NCBI GenBank assembly: GCA_025266875.1
Contig: JALLLT010000008.1
Coordinates: 310,001 to 374,000, forward strand
Source: Fennellomyces sp. T-0311
Taxonomy: Eukaryota; Mucoromycota; Mucoromycetes; Mucorales; Lichtheimiaceae
Direction: 5' to 3'
Length of the DNA: 64,000 bases
Position numbers and translations under genes: made by a program
Part shown: positions 1 to 64,000 of the stretch, piece after piece
How positions within the stretch are numbered: position 1 is the stretch's first letter
Layout: every line of letters starts with the position of its first letter
Notes under the pieces: generated by a model
The model's input: the letters and a program-made list of their open reading frames with translations, nothing else
The model's database searches: none
Told to the model about the DNA's origin: nothing

Positions 1-3000
1 TGGGACAAGAGTTACGAAAGCGTGGATACTCTAAGCCATTGGTGATACAGCTTTCCGGGTTGGATAATCAGACGTTCGAGAATCGTTTTGCTGGGTTACG
101 CGACGCGATCGATGGTGAACCTGCTCTTTTACCTTTACACGACTATAATAACACGGCGCAACCGCTTGTTAAAGTACGAGACACGTTTCTATCGAATGGG
201 ACATTTGATTCTGTTGTATCGCTAGGGGGTTCGGTACGTACGCAAAAATAAATAAACAGCAAGGAGTAAATGACCTGACGTCTACAAATATTACAGATCG
301 GTGCAGACATCGTATCGGGCGCCGTATTAGACATGCTAGAACACGATCATCCACGTGTGGCAGCAGCTTTTTTTGATATTGGAGGACCAAACATGACCAC
401 ATTATTTGCTCGCCATAAAGATACGATCGCTATCTCACAGTTACCGTACTATCAGACTGCATTACCAGTGTTTTACATGTACCTCCGAGTAAGTCTTGTC
501 CTAATACGTAGCATTTTATTAACACTTGAAGCTAAAAAGATATCCCATAGTTACTGACAGGACATGATGTTTTCCACAACGAAACTATCAAAACGGGGCC
601 TAACCTTGTCACAAACAAAACATTGGCTGCTGCAATGGAAAATGAACAAACTACTCTGCTACCTTTAAATGACAGGACAGCTTTTGTAGGTGCAGTGGTC
701 CCAAATACTCGGGGCGATACTTACAATGCGGCACTTATGGCTGGAGCGCAAGATTTGGCACGGAAGCTGAATTGGACTATTTTCAACGAAATTGAGGTAT
801 CATCACCTTAAAATAGCTTTAACTTATTTTCGGTTTTCTTACTACAATCGCTCTATATACATGTAGCAAGGGCCGCTAGGTAAATTTTTTGATTTAGCAC
901 GAGCTTATGAACACTAAAATAACAACAACAACGATATCAGGGTTTCCGCATCAATTGAGACACGAGGTAGCAACTTACGCAAAGCAAGGAGTCAATGGGG
1001 TGCTGTTGCAATCGAGTGACTCGTCTGTCATGGATTATGGGGCATCAGTTACAAACGCAAGTGAGGTACCTTTGGCACATATCGGTACCTTTCTTGAGCC
1101 CTTGAAATTATCCTTACCGTAGCTATTATATACTATGTACAAGCATGCAGGTTACTTATACTAAGTATTTAGGTTTGAAACTAATGTTGCCCTTGCTCGT
1201 GAAAAGCTTGCAATGGCTGTGGCGAAGCAGGTGTTGCAAGATAATGTACAAGCACCCGTGTGTCTATCGGAGCGTACACCTTTCGGGGTCAACGACTTCT
1301 GCCATACATTTTACTCTGCATACAAAAAGGATAAATCAAATAGTACAAGCATCCATAATGTTGTTCACACAGTCAACTTGTCAACTGCAGACGCAATGGA
1401 CACAGAATTTGAAGAAGTTCTGACGACTTTGAGAGCTCAAAGGTACGAACCAGACGCATACATTACATTCTCGGAACACGTTTTTGATACGATCAATACC
1501 GTAAGTATTATATTACTTCCTTAGCTCTGTCCACTAACGAAGCACTGAACTAGCGTATGCTGAAGGGTTATATGAGCAACGACACTTCACTGTATACTTC
1601 AGCTGACCTATATGACCAAGTACAAGCATTTATACAAGGGAGAATTAGGGCAATGTGGTAGGTGAAGTAGAAGCATGTTTCACATCTATCAGGATTATGA
1701 AATCCAAGATTCATGTAGGTCTATAAACATGTTTGCCATAGGCTTTCTATCATCACTTGACATTCTCTTGACCAAAACGATATCCAATCAACCATGGATG
1801 CAAACAAGTATTGGCACTCCAAAGGTTAACGTTGTATGCCCGCCTGGGAGATATTACAGCATCCTTGCAAGTAACACCTACTTTTGTCTTGACAACAGCC
1901 ATACACGGCTATCTGTTCAATGCCACACTTGCCCAGCCAACACTTACACTGATAAGCCAGACCAATCTAGTTGCATCACATGTCCATACGGAATGTATTC
2001 TCCGTCTGGCTCATCAACGTGTTTACGCTGTAGCAGTAACGAACCCATGAGCAAAAAGAATTCCCGTTGTATACAGTATACGGCAGATAAGAATGCTGCA
2101 AGGAAGCGACTCTATATGGGAATATTTATACCAGTCGGCGTTGTCATATCCTCACTGGTTGCCTCACTTCTGATTTGGCGGTGCCGAAAGCGCGATAGAA
2201 GCCATGGACGATTAGGTGACCAGGATTGGTTACTCACTTATCAAAGTCTAGTTCGACCATCAATGAAGTACCTCACTTCGTCTATATCGACTCGCCGTAG
2301 CAACTCGGCCGATGATATCGTTTCCAATAGTCCAATGATGGACTTTGCTGGATTTCGGCGAAACACAATATGCCGCTCCAATGTAGATTCCATGGTTGAA
2401 GTACCGAATACGCGCATGTCCTCTGTGACTGAGATCCCACGGAGTAGTCTATCCGATCCGGACCTGATAATGAATCGTGAAATCAAAACTATCGCAACAA
2501 GGTAAAAAAAAAGTAGGGGTTTCCAATACTTGAGATCATACTTATTAGGGTATAGCAACTCCAAAACAACCGAGGATTTTTCATCTGTATCCAAGAAGCA
2601 TGAGCTTATCCAAGCGGTTGGATCGCAGTAAGTAATACAATACAGGAAACGTGATTACTAACGTGACAAAGTCGTAATCTACCGGTTTTTATAAAGCAAA
2701 TTGGCTTTCGACGCATTCGTGTCAATGATGAAGTCAGAAAGGAAGTCGCGTTGATGAAGGATGCGCGCCATGCCAAACTTGTTGAACTCGTTGGTATGTG
2801 CATTGAGCCACAACGAACCTTTATTGTTGAAGGTAATATTTGAAATGTCTCATTTACTTGCGCAAGTTTTAAAGTAGAATGATTAGAATACTGCACGAAG
2901 GGCTCTTTGGCGGACGTACTGGCCGATAGAGATATTAATCTTTCATGGATATTTCGTTTCTCACTTATTCATGATTTGATTCAAGGTAGCTATGGCGACG

Positions 3001-5951
3001 GTGATATTTTGCAAGGCTAACCTTTCGTTATCTAGCTATGGAATTTTTACAACGATCGAAGTTCCTATACCATGGCCGACTTACATCACGCTCTTGCATG
3101 ATTTCGGGAAAATGGGAACTCAAAATTACAGATTATGGACTAAGTAAAGTGCGTCTTATGCAAGTCGATACACCTACTCTTGGACATATCCGCAAGTTTT
3201 ATCCACATGTCGATAACCGAAAAAACAAAAGCGAACCACTAATTCATTCGTGCCGTGAGTTGCTATGGTTGGCTCCAGAAACAGTAACTATCTTACCTAC
3301 CGGCACAATTATTTCTGTCCCCTCCAAACGCTCTGATCCATACAGGTTAGATAGATTGACATTTGATGAATGCTACAAGGACTTATATATCTACTTTATA
3401 GTGTTGGTGTCATAATCAACGAAATTTTAACGCGTGAAAAGCCATACAAGGACCTACTAGATGAAGGCCATTCTTATCATGATGTTTTCAAAATGGTGTG
3501 CGACCAAGGAAAGAAGCTTAGACCTCGTTTTGTGAAAACGATAGATGCCGATGGTCATGCTGAAAAAATGAATCAAATCATCGAAGAGTGTCTAAGCGAA
3601 GATCCAAATGTACGACCTACATTTTCAGCAATGGATAGTCGAATTCGAGCGTTTGATCCATATACGGGGTCAGATAACGTGGTTGACAATATGGCAGTGT
3701 TGGTAAAGTATATTGCTACTTCTAAGAACGTTTGATGTATCTAAAAAAGGATATTTCTAGCTGGAAAAATACGCAAATGACATGGAGGATCTAGTACGTA
3801 AGAGGACAGCAAATTTACAGCAACGAACCTTGGAATTGGAAGAAGAAAGGGCTCGGACACAAACTTTACTCCGAGGTGGAAAACTTTATCGAGTTGCAGA
3901 GCCAAACTTTATTGCTAATAACGTCATTGTACAGATTTGAAGATCGCAAAAGAAGTGGCAGAAACAGCAGCAACTTCAAAGCAAGAGTTTCTTGCCAATA
4001 TGTCACATGGTAACAGCATCACTCAAACCTTTACTGCAAGTTAATTGATCCACTCCTTCCAATAGAAATACGAACGCCTATGAATGCAGTGATCGGCATG
4101 TCACGAATGCTTATGGAGAGTGATTTGCCTCCTGATCTGTATGATTGTGCAGAAACAATCGAATCTTCGGGTAATACTGTGGGAAAGATGACACTGGATT
4201 GAGATTAATGTCAAAACAGGGAACCACTTGATGGCGTTGATCGATGATATTCTTGACTATTCTAAAATAGAATCAGGGCACTTAACCCTGGAAAGAGGAC
4301 TACTTGATCTGGTAATAGGAAGGAGAGAAAGGAAACTGGTCTACGCAATACTGATCAGCAGCATCAAAAAGACCTATGTAGTTGAAAGCGCAATGAAATT
4401 AATTGCTCCCAATTTTCTTGGAAAAGGGGTTGTCCTATGGTACGATGTGGATAGGAATCTTCCTACCCAAGTCTATGGAGATCTAGTGCGCTTGCGTCAA
4501 ATCTTACTCAATCTGTAAGCTCTTAGAATGGCATGTGAGCTTAAGCTAATATTTTTTTATTAGACTCTCGAATGCATTCAAGTTCACTGCTGCAGGCTAT
4601 GTGTATGTTCACATTGGACTTGACCCTGAAGAAGACTTGACCGAAGACTGGGTTTCGTACCTGTTTTCTGTCAAGGATACTGGGATTGGTATCCCTCACG
4701 ACAAATTAGAGAAACTTTTCAAGTCGTTTTCCCAAGTGGATGCTTCGACAACAAGGAATTACGGTGGCACGGGTTTGGGTCTCGCTATCAGTCGTCGACT
4801 GTGCAGTCTCATGAGTGGAGACATGGTATTTACTTCATTGCATCAAAGTAATTTTGGGTTTATACAGCGGTATCTATCTACTTTTTTAGTGGGTTAAATC
4901 TGTTGCCGGCGAAGGTTCGACCTTTTATTTCCGAATAGTGCTGCAAAAGCAGGCTGAATCAACCACATACGGAGAGCAATTCCAACTTTCTGATCTCGCC
5001 AAATCATGCCACCACCCCATGGTTATTGCCGAGCAACCATTATTGCGGACCGCTTGGCGTGCTCTTTTGACCAGCATGGGCATCACCGACGTATCGACTG
5101 TGTCCTTTAAAGAAGCCATTGACCATTTCCGACAATCGAAGCCACAACCTGTCATCTTGATCGCCGATGTTGATCTCCAAATGATCGAGCAACTTGGACC
5201 ACAAACAGCTTCAAGTGAAGTTGCTGTAGACGCGTTACAACGTTGGTTCCCGAATGTGGCAAGAATTCCGACGCTGTGTATAAAAGACGTACGTATTCGA
5301 CGATCCAAAACAAAGCAAGAGCCTCCTCGACAGCAGTGGCTGTTTAGGTGGAACCAGCAACCTGAAGCAACTCCCCTTGAAGAAGCCCCTAATCCATTGG
5401 AGGCACGTCGATCGCTATCCAAGCCATTTAAAAATTCTACATTGATAGAGATGCTTCGGAGCATTGGGCTGAATGAAAAGCAAGCAGAGCCAACTGTCCA
5501 GGAAAACACAATAGCAGAACCAGAACGCCGGTCTGATTTGTCCAGCATTTCTACACTGTTGGTTGATGACAATCCCATCAATCGCAAAGTAGTTGCACGT
5601 ATGTTGGCCAAAATGAATATTCATCCACAAATGGCTGTGAACGGACGTGAAGCGTATGAAGCAATCGAAGCAGCTCAGTCTTCCAATGCCCCAATTCAGC
5701 TTGTTTTTATGGATGTTTGGATGCCTGAAATGAATGGACTGGAGGCCACTGCAAAGATACGCAAAGAATTGATGAATGTGACCCTGCTGCAGCCATATAT
5801 CATTGCCATGACAGCATGTGTGATGCCCGGCGACCGCGAAAAATGTCTAGAAGCAGGTATGAATGGCTATGTTAGTAAGCCGATCCGCAAGGAAGAACTT
5901 GAAGCCGCTGTGTATACGTTTACACAGCTCATCACTGAAGGCTCGTCTTAA
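1..5951 (+). CDS. Receptor-type hybrid histidine kinase with guanylyl-cyclase-receptor-like ectodomain and pseudokinase (5' truncated)
   Basis: Open at the window edge, this gene reads through about 20 exons to a stop at 5949-5951. Introns inferred by phase include 234-296, 489-550, 1501-1553, 1658-1718, 3346-3401 and 4826-4889. Domains in order: two tandem sugar-type periplasmic-binding (RbsB/LacI-like) modules (about 3-640 and 660-1800); a Cys-rich GCC2/GCC3-like stalk (1836-2060); one transmembrane helix (about 2116-2178); a protein-kinase-like domain (2556-3690) with the VFIK lysine, HGRLTSRSC in place of HRDxxxxN, and ITDYGL; a coiled coil with [15 protein letters not shown] (3690-3875); HisKA with [10 protein letters not shown] (phosphoacceptor His 4006-4008); HATPase with N box [16 protein letters not shown] and GGTGLGLA; a degenerate receiver (5000-5300); and a true receiver with [11 protein letters not shown] (Asp 5712-5714). 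Kinase-homology region and coiled coil match membrane guanylyl cyclases, but no cyclase follows. Ligand and downstream targets are unknown. Exons at 867-879 and 1173 are least certain. Confidence 0.85.
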
Positions 5952-6225
5952 CGCCATTAGATTATGCATTGCTAGTTGCGCTATTTTGTGTTTTTATGTG
6001 TAGAGATGCTCTTGTAATAGGAAAAAAGCTAGTACCCATTGTACCGATCATCATGATGGCTTGTGAGGTTAAGCCGACGAATAGTATTGACCAGTGTTCT
6101 TGTAAAACGGTGGCGCTGCAGAGGATGAACCGAGTTGTCTGCAGTAGTGATACCTGGATGATTCTTGACTACTCCCAATCCTAAAAGAAGTGTAAGCATA
6201 ACAGTCAGTAACATTTATCCAGAGG

Positions 6226-8714
6226 TCATGCCTGACTGTACGTACCACGATAAAAGCCTGGCCGAGTCGATGTAAGATACAAAGAGTATGCACGTGTCTG
6301 ACCATCATCCATCTGCACCTTTCGTAGTTTTCGGAATGCATCGCCTGGATTAGCAATGGCATAGTTGAGATAAAGAACACCTGCCCAAGAGCTCTGCACT
6401 GTAGGTGCAGTCGTTGCCAACTTTTGCTGCCATTCTTGCAATACAAACTCGCGCGTTCGGATATCGTCTGCAAGTGCTGGTGTCATTGGCAATTGTTGGA
6501 TACCGTGAATAAACTCCAGATAGCGTCCAAAATACGTTGTCTAAGATTTGTGTTCATCAATGCATTTGGTCTCCTGAAAGTGCTGACAAGGCTTACATAA
6601 TCCGACTTTTGTTCAAAGTAGATGCCCATAACCTTATTCTTGATCATGCTTTGCGGTCGGTTCTTGTTATCATCAAGCAACCAGAAGTATTCATACGTTG
6701 TTCGCTTGGTAATGGCCAACTGAAGTGCGGCAAGGTTCGACATGGCCTGGTTTCCGGTAGCAAGACCCCATAATTTGACACCCCAATAAAAGTTGATCGC
6801 CTAGAAAGTGTGTGTGACTACTAAATTTTAGGAGTATGCTTCAGCTTTTTACCTCTGGTACAGATTCTTGATCACGGCCATCAAGAGCACCATTAATCTT
6901 AATACCACCGGCCCAGCTATGGCCTGCAAACCAATCCCAGTTTCTAAACGGTGCGTAGTATGGATCATCATCCACTGGGGTATTTACGTCTCTGATCAGC
7001 GCTTGAGTCCATTTGGTAAGTTCATCTGACTTCCATGTAGGGTCCAAATAATGAACAATAGCAGCTATTGCTCTTGTGTAAGTAAAGGAACTTACAACTT
7101 GTTCATATCCTTTACCTGTGACGATCAAATAACCATGGTGATAATGGTGATCATTATAATACGAGTGGCCAAATGCTGCTTCAACATTATCCGTTCCTCC
7201 CATAGACTTTGGTAAACCTTCGCGGGCAACAACGCCTCGATACACGCTGTCGTAACGCAACGGGTCAGGCTGTCGGTTTTCGATAAAAGGTAGGAGCGAT
7301 GACTTTAGTTTGTCGAGGGATTGTGCTGCCATTTCGGGGTTACGCAAATGAGTTTCGTCCGGTTTGTTTAAAATCAGGGCCAGCAATGCAAACTTTTGGA
7401 GACCCTTTCCAGAAAAGTAATTGTCATGCATAAAGGTTTGAACTCGGTAATCGGTGTTCAGATCTTCTTCCATAGATTCCATTATTTCGTGTACAGCGGA
7501 TGGGGCAGCTTCTGGTCGTGATGGCAGCCAGGTTACATTACTCAGCTCTGGTTCATGAAGTACCCAGCGGTCACCCGATACGGCTTCCATATTGCCTTTC
7601 ATAGCTGATGGAAGAACTAGACCAGTGCGATTGGCGTCTTGAAGTGTTGCAAGATGATGGGGGTACGCATACATAAGCAGTTCACCCTCTCCTTCGCCTT
7701 GCCATTCAATTGTATAGGTACCTCGGGTTCTGTAAAGGTCATGTGTTAGCATCCCTTATTTCAATAAAAATATCAAAGGTATCTTGCCCATCCGCTTCAG
7801 CTTGTATGTTGGCACTCACTGGCCATCGGCGATGGTATTGATCGAGCACTTTCTCATCTTCACGAGATGGCAGTTTGGCCACCCGGATCGGTCCATTGTA
7901 AACCCCTGTACTAATCAAATTTGTATTGTTCACCTTGCGAAGTGATAAAGGTTGATCGCCCAATGCGTAAATCAAAAACGTCGATGTCGGCATATCATTC
8001 ATGGAAACTTTGAATTTGTGGCCGGTATAAACGTTGTCCTTGAAGCTATCTGCTTCGATTTGGGTGTATGCATGTTGGGTATAAAACTGTGGCGTCAAGT
8101 TGTGATAGATGCCGGTGATATAGGCCATGCCACGTACAAGAGGAAAGTCAATACGGTTATCGAGAGAACTGGATAGTTCCACATTCGCACTAAAGTGATC
8201 CCACGAAGTAATCGCTACTTTTGGTTTTTGAGTGCTCCATTCACTGGATGTAAATCGTATATCAACTGCGACGCTGTTGATCATGTATCCAGCCTCGGTG
8301 GGAGGGACATTGTTCATTTGGGGATACGATCCATATTTCTACATATATACTATTGGTTAATCCAACAAAATAAAATAGTTACTTATTCAGAACCTTTGTA
8401 GATGCTTGTCGTATCGTGAGACCAGGATTTCCGTTGTAGTCGTCGAATATTCGAAAGGTATAAGGATCGAGGGTCGTGGGTGCAATGTTATCTGTACTCG
8501 GATAGAATAAATTACTGCTCCAAGAATTGGTCGGCACGCTGCTGTTGACTTTCGAATCGGCGTATTGTGGTGGAAATGGATGCACTATCTTTGGGAAGAG
8601 CGAATATGGTGGATCGTTGGATATCGGGACAAGTACATTCATCATTTCAGACTGTCCTACGACTGCTGTTGCTATGGACAGGATGTATCCTGCTAATACC
8701 GCTGTTTTCATCAT
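6226..8714 (-). CDS. Secreted endo-1,3-beta-glucanase, glycoside hydrolase family 81
   Basis: Hydrolyses internal beta-1,3-glucan bonds; fungal GH81 enzymes act in cell separation or wall turnover. Five exons give about 755 aa, normal for the family: 8714-8394, 8338-7788, 7729-6853, 6800-6597, 6540-6226. The N terminus is a signal peptide ([20 protein letters not shown]). GH81 landmarks are [42 protein letters not shown] (catalytic Asp region), [11 protein letters not shown], and [17 protein letters not shown], which keeps both glutamates of the usual ESxSE motif. The first intron begins GTTCTG and the second is a GC-AG intron (7730-7787). A donor at about 6238 could splice to an extra Ser-rich terminal exon ending near 6069; I kept the simpler stop at 6226. 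The gene converges on the receptor kinase, 274 bp apart. Confidence 0.93.
7730..7787 (-). other. Probable GC-AG intron in the GH81 gene
   Basis: No GT donor joins the two flanking reading frames. A GCAAGA donor with acceptor TTTACAG and branch-like GCTAACAC joins them in phase (2+1) and gives a continuous family-like sequence [16 protein letters not shown]. The 58 nt length matches neighbouring introns. Confidence 0.75.
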
Positions 8715-11700
8715 GAGAAGGAAAATACGGAATGCACGAAAGAGGGGTATGCGACTTTAAAGAACAATAGATTGACTCCGTTCAGAAGAGTAGTAATCGG
8801 CGTTGAGTGATACATAGTAAAGAATTCTCCGTGATTAAGATACTAGGCACGAAACGAATATGTTGGGATAACAGCCGATTAAAATCGGCCCTTTCGTCCT
8901 ACTTTTTACTTGGGGCAACTTGTACTAATTTTATACGAAGTATAAGGAATGGTTTTTCTCTTTGATAATTTGCCTGCTTAAGGATTCCATATAAAAGAAG
9001 GATTATTTGTAGTTTCGATACAATGGTATGAGTACCAATAATGTGAACAAGAAACCCCTCCCCCCCCCTTTGCCGCATCACTAATCCATATTCCATTCAA
9101 CAACGCATACAATACACCAATGGCCGTGACTTGATAGCAGATGTGACAAAATAGTAGTAGAGATGGACAAAATAAAGCAAATGCTTTCGACGTGTGAAAC
9201 AAAGTGGATTATACTGCTTGCCAAGAATGAAGCTACATTTGGAACATTCGAGACTCGACCACCTTGCTTTACGTCTTATAGTAAATGTGATCTCTAGCAG
9301 TATCCGATCTAACATGGTGCGGCAAAATAATCCTGATTCTCTTCATCAGTTATTCTAAGAATTTTTAAAGGAGGCTTTTGATGATGATCGGTCTTGTCAA
9401 GTTCAGACGGAGATGACATGAAAATGGATCAGCATTATGCACCTCATGCCGAAATCGTTATGGAAAGACGGAAAGTGGTATAGGAGTTATACTTTTAGGA
9501 ACCCCAATATTGGGTAGCAATTTTTTTTATCGCTGAACAAACCGGACATACAGCCATATAGGAATCGCCCCACGCCTCAATTTGTGAATGGAACTTTTTA
9601 TTGAAGTCGACAAGTACAGCCCCGGGAACCTATGCACGTCGGCGTCATAAAGCAGAAGATTTAGCTCCCAAGGAATGTCTCGGGATTATCAGGTAAGTGG
9701 TATGTCCTGTATGTGGCGAACTGTACAGTAGACAAACATATACCAGTATTGAAAAAAGCCGCCGGTTCCTAAATTTCCAAAAAATGCATATACTTTTCAG
9801 GGGATACTTACTGCTCGAATGAAGTCATAAGTGAGGTAATTTAATAGCTCACTATTTCTATCACATTATAGACTAAAATATTAACATCTTGTTTTAAGAG
9901 TTTTAGTTTCACACGAACCAGACACGATACTAACGCTGAAACAAGCTATGTACCCTTAATATAACGTTAGACTGCTATAACTCCGCTTGTTGACCGTGAG
10001 GGTAATTCGTATACACAAAGGTGTATAAAAGGTATGGTCTGTAACCTTATAGAGGGATATTGAAGTGTGTGGACAGGGTAATGTCGAGTTGTTAGGTCAC
10101 CAGAGCGAAGGAGAGAGTGGGGATATGATATATTCGTTGTTCCGTGCATCCGCTTTTTGCCTGTCATCGAAGGGTCTGGTGTTACCCGCAATGTTTCAAG
10201 CGTAAACGCGTGAAACCGGGATGCCCCATTTTATGATCGTTCACGTACATATGTATATACAAATAAACGTGTTAATTTGTAGTACATTGTAAAAAAAGGA
10301 TTCATCAGATCCATGACTCACGATCATTATTCCACATAGGGTGAATCCGAAAGAAATGGGAAGCAACGGATGTAATGCAAAAATCATACCATCATAGGTA
10401 GGGCTACATGTATGAAAACAACGCCATTTTTGATGAACTGCAGTACTGTTGACATGAAGATTCGATGATGCCGATGATCACCGGGTTATTCCGAGTTACT
10501 GCCCAATCTATTAGCTGTCTAGAACTAATAAACACTGTTGTGTTTACAAATTAGCTCCGCGCGCATAACAGATCATCAAATAAGGCAATATTGCTGCAAC
10601 TCACGGCCCAGCCAAAAATTAAAGTTGGATTGCCATCGACACTGAAACTCACGGCCTTTTTTTTCTAGTCACATGAACAAAGCATAATATCACCAAGTTC
10701 TTAGCCGACGAAGTGATAAAAACGATGTGAGCTACATACAAATACCTTTAGTGCTTTGAATGTTCAATATGCATGATTATGAAGGGTGACATGAGATGTA
10801 GTTTGGTGCGGTATTTCGAAAAAATGAAATGAGTGAGAGCACACTCTAATATGCATACCTAATATTTTCAATATGATTCTATGTAAATAAATATCGTTAA
10901 ATTCGATCAGTTTTACTTACTCGATAAGTACTATATTCCACGATATCGTGTCGGTTAAGCATCATTTCATTAGTCACGGCGTATAATTCGGAGGTCACTG
11001 CTATCCCTCCCCTTTGCTTGTGTGCTTCCATCTTACGTGTAATTTACATTCCGCTGTCCTCCAGTGACTCACTTGGATGGCAAACTAGACGAAAGTTAGT
11101 TAAGGCTATGGTCGGCAATCTAAGATTGTAGGGTCACAGAGATGGTTGAGCACATCAGAAAATTGAAATTATCGGGGTTTATTGCATCCTTCTGGCCATT
11201 CTGTTCTGTGCTTCTACCACTACTGTACAAATAACGACTTCTTGACAGGAATATGTTTGCTTACTGTAAAATTATGGAGATAAATTGTCGTCCCAATAAA
11301 TTCGTCACAAGAGTGTACAGGCAATACGTAGTAACGGCGCGCTTAACGAGACACACATGCAGAAGCTCACTAATGACATTGAATGCTGTTTAGAGCAGGT
11401 ATTTAGTCTCGCTAAAGATAAAGAGGTTAACATACTTAAGTAGATATGGTATGTATGAATTTGGGGGAAGGTAGCATGAATGTAAGCTCAGTGCTTCTGA
11501 ACTCCCTAGTGTTACGACCTCCCAGTATTTTCAGATTTTCCCGGAAAATAAACTAGCATAAATTTGTAGCATTACAAAGCAATTCGCACCAAGGACATGA
11601 ATTGCAATCAGTGAGACCAATAATATAGTTATATAACACACATTATATATATACGTACTTACTCGGATACTCATCCGTGCTACGCATAACAAGGGCACTT

Positions 11701-12145
11701 TTGAGTACGTAGTAATAAATAGTCATAGCTTTGAGTCGGATCACTGATTATCATAGGGAATACAAATTTTAACCATCCAAAGATGGACGAGACAGTTGAG
11801 GATGCAACAAAAAGATCAGCCGTTTGGAAAAATGGATGTAGGTACCTATCACTAAAGAAGTCGCACCTATTGTAAACTGGACCGGTGCTGACAATAGGGC
11901 ACCGAGCATCGCATACGAAGATGTCATGCGGACATGAATCGATTTGAAAGAGTTACTTTGTGCGTAGCCCCGTTACTATCAATGCAATATCCAGTCATTT
12001 CTCTGCCAGGTTAAGCACTTAGTGCCTAGCAGAACTGTATCTGAGATGACGGACGAAATAATAATGAAATGAGTCGATTTAAATGCAATGCAAGCAGCTC
12101 CAGACAACACATATGTTTATGATTAATGACACTGATTATTTTAAG
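8715..12145. other. Gene-poor interval
   Basis: About 3.4 kb with only short random-looking reading frames (under 80 codons) and frequent stops on both strands. It contains a short C-run (9059-9068) and AT-rich stretches but no recognisable protein family, tRNA or rRNA. The end next to 8715 presumably includes the GH81 promoter. A 30-codon frame at 11783-11875 begins MDETVEDATKRSAVWKNG and abuts a possible splice donor; it is too short to call. Confidence 0.5.
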
Positions 12146-13723
12146 CTATTGGGGAGGACGATATGGGTTCTCTTGCTGGGGAATAGATACTCGATTGGTA
12201 TTAGTAAACGGTCGTAAGCGAGGTGAAGGTGTTGCTATTGGATTTCGTCTACCGACACTTGTTGTTACGGAACGAGGTTGTGGTGAAACTACGGTGGCGT
12301 ATCCGCGATACTGATTTGAGCTATTCACGGCACGCTGTTGTTGATGTGGTCGGGTTATCCGTGAACTTTCTTGATGATGCACGGCGGATCCGCGTACAGC
12401 CGCTGCGGCTGGAGGTTGTACGATATCGTCTCGATAGTAATACTGTTGTTGTGGTCGAGCATTCTGTAAATTCTTTAGAGAATAACTCAACAACCCCGAA
12501 ATTAATATATACCGTTTGGTTCATCAAGTTGCGTCGCGCTGAAGCAGGAGGTGGGTGATAAGGTATGTACGTTTCATGACGAGCATGAACTTGGACTGGC
12601 GGCGCCAATTGATTATTTTCGTAATCTGGGCTTGGCGCACGGGTACTAGGGGCATATGGAAATGTGCGGAGCCTATCTGTTGCCGTAAACGAAGGCGCTG
12701 CTGTGTTCATCGATACTGGTGTCGGCTGCTGGAGAGTGTTCTGGATATTCGGTGTCACTTGTTTCCGTTTTAACTTTTCGTACATGAGCTATATATTCAA
12801 GAAGTTCAAGTGGGCTGTCGTCATTCTACTTGTTTGCAGACCTGAAGTTTTTGGAACTGCTTGGTCTTTTCGTGCAATTGATTTTGCAGATCGTGCATCC
12901 GGCGTTTCTCTTGCTCTTGCTCACGTATAAGCGCTAAAGTAAACGTGTAATTTATATAATGGCCCAACCACAGCGGAAGAAGCCTCGATCCAGACCTGTG
13001 CACTTTTGCTTTTCGGCTTAACATTCCGTTGTGTAAGTGTGAGTCTTGACAAGGTGATGAATTTTCTCATATATACCTTTTACTGCCCTGCTTGATTCCC
13101 GTACGGCATCTCTCAGCTGCTCTTGCAAAGTTGAGCACTTGTTTTCCAGATTCTGACGCATGATCGATTGATAGCATAGCTCTTGGGACGTTTGGTAGTA
13201 ATAGAACGCTATGGCTCGGCTTGAGATATCCATAACGACATCTGGACGTAATCCTGACAGTATAGACTAGATGCAAGTGAATCCCTACTACCAGATTACA
13301 CAATGAGCGCGTCATTTACCGATTTGTACTCTTCGGACGGATTGAGCTGAGTCACGACAATATCGTCACTATCAAGATGTCAGCGCACACACACAACCAG
13401 GGAAGAGAGTAGGCGTTACTTTTGTGTAAGCGCGGTGTTACAAGCCGGACAGACCAACGCTTGGTTGAAACAGCGATTCGCGCAGGCAATGCAAAAGATA
13501 TCTACGGGAGGTTTAGTTCTGCATAAAAAGCAACACAACAGGTTACACATTACGTGAGCATGAAGTAACGCATGCCTGATTGTATCGTCAGATCCAAAAC
13601 ACCGCAAGACAAACTCTGACACCATACCTGAGTCTCGAGGCACAAAGCCTTCCTGCAGTGCAGAACGTTGCAATGGATATCTTCGTGGTCTGTCATGGTA
13701 AAGGAGGAAGGGCCGGCTTCCAT
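12146..13723 (-). CDS. HEI10/CCNB1IP1-like RING protein (meiotic crossover E3 ligase family)
   Basis: Family members are RING SUMO/ubiquitin ligases that accumulate at crossover sites on the synaptonemal complex. Nine exons (13723-13628, 13575-13554, 13501-13420, 13368-13320, 13266-13077, 13016-12996, 12933-12842, 12788-12513, 12463-12146) give about 381 aa. With the 22-nt exon 2 and 21-nt exon 6 included, the RING reads CNVLHC, VTSCSHIFC, CANRC, CPAC. It is followed by the family signatures LNPSEEYKS and LSGLRPDVVMDISSRAIAF, a coiled coil (REQEQEKRRMHDLQ, KQFQKLQ) and a Pro/Gln/Ser-rich tail. The start ATG has an in-frame upstream TGA. The gene is divergent from the EF-hand gene, with 76 bp between ATGs. 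Which crossover pathway this species uses cannot be judged from here. Confidence 0.88.
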
Positions 13724-13799
13724 TTTTGGATTTGACAGTCAGCATTTAGACGTGGACGAATGGGTTGCCTTTGAGATATTCTGCTCTTCTGTGTAAATT

Positions 13800-14354
13800 A
13801 TGCGCACACTTTGGCTTGCTCTTGCTGCATCCATTGTAGGTTTGGTGGCTGCAGGTCCAGGCACGCATCGTTATGAACAACCTGGCCATTCCAACTATGG
13901 CGACGATAAAAACAATAAACAGTAAGCGCGCTGGCTGTTTTGCAATGAAAGACAGAAGGACTAATGCATGCTGGTTAGGCACATTATGGAACACATACAA
14001 AAGATGGCAAAGGAAGGAGGTGATGACCCTGTCAACTTGAATGAGAAGGAGCTTGTATACTACTTGTTCGTCTTGCACGACACGAATAACGATGGCAGCT
14101 TGGATGGTCACGAGTTACGTTCAGCATTCACAGACTTTGATGAAGATGAAGAAGACGATCCGACGCAGTACGTGTCGCTGGATGAAGTAACGGATATGGT
14201 GGATCACGTGCTGGAAGAGGACGATCTCAATGGCGAGTAAGTGTGGTTGTTATACGGTGCTTTTTCCAGTTATTCACATGGTCTTTATAGTGGGTTGATT
14301 TCTTGGGAGGAGTATTTACAGAGTCAGTTGTATCATGGCAATGGAGGCACTTAA
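13800..14354 (+). CDS. MCFD2-like secretory-pathway EF-hand protein
   Basis: A small protein of about 147 aa from three exons (13800-13921, 13979-14236, 14291-14354). The N terminus is a signal peptide (MRTLWLALAASIVGLVAAG). The sequence HIMEHIQK followed by two calcium-binding loops (DTNNDGSLDGHE and DLNGDGLISWEE) matches MCFD2, the luminal partner of the ERGIC-53/LMAN1 lectin cargo receptor in ER-to-Golgi transport. An acidic stretch (DFDEDEEDDP) lies between the loops. The role in cargo export is inferred from family similarity; generic EF-hand calcium binding is the safer claim. The promoter is shared with the HEI10-like gene. Confidence 0.8.
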
Positions 14355-14410
14355 ATATATTGATGTAGTGTGCGAAAGAAGAAAAAGAATGCAGGATATG
14401 TGAACAGAAT

Positions 14411-15734
14411 CTATGGTTGAGTGTCTTCTGGTAGTGGTAGTCGGCCTTCCAGTCCCAGCATGACATTGTACAGGATCGATGCCCATGCATCGAGTGGCCC
14501 AGGCATGCAGTAGCGTAGACAGTCTTGACCACCAATGTGACCATCAGGTCGGGTATCTGTAAGTGCTGCCAAATCCACGAATAGACCGCCTGCAGCCTCG
14601 ACAATTTCGCGTGCCATTGCATTGCGTCGTGCCTGTTCGCTCCATCCATATGGTAATTCTTGCTGTTCGATGTCTGTCAGTGGCACTTGGAGTGGGCTAT
14701 CCGCATCGTCGCAGAATGGATGACCAACCGTCGTTGATCGGTATATGATAAGTGATTCTGGCTTTTCAGTTCGCAGCGCTTGAATGCTGTCGATTAGTTG
14801 CTCGATAAATGTCTCGTCGTCCTCAACAACTGGTGCTCGATTGAGGATGAAGATTTTGTAGCGTTTCATGGGAAATCCAGTGGTGAATGGATAGTCGACG
14901 ATTGCAGCGGAAGGATGTCCCCCTTCGATATCAACATCTTCTGTCGGTGACAAAAGGTCATTGCGTACATATCGAAGCATAGTTTCTTTGGGCTTGGTGC
15001 AAATAGTATGGTCTATATCAACAGATTCTTAGAATTCCATCCTGTCTGCTTATGCGGAAGAAAGATATACCTCTGCAACTCAACTCGCCATAACATACAA
15101 CAGGGCCATCACGCAAGACATCGAGCAAAAGTTCATGCATTTGATACTGAACAAGATCGCCCACAAGAGCTATATATCGGCCTCTCATGGCGCGACACCA
15201 ATTTTGCGGATCAATTGTTGTTGCGGGCAACGGACAAGACGGTTGCCATCGATACGTTACCGCATCTCGATGCTGGGACTTGTCGTGGGTCTTGTAAAAC
15301 TTGTTATCGCAGGCATTGTAAATTGGATCCTGGAAATGACGGATAGGTGACACAACATTAGCCTTGACCCATCGGCCCCTGGTCCAGCAATCCACGAGCG
15401 AACGTAGGGCCTGAGCTTGGTCTTGTGTCTTGATTATGCTGCCCGGAATTATACCCTCAAAGGTATTATTAAACACTTGACGTGCTTTGTCCCTTGCTTC
15501 GGATACTCGGCGAACCGAAAGCTCGATCCGTTGCGATGGTGAAAGATGACTTGTCATTGTCGACCGGATGGTTTTGTGCGGTTCTTTATACCATGGTAAC
15601 GCAAGCCGTGCATCGTTGATAAATGAGGTTTGGTTCCTTGGTGGCGTCGAAGTCATTAACGAATACAATTGTGCAATGGCCATAAACATGGCACATAGCC
15701 CGAAAACACGCAAGAATGGACTAGTTCCCCCCAT
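14411..15734 (-). CDS. SGNH/GDSL-type (PC-esterase/Cas1p-like) membrane protein
   Basis: Two exons (15734-15071 and 15012-14411) encode about 421 aa. A short N terminus and a single signal-anchor helix (FLRVFGLCAMFMAIAQLYSL) precede a luminal domain of the PC-esterase/CAS1-like family: a C..W..DP.Y..CDNKFY block near residues 115-140, GRYIALVGDLVQYQMHE (block I position), and the C-terminal DCLRYCMPGPLDAW block with preceding RPDGHIGG. Family members transfer or remove acetyl groups on polysaccharides or glycans. The serine of the expected GDS motif is replaced by leucine (codon 15153-15155), so activity is doubtful or the nucleophile differs. Tail-to-tail with the EF-hand gene. Confidence 0.75.
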
Positions 15735-16222
15735 GGTCGAAAGGGCATTGGGTTATTCCGTAGGCAAATACGAGAAAAAAACAGTATGTGTGTTAGCGTT
15801 CGGAGTCCATTTAGTTGTCTTCAATTAGCACGGCTTATTGTTATTGCATGGTGAGTGTCAAATGCATATGCACCTCTTTTCATTATTCGTCGCGCATATG
15901 TGAAGGGCTACTGCTTTTCTTTGTATGGCACAGCTGCAAGTTCGCCACAAATTTAACTGACAGACGACCCACTCTTTTTTTACTCCTTGATAAAGTTTAC
16001 TCAGTTTGGATCATCCAGTTTCTTCGGAACCAGTAAACAGGTTCCGCCATTAGTTGAAGCACATGTTGTTGAACTGAAAATAGGAAGGATTTTAAGCTTT
16101 TAATAAATAAAGTTGTTGGCTGGATCGTATGTGTTACCCGTCTCTTTTTTTTTATACAGCTTTGACAAGATTCACTTTTTATAAAAAAAAACACACAACA
16201 ATACAAAGTGGAGGGGGAGGAT
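15735..16222. other. Intergenic region
   Basis: Lies between the start of the SGNH-like gene and the 3' end of the PKA gene. It presumably holds the former's promoter and the latter's 3' UTR. T-rich and A-rich runs near 16148-16195 resemble 3'-end sequence; nothing else recognised. Confidence 0.4.
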
Positions 16223-17915
<1,693 letters not shown>

Positions 17916-18532
17916 ACGGGAAAAGAATAAAGACGAAAAGGGTAGTCAACGGTTGGAAAAACGAAAAAGAAATAAAAAATAGATTGACTGTGTTTATATG
18001 GTTTATGCGGGGTTCACATGCGATCGGGCCTTGACGAAAAAAAAAGCTATTATTACCCCCAACACACACTTCGAACTGACCCATGTCCTCTTGAACCGCG
18101 CACGAGCACCAGTTTTATGGGTGGCGGTCATTTAATCAACCTATAAAGTGGGTTTTTACCTTTTTGAAAAAAAAAAGTTATATGGCGCACCTCCCTTTCC
18201 CTGTCTTTATGCCGAATCTGTTTTGGGTTAATGCATGTTTTTTATATCTCTATGCGAATAAATGCACTGCATATTTCGTTTTTACTCCTGATATTAAGAT
18301 GCTCCCCACTTTTGTTTCCGTAAGTTATTTGTGAAAACTTGCAAAGCACGTGTGTATCCTGGTTTTTGTTCATCGGATTCGATTGAAGACTCCAAGATCC
18401 TGGGGTTGCTGAGATTAACAAAGTTAGCCATCAACTTTTTGGTTTCAGACAGCAATCTCATCTAGCAGTTGGTAATGAACATTAAAAAATAACTAACTTT
18501 TGTTAAATTACGGTTGAAGAGAAAAAACCTAT
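17916..18532. other. Upstream region of the PKA gene
   Basis: 617 bp between the PKA start and the 3' end of the CSC1-like gene. It contains an E-box CACGTG at 18347-18352 and several T/A homopolymer runs. No reading frame with family similarity. Confidence 0.4.
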
Positions 18533-21109
18533 TCAAGCATTGGGTGGATCTAAAGGTCGACGCAACTCATCCAGCGAGAGCGATACACAGTCATCCAAAT
18601 TGTAACGATGACGACATATGTTTCTAGGCAACCAAAGACGGCGTTCAAGTGGAGTGACCAACGGAGGATAAGTATAGACATCGTCATCGCGTGGAGCATC
18701 GTCGGGATAAACTTGCATTGGACCAGTGATCAGAGCATGTTTATCTGTACTTGTAGAACTTGTTGGTGAAGATGGCATCGAATGTGGCTGATGCTGAGGA
18801 AAATGCTGAGGGCCGTATCGACCATGGCGCCACCATGCTTTGATATACGCCACTTTCCAAACACCATCATTGATCTTTTGTTCCTGCTCTTGGCATTGGA
18901 TTCGATAACACCGCCGCGAGAATTGGCGATTCAATTGAACTTTGGCCCATATCGTAAACAGGGTCAATGGTAATATTGCTGTAGCTGCCGATAATGCCGC
19001 CTTTAGATATAAAAGGCCGGTCATTGTCAATTGGAAAATCAATAATCCGTCAGAGGTATAGCCTGCCATGCGACGATACAATCGACCATTGGACTCGTAA
19101 CTCCGGACATAGGCGTAGGCGAACTGATGACGATAACAAATGACGGCGGTGGCGAAATAAAACAAGGCAAAGAGGAGGATGAGAGGTTGGATCACGGCAT
19201 AGGTTACGGCAATGACAAACACTAGAATGTGGTTGGGATAATAATAGTAATAAGGGAATGACCAAGGTTTTGTATGTTTGGCAAGTTCTCGAGGAGTCTT
19301 GGCTGTGATTCGATAATAAATGTGTCCAAAGAGTTGAGAGCCGAGCTGAACCAGTTCCATTGCGTGTGTGGCAGAATTAAACAGAATATAGTTCAAAAAG
19401 AAATTGGCGCCCTGTGGTAAGAATTTGCCTAGCAGGTGGATCATTTTGGCAGGTTCGTATAGTGCGTCGAGCATCGTCGAAAGAAAACTGGTGCCGAGTA
19501 AAAACACAATGAGGACATTAAAGACGGCGAATCGATAGTATCGTCCTAGTACGGCATCTTCGAGTTGTGAATAAGAGACAAAATCTTGCTGCTTCGATAT
19601 GGCTAAAAGGTTTTTCGAGTTGGTAAAAAAAAAAAAACCACGCATCAGCATACCTAAGAGTATCCATGGTAATACACTCATAAACAAAGTCACCAGGAGC
19701 ATTGGTAAGATGTTTTGAATAAACGACCTGACCAGATCGGATGTATCCATAAAGTAATTTAAAAACCCAAAATGTTGAGACAACGATTCCATCGAGGTCA
19801 GGCCGAGGATGAATGACACAGGGAATAACCAAAAAATAGTAAGAGACCTAAATATGGATTAGCTTTCTTCTTTCATATAAAAAAAGTATCATGTTTCATA
19901 CCAAACAGCGATAAAGACAACCCATTGTCTCAGCCGACCCATTAGTTTATCACGACGGCCATGCCTCAAAAGGCCTTTCCAAAGGAGGTCCCGAGGTTCA
20001 GGCGCGATTTGAGTTTGGAATACGCCCGGTTTCCAAGACATTTTGGCACATATTTGAGCCGATTCAATAGATCTTGCAAAAAAAAAAATCAGCAAACAAA
20101 AGGGTAAAAATCTCTTATCGATTACCATACTTGAATGTCACAAACGCAGTACCGGTTGGAGTATGATAACGCGACGAAAAATGATTGAATTCCCGTAACT
20201 GTTCGATTTCGGTATCGACGTGATCGATTTTCTTAATTATGGTCACTAGATCTTCCGTTGGTTCTTGAGTTTGAGGGTGGCGATACCATCGTATAAGTTG
20301 ACGTTCCAATCGATCGATATACAGTTCACGACGTTCCAAATGCAAATGGAGTTGATTGATGCCGGCTTGGCTGAGCAAGTAGACTGTTTCGACGGCGCCG
20401 ATCTCGGATGAGAAATGTTGCCGCAGTTGCTCAGCGTTCCTCAGATGATGTGGCACATTTGTAAGCAGTACTGTGCGTGAGCGTCTTGCATCCTGCAGCA
20501 ATAACAAGTGATGCCAGTAATTGACAAACAAAAGCCAAAGCCAGCTGAGTGAGATGATAAATGTGAACACCACATGAACCCATAATACGGGCGATTCATC
20601 TGGTACGTTTGATATTGATAATCGGTAAAGCGTCGCGTTGCTTTGAAAGGTATATGTCGAATCGGATGGTATCATGGATGCATTCCAGTGAACGATCAGT
20701 AGCACCGGACACACCAGAATGGCTTGGACCATGAGAAACTGACTGGCCATGCGTAGATAGCGTAAGTACATGGTGGCGTCCAGACCCACATGGTTGATAA
20801 AGTACGATTCATCTAGATGAAATGTACCCTTGAGCCAACCAAAGGGCCTATGCGACAGTGGTGGCGCTGCGTTGTTTCTTTTTTGTATAACTTTGCGTTA
20901 TTGTTTCATATCGTTAAAGTAATTTTTTTTTACACAAAACGTTACCCTGCTAATCGTGTCCTCGGCGCGAACAAACATTGCATCGTTTTGCGTGTTCGAA
21001 AAAACTCGAAACTGGCAACACAGGATACCGTGATGGTGCACGAAATGCCAAATGTGGCACAGAGCCCATAAAAAGTCGGCACGTAATAAGCCGTATCTAT
21101 CGTTGCCAT
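18533..21109 (-). CDS. CSC1/OSCA/TMEM63-type (DUF221) mechanosensitive cation channel
   Basis: Family members are osmo/mechanosensitive calcium-permeable channels with about 11 membrane helices. Four exons (21109-20946, 20847-20131, 20072-19902, 19847-18533) encode about 788 aa. The N-terminal helix (YGLCATFGISCTITVSC) is followed by PFGWLKGTFHLDESYFINHVGLDATMYLRY, typical of the RSN1_TM region, and a cytosolic domain beginning RTVLLTNVPHHLRNAEQL (RRM-like fold in known structures) with a charged coiled section. Next come FVTFKSIESAQICAK and the DUF221 helices (LPMLLVTLFMSVLPWILLG; FFLNYILFNSATHAMELVQLG). The C-terminal tail is Ser/Pro-rich. Exon 3 joins through the phase-2 donor at 20130. 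Confidence 0.92.
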
Positions 21110-21471
21110 TCTTTTTGCATTACAGATGGTAAACAAAAGATTATTGAAGTGAGAAAAGAAAGAAAGAGAAAATAACGGAATTTTAGCCGAAAAAGTTATT
21201 TGTTTTATTACTATGTAAGACAACAACAACTGTCAGTCTCAGAGTGACAACACAGCCGGGATGGAATGCAGACCAGTTTTTATCAAAATGTACATGGAAG
21301 GGAGTCATATATAAAATAAATTATGGAGATATGGTACAAACGGGCGAACGAAAGGGAGAGCTTTTTTTTGTGGTTTTTTGTGGGGTTGTTTTTTTCGTGT
21401 CGTAGAGTGTGTGAAAGGTTAAGTGTTGATGTGGGGGTTATACATACAAAAATATATATATAGTGGGGGTA
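21110..21471. other. Intergenic region
   Basis: 362 bp between the CSC1-like start and the 3' end of the Hal4-like kinase gene. T-rich and GT-rich tracts (21361-21400) look like 3'-end sequence; nothing else recognised. Confidence 0.35.
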
Positions 21472-23203
21472 TCAAGCATCAGGTATCGGTCTTCGTCGAG
21501 GGCTACTTGGTGACACAGGTCTGCTTTGCTGCTGTCGTTTCCGTCGTTCTTTCTCGGCAACTACACCAGGAGGTTCGGGTGTCATAACAACGAGGTTGCC
21601 ACGTTCATTATGGTTTGTTTCTTGAACATGATGAACGTGTTGGGAGCCTGGTTCATCGATTGTGCAACAATCAATGCTGCGGACCCAGGCGTCATTCAGC
21701 ACTTGTTTCAGAGTAGGTCGGCGATGAGGATCAAGATCGAGCAAGCCTGCCATGATGGGACGTGCTTCGCGTGGGAGTAGTTTTAACAGGCGAAATTGTT
21801 GCTGATTATGATTCGTGGCAAATGCCCGGAACGAGCGATCGCAGGGCCGTGCCACTCGCCAGGGAAAGCTGCGAATGGTCATGCAAACAAAAATGATTGC
21901 ACATGACCATACATCTGACTGTCGAGGGTCGTACGTCGTCTGAGTGTACTGCTCTGGTGCGATATAAGGGTCAGAGCCCAAGATGCCTAAAAAGCGAAAA
22001 TGGTGTAAGCATGTGTGTTACTCTTTTGGTGATATATATAAAATAATGTAATATAAAATACGCACCTCTGGACATGACAATGTTGTTTTCAAACGGGTAC
22101 TTGAATACGCTGGAGCACCCAAAGTCGATGATCTTCAGCATGCCCTGATGGTCGAGCACCAAATTGTCCAGTTTGAGGTCGCGGTGGGCGATGCCCATGC
22201 CGTGCAAGTATTCGAGGCCGTTCAGTAGTTGCTTCCAACAACAGGCGATTTCTTCTCGCGACATCATGCCACTCATGACAATATTAAACAGGTCATTTGG
22301 GCAATACTCCATGATTTCATAGAAATTGGGACCATCCTGCACGATATCCAAGGTCTTGATAATATTCGGATGGTGGAGGGTGGATCCAATACAAAATTCG
22401 GCCGTAACCTTCTTGATGTAGTCTTTGTCGGTCTCGTGTGGCAGACGCTTCCGAAACTGTTTCACAGCGAACGTCTTGCCATCCGTTGACTTTACTAGTC
22501 GCACGCTACCTCCCGCTCCTTTGCCAATGTAGCGACCTGTGAGAGAGAAATTATGCAGTGAGCTAAAATGCCTCAAAATGACGCGCTGGCTCCTTTTAAG
22601 GTGCACGTTCTTTTTATTACACATACCCCACTTGCCATAGCGCCCCTCAATATCTTGGCGAAATTGGTTAGCAAATGTGTCAGATTCGACACTACTGATG
22701 CTACTACTGGAGCTTGAAGGCACCAGATAGGGTTCGGAGACAAAGAACCGTCGCAGATCAGACCAGCCCAGGAACGAATCCTTGTCTGGCGATGGAGGGC
22801 GGTGGAAATGTGTGCGATGGTACTGTTCGTTGTATTCGGGTCTTTTAAACACGAATTGGGATGGCAAATTGGCACATGCATTTCGATGGGTGAGTTTGGG
22901 TCTTTGTTGCGGCACTGAACCACCTGTGGACGATTGATAAAAGGACGATGAGGATGAGGATGAGACGGAGGACGAGGCGGGTGAGGGAGGTTTGGAGGTG
23001 TGGAAGCCGCGTGTCGATCGGGAGGATGCGGCTTTTTGCAGCAGGCGGGTCAGTTCTGTCATGTCTACGTTCGAGGCGTCGTCGTTGGAGTGGACATGGC
23101 GATTGGTGGCTGTCGTGTGCGTGACAACGGCTGGCGAGAGCATTGGACTCGATGGCATCGACCGCTCTGGCGTCACAATGCCGTGCTGCAATAGGTGCGA
23201 CAT
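21472..23203 (-). CDS. Hal4/Sat4/Npr1-type fungal Ser/Thr kinase
   Basis: Three exons (23203-22627, 22536-22066, 21986-21472) give about 520 aa. A Ser-rich, presumably disordered N terminus (to about residue 190) precedes a kinase domain: [90 protein letters not shown]. The [11 protein letters not shown] and EYCPNDLF signatures fit the fungal Hal4/Sat4-Npr1 group, whose members regulate plasma-membrane transporters and potassium uptake; that role is inferred. The 90-nt intron 22537-22626 is an open multiple of three. I chose the ATG at 23203: the ATG at 23335 adds only a low-complexity Ser/Leu run translated from a GA/CT repeat. Confidence 0.88.
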
Positions 23204-23218
23204 ATAAGCAGGGAAGAG

Positions 23219-23282
23219 AGATGGAGAGAGAGAGAGCGAGAGAGAGAGAATAGAGAGAGAGAGAATAGAGAGAAAGGGGAGG
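23219..23282. repeat. (GA)n-rich microsatellite
   Basis: Interrupted GA/AGAG repeat directly upstream of the Hal4-like kinase start, probably in its 5' UTR or core promoter (a CT tract on the transcribed strand). Confidence 0.9.
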
Positions 23283-23977
23283 AGGGGGCGAGGCAGAAAA
23301 AAAAGTCGGGCTATATATATATTAAAATGAAACAAGACGGCCTTGAAACTTTACTATTTTTCCAAGTTCTGTCACCAGACCCCTTTTTTTCTCTGTCAAG
23401 TCTATAACAACAGTTTTTTTTCTCCCAGATCGGCCTTTTCCAACCGGGGCGATGAGGTCACGCGTGGCGTCCTTAAACGGCTATATTAAGCGGTGTCTGT
23501 CAATGGACACATAAATATTTGTTTCACACTTTCCTACGCAGCGGGCAGGAACAATGAAGTCCCATTCGGGTAACATTAGTGCTAGGTGGACGAATTCTTG
23601 TTGATGTTGGGACACGGACCTGCACCACGCCAACAACAACTCTAATTTGCGTGCTGGAATCCACCGACCTGCGTGTGCACCCACCAGTGTATGTGAAACC
23701 ATCGATTACCCGATGTCTCGAGGCCCAGCACGAATGGATTAAAAAAGAAATCATTTTGTGTACATTGCATTTCATCATGGGGGCTCCAATTTTCGATAGC
23801 TTAAACAGGACGCGAAACGTTCCAGGGTGAAGAAAGAGGCGGACAGTCAATCCGCTATTCATATTGCCGAATTCGAATGCCTTCTATGACAGTTGCGTCA
23901 TGTTGTTGCAGCAAGTAAGGTTCTTGTGCCTGCCGATGTATGCTTGCGGGGTTCGCACTTGTGGCTGAGATCATTTT
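23283..23977. other. Intergenic region between divergent genes
   Basis: About 700 bp between the Hal4-like kinase and the thiouridylase gene. Overlapping unrecognised frames occur at 23579-23830 (+) and 23524-23862 (-). Neither resembles a family I know, and no splice path clearly connects them to the neighbours. A missed small gene or 5' exon is possible. Confidence 0.4.
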
Positions 23978-25120
23978 TTGGATGTTTGCCCAACCTTTTT
24001 GTCACTACAACATATGCACAGGCTGTTGCAAACACGGCTCAACCACTGTGCCAAGCCAGGAGATCGTGTCATGGTCGCCATGTCCGGTGGGGTTGATTCA
24101 AGTGTCACCGCCGCATTGCTAAAACAACAGGGGTACCGTGTGCAAGGCATTTACATGCGCAATTGGGATACCGCGGATGAACGGGGCGTGTGCACGTCAA
24201 CGCAGGATTGGGAAGATGTCCAGCGGGTCTGTGACACGCTCAAGATCAATTGTACCCAAGTAAACTTCGTCAAAGAGTACTGGACCGATGTATTTGAGCA
24301 GACACTAGACGACTATGCGCACGGGCTGACACCCAACCCAGATATCCAGTGCAACCAGCATATCAAGTTTGGGCATCTCATGCAACACGTTCCCAAGGGT
24401 ACGTTCCTAGCAACCGGGCATTATTGTCGCTCATACAACGGGCAATTGTGGCGAGGACGCGACCGACGCAAAGATCAATCGTACTTCTTGTCGACCGTCA
24501 AATCAGATGCCATCCAGCGCACGCTGTTTCCTTTGGGCGAATTCGATAGCAAGGCACAAGTCAAGGCGATCGCTCATCAGCTGGATTTGCACGTGGCACA
24601 GAAACGTGAGAGCATGGGTATCTGTTTTGTGGGGCAAAAGCGGCGCTTTGCCGATTTTCTGGCAGAATACATTAAGCAGGAGCCAGGTCCAGCCGTAGAT
24701 CTAGATGGCAACTTGATCGGTCAACACAAGGGCCTGTTTGGCTATACGGTCGGTCAGGCGTCGCGCATCTGCCATGGCTCGGACAAGTGGTTTGTGGCAC
24801 ATAAACGGGTCAGCGACAATACCTTGGTGTGTGTGCCTGGCTCTGACCATCCTGCACTCTTTCACTCGGCCTTGACGGCACGTGACTGGGTCTGGATCGA
24901 GGGCCGCCCGCCTTTTGCGATTGAGAATGTTCTCGTGGATGCGCAGGTGAGGTATCGCATGGCGCCACAGAAGGCCGTGCTATCCGCATTGGACGATGGG
25001 CGTTACCATCTAAAATTCCTTGATCCGATCAGAGCCATGGCGCCAGGCCAGCAGGTCGTTATCTATCGAGATGACTGGTGCCTCGGAGGCGGCGTAATAC
25101 AAGACATTGATCCATTGTAA
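23978..25120 (+). CDS. Mitochondrial tRNA-specific 2-thiouridylase (MnmA/TRMU/Slm3)
   Basis: Intronless frame of about 380 aa. MnmA-family enzymes activate U34 of Lys, Glu and Gln tRNAs with ATP and insert sulfur. Visible features are the PP-loop MSGGVDSSVTAALL (about residue 35), GIYMRNWD, TPNPDIQCNQHIKFG (first catalytic Cys), LATGHYCR, KDQSYFLS, ESMGICFVGQ (second catalytic Cys), the GQHKGLFGYTVGQ central-domain motif and a C-terminal beta-barrel ending RDDWCLGGGVI. Fungal homologues are mitochondrial. The start is uncertain: an in-frame ATG at 24014 would also leave a basic N terminus (MHRLLQTRLNH) suited to import. Confidence 0.93.
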   Translation: MDVCPTFLSLQHMHRLLQTRLNHCAKPGDRVMVAMSGGVDSSVTAALLKQQGYRVQGIYMRNWDTADERGVCTSTQDWEDVQRVCDTLKINCTQVNFVKEYWTDVFEQTLDDYAHGLTPNPDIQCNQHIKFGHLMQHVPKGTFLATGHYCRSYNGQLWRGRDRRKDQSYFLSTVKSDAIQRTLFPLGEFDSKAQVKAIAHQLDLHVAQKRESMGICFVGQKRRFADFLAEYIKQEPGPAVDLDGNLIGQHKGLFGYTVGQASRICHGSDKWFVAHKRVSDNTLVCVPGSDHPALFHSALTARDWVWIEGRPPFAIENVLVDAQVRYRMAPQKAVLSALDDGRYHLKFLDPIRAMAPGQQVVIYRDDWCLGGGVIQDIDPL

Positions 25121-25163
25121 ATTTATATAGTGCATACACACACGCACGCCCGTACGCCCGCTT

Positions 25164-25190
25164 GTATATATATATATATATGTGTGTGTG
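25164..25190. repeat. (TA)n/(TG)n microsatellite
   Basis: Dinucleotide tract between the convergent thiouridylase and VAP genes, likely within overlapping 3' UTRs. Confidence 0.85.
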
Positions 25191-25266
25191 ATTGTTTGTT
25201 TTACTAAGCCATTATGTATCCATTTTTTTCATTTATAATCTGTATATCCCCTCTCCCGCCCTCTCT

Positions 25267-26557
25267 TTAAAAGAACAAGTAAGTAAAGACAAACACTACT
25301 GCTGCCACGATCAGCACCACTTGAGGCGGATAGCCTTCCGTCAGCTGTGGCTTTTCCAATGCTGCCAAATGCTGGTGCACGGCGTCCTGCGGCTGTACCG
25401 TTGGTGGCAACTTGCGACCACCCTTTGCCTCCTGTTCCTTTTGCAGCGTCGCGATCTGCTTTTGCAATTGCGCTACTAGATCGCGTGCCTTTCTCAGATC
25501 CTCCTGCATCTGCTTCTTTTCACTATCATCTTGCGCGGGTGCCGGTGCTACGGATGTTGCCGGTGCTGCTACCGGTTTGGGCTTCTCCTCCTCCTCCTTC
25601 TTTGTCTCGACAACGGGCGGTGCAGGGGGCAATGCCGAGCGCGGCTTGGGTTCTGGTGCTTGGTCTACATTACTCAGCTGGATAGGCTCTTGCTTGGGTG
25701 CAGGAGGCTGTGGTGGTGTTGCTGTAACTGCAGGTACGACTGGCTCGGGTTGTGATTCGGGTTTGGCGGGCGGTACTTGTTCGACGGGCACCTGTGCCAC
25801 GCTCTCGATGGTGGGTGGCGGTACAGATGCTGCTGTTGCGGGCGCTGCTGGCGTGGGCTGCTGCGATAATTTGTGTTAATAAGCGTGTTAATTCAGGCGA
25901 ATAAATGACTTACGCTAACAGGCTCGGGCTCTTCCTTAGTGCTCACGAGATATGGGTCCTCCTCAGGCGGCAGGTAGGCGCACTTGATCTTTTGCTGGAA
26001 AATGCCGGCCTTGTCCTCCTGTTCCACACGGGCCCACTATGAGAAACAATGAATTTCTGCATTAATGCAAATAGTCAAGGACACCGTAAGCTTTTATATA
26101 CCATATCCGTGATGGGGAGTGCCTCGTACGCCGGCTTGATCACCGCCGTCTGCACCAAGAACTTGTCTTTGCACTTGTAGTCGAGTGGCGGCTCCTCCTT
26201 GAATGGTTGCAGAATCACTGCATGTTGCCAAGAAAAAAATAGATGATTAGTAATTGCTGTGCATGAGCCCGTTTTTCCCGCTTCATCGCCAAAACAATAC
26301 CTTGCACCTCGACGTGCGAGTTGGGTTCGACTCGGCCCGCGTTGGGTCGCACGCAATATTGCTTCGGAGCGGTGGTCTTGATTTTAAACATTACAGGATC
26401 ATTGCTAGGATTGGTGACGAGTAAAAGCTCCTTGGTCACTTGCGTCAGCGGCCCTAACAATGGGATGTGGTCAGATGGATTCGAAGGCGGGTGGACTCGT
26501 AATGGTATAGCTACTTTTAAATGAGAGCTGAGACGCGGGTTCCAGATGAACGGACAT
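25267..26557 (-). CDS. VAP/Scs2-type ER membrane tether (MSP domain)
   Basis: Five exons (26557-26515, 26453-26301, 26217-26102, 26036-25914, 25860-25267) encode about 342 aa. An N-terminal MSP domain (residues about 1-115) carries the family signature KTTAPKQYCVRPNAGRVEP, the surface that binds FFAT motifs. A Pro/Ala/Glu-rich linker, a coiled coil (KQMQEDLRKARDLVAQLQKQ) and a C-terminal tail anchor (VVLIVAAVVFVFTYLFF) follow. VAP proteins recruit lipid-transfer and inositol-regulatory proteins to the ER at plasma-membrane contact sites. The linker is long compared with yeast Scs2. Confidence 0.93.
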
Positions 26558-26873
26558 TTTGTGTAAGCAAAGAGAGAGTAGGAGTCAGAAGAAAAGGGGA
26601 GCGCACGAAATACTTTAAAGGGAGTAAGGAATAGTCAATCGCCACGTGAAAGGTCAGATCTCTCTCCCCTTGTTTTCTTCGGAAAGTTTCCTTTCTGCTC
26701 TCTTTTGATTATAATGAGCCGTTTACTGTCAGCTAAAAACACCACGCTGCAAGTCTAATTACGTACAGCAACAAATAAACTGTACCACCTTGTTCTTTTT
26801 CTGCCCTTTTTTCTTTACTCGTTATATTAAAAAGAATACACGTTGTTTTCTAGCCAATGCGCTGTCTTTCCTC

Positions 26874-28730
26874 TTAAAGTCTTGGGCGTTCGTGATCGCC
26901 ACATGCGTACTCAACCCATTTTTGGGCCGTTTGGGGTTGCTTCGCTGAAAAATCGGCGGGAATAAATCCATGTATCTGGCCTTTATTCTTGATTGCTTGC
27001 TGTTTAGGCTTTCTTAATGAATGCAACCTATTTAATCCTGCATGCTTGAATTTCAACCACGGGACACCTGTTTCATTATAACCTTCAGTGTTATCATGGC
27101 GACAAATTCCATGCAGATTCTTGGTTGCCACGGCAATCGTTAGCGGCGATGCAACAAGTATCTTTTCTTTTACCACCGCGACCGCCATCGACTGATTATT
27201 CATTGATCAAGTGTCGAGAACAACCTGGAGGTTTCAGAACAAAAATTTCAAAAAAAAAAAACCATCCCACTCACTTCGTATTTGCTGTCTGGCACGAGAG
27301 ATGTACTCTTCTTATGCAATGAGTAGCATAGTTTCAGGTATACCAACAATACTTTTGTTAATTGCAGAACTTGTAGGGTTTTCCAAGACTAGTTGTTCAA
27401 TTTCTGAATTGTACACTTATCTGGATCTGAGCATCCAAACGAATCTCACTTGTAAAGTTAAAATCTTATTGCGCAAATAGCTTTGGCACAGCCTTCCTTT
27501 TTTTCATTATGTGCAACTGAAAACGCTCCATAAGTAGGTATGTTTCCAATCATATCAGAACTCACATGCGTATTGCTCGAGTGAGTGGTACCATATGTAC
27601 CAAGTCCTCCCCTTGAAATGTGTGCTCATAGCTACACTTTATTACGACATCCAGCTGATTGACCAGTAGATCCATTCACTGAGAGTGGTATTAGGTCATG
27701 TGCTTCTCATCGTTGCGAAAGGTCTCAAAGGGCACTGCAGATGTTTCCATGGTGTATCTTTTACATGCCATTCACGACTTTCATCGCATGGGTCAAGCAG
27801 ACAAACAGATCGGAAGGGGGGCTGGTTTTTCCTGAGGAAGGGAACGGTTGGGAGGGAATACATGTAGACCTCGTCAAAATCAGCAAGAGCACTAATAGCT
27901 GCGCGAAGATCTGGTCAAAGTAAACATGATGAACAAGTCGACGACCAGAACGTACGTTTCGTTCTCTGCGACGAATATCACAATTCTGAATGAGATCATC
28001 CTCAATGTCTGGTAACATTTCAATAGCGCCAAGCTGGTTGTGTACAATAATCTATTTACTTATAAGCACGTAATTTCAATTCGGGTAATATAAAACATGT
28101 TGCAGATTATACCGAGTGTATCGGTTGGGTCACTGCAACGTACATAGTACACGGTGCGGATTTGGTTGTTGCAATGACAACGACTATATGGCTGTTGTTC
28201 ACTCTTCACTACCCGCGTCTTCGATAAACCAACTTTGAAACGAGTTATTAGGCTTTAAATAATCTTGTAGCAGTGTAAGTCAATCTCTTGGTACATTAAT
28301 TCCGTTAAAGGATATTTGTATAGGATTGTACAGCGTGCACGATCATGCCATCACGTGGACGGTAGAGGGTCCAGTGGTGTATGTGCGAATTCAACAACAG
28401 CTGAGGCGAAAGTATGGATGTCTAAAACGATTTTGACAGCTTTCAGCTCATAATACACGTATTTGGAACCATAGGTAACGATGAAAGCAAGCCATAGAAC
28501 CTCTAATGTAATGCAATTGATCAAAAAGTTTATGACAGGATGCTTTGCATTATCGAATGGAAACACCGATGACAGCTCTCGCCGTCTCACCAACGAAAGC
28601 CAGTAATAACTCACCGATACAAGGACTATCCATCGATCTGATGGATACGATTATAATAAAAGCTCGCAGCTTCCTGCTGTATTGCAACCTTGGATACTCT
28701 ATTTTTTCCAAAAGAAGATGGTGTTGCCAT
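26874..28730 (-). CDS. Probable multi-exon gene(s) of unknown function (model unresolved)
   Basis: I do not recognise the family. Several protein-like exons with good splice borders lie on this strand: a start at 28730 (MATPSSFGKNRVSK), a segment with HHWTLYRP spliced toward YLKPNNSFQSWFIEDA (28255-28203), VVVIATTKSAPCTMYVAVTQ (28125-28054), GAIEMLPDIEDDLIQNCDIR (27994-27950), LRAAISALADFDEVYMYSLP (from about 27910), and a C-terminal frame 27203-26874 containing PWLKFKHAGLNRL and KWVEYACGDHERPRL. The path between these is ambiguous. The 5' exon has an in-frame TAG after HQIDG that is only avoided by an unseen splice, and the 27300-27700 stretch switches frame repeatedly. It may be one gene, two genes, or partly decayed. 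The 5' end is only 75 bp from the divergent TGT gene. Confidence 0.4.
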
Positions 28731-28805
28731 AGCAAAATCGAATCCGAGTCCGATTTTGAAGTTTTTTTTTTTTGCTAAAGATCCTTAAACACCATTTTCG
28801 GTCGA

Positions 28806-30267
28806 ATGAAAAGCGCGCTTACATTTGAAACGATCGCTCGATGCTCGACGACAAAGGCCAAGGCATCGCTGTTAACTTTGCCTCATGGACCTGTCAACAC
28901 ACCTGTGTTTATGCCGGTGGGCACGCAGGGCACGCTCAAAGGCTTGACACCACGACAGTTGGAAGATTTGAACTGTCAAATAATGCTCAACAACACGTAC
29001 CATTTGGTAATGCATTGGTTAGCCAGCGGAATCACTCTATTTTTTTTCTAATCGAGTAGGATTTTATTGATAGGGGTTAAAGCCAGGTCAAGAAACACTT
29101 GATCTCGTAGGTGGCGCGCACAAGTTTCAAAAGTGGAATCGCAACCTGCTCACGGTAAATATTCGTCAGTGGCAAAAAGAGAAATTAAAATGAGCCAACT
29201 GGTGTGTGTAGGACAGTGGAGGATTTCAAATGGTTTCGTTGCTGAAACTTGCGAAAATCACTGAGGTAAGGACAAGGTGGAGGGCGAGAAAGAGATACGG
29301 GACTGACAACAAATAGGAAGGAGTGCAATTTGCATCACCACATGATGGGTCCTTAATGATGCTGACGCCTGAACATTCGGTTGCATTGCAAAACTCGATT
29401 GGGGCCGATATCTTGATGCAATTGGACGATGTGATCTCCTCGTTGACGACGGGACCTCGCGTTGAAGAAGCCATGTGGCGGTCGATTCGATGGCTCGACC
29501 GCTGCATTGCCGCTCACAAGAATCCTGATCGACAAAACCTGTTTGCCATTATCCAAGGCGGCTTGAACAAGGACTTGAGACGCAAATGCGTGGAGGAAAT
29601 GGTCAAGCGAGATACCCCAGGTTATGCTGTTGGTGGATTGAGCGGTGGCGAGGAAAAGGATGTGTTTTGGCAAATGTAAGTAACCCTCGCATGGCGTCGG
29701 ACGGCAACTCACCGAGAGTTTAGTGTCAGCCTATGCACGGATCTGCTGCCAAAGACGAAACCTATTTATTGCATGGGCGTTGGATATGCAGAAGATCTGG
29801 TCGTTTGTGTCGCACTAGGTGTCGACATGTTTGATTGCGTTTATCCAACGCGCACCGCAGTAAGCATAAACATTTCTCACTCAGCAAAGATCCGGTAGTC
29901 TGATAATGCACGATAGCGATTCGGCAACGCATTGACGATGAACGGTATTCTATCGTTAAAGTCAGGCAAGCATGCGAATGACTTTGGACCGATCGAGGAA
30001 GGATGTGACTGTCCGACATGCAAGAACTACACTCGATCGTATGTGCATCTTGTGGCCACCAAGGACACGGTTGGATGTCACTTGGTATCTGTTCATAATG
30101 TTGCTTTCCAACTGCGATTGATGCGACAAATGAGAGAAGCGATCATCAAAGATGAGTTCCCTGCATGGATCAAAAGGTTCTTTGCTGGCTACTTTGGAGA
30201 CAAGACCCGATACCCAGTTTGGGCCGTCAATGCACTTAAAAGTGTCGACGTTGATTTGATGGCATAG
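28806..30267 (+). CDS. Queuine tRNA-ribosyltransferase catalytic subunit (TGT/QTRT1)
   Basis: Exchanges G34 for queuine in GUN-anticodon tRNAs of Asp, Asn, His and Tyr. Six exons (28806-29006, 29074-29154, 29212-29265, 29317-29675, 29724-29859, 29917-30267) give about 393 aa, the usual length. Family marks are [34 protein letters not shown] (catalytic Asp), [46 protein letters not shown] (nucleophile Asp) and the zinc site [14 protein letters not shown]. Fungi generally lack queuosine synthesis and would salvage queuine. The gene lies 3.7 kb from the 2-thiouridylase gene, another wobble-base enzyme. Confidence 0.95.
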
Positions 30268-30592
30268 CATTATACTTTTTTTTTCTATTTTATTCTGTAA
30301 ATATATCACGCAAGCTACTCCTAATGCCCCCTTTCAATCCCTTGGAGGCAACGAGCACTCGTCCGTTTTAACCTCGGAGTGGAGTAGCAAAAGTTATGGG
30401 GCAACGCTTTTAGTGGCGCCCAGGTAGAAAAAAAAAAGTTAAGGAGGGTTGCACGGATTTCTGTGTTTGACATGGCTCATTTGAAGTTGGGAACGGGAAC
30501 GTGATATGCATGCTATGGGATATGAAAGGTTCGAACTTTACCATATATAACTAAGCGCAAAAAATGCATCCTTTTAGCCAGTTTTCCTCAAT

Positions 30593-30690
30593 ATATAAAG
30601 CTGTGAAAATGATGAACCTGCCTCTCTTTCTTCTCTACAACCACCCTTTTTTTTTCTTTTTTCTTCCTGCATCGTTTTTTCCTGCCCTAA
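30593..30690 (+). promoter_or_regulatory. Core promoter of alpha-tubulin: TATA-like box and CT block
   Basis: A TATATAAAG element at about 30593-30601 is followed by a long pyrimidine-rich tract (30617-30690) and then the tubulin ATG at 30734. This TATA plus CT-block layout is common in strongly expressed fungal genes. The rest of 30268-30733 holds an A-run and no gene. Confidence 0.6.
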
Positions 30691-30733
30691 CTTTGGAACT
30701 ATCGATAAAAACCCCCACATCAACCTTAACAAA

Positions 30734-32312
<1,579 letters not shown>

Positions 32313-32576
32313 GTATCTATACCCCCACTGTTTCTTTCTCAGTTTTTTCCTTTATTTAAACAATGATCTGTTTGTAACCATGATCCATATATGGGGATGC
32401 GTACTTTTTGTTTTCGCTTTGACAGCTCTGTTCCGTATTCAGAGTCCGAGCGATGGTCAATATTGGGTGACTTTTGACCCCTGTCACTGTTAACCTTGAG
32501 AACAGTGGATACGTTGTTATTGTAAGTGCGAACGGACGTGATCACTTGTTGAGCTGGACGATGGACAAAAAAAAAG

Positions 32577-32608
32577 CCAAGTGACACTGTCAAATCCAGG
32601 TCACTTGG
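32577..32608. repeat. Perfect 9-bp inverted repeat (hairpin)
   Basis: CCAAGTGAC at 32577-32585 pairs with GTCACTTGG at 32600-32608 across a 14-nt loop, directly after an A-run. It could be a 3'-end structure, a palindromic binding site or a transposon scar. Confidence 0.6.
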
Positions 32609-33815
32609 TTACACTGAAATTGCAGTTTGCATTACCCAGATCCAACAAACAAACAGGGCGCATATGTCATGGCACCGTTTTCTTTTCCCCGGAGATGCGC
32701 GGATGTGGTTTAGTTAAGAGAAGAACAGATCGTTCCTGTATGCTTTTGACCGGCTATCTTCCCATTACGTGCATTTTGTCAAACGGAAGCATCTGGACTC
32801 TTACAAATCATTGAATGTTCACACTTAGCAACAGATGCTGTTTAGTGAAAATAAAGTGAAACCCGAGATCTCCATTGGTTTCCGTGAATGAGATTATTGG
32901 TAGGCACCAGACTGGAATCAACAGTTAGATTGTTCTACTAGCCAGAACTCCCCAAATCATAACTGAGCTATTCCTAAAGATGACTCACCAGCAAATGGTG
33001 TTGTTGCTCGTTTAGCCACAGTCATTTCGCTGCAACCTGGCTTTTTGTTATTTATCTCTTTAGTTCATGAGGATGAGCAATAGTATTGTTTTGTACCGTA
33101 TTCCAGACTGTATGGGCGATGGATAGCGAATTCTTGGGTGGGTATACCTGGACACGGTGACCGGATATCTTTTTGTAATATTTATTGCACTAGCACATAT
33201 GTACTTACGTACGGATTGAGTTATGTCGCCGGTATTAAAAGCTATCCGTGATCGCTTACCTGGGAAGGCCGCTTAAAAGAGGAATTGGCCACTCCAATAG
33301 CGTTCGGGAATTAACTTTTAGCTGGTTATCCAAGGTCATGGAAAGCTTTGATCTTGCAAACAAGTGCAACTCTATCAAGAGTTATGTCATGTGAGGATTG
33401 AAAAGTTAATATGTAGGGCATAACACATGTCGTATAAAGATTGTCCCAAAGAGAAAAAAGTAACCTTGCAGACCGCGCCTAGCATTGGTCAGCCATACCA
33501 AAAGTTGCTCGGTAAAGACATGGCAGGGGATGGCAGCGTGACATTGATACCGGGACGACGATTGACAAGCTGCAAAAGATATATCGCTGAGAGGGCTTCC
33601 GGTTTTTTTTTTGGCGACACCGCCGTGAACAACCATTGCAGGCAGGTTTTTGCTCCTGGCGTTCAGAACAATATCATCCAGAAGGTCACGGAACTTGGTA
33701 TGTCGGCCTTCATATACAGATTCATTTCCCCAAGTAAATATGCATCATCATACCGGCACTGGTATAAAAAGCTGCGTCTGCGCACTACAGTTCGACTTTT
33801 GCCGCGAAACAAACG

Positions 33816-33818
<3 letters not shown>

Positions 33819-33858
<40 letters not shown>
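33819..33858. repeat. (TG)n microsatellite
   Basis: About 20 uninterrupted TG units upstream of the VDAC gene. Confidence 0.95.
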
Positions 33859-33861
<3 letters not shown>

Positions 33862-34359
33862 AACTGACAGTGGACAGGTTAAAAAATGGATTCAGTCAGG
33901 GACAAAATCGGGTGTGGCATGATGATACACGGCAGGTAGAACGATGGGGTGAAACTCGAAAAATCGTGTAACGTACAGGCTCCGCTGAAACCTTGTATAC
34001 GTACGTGATTATTAGTTATACCGGAAATCAATGTTCCCACCGTGATCATACAGAGAAAGCGAGAAAGAAAGAGAGAGAGTCGCTGGGCCCGAGAAATAAA
34101 GCATGACTAAAAAACAAAGAACTGCGGTGCACGACAGGTTAGCGAGATTAGGTTGTGTAAAGACGTGATCCACGGCCACTCGCTGAATGGTGAGAGGGTA
34201 TTTTTTAGATCTCAGCACCCCAGTAGTTGTTTATAACGCAGGTGCTCCCTGTTCTACGCTTTTCTCACTTTTTCCGTATTATAAACAAGGTAAAAATGAT
34301 GTGCCCATTTGTTCCTCGGTAACAATCGTTAACATGACTCTATTGTGAATTGTAAAAGC

Positions 34360-35592
34360 ATGTCCGTCCCAGGTAAATCAACATTCAAGGCCGCGGCAAC
34401 GCGTGTTTTGTCCTTTTCTTTTCTTTTCTTAACCCATATACATACATAGTCGCCTTCAACGATATTGGTAAGCCCGCCAAGGACCTTTTGTCCAAGGACT
34501 ACCCCATTGGTGGTGTCAAGCTTGAGGTCAAGACCACCGCTCCCAACGGTGTGGTAAGTTTTCCTTCGTACAAAGAGAGAGAGAGAGAGAGAGGGCAAAA
34601 GCTAAAAGTATGGGCAAAATAGACTTTCAAGGTCAACGGTCAGCGTGACAACAAGACCGGTATCATTGTCGGTGATCTTGAGACCAAGTATGCTGACAAG
34701 TCCAAGGGTGTCACCTTCACTGAGGCCTGGACCACCTCCAACCACTTGAACGGCAAGATTGAGTTGGAGAACAACTTGGCCAGTACGTTTCTTTTAACTT
34801 TATTTTTTCTGAAACAAGTTGGCATTAAATGTGTTTTCGGTAGAGGGCTTGAAGTTGGAGTTGTTGACCTCCTTGTTGCCTTCCGTTAACGAGAAGGGTG
34901 CCAAGATCAACGCCACCTACAAGCAACCCAACGTTCACACCGTTGCCACCCTCGATGTTTTCAAGACCAACTTTTCCGTCAACTCTGTTGTTGGTCGTCA
35001 AGGTTTCCTTGCTGGTGGTGAGGTTTCTTACAATGTTCTTGATGGCAAGGTATAAAAAAAAGGGATAAAGAGAAAGAGAGAGAGCAAGATGCAGATGGCT
35101 GATCCCTGTTTAAACAGATCAGCCGCTACAATGCCGCCTTTGGTTACTCGGCTGCTGAATTCGCCGTTGCTATCCATGCCACCAACAACTTGAACAACTA
35201 TGCTGCTTCTTACTACCACCGCGTCAACAGCGACCTTGAAGCCTCTGGTAAGGCTTCGTGGGATGCCTCTGGCTCCAACGCTGTTGCTTTGGAAGTCGGT
35301 GCCAAGCTCAAGCTCGATAGCTCTGCTTTCGTCAAGGGCAAGATCTCCAACTCTGGTGTTCTCGGTGTTGCGTAAGTTTTTCATTGCACTCGCACATATA
35401 TATATATATATATATATGTGTGTATATGGATATGTGGATATGTGGACGTGAAACTGAATCTTCTTCTCGTAATATAGCTACACTCAGGCCCTTCGCCCCG
35501 GTGTCAAGGTCAACCTTGGTGCTTCCATTGACACTACTCGTCTTAACGAGAACGCTCACAAGCTCGGCCTTTCGTTCACTTTGGAAAACTAG
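34360..35592 (+). CDS. Mitochondrial outer-membrane porin (VDAC)
   Basis: Six exons (34360-34372, 34450-34553, 34623-34782, 34844-35049, 35118-35371, 35478-35592) encode 283 aa, the normal VDAC length. The 13-nt first exon codes for MSVP. The N-terminal helix (FNDIGKPAKDLLSKDYP) is followed by amphipathic beta strands, including GVTFTEAWTTSNHLNGKIEL and the C-terminal LRPGVKVNLGASIDTTRLNE with ...KLGLSFTLEN. VDAC passes metabolites and ATP/ADP through the outer membrane. Introns carry (GA)n (34577-34593) and (AT)n (35397-35417) tracts. Coding sequence is rich in C-ending codons, suggesting high expression. Confidence 0.96.
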
Positions 35593-35799
35593 ATGTAGTA
35601 ATAATATAGAAGGCTTATTTTTGGCTTTGTCTTATATAAAAAAAGATTGTTACGTACTTTGAGAGGAAACATGTTACCATGGCAAAAAAAAAGTGCATCC
35701 ATTTGGGATGTGACCGTGAATATTTTTTTTTTTGCAGAACGGTATCCAAGCAATCCACAATTTTTTTTCTTACTTGCTCCCCGTCAAAAAAAAATATCA

Positions 35800-37129
35800 A
35801 TGGTCAAACTAGATCACCTCGAATCCTTGCCAGTATGTTTTTTTTTTCGCTTGCAACGTTTCGTATTGCACGATCTAACTAGTACAACAGGAGCGGCTTT
35901 CACAACATGAAAAACTTTTCAATGACATGCTCCACCTGATACCCGCCAAATACTACATTAATCAAAAGCCCGAGTTTGTACGTTTCAGACAGCACAATCA
36001 AAGAAAAAAGGGATTCGTTCAATAACACCCAAGTGTAGAACACCAACCCATACATGCACAACAAACGGAAACTCAAAGCACCCAAACAAGAAATCAAAGA
36101 ACGGTCCAAGAAAGCGCGCAAAGCCAAGGTATGTGTATCAAATTTCCAGGCGATATACCCAAAAAAAGAAGGACTAACGCTTAAATGCAGTTGGACCCTG
36201 AAAACGAGAAATCAATAGCGCAAGTGCAAGACGAACAAATTGTCGAAGCTCAACGAGAAAAGGAAGAAGAAGCATCGGTGGAAGGCGATGATGAAGAAAG
36301 CACCCACAGCAGCATGAAGGGTGATTTCAGAGGACTGCAAGCAGCAGAGCAACCTGAAGAACCGGTACAAGCGATGAAACGAACGGATATCGAAGATTTA
36401 CACCATCGATTGCAACAACGCATTGCGGATTTGCGCGAGAAACGCAACGCGCCCAATGCCAAATCACGAGAAGAGATTCTGAAACAGCGAGCCAAGAAGC
36501 GAGAAGATCGCAAAAAGGCGCAAGCGGCACGAAAAGAAAAGAAGGGAGGAACCAAGGCGCCTGCGGAAGAATTGGTTCAGCAAGTCAAAGGCAATCAGAA
36601 GAATGCGGCGGACGCGGTCAAGATGGATGGCGATCTGTTCTTTGGCAAAGTGTCACTGGGACAAGAAAAGAAAAAGAAGGCCAACGTGGATGCCAAGCAG
36701 CAATTGAAGAAGATTGAGCAAAAGAAACAGCAGCTGGATCAACTGCGCATGGAGGATAAGGAAAAGGCTGCGGAACTGGAAGAAAAGGATCAGTGGAACA
36801 AGGCATTGGCGCTGGCAACGGGTGAAAAGGTCAAGGACGACACCAAGTTGCTGAAAAAGTCGATCAAGAACAAGGAGCAGCAAAAGAAGAAGAGTGCCGA
36901 GGAGTGGAAGAAGCGGGCGGAGAAGCTAAAGATGGATGAAAAGGCCAAGATCAAGAAGCGCGAGGAGAACATTCGCCAGCACACGCAGGCAAAGAAGAAC
37001 GGCGATAACAAGAAGAACAAGAAGAAGAATGGCAAGGGCATGGATAAGAAGAAGAAGAAGGCCCGCCACGGATTCGAAGGCGCGGCGTTTGGGTACGGCG
37101 GCAAGGTCACCAAGTCAAAGAAGAAATAA
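35800..37129 (+). CDS. SURF6/Rrp14 nucleolar ribosome-biogenesis protein
   Basis: Four exons (35800-35832, 35891-35977, 36039-36128, 36191-37129) give about 382 aa. The N-terminal Rrp14 motif ERLSQHEKLFNDMLHLIPAK is followed by YYINQKPEF and a highly charged Lys/Glu-rich protein with the SURF6 C-terminal region: DLHHRLQQRIADLREKRN, WNKALALATGEKVKDDTKLL and a basic tail ending KKKKARHGFEGAAFG. SURF6 family members bind pre-rRNA and are needed for 40S and 60S maturation. The splice from KARKAK to LDPENEK joins two frames that the raw sequence separates. Confidence 0.93.
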
Positions 37130-37316
37130 GTTTTTTTTTCCATAATATAAAAAGAAATTAACGGTGTGTCTACACAAGTCGGTCGAGAAAATGGATATTA
37201 ACATTGGAGAAAGTTTTAAACGAAAGTACTGTTTACATATGGCGACAGAGGAGAAAGAGGTGAGGGGGGATAGGAACATATATGTATAAATAAATCAAAA
37301 ATGTGTGTGGGAAAGC

Positions 37317-40009
37317 CTACTCCAGCGCTCCATTGTCCAACCGATCCATCCATTCACTTGGTATCACTGGCGTGACGAGTCGTTCTCTGTCACCCTTGGC
37401 CTCTTCCTCGGGTGCCCAGCCAGTGAAGCTGACCATGTGTGCGGTCGTTGGCACCGAGAACGGTAGCATGAACTTGGGATCCCTCGTCTCCTTGATCTCC
37501 TTGTCCTCCTCATCGTCCGACTTGTGCTCTTCCTCGGGCTTCTCGTCCGTCTTGGCCGGGGCCTTGTCCGCGGATTTCTCCTGAGGCTTGGGGTCGTCGA
37601 TGGACTCCGGTTCTTCGGTGGTGGTGGCGGGGGTGGTGATGGTGGAGGCTGTGGTGGGTGAGGATGGCAGGGTGGGCGGAAGGGAAGCCGAGGCGGTGAT
37701 ACCGACACTGGACATGAGCGAGCCGACAAAACTGGAGACGCTATCACGTCTTGATCTCGTTCGTCGCAAAGAAACGCTCTGGGCACGAGCCATGCCGGCA
37801 CTGCTTGCTCTTCTCTGACTTCTTGCCTGCTTGTAACGGACGGTATCCTCGGCGAGCTGCATGGCGTACTTCTCGATTTCGTCGGGCAAACGCTGCTCGC
37901 CCACCTCGTAGCGGTAGTTGGTGACACATCGTTTGACCTGGAGGGCATTGAGGGATTCAAACTTCTTGACGGTCTGAATGAAGCCGACCAGATCCTGCAT
38001 TTGGGTGAGACACTGCAGCAATTGCAACAGCTGGGTGGTTGGATCAAAATAGGTCACCAGGCTGTGTGGTAAGTTGGACTGGCCGATCCAATCCTCGATA
38101 TGCGACATGTTCATGCGCACTTGCATGGCTTTGGATCGACACAGCAGTTTCTTGTTGCTGAGAATGCGGTTGAACATTTCGCAGGAAATGAAATGAAAGA
38201 ATTGTGCCAGGGCTTGAATGATTATGGTTGGGTGGACATCGTAATTTTGCAAAACGTAGAGCGTGGAGGTGAGGAGACTTGTAACGGATTGAGGTGAAAT
38301 GTTGCCGTTGCAGGCTGACGTGGGTGTGCTTGCGTTGCGTTTCATTTGAATGGCCATGGCGCCGTCGGGGGGCACGATCACTGAACGGCGGGTGGATCGA
38401 CGAAAGAATCGCTGCCAGTCGTCGGCAAAGTTGACGTCTTCCATTCCAGGGATTTGTTCGTGTTCCAGCATTGCGGGTGTGAGGATCTTTAGCAGGCGAC
38501 GTTCGGTGTCGTTGATGATCATGGTATAGATTTCGGATATCAGTTCAGAGATACGTAGTTGGTGTTCGGCCGTGGCCACCACCAGTCCGGTGTCCTTTTT
38601 AAAGTAGTAAAGGAGCTGTGTTGCGTTGGTGATCCAGAATGCCAGCACATGGACGTTGCGTGCGTTGGTCTAAATTGGGAGCAAAGTGAATCAAAGCAGG
38701 CAAAACAATGCAATTGGATGTTTTACCTTTATTTCGTTGCTGATGCGCGTCATGGCACCTTCGAGCACCTCCTGAAGCAATTCGTCGCTGGAAAAGTAGT
38801 GGGCGAAGCGGGCGCTGAGGAAAACGACGTTGGCTGGGACGCATATTTCCTGCTGGGAGCGGACGGGAAGGGAGATGTTGGTGATGACAGTGTCCAGGAT
38901 ATACTGCAGGTTGTCTGCGCCAAACACAAACATTTGATCAGGGAGACATTTGTCCCACTGGAATTCATGCGTCATCACGTCGTCATCGTCGTCATCGTCG
39001 TCCTGGTCCTCGGGATCCTGCTCAAAGTCCTCGTCGTCAAAGTCATCGGCCACGTTGCCGGCCAGGGCCATGGCGGTCTCCAGCAGCTTTTTGCGGCGGT
39101 CGGCCTCCTCGACCATAAAATTGTCGTAGCCCTCGAGCGTGGACTGATAGTAAAAGTCGTAGTCGCCGGCGTTGGAGGAGGCGGAGGACAGGCTGCCTGC
39201 GTTGCGGCCCATGATGCTGGAGGTGGACGAGAAGCTGTCGCGGGGATTGGTGGCGAGGATTTCGACGATTTTCTGGTTATCGGTATTGACGAAATCAAAC
39301 ACCGTTCTTCCCTTGGCCGACTTGGTTTGGGACGAAGCGCCGGATTCGAGCAGGACCTTGACCAGCCCTTCGTGATTGTTGTTTGTCGCCCACATGAGCG
39401 CCGACCAGCCATCTAGAAAAGAACGAGAGCATAATCAGATATAAATCTCCTTAAATTTGATTTGCACTCTAATTTATTTCTTGTCATACAAGAGTCCTGG
39501 ACATCCGTTTTCGCACCGGCCTCCAACAATGCCTGAGCGATGTCGACCTTGCCGAAGCATGCGGCGTAGATCAACGGCGTGGTGCCGTCCTCGTCTCTGG
39601 CGTCGATATCGATCCAATCGCGATGGCTTTTGAGCAGCTGCGACACTTTGGCCACATCGCCCGTCGACGCAGCACGACAAAACAGCTGCGTCAATTTGGA
39701 GCGTTTGGAAGCGTCGTCCAGTTTGATTATTTCGCTCTCGTCATTGTCGAGTTGCTCGTCCACAGATGATGAAGAGGAAGAAGAAAGTGGCGATTCCGGA
39801 TTGGAAGGTGTTTTTCCCAGCATGGCCGACAGCTGCTTGTAGTTTTCGGCCATGCGTTGCGTTAGGTCATCATAGGTCATATTTTCATAGTGTTGTCGGA
39901 CGGCATTGTCGTCTTCGTCGTGTTCTTTAATCATATGAAGACCTCCCATGGTCGGTTCGGGCGTCTTTGGGGGCATATCCTCGGCGGGTGGCAATCCACT
40001 TTCCGTCAT
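37317..40009 (-). CDS. Ankyrin-repeat and DIL (dilute) domain protein
   Basis: Three exons (40009-39490, 39412-38727, 38669-37317) encode about 852 aa. After an acidic Ser-rich N terminus, ankyrin repeats span about residues 105-225 (DGTTPLIYAACFGKVDIAQALLEAGA; GWSALMWATNNNHEGLVKVLLESGA). An acidic linker with an Asp run leads to a DIL domain (about 400-690): VLAFWITNATQLLYYF, SLLTSTLYVLQNYDVHPTII, RSKAMQVRMNMSHIEDWIGQ. The tail is Ser/Thr/Pro/Glu-rich. DIL is the cargo-binding fold of class V myosins and afadin; here it has no motor, as in known fungal DIL-ankyrin proteins. Specific cargo is unknown. Confidence 0.9.
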
Positions 40010-40544
40010 TGGCTCGAAAAGCTTGCAGTAATAAAAATATAAAAAAAACGGCGGTTGTTTTGTTGCGCAAAGGAAAAAAAGAAAGGCAAGGTATGCTTCG
40101 TCTTCTTATGGCAAAAAACGATTCGGAATCCGCCCTTACATGTGCTACAGTTTTTTGGTGCCCTTGCATGTTCTCGTTCCTTTTTTTTAGAACAAAACTC
40201 GATGGCGAACGCAAGGGGTGGCCTCTCGTTTCGCCTTTTGCAGTAACAAGCCGTCCGTTTCCTTAAGCCTTCAGAGCCTGCCACCCCACCTGCATCACAC
40301 ATGCCTTGACTTGCCAAAGTTCAGTCCATCCATCACAAGGAGCCACGGCCGGTTGTTTCATTGTCTTGTTCGTTTACGGTTTGCTTTTTTGAGAAGTAAA
40401 AGGGAGAGGGGGGGTGCGATATGCTGCGAACTCTACCGATAAGTGCCTGGATGGATAACACACAGCTCTAAAAAAATATAAAGTCAGTCCGACTCGTTCT
40501 CCCCCCCCCCTTTTTTTTGTTCCCGGTTTTTTTGAACTTACAAA
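40010..40544. promoter_or_regulatory. Bidirectional intergenic region of two ankyrin-repeat genes
   Basis: 535 bp separates divergent ATGs. A TATA-like AAAATATAAAG at about 40474-40484 and a C-run then T-run (40501-40518) lie just before the ANK-dysferlin-FYVE gene. Nothing else recognised. Confidence 0.45.
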
Positions 40545-42759
40545 ATGACCACGATTGTCGAGTTTTGCACGCCACCGGTTCCTGGCGAGCGACACAAGTA
40601 CTACGGCGATGGACACAACAAATTCATCAAACTTTCGCAATACACCGATAAAACTGTCAAACCACTGAAGCCTTCACGGCCCGTCGCGTCTTCGTCGCTT
40701 GTCAAAGAAGTCGAGCAACACCGAACCTTGCATTCGTTGGCCGCTTCTGGGAATTTACCCGTGTTCAAACGGCTGTTGCAACATCTGCCCGATCCTCTCA
40801 AAGCAGTCAATGATCCCCATCCTTCCACCGGCTTGACTCCCATTCACTTTGCGGCGTCTCGCGGCCATGTCGATATTGTTCGCTGTTTGGTGGAAGACTT
40901 TCATGTCTCGGTGGATTCCAGAGATAAAGAGGGAGAGGTACTTTATACACAAAGCGTGTGACTCCAACAAGAGGAAGGCTGACTGCGCATGCATAGACAC
41001 CGTTGTTGAAAGCGTCGTATGCGGGCCATTATCACGTGGTCCAGTATTTGCTATCGAAAAAAGCAAACATACATCAAAAGGACAAGGATGGCTGGACATC
41101 ACTGCACAATGCTTGTTCGCGTGGCTTTTTGCCCGTGGCTCGATTGCTTTTGGAACGCGGGGCTCATGTGAATGCGCAGAACAAGATGGGTCACACTCCA
41201 CTCAGTAAGCGCGTCCTTTTTTCTTGTTAAATTCACCAAAAAGCACTGCTTATTCAATAACCTCTCTATAAGTCAACGCGGCGTCCAAGGGATACATGTC
41301 GATCGTCGAATACTTGCTGGAAGAAGCCAACGCCAACCCGTTGATCAAAAACAACTTTGAAGAAGCAGCGTATGACGTGAGTGCGGCATCGGGAGAAGCT
41401 GGGGAAGCATACATTTGCGAAATGCTGGAGCGGGCTGGCAGCAAATGGTGGCACATGCGACATACCGAAGGAGTGGACATGTCACCGTATTCGCGAGGAG
41501 CGACGTACGATTTATTAGAATTCCATGTCACGGTGATGGTGATTCTGCACGAGAACCAACGATCCACGTCCATTCTGGGTCTCTCCCGACCACAATTCAG
41601 TCCGAATGCCTTGACCAAGCACGATTCGCGAGGGCCATGGTCATTGCATCCATCGGGCATCCCATCACCCAAAGATCAAGTGGTATTGCCACCCAGCGAT
41701 CCCGCGCGTCCGCAAGCCGGATCCAACTGGTTCTGGCTGACGGATTGGCAGATCGATTACAGCGATCCACGGGTCGATCCCACTTCGGGGTGGCAATATG
41801 CGCGATCCTTTGAGGAACGGGATGAAGGATGGACACCTGTGGCGCCCACGGCAGGATACGGATGGGTACGTCGACGACGATGGGTGCGGGTCATGAAACG
41901 ACGCATGGATTTGGCCAAAGGAAACGTTCGAGAGGAACCCATCAGTCGAGATTACTTGGGACAAGCGGAGGATTTGGTGCACAACATTAATATGGAATCG
42001 ACGGAAACCGATCCCACCCGACGCATGTTGCAGCAATTGACAAATGAATTGCGCGTGTACGAAGAAGCCACGCAGATACTGTTGGCAGGATTGAAATCGG
42101 ACACCAACGAATATCGCAAACATGAAGCATCGATCTTGGTCAAGAGTCATTCCGAACATACCGAAAAGTTGAATGCCAAGGTATCCTTGTTGGGAAGTAA
42201 ACTATCCACGCCTGTGGGACCCGTTCAGCATAATCCGGAATTGGCCCGAGAATTGGGCTTTGATAGCCAAGTCCAACAGCCAGAATCCGATATTTACGTC
42301 GACGAAACGCCCGTCACGACCGATTTTGATACCAATCCTTGGAGTGGTGCGGAGCAACAGCAACAGCAGCAGCAACAACAACCTTGGATTCAACACAACG
42401 AGAGCGATTCCAGTTTGAATCATGTGGATTTGATTGGTGGCCATGATGCCCATGTACCGGTGACAACGACGTCGATGGTGGAAGCCGGTCCGCGCACGTT
42501 TACGTGGGAGTCTGATACTGAAGCAAGAGAGTGTCGTCGATGTGCGCGCCGGTTCGGTCTCTTGGTTCGACGTCATCATTGCAGACGCTGTGGTTTGATT
42601 GTATGCGACAAGTGCTCTTCTTCGCGCACGTATCTCTCGCCATCGGAAATCCTGCAGGATCCGAACGGCCCGTTTGAATCACTTCAAGTCCTGGCGTCGC
42701 ATCATCAACGCGTTTGTGACAAGTGTTATGCTGACCTTGGTACCGAAGGCAGAGCATAA
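40545..42759 (+). CDS. Ankyrin + dysferlin/peroxin (DysF) + FYVE domain protein
   Basis: Three exons (40545-40937, 40997-41204, 41273-42759) encode about 695 aa. Ankyrin repeats (residues about 60-240) include TGLTPIHFAASRGHVDIVRC, TPLLKASYAGHYHVVQYLL and DGWTSLHNACSRGFLPVARL. A beta-rich region with YDLLEFHVTVMVILHENQRS (DysF/pex24p-like N part) leads to SNWFWLTDWQIDYSDP..GWQYA and GWVRRRRWVRV, the paired Trp/Arg motifs of DysFN/DysFC. A helical region, a Gln run and a FYVE zinc finger follow (about 620-690): WESDTEARECRRC, RRHHCRRCGLIVCDKC, RVCDKCY. FYVE predicts PI3P binding on endosomes or autophagosomes; function otherwise unknown. Confidence 0.9.
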
Positions 42760-42954
42760 AATACCCCCCCCTATGTAATTGTATACCTTTATATGAACGT
42801 TATTACTGTACTCTCGTTAAGAAAACAAGCTTCCAAATCTGGTTGCATTGTTTTTGCATGTTCCATTTTTATATTATTTGACATCACACCCGTTCGTTTT
42901 CAGCCCCTGCTTTCTCTGTCTCGCTCGTTCTCTTTCTTTCATTTTAATAACAAA

Positions 42955-45342
42955 ATGTCAATGATTACTGCATATCATCATCATCAGGAACAGAGAAATG
43001 AACTCATCTCTCGTCCTCCACTTGTGCAACAACGCATGGTGACTGTTCAAGATGTATCCTATCAAGAACCCATGCAAGGGTTATTGATCATCCACAGCGA
43101 TAGTGAGGATGATGACGACGACGATGACAACGACGCATCCGTATCCAAGCCGCTACCTGACATCCCGTGCGAATACTTGATGCCGACGCACCTGGAAACC
43201 ATCATAGAAGGTTCAATGATTGAGGATGAATTGAGTATTGCGCCTTCGATCCAGGATGATCACGTGTCCATAGCCAGTGAATCCTTTCAAGCCATTGACG
43301 ATCCAGTGAGCGAACCCATCGATAGTCCACTGAACGAACCCATCGATCGTCCAGTGAACGAAAAGCACATTGACGACCGAGCGACGGAGGCGCATACTGA
43401 CGATCGAGTGGCAGACGACGACGACCGAGTGAACATGGAACCCATGAAACCCAGTCCAGGAGATCAGGAACCCATGATCGTCCGAGCGCATGAAGAAAAG
43501 ACAAGTACCGATCCAGAAGATACATGGCATGTGTCGACACGTTTGCAAAAACCCTTTGAACCAATTCATCAACAACCTCACACGCACGAAGAAGCCAAAC
43601 CAGCCACCATTTGGTCGGATGAACATAGCGTCGTGCGGAAACGAGCATCCAAGGAAGAAGTTCCTCAACTGACCGTTCAAACCAGTATCGCGGCACTGTC
43701 CTCCTCTGCATCCCTGTGCAGTCGTTGCAGCTCCATCAGCGCAGACCTGATGCCGAATTCCGCCACAACATCCACCAGCACATCAGATATAGCGCCACGC
43801 TTGGCAAGACCAGCGTCGGTCATGTCATTTATTCCGCCCCGACCCACCAGCATGTACACGAACCACCACCAGCAACCCATTCTTCCGCAGAACAACGTAC
43901 ACAAGTCGCAATCAACGCCGGACTTATTGGCACCTGTTCCGTGCACCAAGTCCAAACTGAGCATTGCATCGTTTAGCTTGACGTATGACGAAGATTCATT
44001 GAAAACGTATCATCGCATGGCAAGCAAGACGAACGACCCCAAAATCAAAATGGCCTATGTGCACTATTTGTTGGATGTGGCCAAACTTTACAAAGGCCAA
44101 AAGAAGAATACCACAAGAGAACGATTGCTGTCGGAAGCTGGCTTTTGGATCGATCGATTGGCTAGACAAGGCCATCCCGAGGCTTTGTATATCAAGGGCA
44201 AGTGGCATTGGAGACCCGAAGAGGAGGAATGCGCACAGTCTTACAGGGCAAAACCTGAACCACACAAGGCGTACAAGTGCTTTCAACAGGCAGCCAGAGC
44301 CGATTGTGTCGATGCCTTGTATGAAATGGCAAGGTATCAAAAGGCGTATGGTGAGTATTCCAGAGCTGTCAAGTGCTATGAAAAGGCGGCTACCAAAGGC
44401 CATACGCTAGCTACCTATGTAAGTCCCTCTCTTGATACCCTTTGAGTTGCAAGAGTAACGCTTTCTGTTGCAGAAAATGGCCAAGATTCTGTTACGCGGC
44501 CAATTGCAGCAGAAACGCAACATCAACCGTGGCCTGGATTACTTGAAAAAGGCAGCGGATGCCAATGATCCCGAGAGCGCGGAACCTGCCTATGTACTCA
44601 GCTGTGTGTATGCGGATGAATTGGAACGTATTGGGATCGATCGGTACGTATGTGATATTGCATTACACAAACAATAAGTCCAACTGTTTATCGCAGGGAC
44701 TCGCAAATGTCCAGAAAAGATGAGCGGCTGGCGTTGCAATACCTTCAAAAGGCCACGCAAGCCGGACTACCGATGGCGGTGCACCATATGGGCCAAGTAC
44801 ATGAATTTGGGCTTTTGGGGCAATCGCAGGATCCTTGGCAAGGCTACGCATGTTACAATCGCGCGGCCGAAGACGGAGACGAACGGGCCATGCTAGATTT
44901 ATCCAGACTGTATGTCCAAGGGATTCCCGGATACTTGATGCCTCAGCATGAAACGGCGTTCAAATGGTGTCAGCGGGCAGCTTCCAAAGGGCTGGAAAAG
45001 GCTGAATATATCTTGGGGTAAGCGATCTGTCGGAACGATGACTCCTATCAACACTAAATCAAATGCGTTGGCTGCAGAACGTATTACGAAGATGGAGTGG
45101 GCACCATGCCGGACTATCCTCGGGCGTTGGAATGCTTTGGTAAAGCGGCTTCCAAAGGATATGCACCGGCTGCTGAGAAGTTGAACTTGCCCAAATGTGT
45201 TCAGCCGATGGATCGGCAAGAACAGCAGCAATTGTCGCGACTTTTGTCGTTGCGTCGAAAGGCGACGTTTGAACTGGTTCATCAGGTGGAACATCCTCAA
45301 CTCAAAGATGGACCTGTTCAAGGCAATTGCTCCATTATGTAG
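42955..45342 (+). CDS. Sel1-repeat protein, Chs4/Skt5-like chitin-synthase activator
   Basis: Four exons (42955-44418, 44474-44643, 44697-45017, 45078-45342) give about 739 aa. A long disordered acidic N terminus (Asp run near residue 50) precedes Sel1-like repeats from about residue 345: YHRMASKTNDPKIKMAYVHY, WIDRLARQGHPEALYIKGKW, AYKCFQQAARADCVDALYEM, AVKCYEKAATKGH and ALECFGKAASKGYAPAAEKL. The C terminus is CSIM, a CaaX prenylation box, as in yeast Chs4. Chs4 proteins target and activate class IV chitin synthase at the bud neck; a related wall function is inferred. The ATG at 42955 has an adenine-rich context; the frame extends upstream to 42793 but that part looks like leader. Confidence 0.88.
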
Positions 45343-45435
45343 ATATATTTTACTTTATTATTTTATGAACATATTATATATATATATATAGTCTATTTCA
45401 GTATGAAACAACGTGTTTATTTACACAACAAAGGG

Positions 45436-46349
45436 TCAATGGGTGACTTTGGAGGAACTACTTTCATCGGGTGCTGCATAAAAATGGTCAACGTGTACTC
45501 TGTTGTTCAAAAAACTGAAACCTTACTTGGTTCACGTTGTTGATTTCGGGATAAATGCGCTACAAAGTGTTGAAGCTGAAGCTGGTATTGTTCCAGTTGC
45601 TCCGGCGTCACCTACGAAATGCAATGAGTTCTGTTGGCATGGTGTATTAAGTATACGCTACCTGCGACAAGTCTGGATAGTATGTCGTCGGCTAAAGGAT
45701 AGTAGCAGGATCAGGATTGTTTGTTTATACTTGCGTGTCCATACACAATTCTACCTTTTCGGACGATGCAGAAGCCGCGGAATCAAACTGGCCAGATTCT
45801 GGATGATAGGTGAAAGGTTCATTTGCCGTGGCGGACTGTTTGGATGTCTCTGCAGCGATGGCTTCCGTTCGTGGCACAATATCAATCAAGAAATCACACA
45901 TGTCTGTCTTTGATATGCCCATGGCAATATCTGAACGCAACAATGTACGTCGTTTGCTTTCCTCCGCGTGAACCCTTTGCATATTTTTTTTCGATGAGTA
46001 TTCGGCACCTTGCTTTCTTTAGAAAGGCACTTTTTTTTTACCATGCACGTTTGGTCAGTTCCGTGATGAAAACTTCACATGCTTTTGCAAACAGAATCGG
46101 TGCCTCGGCACTGATCATCTACAAGTTATTTAGTTCTATGCACACACATACACACACGGAAAAAAAAAGAAAATGTAGCCTTACTTTGACTTCGGGATCG
46201 GATTTCATGACTTTTTTGATACGAGCAAGCGGTAAAGGATGCGTTTTGAAGTTTGCTTCCAGAGATTGCGTATTGGCGATTTCTTCTTGCCAGAACCGGG
46301 TCAGATCAAACGATGGCCGCGACTGCTGTTGAGTATTCAAACAGGACAT
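45436..46349 (-). CDS. NF-YC/Hap5, CCAAT-binding complex histone-fold subunit
   Basis: Six exons (46349-46185, 46118-46042, 45974-45731, 45691-45662, 45611-45527, 45473-45436) give about 212 aa. The histone fold is complete: LPLARIKKVMKSDPEVKMIS, EAPILFAKACEVFITELTKR, AEESKRRTLLRSDIAMGISK and DMCDFLIDIVPR, matching NF-YC, which dimerises with NF-YB and binds CCAAT with NF-YA. A 30-nt exon adds PTTYYPDLSQ before VTPEQLEQYQLQLQHF. In front of the chosen ATG the same frame reads a Gln/Ala-rich stretch (TSSESQQQDSAAAAAATAA) without an ATG, so an upstream exon or non-AUG start is possible. 269 bp separates it from the divergent dynamin gene. Confidence 0.9.
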
Positions 46350-46618
46350 TGCCGCGGTGGCAGCTGCTGCAGCTGCCGAGTCTTGTTGCTGTGATTCCGA
46401 GGAAGTGATTGTGGGCAGTTAAAAAAAAAAGGTAAAAAAAAAAGTAAAAGAAAAAAAAACGCCCCTTATTTTCTACGCTGGTGCCCTTTGACACAACTCA
46501 CATGTGGCGTTCGAGACACACTGACCTTGTTTAACCTATGAGCGGAATTTAACTTATGCTTATAGTTGATTTTCAGGACCGTTTCAGCTTTTTCTTCCCT
46601 TTTTTTGTAAAAAAAAAA

Positions 46619-49338
46619 ATGGATGACTTGATACAATTGACCAACAAGTTGCAGACTGTATTGGCGTCCATTAGCTCGTACGAAAGTCTCGATTTACCAC
46701 AGATCGTTGTCGTTGGCTCGCAAAGTTCGGGCAAGTCTTCTGTACTGGAAACCATCGTTCAACGCGATTTCCTTCCGCGCGGTAGTGGCATTGTGACTCG
46801 ACGACCTTTAATTCTTCAACTCATTACCCAACGTAAACCGGATGCCGAGGAATATGGAGAGTTTATGCATGCTCGAGACAAACGGTTCTTTGATTTTGAC
46901 GAGATTCGGCAAGAAATTGAACGTGAAACAAGTCGCTTGGCAGGTGCCAATAAAGGCATTTCACGTACTCCCATTCATTTGCGCATCTATTCCCCAAAAG
47001 TGCTCACATTGACATTGGTCGATTTGCCCGGATTGACAAAGGTAACTCTTATTTTTTTCGGGTTGTCATGGTGATATTTTTGACTCATATATTTCCCTTG
47101 TGCAACAGATCCCCATTGGTAATATATATATATATAAAAAGTGCAGTTATTCACGGTACAACAGAGCTAAAGATGTGTGCTTTATAGGTGATCAGCCTTC
47201 AGATATCGAGAAACAAATCCGAACTTTGATTATGGATTATATTTCGAATCCAAACAGGTAACGTTTTGCTTCTTCATCACCATGGTAAACAAAAAAAAAA
47301 CTGAACCTTTCGAGTTTAGTATTATATTGGCAGTGTCACCTGCCAATATGGACGTGGCCAATTCGGACAGTTTGAAACTTGCGCGACAAGTGGATCCCGA
47401 AGGTAAGTTATTGCACACATGAGACGGATTTTGTTTTGATAGTGTCACACAAAAAAAGGCAAACGGACTATCGGTGTATTGACGAAATTGGATTTGATGG
47501 ATGCGGGTACGAATGCATTGGACGTGTTGATGGGACGTTCGTATCCACTTCGACTTGGATTTGTTGGTGTGGTGAATCGAAGTCAACAAGATATCTTGAC
47601 CAATAAGCCCATGAGCGATGCGGTTCAGGCGGAAGATGACTTTTTCCGACAGCACCCGGCATACAGAAGCATCCATAGTCGCTGCGGTACCCAGTATCTT
47701 AGCAAACAGCTGAACAATGCAAGTATATACATACCAAAAACGTCTATTAGGCGCAACTAACACCACCTGGAGTAGATTCTATTCACTCGGATCAAGGAAA
47801 AGTTACCCGAACTGCGATCGAAACTCAGCTCACTTGTGAGCCAGACCCAGCAGGAATTAAATCAATATGGGGATCCTGCGTTTACGTCGGGTGCGGTGCA
47901 TCGAGTAAGTTTGTGTAAGACTCTTTTTTTATCGTTACTCAACTGCTCGTTAGGGTTCGTTGATTTTAAAAATGCTTACAAAATTCTCGAATGATTTTGT
48001 GGCGGCCATTGATGGTACGTCGGCCGAAATGTCTACCAAGGAATTGTAAGTGTGTGTGTGTGTGTGTGCGAGGAGAGAGAGAGGGAGAGAGAAATAGATA
48101 TTAAAAGCTAAAAATAATCGATTAGGTGCGGAGGAGCGCGCATCTATTTCATTTTCAACAATGTATTTGGCAGTGCATTGGATGCGATTCCACCGTGTGC
48201 GAATTTGTCCAACAATGATATTCGCACAGCGATCCGAAACTCGACGGGACCCCGACCGTCTCTGTTTGTACCTGAACTTGCATTCGACTTGCTGGTGCGA
48301 CCACAGATCAAGCTATTGGAGGCCCCCAGTCTTCGATGTGTGGAATTGGTTTACGAAGAACTGATGAAGATCTGCCACATTTCGGACAACAAGGAATTGT
48401 TGAGATACCCACGATTGCATACCAAACTCGTTGAAGTTGTTTCTGAACTGCTGCGCGAACGGCTCAGCCCAACGTCAAACTATGTCGAAAGTCTGATATC
48501 CATCGAACGCGCCTATATCAATACCAATCATCCCGACTTCCTCGGTGCTGCGGGTGCCATGGCCAATTTGGAAAGCGAGTCCAAAAAGAAAAAGAAGCCG
48601 GAGATCAAGAGACGGGTATGTCTGTTTTGTAGTTGAATGTTCCTCTTGTTCATGTGTTTTATGCAGCATGTTCGCACAGCGTCACCTGCTTCAAGTGTGG
48701 TGAGTGTAGGGAGTCGCGCCGATGAAGAGAATTTGACCAATGGTGTTGCGCACATCAAGGAAAATGGCTATGTATCAGCAACCGGTGGCAGTAGCGGTGG
48801 TGGTGATAGCAAGGAGTCGTTCTTGACTTACTTTTTCGGTGGAGCCAACAAAAGTGACAGACCTGCCCTTGGACCTCAGGAAATGATGAACAATGCCTCA
48901 TTTACTTCACCATTGTCCGTGACAAGTATGATGGAAACCGAGTTGGAGCGCAAGTTCGAGCAGGCATCGATTGCGGCACCTACTGAAGAACAATTGCAAG
49001 CGTCGGATCGGGAGGAAATCGAGATACAGCTTATCCGTAAGTTTCTTTATGCGTCTTCACATGAAGCTTATTGAGTATGAACAGGAACCTTGATCACGAG
49101 CTATTTCAATATCGTACGAAAAAACATTCAGGACTTGGTTCCTAAATCCATCATGCACTTGCTTGTCAACCATTCGCGCGAATCGGTGCAAAATCGTTTG
49201 GTCGCGTCGCTTTACAAGGAAGAAATGTTTGCCGACTTGCTGCAGGAAGATGAAGGTGTGGCTGCTGACAGAGAAAAATGCAAGACCATGTTGGATGTAT
49301 ACAAGCAAGCGTTCGAAATCGTCAACAGCGCAGTATAA
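46619..49338 (+). CDS. Dynamin-related GTPase (Dnm1/Vps1 class)
   Basis: Ten exons (46619-47041, 47109-47118, 47188-47257, 47320-47402, 47459-47718, 47776-47904, 47954-48045, 48126-48615, 48667-49036, 49085-49338) encode about 726 aa. The GTPase domain has [15 protein letters not shown] (P-loop), GIVTRRPL (switch I), LVDLPGLTK and TKLDLMDAG. The stalk shows [18 protein letters not shown] and [20 protein letters not shown], and the GED is [24 protein letters not shown]. No PH domain; a Ser/Gly-rich insert (about 555-620) replaces it. It acts in mitochondrial/peroxisomal fission (Dnm1) or vacuolar/peroxisomal traffic (Vps1); I cannot separate these here. Exon 2 is only 10 nt, and the intron after exon 5 is GC-AG. 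Confidence 0.94.
47719..47775 (+). other. GC-AG intron in the dynamin gene
   Basis: The donor is a consensus GCAAGT, the acceptor is GGAGTAG, and the length is 57 nt. Splicing here joins QLNN to [13 protein letters not shown] in phase 0, the expected stalk sequence. No GT donor gives an open joined frame. Confidence 0.85.
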
Positions 49339-49475
49339 CTATTTTTTATTACAAAGTAGCAAATAGATCTAGAAAAAAACCCCAATATTATTATATTATC
49401 TTGTGTGTTGTATGTAGAAATACCCCATTCCCCTGTTGACGAGCCAAAAATATATATTTTATATCGTGCCATTTT

Positions 49476-51429
49476 TTAATAACGCTTCTCAAATATTATT
49501 TGAAGTTGTTTGGGCTGCAATGCCATAAATCCATCCATCACCAACCCGTTTTTGTGAATCGAATCTTTTGGCAAATGGAACTTGTATTGTCGTACTGTAG
49601 ACGTTTCGGTTTAGTAAAGTGGGTTGGCGAGGGTTTAGATGGTCACTTACGTAACATGGATAGAAAAACCAGGTGCTGGGTGATGGCTGATTTCATGCCC
49701 ACGCACAGACGCGCACCATTGCCGAACGGTATCCAAGGGAACCCTTCCAGTTGATCCGCCTCACCTCCGGCTGCAAAGCGATCAGGATCAAATGTCTCGG
49801 GATTTTTCCAGATCTTGGGATCGCAATGAATTTCGGTAACAGTAATGCCAATGCGGGTCCCCTTGGGAATAAATGTGCCCGCTATTTCTGTATCTCTTGC
49901 GGCAACACGGTTCGTGAGGTGCGTGACGGGTGTACTAAGACGCATAGCCTATACCCAAAGGCGTTTTTTTTTTCAATGGCATGTAACTTGAGACAGGAGC
50001 TCATCGATTTACCTCTTTGATAACTGTCGTTAGGAACGGCAGCTTTTTCATCTCTTCGAATGTGGGTTGAATATTTCCTTCATCGCCAAAGGCACGAATG
50101 ACTTCTTGACGCGCACGTTCTTGGATACCCTAAGCATGTCATTCGGTCAATAGATCTTGTTTTGTCAACTTGTCCGCACTAACCTGATGCGCAGCCAAAT
50201 AATAGATATTGTGCGCCATTGTTGCTGCGGTTGCATTATGTCCCACCAAAAAGAATGCAAAAACATTAGCCTACTGGATATGAGTTCAAAGATTTAGGTA
50301 CACGAATATGATTACTATGTTACCTGAAACTCTTCATCCGAAAGACAATCTTGTCCTTTCATGGACGATTCAATCATCAACGTAAGCAAATCCTTTTCGT
50401 GGTCCGGTACGCTACTCCTTTCGCCTCTGGCCATCGCTTCACGCTTTTGTCGAACCATACCATTGATCATATCTGCATACACCGTCATTTCTTGATGCGC
50501 CTTTCTGAGTTGGGGAAACAAAAATTTAAAATTTCGTTCCACGAACGGGAGTACAAAGTAAAATGGGGTTTGAAAGACATCGCTGATGCGGTCGAATCGC
50601 GAAACCCACTCACTTTGTTTGTCGTCCAATGTATTAAGCTCGTAGCCAAATATGGTCTTTCCCATAATATCCAATCCCCACCGTTGACTCAGATTATGTA
50701 CATCCATGGGCTTATCGGATTCGATCCAAGCAATCGCTTTTTCCGATACGGTTGCGTACACATTCATTGGCATGGCTCGATGGAATGCAGGATTTATAAC
50801 CTAAAATATTATTGAGCCGTTACTTTTTCATTGTTTTTTGTTTTTGTTTTTCTGACCTTGCGTTGACGTCTCCATTCGTTGCCAGATACAAAAAATATAT
50901 TGCAGGGAGAAAAGGCTCTTCCTGTCAATGTGTTTCGTCGGTTCACGGCTGTTTCATTTGACTTTGGAAATACATCTAAAAATTTTCATATGTATGAATA
51001 TATGCGTTTTTCTTGAGAAAAAAATATAATACTGAACCTGTTTTTGTCAAAACGAACTTTACATCGACTGGCCGAGTGAGACGTACGGACCAACCAGTGT
51101 TATCACAACGCTACATTCTGAAAGATTTAGCAAGAGTTTAAAGACTTTACGCATAAAATTACGAGATAAAGTCCGTTGGCACTGGACTTGACGGTTTCAG
51201 AAGCATAGGTTTCCTTGGCCACTTGTTCAACTGATTTGCGCATCACCATTGCCTTGAATAACATGAAGAAATTCATGTGTGGTATATGACGAAGAGAAGA
51301 TGGCGGGCGGAGGATCTTTTCATAGACGAGATAAATTGCCACTGTTATTGATCCCAGCAGGATCTTCTTGCGGTGTCCAGAACGCGCTACAGTAGATAAA
51401 GCGCTAATCACTGACTGAGTCAACGGCAT
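49476..51429 (-). CDS. Cytochrome P450, tandem paralogue A
   Basis: Eight exons (51429-51163, 51110-51038, 50975-50857, 50800-50324, 50270-50184, 50129-50013, 49948-49651, 49594-49476) encode about 518 aa. An N-terminal anchor helix (KKILLGSITVAIYLVYEKIL) is followed by PPSSLRHIP, WRRQRKVINPAFH (C helix), the I helix FLVGHNATAATMA, ExxR in TTVIKEAMRLSTP, FDPDRF and the haem loop PFGNGARLCVG (Cys about 462). ER-bound P450s use NADPH-P450 reductase; the substrate is unknown. The I helix has Asn where paralogues have Glu. It may belong to the CYP509-like Mucorales expansion, which I cannot verify. Confidence 0.92.
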
Positions 51430-54148
51430 GAGAATGCGATAGAATAATTGGCAACCTATTCAGAAGAGTGCAATTTATACTCGTTCTGAAGGGACGCATC
51501 TTAATACTCAGACATTACATCCGTATGCATCAACCATAATCTTATTCTGTTTCCTATCGCAAATAGTATCATCTGTATAAATAAAAGCAACTGGATTGCG
51601 GCTCGTTATCCTCATTTGACTTTTTTTTTTCAAACATGTCTTCTTCCAAAGCATCAACCATACTTTATGGACTAATTTTTAAGCATGCTGTCACTCTTGT
51701 TCTCGGTTCTTCTTGAAATATATAGAAAAAGAAACAAACATATGCTCCTATTTTTATGCACATATTTATCAATGGGCGCATATATCTAAACGATAATTTT
51801 TCATAGGTTTACGGCCAAGCTGTGACAGGGACCTGGTGTGTGGAACAAGTGGACAAGGCAACATATACGTACTTTGAAGGACGTATTGAAATAAGTGCGA
51901 CATTGCTACGGCTCTCGTACGTACATAGCTTTTTTTCTTGTTCAGGGTTTCGCTCAATACGTAATACTATTGATGGGCACAGTTGCTGGGCGTTTTTTGT
52001 TTGCAAAAAATTTCTGTTCGCATTTGGCACAGTTCTTGCATAAAGCAGCTATCGATGCTATAGAAAAAATACAAGATCTACTGAGCCGAGCAATGAAGAT
52101 AAATCAACTGGGCTTGCGTAGACGATAAAAAAACTACACTGTACGTGAAGGTATTTCCCTGTGAGAACAGCGAATTCATCATAAATTTGTTTGTAACGCC
52201 AGATGCAAGATGTGCATGAATTATATTCAAAATTGGCGTGAAATGGCCATGCTTGAAAAAGTACATGAACTTGCTTCTAGCAATATAAAGTTTTATGCTA
52301 CAGAATGTTGCCCAGATCATCCACGAACCTATAATACTGTGAACCCCGCTGATGTCAAATACCAAGCTATCGATCATTAATTATACGTTGTTGTAAAAGG
52401 AAATTGTTTGTATAAAAGAAAAAACTGTGTGGAACAGGGTCCACAATGTAGGTTGAAATAAGAGAAATAGAGGGGTGAGCTAACCAAATACAGATGTAAG
52501 CTCCAGATTTGGGCTTTGACAAGGTATGATCAAGATTCTTGAGGTCAAGTTAACTACTTTATTTCGTTTTATACAACAAGGGTATTTATATGCTTCTGTG
52601 AATAAACTGACTGTAGGTAAAACGGGTTGTGCCGGGAGGTACAATGTGAGATAAGTTGAAAGTACAACTAGTAAACGATTCGAGCGTGGAAGAAGATAAC
52701 TGGGGGTGTAGATGCACCATATAATAGAATAGAGGTCAAACACGAATGTCAAGTGCGTGCCGAAAAAGGAAATAGTAGCATAAGCGGAAAGGGAGCGAGA
52801 AATTACGTTACGACGTAAACAGAATCAGCTGTCGATACTGACCGTCATTTTATGGCAACAGTTATACAAAGCGTGTCATAACTACAGTGTGATTATGTGA
52901 CTGACGAGGCACGGTGACCTTGGTACTCCTGCGAAGTAAGGTTACAAGGATTTGATTTACTTTTTGTATTGTTATGCCGTATCTCTATTGATTCAGACAC
53001 AACTGAAAATTGATAAGAATAGCTTGACTTAATGAGTTTTTCGTATAATTTCTAAACACAGGCTAGTAACTTAAAAGATTAGATAAATTGACCGCAGAAG
53101 TTCTTGAGCTTGGACTTATAATGGATTGCCACTGCAGTAGTATCTTGACAAGAAAACTAGATAGGTCTCAAAAGAGAAAAGGCTAAAGTTAAATTAGCAG
53201 GAAAGAACTGTATTTATTGAAAATGGGAACGCTCTATTCACATATATCTTCCTATATTCATAGCTATATATTTCTAGAATCTAAAGCTATTCGGGATAAT
53301 TACACTAAGGAGGAACAATTAGCTGTTCTGATAAAGATCTTTTTCTGGACAAGGTCTGGTATTCTGAACGAAGATTCGTTTCTGGATTATTATTCGCTTC
53401 TGAGTAATTTTAGGCTTATACGAACCAATAAGATTTTACCATTCTAGGTGACCTTAACAGATTATAGTTTTCCAGAACCAGAAGTAGCGTAACAGTATAG
53501 ATGCTACACGTTATGGTAATAAGAACTTGCTGTTACACGTAAGGATCTGTATGAATCTGGGTCCATTATACAATTAGAAGTAATAGAAGTGGAAAGATGA
53601 GCTCACCGACTATGATAGATAATCATACTGGTGCATTACAGTTAACCGGTTTATTTCAATTGTTAGTGCTAGGGTACTTTTTTTGCAAAAAAAAAAAATA
53701 CTGCTGAGGTACTGTTACTGGTATGAAAAACGTACATAATTTCGCAATGGTGTGCATAACGACGTTGACAAAATGTTAAACAAGATGCATATCACGATGA
53801 AAAGATAGATCAAAAGATGTGTAATATCAGCTTAGGAAAAAGATCGTACGAAGGGTTCAAGGGGGGGCAGAAAGTTTTGACTTTAGCAATGATGCATTCA
53901 GCGGTAGGAAAATATATCACATAAAAAGGAGATAATGTATTCTACTTTCGGTATACTTTCTTCGGCTTAGTTTGGGACCTTAAATCTTCACGCAAGTTTA
54001 GCTTGGGCATAGTGTGCAGCCATTATGTCTGGCCATTAGCCTTTGATTTTAAAGAGTAACATCGATGACTTATGCTATTTTCCATGTTATTTGTAAAATG
54101 TCACAGTTTAAAAAGATATAGCTCGTTGTATCGTTAGTAAAATGTCAA
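51430..54148. other. AT-rich spacer between P450 A and B
   Basis: About 2.7 kb with no recognisable gene. It includes the promoter side of paralogue A and the 3' flank of B. A 76-codon frame at 53217-53447 has no family similarity that I can see. A 13-A run lies near 53687. Confidence 0.5.
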
Positions 54149-56119
54149 TCAATAACGCTTCTCAAAAATTATTTGAATATCTTTAGGTCGCATGACCATG
54201 TATCCTTCGGCCACCAAGCCATTCTTGTGGATTGAATCTTCCGGTAAGCTCAACTTATGCTTTCGTACTATAAATTATTCGCAGTTAGTCATCAATAACT
54301 CGATTTAAACTTTGTACCGTCAGATAACTTACATAACATTGACAGGAAGACCAGTTTCTGTGTCATGGTTGACTTCATACCGATGCATGCGCGCGCTCCA
54401 CCATTTCCGAACGGAGTCCAGGGGAGCCCATCCAATTGGTCGGCTTCACTGCCAGCAGCAAAACGGTCGGGATTAAATGTATCTGGGTCTTTCCATGTCT
54501 CGGGATTGCGGTGAACTTCAGGAAACGTGAGACCCACATGAGTGCCTTTCGGAATAAATGTGCCTGCAATTTCCGTATCTCTTGTTGCAATACGGTCAGC
54601 CAAATGTGTAATTGGTGTACTGAGGCGCAAAGTCTATGTAATGTTTCAGTGAATGGGTAAAAAAACACGTTGATGTAAAACGTTACCTCCTTAATGATTG
54701 ACGTTATATAGGGCAGGTTTTTGGTGTCTTCAAATGTTGGCTGAATGTCGTAACCATCGCCAAAGACATGAATAGCTTCCTCGCGAGCACGTTGTTGAAT
54801 TTCCTATATGCTGATGACTTAGCAACTAGACTATTTTACATCCATGATGCATACCTGGTTTGCAGCCAAGTAGTACAGGATATATGCCATTGTCGACGAC
54901 GTTGCTTCGTGGCCAACCAAAAAGAATACGAAAATGTTGGCCTAACAAATAATTATTTTTAGTTGAAGTTAGAGTTTTGGTGCCCCCGTTCCTTGATTGC
55001 GTACCTGAAATTCTTCATCCGAGAAATATTCCTGTCCTTTCATGGAAGCTTCAATCATCAGTGTAAGCAGATCCTTTTCATGCTCTGGTATGTTACTCGT
55101 TTCCCCTCTCATTATAGCTTCACGCTTCCGCCGAACAATGTCGTTAATCATGTTTGCATATACTGTCATTTCTTGATGTGCTTTGTTGAGCTGGGGGAAC
55201 ATGAATTTAAAGTGTCGTTCGATAAATGGCATAACAAAATAAACCGGGTTCTGAACGACCTCAACAATTCTTTCAAACCGCAAGATCCATTCACTTTGCT
55301 TGTCCCCTAGTGTATCAAAATTGAAGTCAAATATGGTCTTTCCCATAGCATCCAACGCCCATCGATGGCTCAAGTCATGTACTTCGGTTGCCGCGTTGAG
55401 ATTAATGATATCGATTGCTTTTTGTGATACGCTTGCAAACACTTTCATAGGCATGGCTTGATGAAATGCAGGATTCACAATCTGAACAAACTCGTATCAA
55501 CATCTTCCACCACCTGCATAAGTGCTACTACGTACCTTGCGATGCCTTTTCCATTCATCACCAACGGCATAAAGTATATTGGATGCAATAAAAGCTCTCC
55601 CTGATAAGGTACCCTTCCGCGTTCGCTTTGATCCAGATGATTTTGGAAATAATTCTATACGCTCATTAATAATCCCGCTAAATCCATTTTTGTTTTAAAA
55701 AAAAGAGCAGCAAACCTCTCCGCGTCATTACGAACTTTACATCTTGTGGTCGAGTGATACGTACTGACCAACAAACATTGTCTCGACGCTATACAAAGAA
55801 ATAGTTTAGGAGAAGTATTGAATAGGTGCTTGCCACTTACAAGATAAATTCCAGTACCATTTGATTGGAAAACATCGGAGGTATAGACTTCTTCTAGCAC
55901 CTGATCGACAGACTTGCGCATCACCAACGCTTTGAACAACATGAAGAAATTCAAATGAGGTATATGACGAAGCGAAGGTGGCGGTTGGAGGATCTTTTCA
56001 TAAACAAGATAGAGCGCAAATGATATTGATCCCACTACAATGGTATGACGTCCTAATGGTGTACGTGCTGTTGTGACAGCATTTCTCAAAATGCTGGTGG
56101 CGGATGTGAGTATTCCCAT
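54149..56119 (-). CDS. Cytochrome P450, tandem paralogue B
   Basis: Eight exons (56119-55841, 55788-55716, 55654-55536, 55481-55005, 54941-54855, 54803-54687, 54633-54333, 54267-54149) give about 523 aa, with splice positions and phases equal to paralogues A and C. Anchor helix HTIVVGSISFALYLVYEKIL; PPPSLRHIPHLNFF; C helix WKRHRKIVNPAFHQ; I helix FLVGHEATSSTMA; ExxR in TSIIKETLRLSTP; FNPDRF; haem loop PFGNGGARACIG, one Gly longer than the F-x2-G-x-R-x-C-x-G consensus. The start at 56119 aligns with the other copies; an upstream ATG at 56155 would add 12 residues. Substrate unknown. Confidence 0.92.
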
Positions 56120-56525
56120 GACGATAAAAAAAAATGGATTCCCATGCACAGCCATTGTGTTTTATATCCGTGTATAAAGTTTACTGCATACTCAGCCATG
56201 CATACGTATGTATTAGATCTCTCCATAGTCCTTAGTATGACCAGCTTTAGTTAACCACACTACTGTTATATTTAGCCGTCACTCCCTAATCTTCATGAGA
56301 TGCCTTTCTGAAGCCTATCTCCATACGTAATACAAATACGCAGAAAGATTTTTGAATATCATTTCCTAGAATATCATAAAATATCTTAAATACTCAATTA
56401 TTGGTTTGCCACTATCGCCACCTCCCCTCCTGATGTCTATAAAATCGTCAGGCAGGCATGATTGCGTAAGCTCCTAATTTTTCATGCACGTGGAGTTTTA
56501 TTATTGATTACGAGCGCATCATCGA

Positions 56526-56647
56526 CTGAATGACCCCTACGCTGCGCTTCGGGTCATTCGCAGTGAGCCGGATCTTCACCTAACCTTTATGCCAGATTCG
56601 CTTCGCTCGACTGATTGATCCCCTACGCTTCGCTCCGGGTCAATCAA
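56526..56647. repeat. Tandem pair of related hairpin elements
   Basis: Hairpin 1 pairs GAATGACCC (56528-56536) with GGGTCATTC (56551-56559). Hairpin 2 pairs TGATTGA-CCC (56612-56622, one bulged T) with GGGTCAATCA (56637-56646). Both have 14-nt loops of nearly the same sequence (CTACGCTGCGCTTC and CTACGCTTCGCTCC) and share a CGACTGA flank, so they are diverged copies of one unit. They lie 150-270 bp beyond the end of the Helitron remnant. Mobile-element terminus or organelle-type GC cluster are both possible. Confidence 0.7.
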
Positions 56648-56794
56648 TAGGGAACCGAGTCTGCCACCTTAAACCCTATGGTCATAGTTATATTACTTTA
56701 CCTATGCTATTATATCCTAAACCCTAAGTATCCTAATCTATTGGGCAACGAAAGAAGGACATAAATTTACGGTTGAACACCTATAAAGCTGTTT

Positions 56795-57568
56795 TCGCTT
56801 AATCAGAAACACACTTGTAACTTTCAAAAACGCCAGTGCGTCTGTCAACTTGCTGCTCAGTAGTATTGATAAGGTATATTTGCGCGAAACTGTGAGGCGC
56901 ATTCTCTTCAGATAGCAACGGACCGATAGAATGATACGTTCCACCTTGAATGTGGAACGTATATACACCACCTTGAGCATTGGTGTATCTATGGTCAACA
57001 GTTGCACCAAGGGAAGCAAATACAAAGGCGGAACTGCACTTGCGAATGGCCTCACGAAAGTCTTTACTGTATCGATCTAAACCATTGAGCAAGTTTAGCA
57101 GTGGTTGAGGTTGCGGGAACAGGGTGAAGGTCGACAATCCAGCTACAACAGCAGACTTGAAAAGCATGACCATCTGCGCCGTATGTGCTATGGCTCTCTC
57201 AGGGCCAAACACGCGCACCACATGCATCACACTGTGCATCCATAGGTGGCAGCACATGTCTTTGGTGTTTCGGTGTATTCTTATCATCAACAACATTGGA
57301 ACCTGTGACAACGGTAGCCGCAAATTGACTGTGGTACGCAGCCGGCGGTCGAGGTCCATTTGGAAGACTGCCTCTACCACGACCTCCACGTCCACCCGTC
57401 GATTCTTGTCGAGGATGGCATCCAGGGCCTGTACAGTGAATGCGCGGGCGTCCAGGATCTCTACGGTGAGCACGCGGTCTACCTCCTCCATTACCGTGTC
57501 TGGTATCAAAGATCGAGAACGATCTCTGAAGCATTACGGTTCCGCTTTTTCATTAGCTTTGAGGACAT
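56795..57568 (-). pseudogene. Decayed Helitron-type Rep/helicase fragment
   Basis: Pieces of the region just upstream of the Helitron Rep domain are split between frames. One frame (57534-57199) ends in LPPMDAQCDACGARVW; another (to 56799) has PLLNLLNGL, FREAIRKCSSAFVFASLGAT, GVYTFHIQGGTYHSIGPLL and SFAQIYLINT, matching the conserved FAFTSLG and the Y.FRI.G..YH..G motifs of Helitron proteins. Frame changes around 57205 and 57120, and the absence of the HUH endonuclease and helicase motifs, indicate an inactive 5' fragment. A short possible start (MSSKLMKKRNRNASE) is at 57568 in a further frame. Confidence 0.7.
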
Positions 57569-59701
57569 TTTGGAAGACAGACGAGATCTCACATTGTAAG
57601 GTAGGAAAATGTGCTCTGAGAACTCGGTAGCGATACGATCAGAGCCATTTTCATGACTCATGTTAAAGAAGTATATGTGCAAGATACTTCCAGGATTTAA
57701 AAAAACAGCATCATGTATTCCAAATAAGGAAGGAGGTTTCGTTAATAATTTCGTTAGTATTTCATTATAGTTTCGGGGCTATTCTTCTGGAGTTACTATT
57801 ATATTATAGATGTAGCGCCTGTCATTGTGGCAAATATCTGCAACCATTCGCAGCTGTATATCGATTAGCTAAAGTATAGTATTTCCCAGTACAAAACATG
57901 CCCGAACCGATATCTCAGATGCGACGTTTATGCTAGGTAATGCCGTACAGTACATATATCAACATCTGTTACAAAGAATTTGCAGTGAACTTTTTCATGG
58001 GATCCGCGGCTAACGTTGTGATTATCTTGCAAACTGGTATACACTCCTTGTTTACTCCCTGAACGTAAAGCTTTACAGATTGAAAATCTAAACGTGGTAC
58101 AACAACGATGATCGTGATCCCCACCTCCTCCTAAAAAAATTCACCCCCGATAACGAGAACTTATTTCTGACATTAGTCCCATGGTCTCGGGCGTTTAAAA
58201 AATCTGTCTTTGCTTCCTCGACTATTGTCAACCGTCGGTAACGCCAGCAAATTAACGGTGCACCTCTTGCTCCGTGAACGAGGGTATAGCAGGTCGTGGA
58301 AAATGGGCTACTCCCTTAATTATTCTCGGGAATAGAAGTGGATACTATTATCAAGTCGGTTTGTTCTGCATAGATTAGCATATGCTAGAGAACGAAACTA
58401 AATACCAGGAGCGGATGTAGTACATTATGCATGCCGATGTATGCTTCTTATGCAAAAAACGAAAACGTGATGAACGGAGCGGGAACTGGCATTCAGATGG
58501 CGCAGCGTGACTCTGCGTAACAACATCTGCCGTTTAAGTGACTTAAAGTAGACAAAACTAATGTAGGATATGATATTCCAGACTTCATTACATCATATCA
58601 GTTATTTACAATAAAATACCAGTTACGTAAACTACAGACACTATAATGTTTAGCACGCTGGGTGCGTAATTGGACATTCAAAGGAATTATCAGTAAGACA
58701 TTTTTTGGCACCAGTGAGATTATCATGTGCGGTGGGTCGCATGAAGCTATAACATAGATGCGAAGGTATGCGGAAATTATGAAGATCCACCACTCTTTTT
58801 TTCGTATCGTAGAGCATTAATAGCAATATCACATCGCCGAGCACTACATACGATACTGTCAGACACTGAATATCATGACCGCGAAAGAAGTGCTTAAACA
58901 GAAAGGTAAGGATATGAAACGAAAATGTTCTGATATGGATAGTATCAACTTTTCACTTATTTAAACATTTTGGAGGATCTGCAAAAAGGGTGTAGCATAT
59001 AAAACCCATGTAAAGTTCAAAAGAATGTAGTTAGTTGAAACAAGTGCTGCTTGTTTTTTTTGCCGTGATGTTTAATGCAACGAGCCTCAGGGACACTGTT
59101 GTAGTACACAATAGTACAAAGCTACCATATTAAGACACGACGCTAACAAGGGGTGTCTCTGTTGTAAAGCTCTGAAGATAAAAGGAAATAAAAGGCAAGT
59201 TACGGGAGTGTGTTAGTATAATATGTGTCGTGGCTGACATGATAATTCGCATAAAGATGAATCCGGATAAGCATAAGTTCGGATAAAAATATGGAAGTGA
59301 AGCAATCAGAGTGAAGAGTGACACTCAGTGAAATATCACTAGATGACAAATGTACCTTCAATAACTAGAAGATGCTAGAAGGACAGTCAAAGATGTTGAA
59401 AGAGTAATTCTTGTAGGAGAGTGAACGGTAGTTCACAAAGATAAGTTCAAGAATAAAAAAAGGATTTGTAGATTGGATAAGTTAACAAATATAATAGATC
59501 TTATCACTTTGCTTTATTCAGATCAAAAAGATATCAAGGCTTTGCCTAATGCATATGTGTAAACAATGAGTATAAGTTAACTGCTTATTCGCTCTGCAAA
59601 GTCGCTTTATTTATACTTGTTTGTAGGTTACATATTGATTAAGAAATCACAATAAAAATAAATAGAAGATAAAGATAACCAGTGGTTATGAATACTGTTT
59701 T
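57569..59701. other. AT-rich spacer between Helitron remnant and P450 C
   Basis: About 2.1 kb with scattered short frames only and no recognised gene or RNA. The complementary spacer 56120-56525, between P450 B and the hairpins, is likewise empty apart from the presumed P450 B promoter. Confidence 0.45.
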
Positions 59702-61671
59702 TCAGTAGCGTTTCTGAAATGTCAGCTGAAGGTTTTTGGGTCGCATCGCAACATAGCCATCGGTAACCACACCGTTTTTGTGGATTGAATCTTCTGGTAG
59801 GTACCATTTGTACTTCCTTACTACACATTTACAATACATTTACAACCTCCGTATACTCGCATAGATAATTTGAAAGCTTACATAACATCGATAGAAAGAC
59901 CCGTTGCTGTGTCATACTTGACTTCATACCGGTGCATGCCCGTGCTCCGCCGTTTCCAAATGGAGTCCACGGAAGACCATCCAATTGATCAATTTCACCA
60001 CCGGGAGCAAAACGTTCAGGATCAAATATATCAGGATTTTTCCAAACCTTGGGGTTGTGATGGAGCTCATATACAGTCAAACCAACATGAGTACCTTTAG
60101 GAATAAATGTCCCAGCTATTTCAGTATCTTCAGTAGCAACACGGTCAGTGAAGGTGGTTATAGGCGGATTAATACGCAAAGTCTACTCATGTGTTTAATA
60201 TTACAATAGTAAGTAACAGAGATTCATACTATGTACCGCTACCTCTTTGATAATCATCGTTATGTACGGCAAGTTTTGGGTTTCATGAAACGTTGGATGA
60301 ATATCGTAGCCATCTCCAAAGACGTTGATTGCTTCTTCACGAGCACGCTGTTGAATTTCCTTATATTTTCATTAGTTTGTATATTTATTATTAAATTTAC
60401 TTTTTAAGATACATACTTGATTCACAGCCAAGTAATAGAAGATGAAGGATATAGTCGCTGAGGTCGTTTCATGTCCCACCAAAAAGGATGCAAAAACGTT
60501 TGCCTGAACAAAAATTTTAATCACGCTCGTGAGTATTTCATTGCCCAATAGTACCTGGAATTCTTCATCTGAAAAATGTTCGTTTCCTTGCATAGATGCT
60601 TCAATCATCAAGGTCAGCAAATCTTTTTCTTGATTTTCCACGTCGTTCAGATTCTGGGTCATCATGGCTTTACGCTTTTGTCGGACAACTTCATTGATCA
60701 TATCAGCATATACTGTCATTTCCTGATGAGCCTTTGCGAGTTCTGGGATAAACGACTTGAGATTGCGTTCGACGAAAGGAATTACAAAATAGACTGGATT
60801 CTGAACAACGTGAGCAATTCGTTCGAATCGTACTACCCATTCACTTTGGTCGTCAACCAATGTGCCCAAACTGCAACCAAAGATGGTCTTTCCCATAACT
60901 TCCAATGCCCATCGATGGCTTAAGTTATACCAATCTGTTAGTTTATCAGTTTCAATGATATCGATTGCTTGCTGCGATACGGTCGTAAAAACTTTCATAG
61001 GCATCGCTTGATGAAATGCAGGGTTCATGATCTACAATTTATGTTCAAAAGCGTCTCTATTTCATTCGTACATATGATCGCCGTACCTTTCGGTGTCTTT
61101 TCCACTCGTCACCAACGGAATAAAGTATATTGGATGCTATTAGAGCTCTTCCTGCCAAGGTACCCTTTCGATTGGTCCTCGACCCAACTGATTTTTGAAA
61201 CAAATCTATGTGTTCCATCGAATAAGAAAAAGGCTATGACACTTCTAGCATAATATCAAACCTCCACTCGACATGAAGGACTTTACATCTTCAGGAAGGG
61301 TTACACGTACAGACCAGCCAAGATTATCACGGCGCTTTAATAGATCAGAACAGTTAGCAGAAAGAATACATGTATAAGTAGCTCTAAAAACTTACGAGAT
61401 AAAGTCCGCTTATACTAGATCGCACAACATCTTTGGCATGGACTTCTTTGGTAAACTGATTAATGGATTTACGCATTACCAAGGCATTGAATAAAGTGAA
61501 GAAATTCAGATGCGGTATATGGCGAAGAGAAGGCGGTGGTCTAAGGACCTTCTCATAGACAATGTAAAGCGTGGCAGATATGGACCCAAGGAGGACGATA
61601 TATGATCCAAAAGTGGATCGTGTTGTAAATGTGTTTACCAAAATTCTGATAGCTGACTTGATCAATGGCAT
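59702..61671 (-). CDS. Cytochrome P450, tandem paralogue C
   Basis: Eight exons (61671-61396, 61334-61262, 61205-61087, 61031-60555, 60503-60417, 60359-60243, 60182-59882, 59820-59702) give about 522 aa. Internal exons of 73, 119, 477, 87 and 117 nt are identical in length to those of A and B. Anchor helix SYIVLLGSISATLYIVYEKV; PPPSLRHIPHLNFF; C helix WKRHRKIMNPAFHQ; I helix FLVGHETTSATIS, with the canonical acid and Thr; ExxR in TMIIKETLRINPP; FDPERF; haem loop PFGNGGARACTG, with the extra Gly and Thr before the last Gly. Substrate unknown. Confidence 0.92.
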
Positions 61672-64000
61672 TGCAAAATAAGAAAACCCTATATATCGAT
61701 ATCAATAAAAGGAATCTTGGCTTTTATATTTACAACAGCTTCGTACGTTAAAATGCATGCATACGAATACAATCTTTTATCGTCATACGTGCTCCTGCTG
61801 TTATAAGCACGTGATGGGGAGAATCGCAGTAGCCTGTTATGGCTCGCTATATGTATGTATCTCCTTGGATGATCACTCTTCTGACGTGATACTATTTTTA
61901 AATAGTTGTTTTACGAACCTAAGTATATTCTACGATTTCTCAATAGTGCTTAATAACAACATGACTACTTTTATTCGCGAGATCGCTTGTAACGGACTGG
62001 TACTACTCCCAGATTCTTTTATGCGATCAAAATCTTAAATACAAGCAGACTTCAATTCAAGTACTAGATCATTTTCTCCTTAATGGAGGGCTCTATACCT
62101 CAGAACTATGGAGGAAGCTCTGCTGGAATTAGACGTAGCATGTAAATAGATAAAACCGTAGCACCATTATTATGACCTTTAAACGAGAAGGACCTTATAA
62201 CCATCGTTTTAAATACAGATCTTATGAATCTTTCATATATGTGCAGAGTACATTTCTAAACATTTGTACTCCATTTAATAGTTGGTGATATCCTTGCCTA
62301 ACAGAAATTTTTAGCAGAAGTTAACAAAATAAAACGACAGTAGTCTTTCCTTTGGATTCCGTACGTCCTATAAAGATTTCTCCATGCTTTTGGACTAGAT
62401 TCGAACTTCTGGTCACCAAGATCTATTTGGTCTATGCAAGGGATGCATTCCGATTTTAGATGAGTACATTTTCCTTAGTTACTGAGACTTCTGAACGGTT
62501 CGATGATCATACTACAATGCATTCGTAAATTCTGAATTAGCAGAATAGACTCGGTAATGTATGTAATTAGTCTCATGCATCTGCATAAGAGTAGTATACT
62601 TTAAAACTGGGGTGGCGTCTGCACAGGCACTGCGTTCAGTACATACGCATTTCCTTTTATATTCTTTTGAGAAGGTTAATTCCATATGCTAGCCTAATAG
62701 AGAATAAGGTACAGCTTCTGCGGATTGTGCATTTGATATTAAGCATAGATATGAATACGCTACATATGTGGATTTACAATAAAATTTCATGGAGAAAATA
62801 CTTCTACTGTAATAAGAACGAACTATGTAGTGCGGTAGGATATTTTGAAAAAATTAGTTCAATAGCAGTAGTAATGACCGAGCAGGGCGGTTTCCAAGAG
62901 CCTAATTAAGTCTTGACCTGGGCATTAATGCCAATTTTTAGTGTAATACATATGTAGTTCTTGGTTAACCTCGCAGCTTTACGACGCTGCACAGGCTTGG
63001 AGTGGATGAGCGCCTATTTAAAACTTAAGTTATTGTTGTAATGCATTTCTGTCTTCAAGTCCATACATTCTTGATAATTGTCCATTTTTGTTAAATCACG
63101 CTATTATATACTTTACTATTCCAGCCTTCTAGCCTCATAGAATTGTACCACCACATCGTACGCTGTATCAACTCTCCTCCTACCAGATAACATGCATAAC
63201 CTGTGTGCAGCAAATAATATATTCCATCTGTACTGTGGTCTAAACGCTTGCATATGCTAACCACATGTAAAACCTGTGGACAAGCTTAGCCCCCCCACAT
63301 ATACATACCAAGTTGTAAATAATGAGAAGATATCATAGAATCAGCGGTACTGTTTTCTGGGGTCTTGAAAAATACATTTATATATGGCATATATCTAAGT
63401 TCCTTACTATGTATATTTGTTAACATGTTGATACGATCCTTGACTTCATTGTCGATATATACGAGGACGATAGATTTAAAGAGCACCAATTCATGAGAAG
63501 TTTTATGCACCAATATATTTTTAATTCAGTACTGACCAACAGTTCACGCGGTTACGTGTCTAAAGTAGTGTTCCTTAAAATTTAGTATCTGAGAAGACAA
63601 GTGACAAGAGCGTAATAAAAATTGATGCTTGACGATGTATAGCACTACCTTTTTACTTGGCGCCCATATTCTTTCTCCAGGTGCCCGTTGATTCTCATCC
63701 TTTTGAGCAATCTGCAATTCCTGTCATAATTTTTAATGACGAATACGCATAAACATATTCAAACCACAGCCAATGATGGTATAGTCGAGAAATAATATCT
63801 ATAAATAACAAGTCTGTATGGACTATGATACTATTATCCGAGATTTAAAGCTACTACAATTGCAAATGATCAATATTAACTAAATGAATCCTTTTAATAC
63901 AGTACTTTATAGATAAGAAGTTCATGAACACCATTCACCAATGTGCATTTTCTCCAAGTACGTATATTAAATTATCATAAAACACTCATCTTGTTTTCGC
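61672..64000. other. AT-rich gene-poor end of window
   Basis: About 2.3 kb beyond P450 C. The part nearest 61672 should include its promoter. Short frames (61757-62038, 62667-62909, 63286-63513) show no recognisable domains. No tRNA, repeat array or further P450 was seen. Confidence 0.45.

Follow-up and report, generated by a model that had tools for sequence, protein, structure and literature searches.

Animal receptor guanylyl cyclases (RGCs), such as NPR1 (GC-A) and its relatives, possess a binding-protein-like ectodomain, one membrane helix, a pseudokinase kinase-homology domain (KHD) of the RGC kinase group and, directly behind it, a signalling helix (S-helix), the last two forming the core that regulates the cyclase dimer. 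Fungal hybrid histidine kinases have in common HisKA, HATPase_c and a C-terminal receiver, and those of group X (Chk1-type) carry a Ser/Thr kinase domain together with AAA and GAF domains. The fungal hybrid histidine kinases have been divided into 19 groups (PMC8510515); in the Sln1-type receptor kinases, as described in PMC1592074, an S-helix feeds the histidine kinase and a HAMP domain is present. The RGC kinase group is called metazoan-specific in PMC1420674 and PMC3019232.

The window analysed here, a 64,000-nucleotide stretch of DNA from the soil fungus Fennellomyces sp. T-0311, opens with a receptor gene (1..5951) which, like all its parts given below, lies on the forward strand, comprises 21 exons and codes for a predicted protein of 1810 amino acids. 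The preliminary description had placed the observation at 1..5951; the end holds, but the ATG lies 612 bases before window base 1 (position -611, zero counted; genome C161:309389), and the gene is complete once the upstream genome sequence is added (L002 4389-5000). The splice model, assembled manually from sequence, gives a single continuous open frame with 20 introns of 44-70 nt, all GT-AG, and the Phascolomyces protein P0001 shows collinear matches to all eight segments tried. The complete model and a Pfam scan bear out the order of modules described earlier: a signal-like N-terminus, tandem type-I binding-protein domains, a Cys-rich stalk, one membrane helix, the KHD, the S-helix, HisKA, HATPase and a receiver. 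In comparison with animal RGCs the receptor has no cyclase domain (no Guanylate_cyc match in Pfam) and carries a hybrid histidine kinase in that place; moreover, its ectodomain comes from another family (tandem, CUT2-like), a Cys-rich stalk is present and the S-helix is one heptad longer. It differs from the fungal hybrid histidine kinases in the extracellular binding-protein domains, the one membrane helix and the RGC-type pseudokinase ahead of the kinase, and from the Sln1 type, as portrayed in PMC1592074, in having an RGC-type KHD before the helix and no HAMP domain in the Pfam scan. The domain order, the ancestry of the KHD, the loss of its catalytic aspartates, the near-fixed spacing between S-helix and phospho-His and the HisKA, HATPase and receiver motifs are established at the level of sequence. 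We estimate at about 0.75 the probability that the gene codes for a single-pass membrane receptor of Mucorales and Mortierellales in which a sugar-binding-protein-like ectodomain, an RGC allosteric core (pseudokinase KHD and S-helix) and a hybrid histidine kinase signal in the manner proposed below.

The first type-I periplasmic-binding-protein (PBP) domain (1..631, starting ~390 bp upstream of the window; aa ~74-355; exons -611..-222, -168..233, 297-488, and 551-796) matches Pfam Peripla_BP_4 (5e-14), and in the PDB a single entry matches it with E no higher than 0.01, namely 4ru1, a CUT2 monosaccharide-binding protein (1.1e-15). The module is of the same sequence family as bacterial CUT2 sugar-binding proteins, but here it is anchored to a eukaryotic membrane receptor. 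The second, degenerate PBP-like domain (659..1815; aa ~365-650; exons 551-796, 867-879, 941-1118, 1173-1500, 1554-1657, and 1719-2501) is without a Pfam match of its own in this protein and was recognised by profile comparison alone, its profile-profile alignment with the first domain giving E 7.6e-7 and a probability of 91.7 over 182 columns at 11% identity. All the matches with this ectodomain (12/12, query counted; proteins below 0.55 of the query length could not appear) have the KHD. An ectodomain of the animal ANF type was considered and dropped, since a profile compared with six animal ectodomains was unmatched (E 0.19 and 0.46) and Peripla_BP_4 was found instead. A Peripla_BP_4 search of the fungus's own genome gave one place only, near the paralogue of the gene and below the cut-off, and missed the receptor's own intron-interrupted domain. 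The Cys-rich stalk (1834..2100; aa 657-745) has an Ephrin_rec_like match below its Pfam cut-off; among 15 relatives, a threshold of E 0.01 gives Ephrin_rec_like matches in 4 proteins and NCD3G matches in 3. The 19-residue hydropathy exceeds 1.6 at two places only, the N-terminal signal-like stretch and aa 751-769, the predicted single transmembrane helix (2116..2172). No CHASE domain, the ectodomain of CRE1/AHK4-type cytokinin receptor kinases, was found in this protein by the Pfam scan. The animal RGC plan that had been ascribed to the receptor is retained in the KHD–S-helix core and the one membrane helix, but not in the ectodomain, which is of a different PBP-I family, nor in the Cys-rich stalk, which is not known from the natriuretic-receptor plan.

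The KHD (2596..3678; aa 893-1185) is distributed over exons 2556-2627, 2672-2832, 2887-2985, 3036-3345, and 3402-3702, the fourth of which codes for both HGRLTSRSC and KITDYGL. It is labelled PK_Tyr_Ser-Thr in Pfam and is a pseudokinase by sequence, with HGR in place of HRD and DFG present as DYG. It displays the features of the RGC kinase group, namely HG-x-L for HRD-L, DYG for DFG, catalytic degeneracy and an S-helix directly C-terminal to the domain. HG occupies the HRD position in 112/116 fungal KHDs and in 9/9 cyclase receptors, and in 0/21 ordinary kinases. The HRD aspartate is kept in 46 and the DFG aspartate in 24 of the 116 fungal KHDs, both together in none, and the beta-3 lysine is replaced by R in 56. 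As the preliminary description had anticipated, a profile search ties the segment to membrane cyclases: for the KHD with the helix the match to atrial natriuretic peptide receptor 1 (NPR1) reaches 6.6e-42, and the KHD without the coil has NPR1 as its best solved-structure match (6.9e-33, 118 bits; ABL1 6e-17, 65 bits). In the alignment the two also share residues beyond the catalytic motifs (EYCxxGSLxDxL, LxWxFRxSLxxD). Within the genome, KHD plus helix finds itself, the C125 paralogue and then only four matches at no more than 24.7 bits. Two trees, which took in 13 further kinase frames from the same genome, four TK and four TKL kinases (among them roco4 of Dictyostelium) and left out choanoflagellate and group X kinases, unite the KHD and the RGCs in one clade with 100/100 support, apart from all those kinases. 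The branch to this clade amounts to 1.41 changes per column in one tree and to 1.06 and 0.35, either side of the drawn root, in the other. Constraining the fungal KHDs to TKL, apart from the cyclases, was rejected by the AU test (p 0.0005). Judged from its sequence, the KHD has a common ancestry with animal RGCs and belongs to the RGC kinase group.

Two database searches, word- and length-limited, yielded 115 related fungal entries from 28 genera. The order KHD, helix, HisKA, which the preliminary description had proposed to survey in other Mucoromycota, recurs in 113 of them, the remaining two (P0067 and P0075) ending before HisKA, and 0/115 have a cyclase domain in the Pfam columns. Among the high-scoring matches the RGC-type group comprises only receptor cyclases (six named animal proteins and P0071, an unnamed metagenome protein) and two fungal lineages; Dikarya and chytrids are absent from these matches, in searches by which distant relatives would be missed. 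The joining of a sugar-receptor-like outer part and the RGC core to a microbe-style histidine kinase suggests that this core, regarded as special to animal hormone-activated guanylyl cyclases, is portable as a receptor chassis and was not invented by animals alone. Tentatively, and at somewhat under even odds, we take the KHD and S-helix to be older than animals and their output to be exchangeable (phosphorelay in Mucorales and Mortierellales, cGMP in animals), with the exchange made where the S-helix ends, in a way that preserved the coil register. That the fungi acquired their KHD core horizontally from an animal or another holozoan, and did not inherit it from a common opisthokont ancestor, is less likely than not: the narrow distribution just described speaks for it, but the same searches would overlook distant relatives elsewhere, the fungal sequences are not nested deep within the sampled animal RGCs, and a constraint uniting the RGCs in one clade is not rejected (AU test, p 0.435), although in the free trees P0071 adjoins the fungi (87/82 and 85/78). 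The earlier statement that the cyclase was replaced by a hybrid histidine kinase stands as regards the position of the kinase but not the direction of the swap, shared ancestry, transfer and a reverse swap all being possible.

The S-helix (3761..3875; aa 1194-1231) has a separate exon in this gene, starting with [16 protein letters not shown], and an intron (3876..3934) divides it from the histidine-kinase module; this intron is missing from the C125 paralogue, where one uninterrupted exon runs from the S-helix into the beginning of HisKA. The module displays the sequence features of a hybrid histidine kinase: HisKA (3976..4278; aa 1246-1311; Pfam 8.8e-21) with the putative phospho-acceptor His1256 (4006-4008) in the H-box MSHEIRTP, HATPase_c (4477..4943; aa 1358-1475; Pfam 3e-27) and a C-terminal receiver (5556..5912; aa 1680-1798; Pfam 3.3e-26) with the phospho-acceptor Asp1732 (5712-5714) assigned by the FMDVWMP motif. 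Receiver_CRE1, the other domain characteristic of CRE1/AHK4-type cytokinin receptor kinases, is found at E 0.01 in 10/15 relatives and not in this protein at 0.001. S-helices were detected by profile, and the length of their RT-to-LL stretch, counted by position, is 23 aa in 113/114 fungal proteins and 16 aa in 7/7 receptor cyclases, a difference of one heptad. The distance from the start of the S-helix to the phospho-His is equal in 112/114 fungal proteins; of the two that depart from it, P0065 exceeds it by exactly two heptads. P0010, against the heptad rule, is longer by 17 residues, which look like a retained intron. The same stretch is free of proline in 113/114 and contains one to three glycines in 41/114. 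Compared with PDB, the S-helix alone ranks NPR1 first, weakly (0.018), and the helix with the kinase core has as its best match the histidine kinase 7z8n, starting inside the helix (query residue 9). Since S-helices also precede other histidine kinases (PMC1592074) and the 7z8n match begins in the helix, the S-helix taken alone is a weak argument, and the case depends on the KHD.

In the proposed mechanism the binding domains of a dimer would be closed by a small solute, with a sugar or polyol the likeliest candidate. The stalk and the membrane helix would relay this movement to the paired pseudokinases, and these would twist or slide the S-helix coiled coil. The state of this coil would set autophosphorylation of His1256, because it could extend, proline-free, into the HisKA helix bundle. 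Phosphate would then pass from His1256 to Asp1732, to a Ypd1-type HPt protein and to Ssk1/Skn7-type regulators; Hpt and further receiver matches are present in the genome. It is unlikely that the KHD and S-helix are a mere rigid spacer or scaffold, with the histidine kinase regulated otherwise (by turnover or localisation) and without ligand gating through them: variability of the nucleotide-binding residues, such as the beta-3 lysine, would fit a spacer, but the near-constant helix spacing, its heptad-sized difference from the cyclases and a KHD conserved in two phyla would not.

An ordinary fungal, TKL or group X kinase domain resembling RGCs by convergence in a decayed kinase is highly improbable, even though both are decayed, the Pfam label is general and the trees lack group X domains, given the two trees and the AU test, the NPR1-shared residues outside the catalytic motifs, the own-genome KHD search and the lack of AAA and GAF domains, the mark of group X, in the Pfam scan of the receptor protein. 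Equally improbable is an artefact in which a receptor/kinase gene and a neighbouring histidine-kinase gene were joined by eye: the splice sites were picked by hand and two relatives do stop short of HisKA, but the other 113 are fused across many genome annotations, the paralogue has the joint in one exon and the helix-to-His spacing is constant in 112/114, all of which agrees with the single predicted gene of the preliminary description.

With the RGC group ahead of a histidine kinase in nearly all entries from 28 genera, the family amounts to a natural domain-swap experiment on an old question, how a signal passes from ligand to output via a pseudokinase and a coiled coil; the histidine kinase output is assayable in yeast, which makes it possible to test there whether the S-helix rotates, slides or unwinds. 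The family defines a class of sensors in fungi whose ligand is probably a small solute. It also corrects database names, some such entries having been auto-named guanylate cyclase; the sole cyclase match in this genome resembles fungal adenylyl cyclase. Among the titles listed, a fusion of an RGC-type core with a histidine kinase is not described, and Figure 2 of PMC5285503, which presents histidine kinases from early diverging fungi as ‘unprecedented’, may include an unlabelled earlier drawing. As to other kinases and receptors of this genome, the longest matches to the kinase core, the paralogue aside, are C103, C106, C128, and C57 (43-47% shared), and C35 shares 61% over a 69-residue stretch. 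The C103 kinase, not matched in the KHD search, has a GAF-like stretch by eye. Five ANF_receptor matches lie elsewhere in the genome, and one of the three inspected by eye, L033, runs on into an apparent class C GPCR.

The window covers positions 310001-374000 of contig C161. The receptor gene ends at window position 5951 on the forward strand, and its start codon was found in the upstream genome sequence, 612 bases before the first base of the window. The end of the span 1..5951 in the preliminary description is therefore kept, and the start lies outside it. The full-gene prediction proposed there, made with the upstream sequence included, gave a single open frame of 1,810 codons in 21 exons, separated by 20 introns of 44-70 nt, with GT-AG at every site. 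Upstream, an open frame judged Myb-like by eye ends ca. 300 bp before the receptor start codon; downstream, the gene is adjoined by a GH81 glucanase gene on the minus strand (window 6844-7755).

Hydropathy marks the N-terminus of the protein as hydrophobic and reveals a single helix further on (residues 748-773). Pfam matches comprise Peripla_BP_4 (residues 76-273), Peripla_BP_1 overlapping part of the same stretch, Ephrin_rec_like below the family cut-off, a kinase domain (residues 900-1172, 4e-29), and the HisKA, HATPase_c, and receiver domains. A second binding-protein domain (E 7.6e-7, probability 91.7, 11% identity to the first) is visible solely when alignments, with 14 sequences per half, are compared with each other. 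The ectodomain search with the Phascolomyces relative P0001 yielded 12 proteins including the query, and the kinase-homology domain (KHD) is present in 12/12. Ten of the 15 relatives aligned over the ectodomain and KHD match Receiver_CRE1, which in cytokinin receptors of the AHK4/CRE1 kind is the first receiver, at E 0.01, which may be a pointer to a double-receiver kinase module.

The sequence establishes the domain architecture of the receptor and the ancestry of its KHD, which is shared with receptor guanylyl cyclases (RGCs). Compared with solved structures, the KHD together with the signalling helix (S-helix), the coiled coil right after it, gives 6.6e-42 for atrial natriuretic peptide receptor 1, with a single alignment reaching into the coiled coil; without the helix this receptor still leads at 6.9e-33 (118 bits), with guanylyl cyclase C second at 66 bits and ABL1 next at 65 bits. 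A maximum-likelihood tree built from 46 sequences (16 KHDs from fungi, 9 RGCs, 4 TK and 4 TKL kinases, and 13 further kinase frames of this genome) joins the fungal KHDs to the RGCs in one clade supported at 100/100, as the preliminary description had supposed, and a constraint placing the fungal KHDs with TKL, separate from the cyclases, was rejected (p 0.0005). The nine RGCs are six named animal proteins, the metagenome protein P0071, and two solved chains, while the 13 own-genome frames were chosen from 25 frames in 30 loci, two of them (L055 and L078) being letter-identical in the tree. The clade was recovered in a second tree of 49 sequences, from which 7 long or odd rows were dropped and to which 10 fungal rows were added; the fungal rows of the two trees (16 and 26) were selected for breadth from 116. 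The receptor cyclase P0071, whose domains are ANF_receptor, EGF-like, KHD, and cyclase, adjoins the fungal KHDs in the first and the second tree at modest support values of 87/82 and 85/78, and a constraint uniting the nine RGCs in one clade was not rejected (p 0.435). The source organism of P0071 could bear on the origin of the RGC kinase group.

Active-site residues were counted across 116 fungal KHDs aligned with 9 receptor cyclases and 21 ordinary kinases. The HRD arginine is replaced by glycine in 112 fungal KHDs and all nine cyclases, and in none of the ordinary kinases; the DFG phenylalanine is replaced by tyrosine in 110/116, 7/9, and 2/21, respectively. The HRD aspartate is kept in 46 and the DFG aspartate in 24 of the 116 fungal KHDs, and none keeps both, so by sequence these domains are pseudokinases. 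In the KHD of the window protein, the beta-3 lysine and the aspartate of DYG are retained, and that of HRD is lost.

In most members the S-helix starts with LEKY(A/G)N; its end resembles EEERxRTxxLL in fungi and EEKxKTxxLL in cyclases, and is followed by the HisKA lead-in in the former and by the catalytic domain in the latter. The RT-to-LL stretch is 23 residues long in 113/114 fungal proteins and 16 in 7/7 receptor cyclases, so that the two groups differ by one heptad. This difference, together with the lack of proline between the helix start and the phospho-histidine in 113/114 fungal proteins, suits a continuous coil; glycines occur in the helix stretch of 41/114. The distance from the helix start to the phospho-histidine is equal in 112/114 fungal proteins, the exceptions being P0065, longer by 14 (two tandem heptads), and P0010, longer by 17, whose insert resembles an intron left unspliced at the site of window intron 3876-3934. 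The S-helix of the window gene has an exon to itself, flanked by introns on both sides. Against the PDB, the S-helix alone has NPR1 as its top match (0.018) and by itself is weak evidence; joined to the histidine-kinase core, it has a histidine kinase as the top match, which begins within the helix. PMC1592074, in the part available, confines S-helices downstream of a Ser/Thr kinase domain to animal receptor cyclases, and fungal S-helices to the Sln1 type.

A search with the window KHD and helix gave 77 matches (69 fungal, 7 receptor cyclases, of which 6 are named animal proteins and 1 is from a metagenome, and 1 plant), and one with the Mortierella protein P0035 gave 93 (89 fungal, 2 plant, 1 from a protist collection, and 1 insect). 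The KHD-helix-HisKA order, for which a survey of other Mucoromycota had been proposed, recurs across the two lists: HisKA was found in 113 of the 115 distinct fungal entries (the exceptions are P0067 and P0075), and a cyclase domain in 0/115 versus 7/7 receptor cyclases. By their names, the fungal entries span 28 genera, 17 of which we take to belong to Mucorales and 11 to Mortierellales; NCBI taxonomy places Fennellomyces and Podila in separate phyla. No Rhizopus, Glomeromycotina, Dikarya, or chytrids were seen among the matches of these searches, which, like the one with the ectodomain, require common five-letter words and a length 0.55-1.75 times that of the query and may therefore miss such lineages. 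Source names such as "RGC/RGC protein kinase" (P0009, P0079), "Receptor-type guanylate cyclase gcy-13" (P0102), and "Guanylate cyclase" (P0010) indicate that the KHD likeness had earlier been picked up by software. P0010, P0009, P0067, P0079, and P0102 are all named guanylate cyclase or RGC kinase, and the Pfam cyclase domain is present in none of them.

The RGC group is stated to be metazoan-specific in two kinome papers (PMC1420674, PMC3019232), and no account of a KHD-histidine-kinase fusion was among the matches listed in a full-text literature search; we therefore assign the receptor to a new class among the hybrid histidine kinases, built on an RGC core, with an unusual evolutionary message. 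In papers on fungal or eukaryotic histidine kinases, words beginning "guanyl" are absent from the main text, as far as available, of PMC5285503, PMC8510515, and PMC6944256, and words beginning "periplasmic" from that of the first two. As for the mechanism, a small solute would close the binding domains, the closure movement would pass to the pseudokinase pair, the S-helix coil would then change state, and the HisKA bundle, continuing the coil, would alter autophosphorylation. The weakest step is the ligand, which may be a sugar or polyol, as suggested by one structure match (4ru1, 1.1e-15) and by the Pfam Peripla_BP_4 and Peripla_BP_1 matches.

In the genome searched (45.6 Mb, 182 contigs), the KHD and helix score highly in the window gene and one paralogue, followed by four matches of at most 24.7 bits. 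The paralogue (contig C125, 177186-180474) is a diverged receptor copy annotated as P0011, ten pieces of which align on this contig with 89-100% identity; the annotation covers just a fragment of the ectodomain. It keeps the intron before the S-helix and lacks the one after, so that the helix and the start of HisKA lie in one exon. A PBP-like sequence upstream of it (C125, 174056-174634) is below the cut-off and has three in-frame stops, which may be introns. A histidine-kinase stretch on contig C35 (614059-614265), at which the KHD and helix search matched no KHD, is 61% identical to the kinase core of the receptor over 69 residues and, the paralogue aside, nearer to it than the other kinases of the genome. 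Genome-wide, 2 Hpt, 21 receiver, and 38 HATPase matches were found. The sole Guanylate_cyc match lies in a frame joining, by eye, leucine-rich, PP2C-like, and cyclase parts, presumably the fungal adenylyl cyclase plan. ANF_receptor matches (L033-L037) lie on contigs C128, C13, C35, and C120; these loci are probably class C GPCRs, since L033 runs on, by eye, into a seven-helix part.
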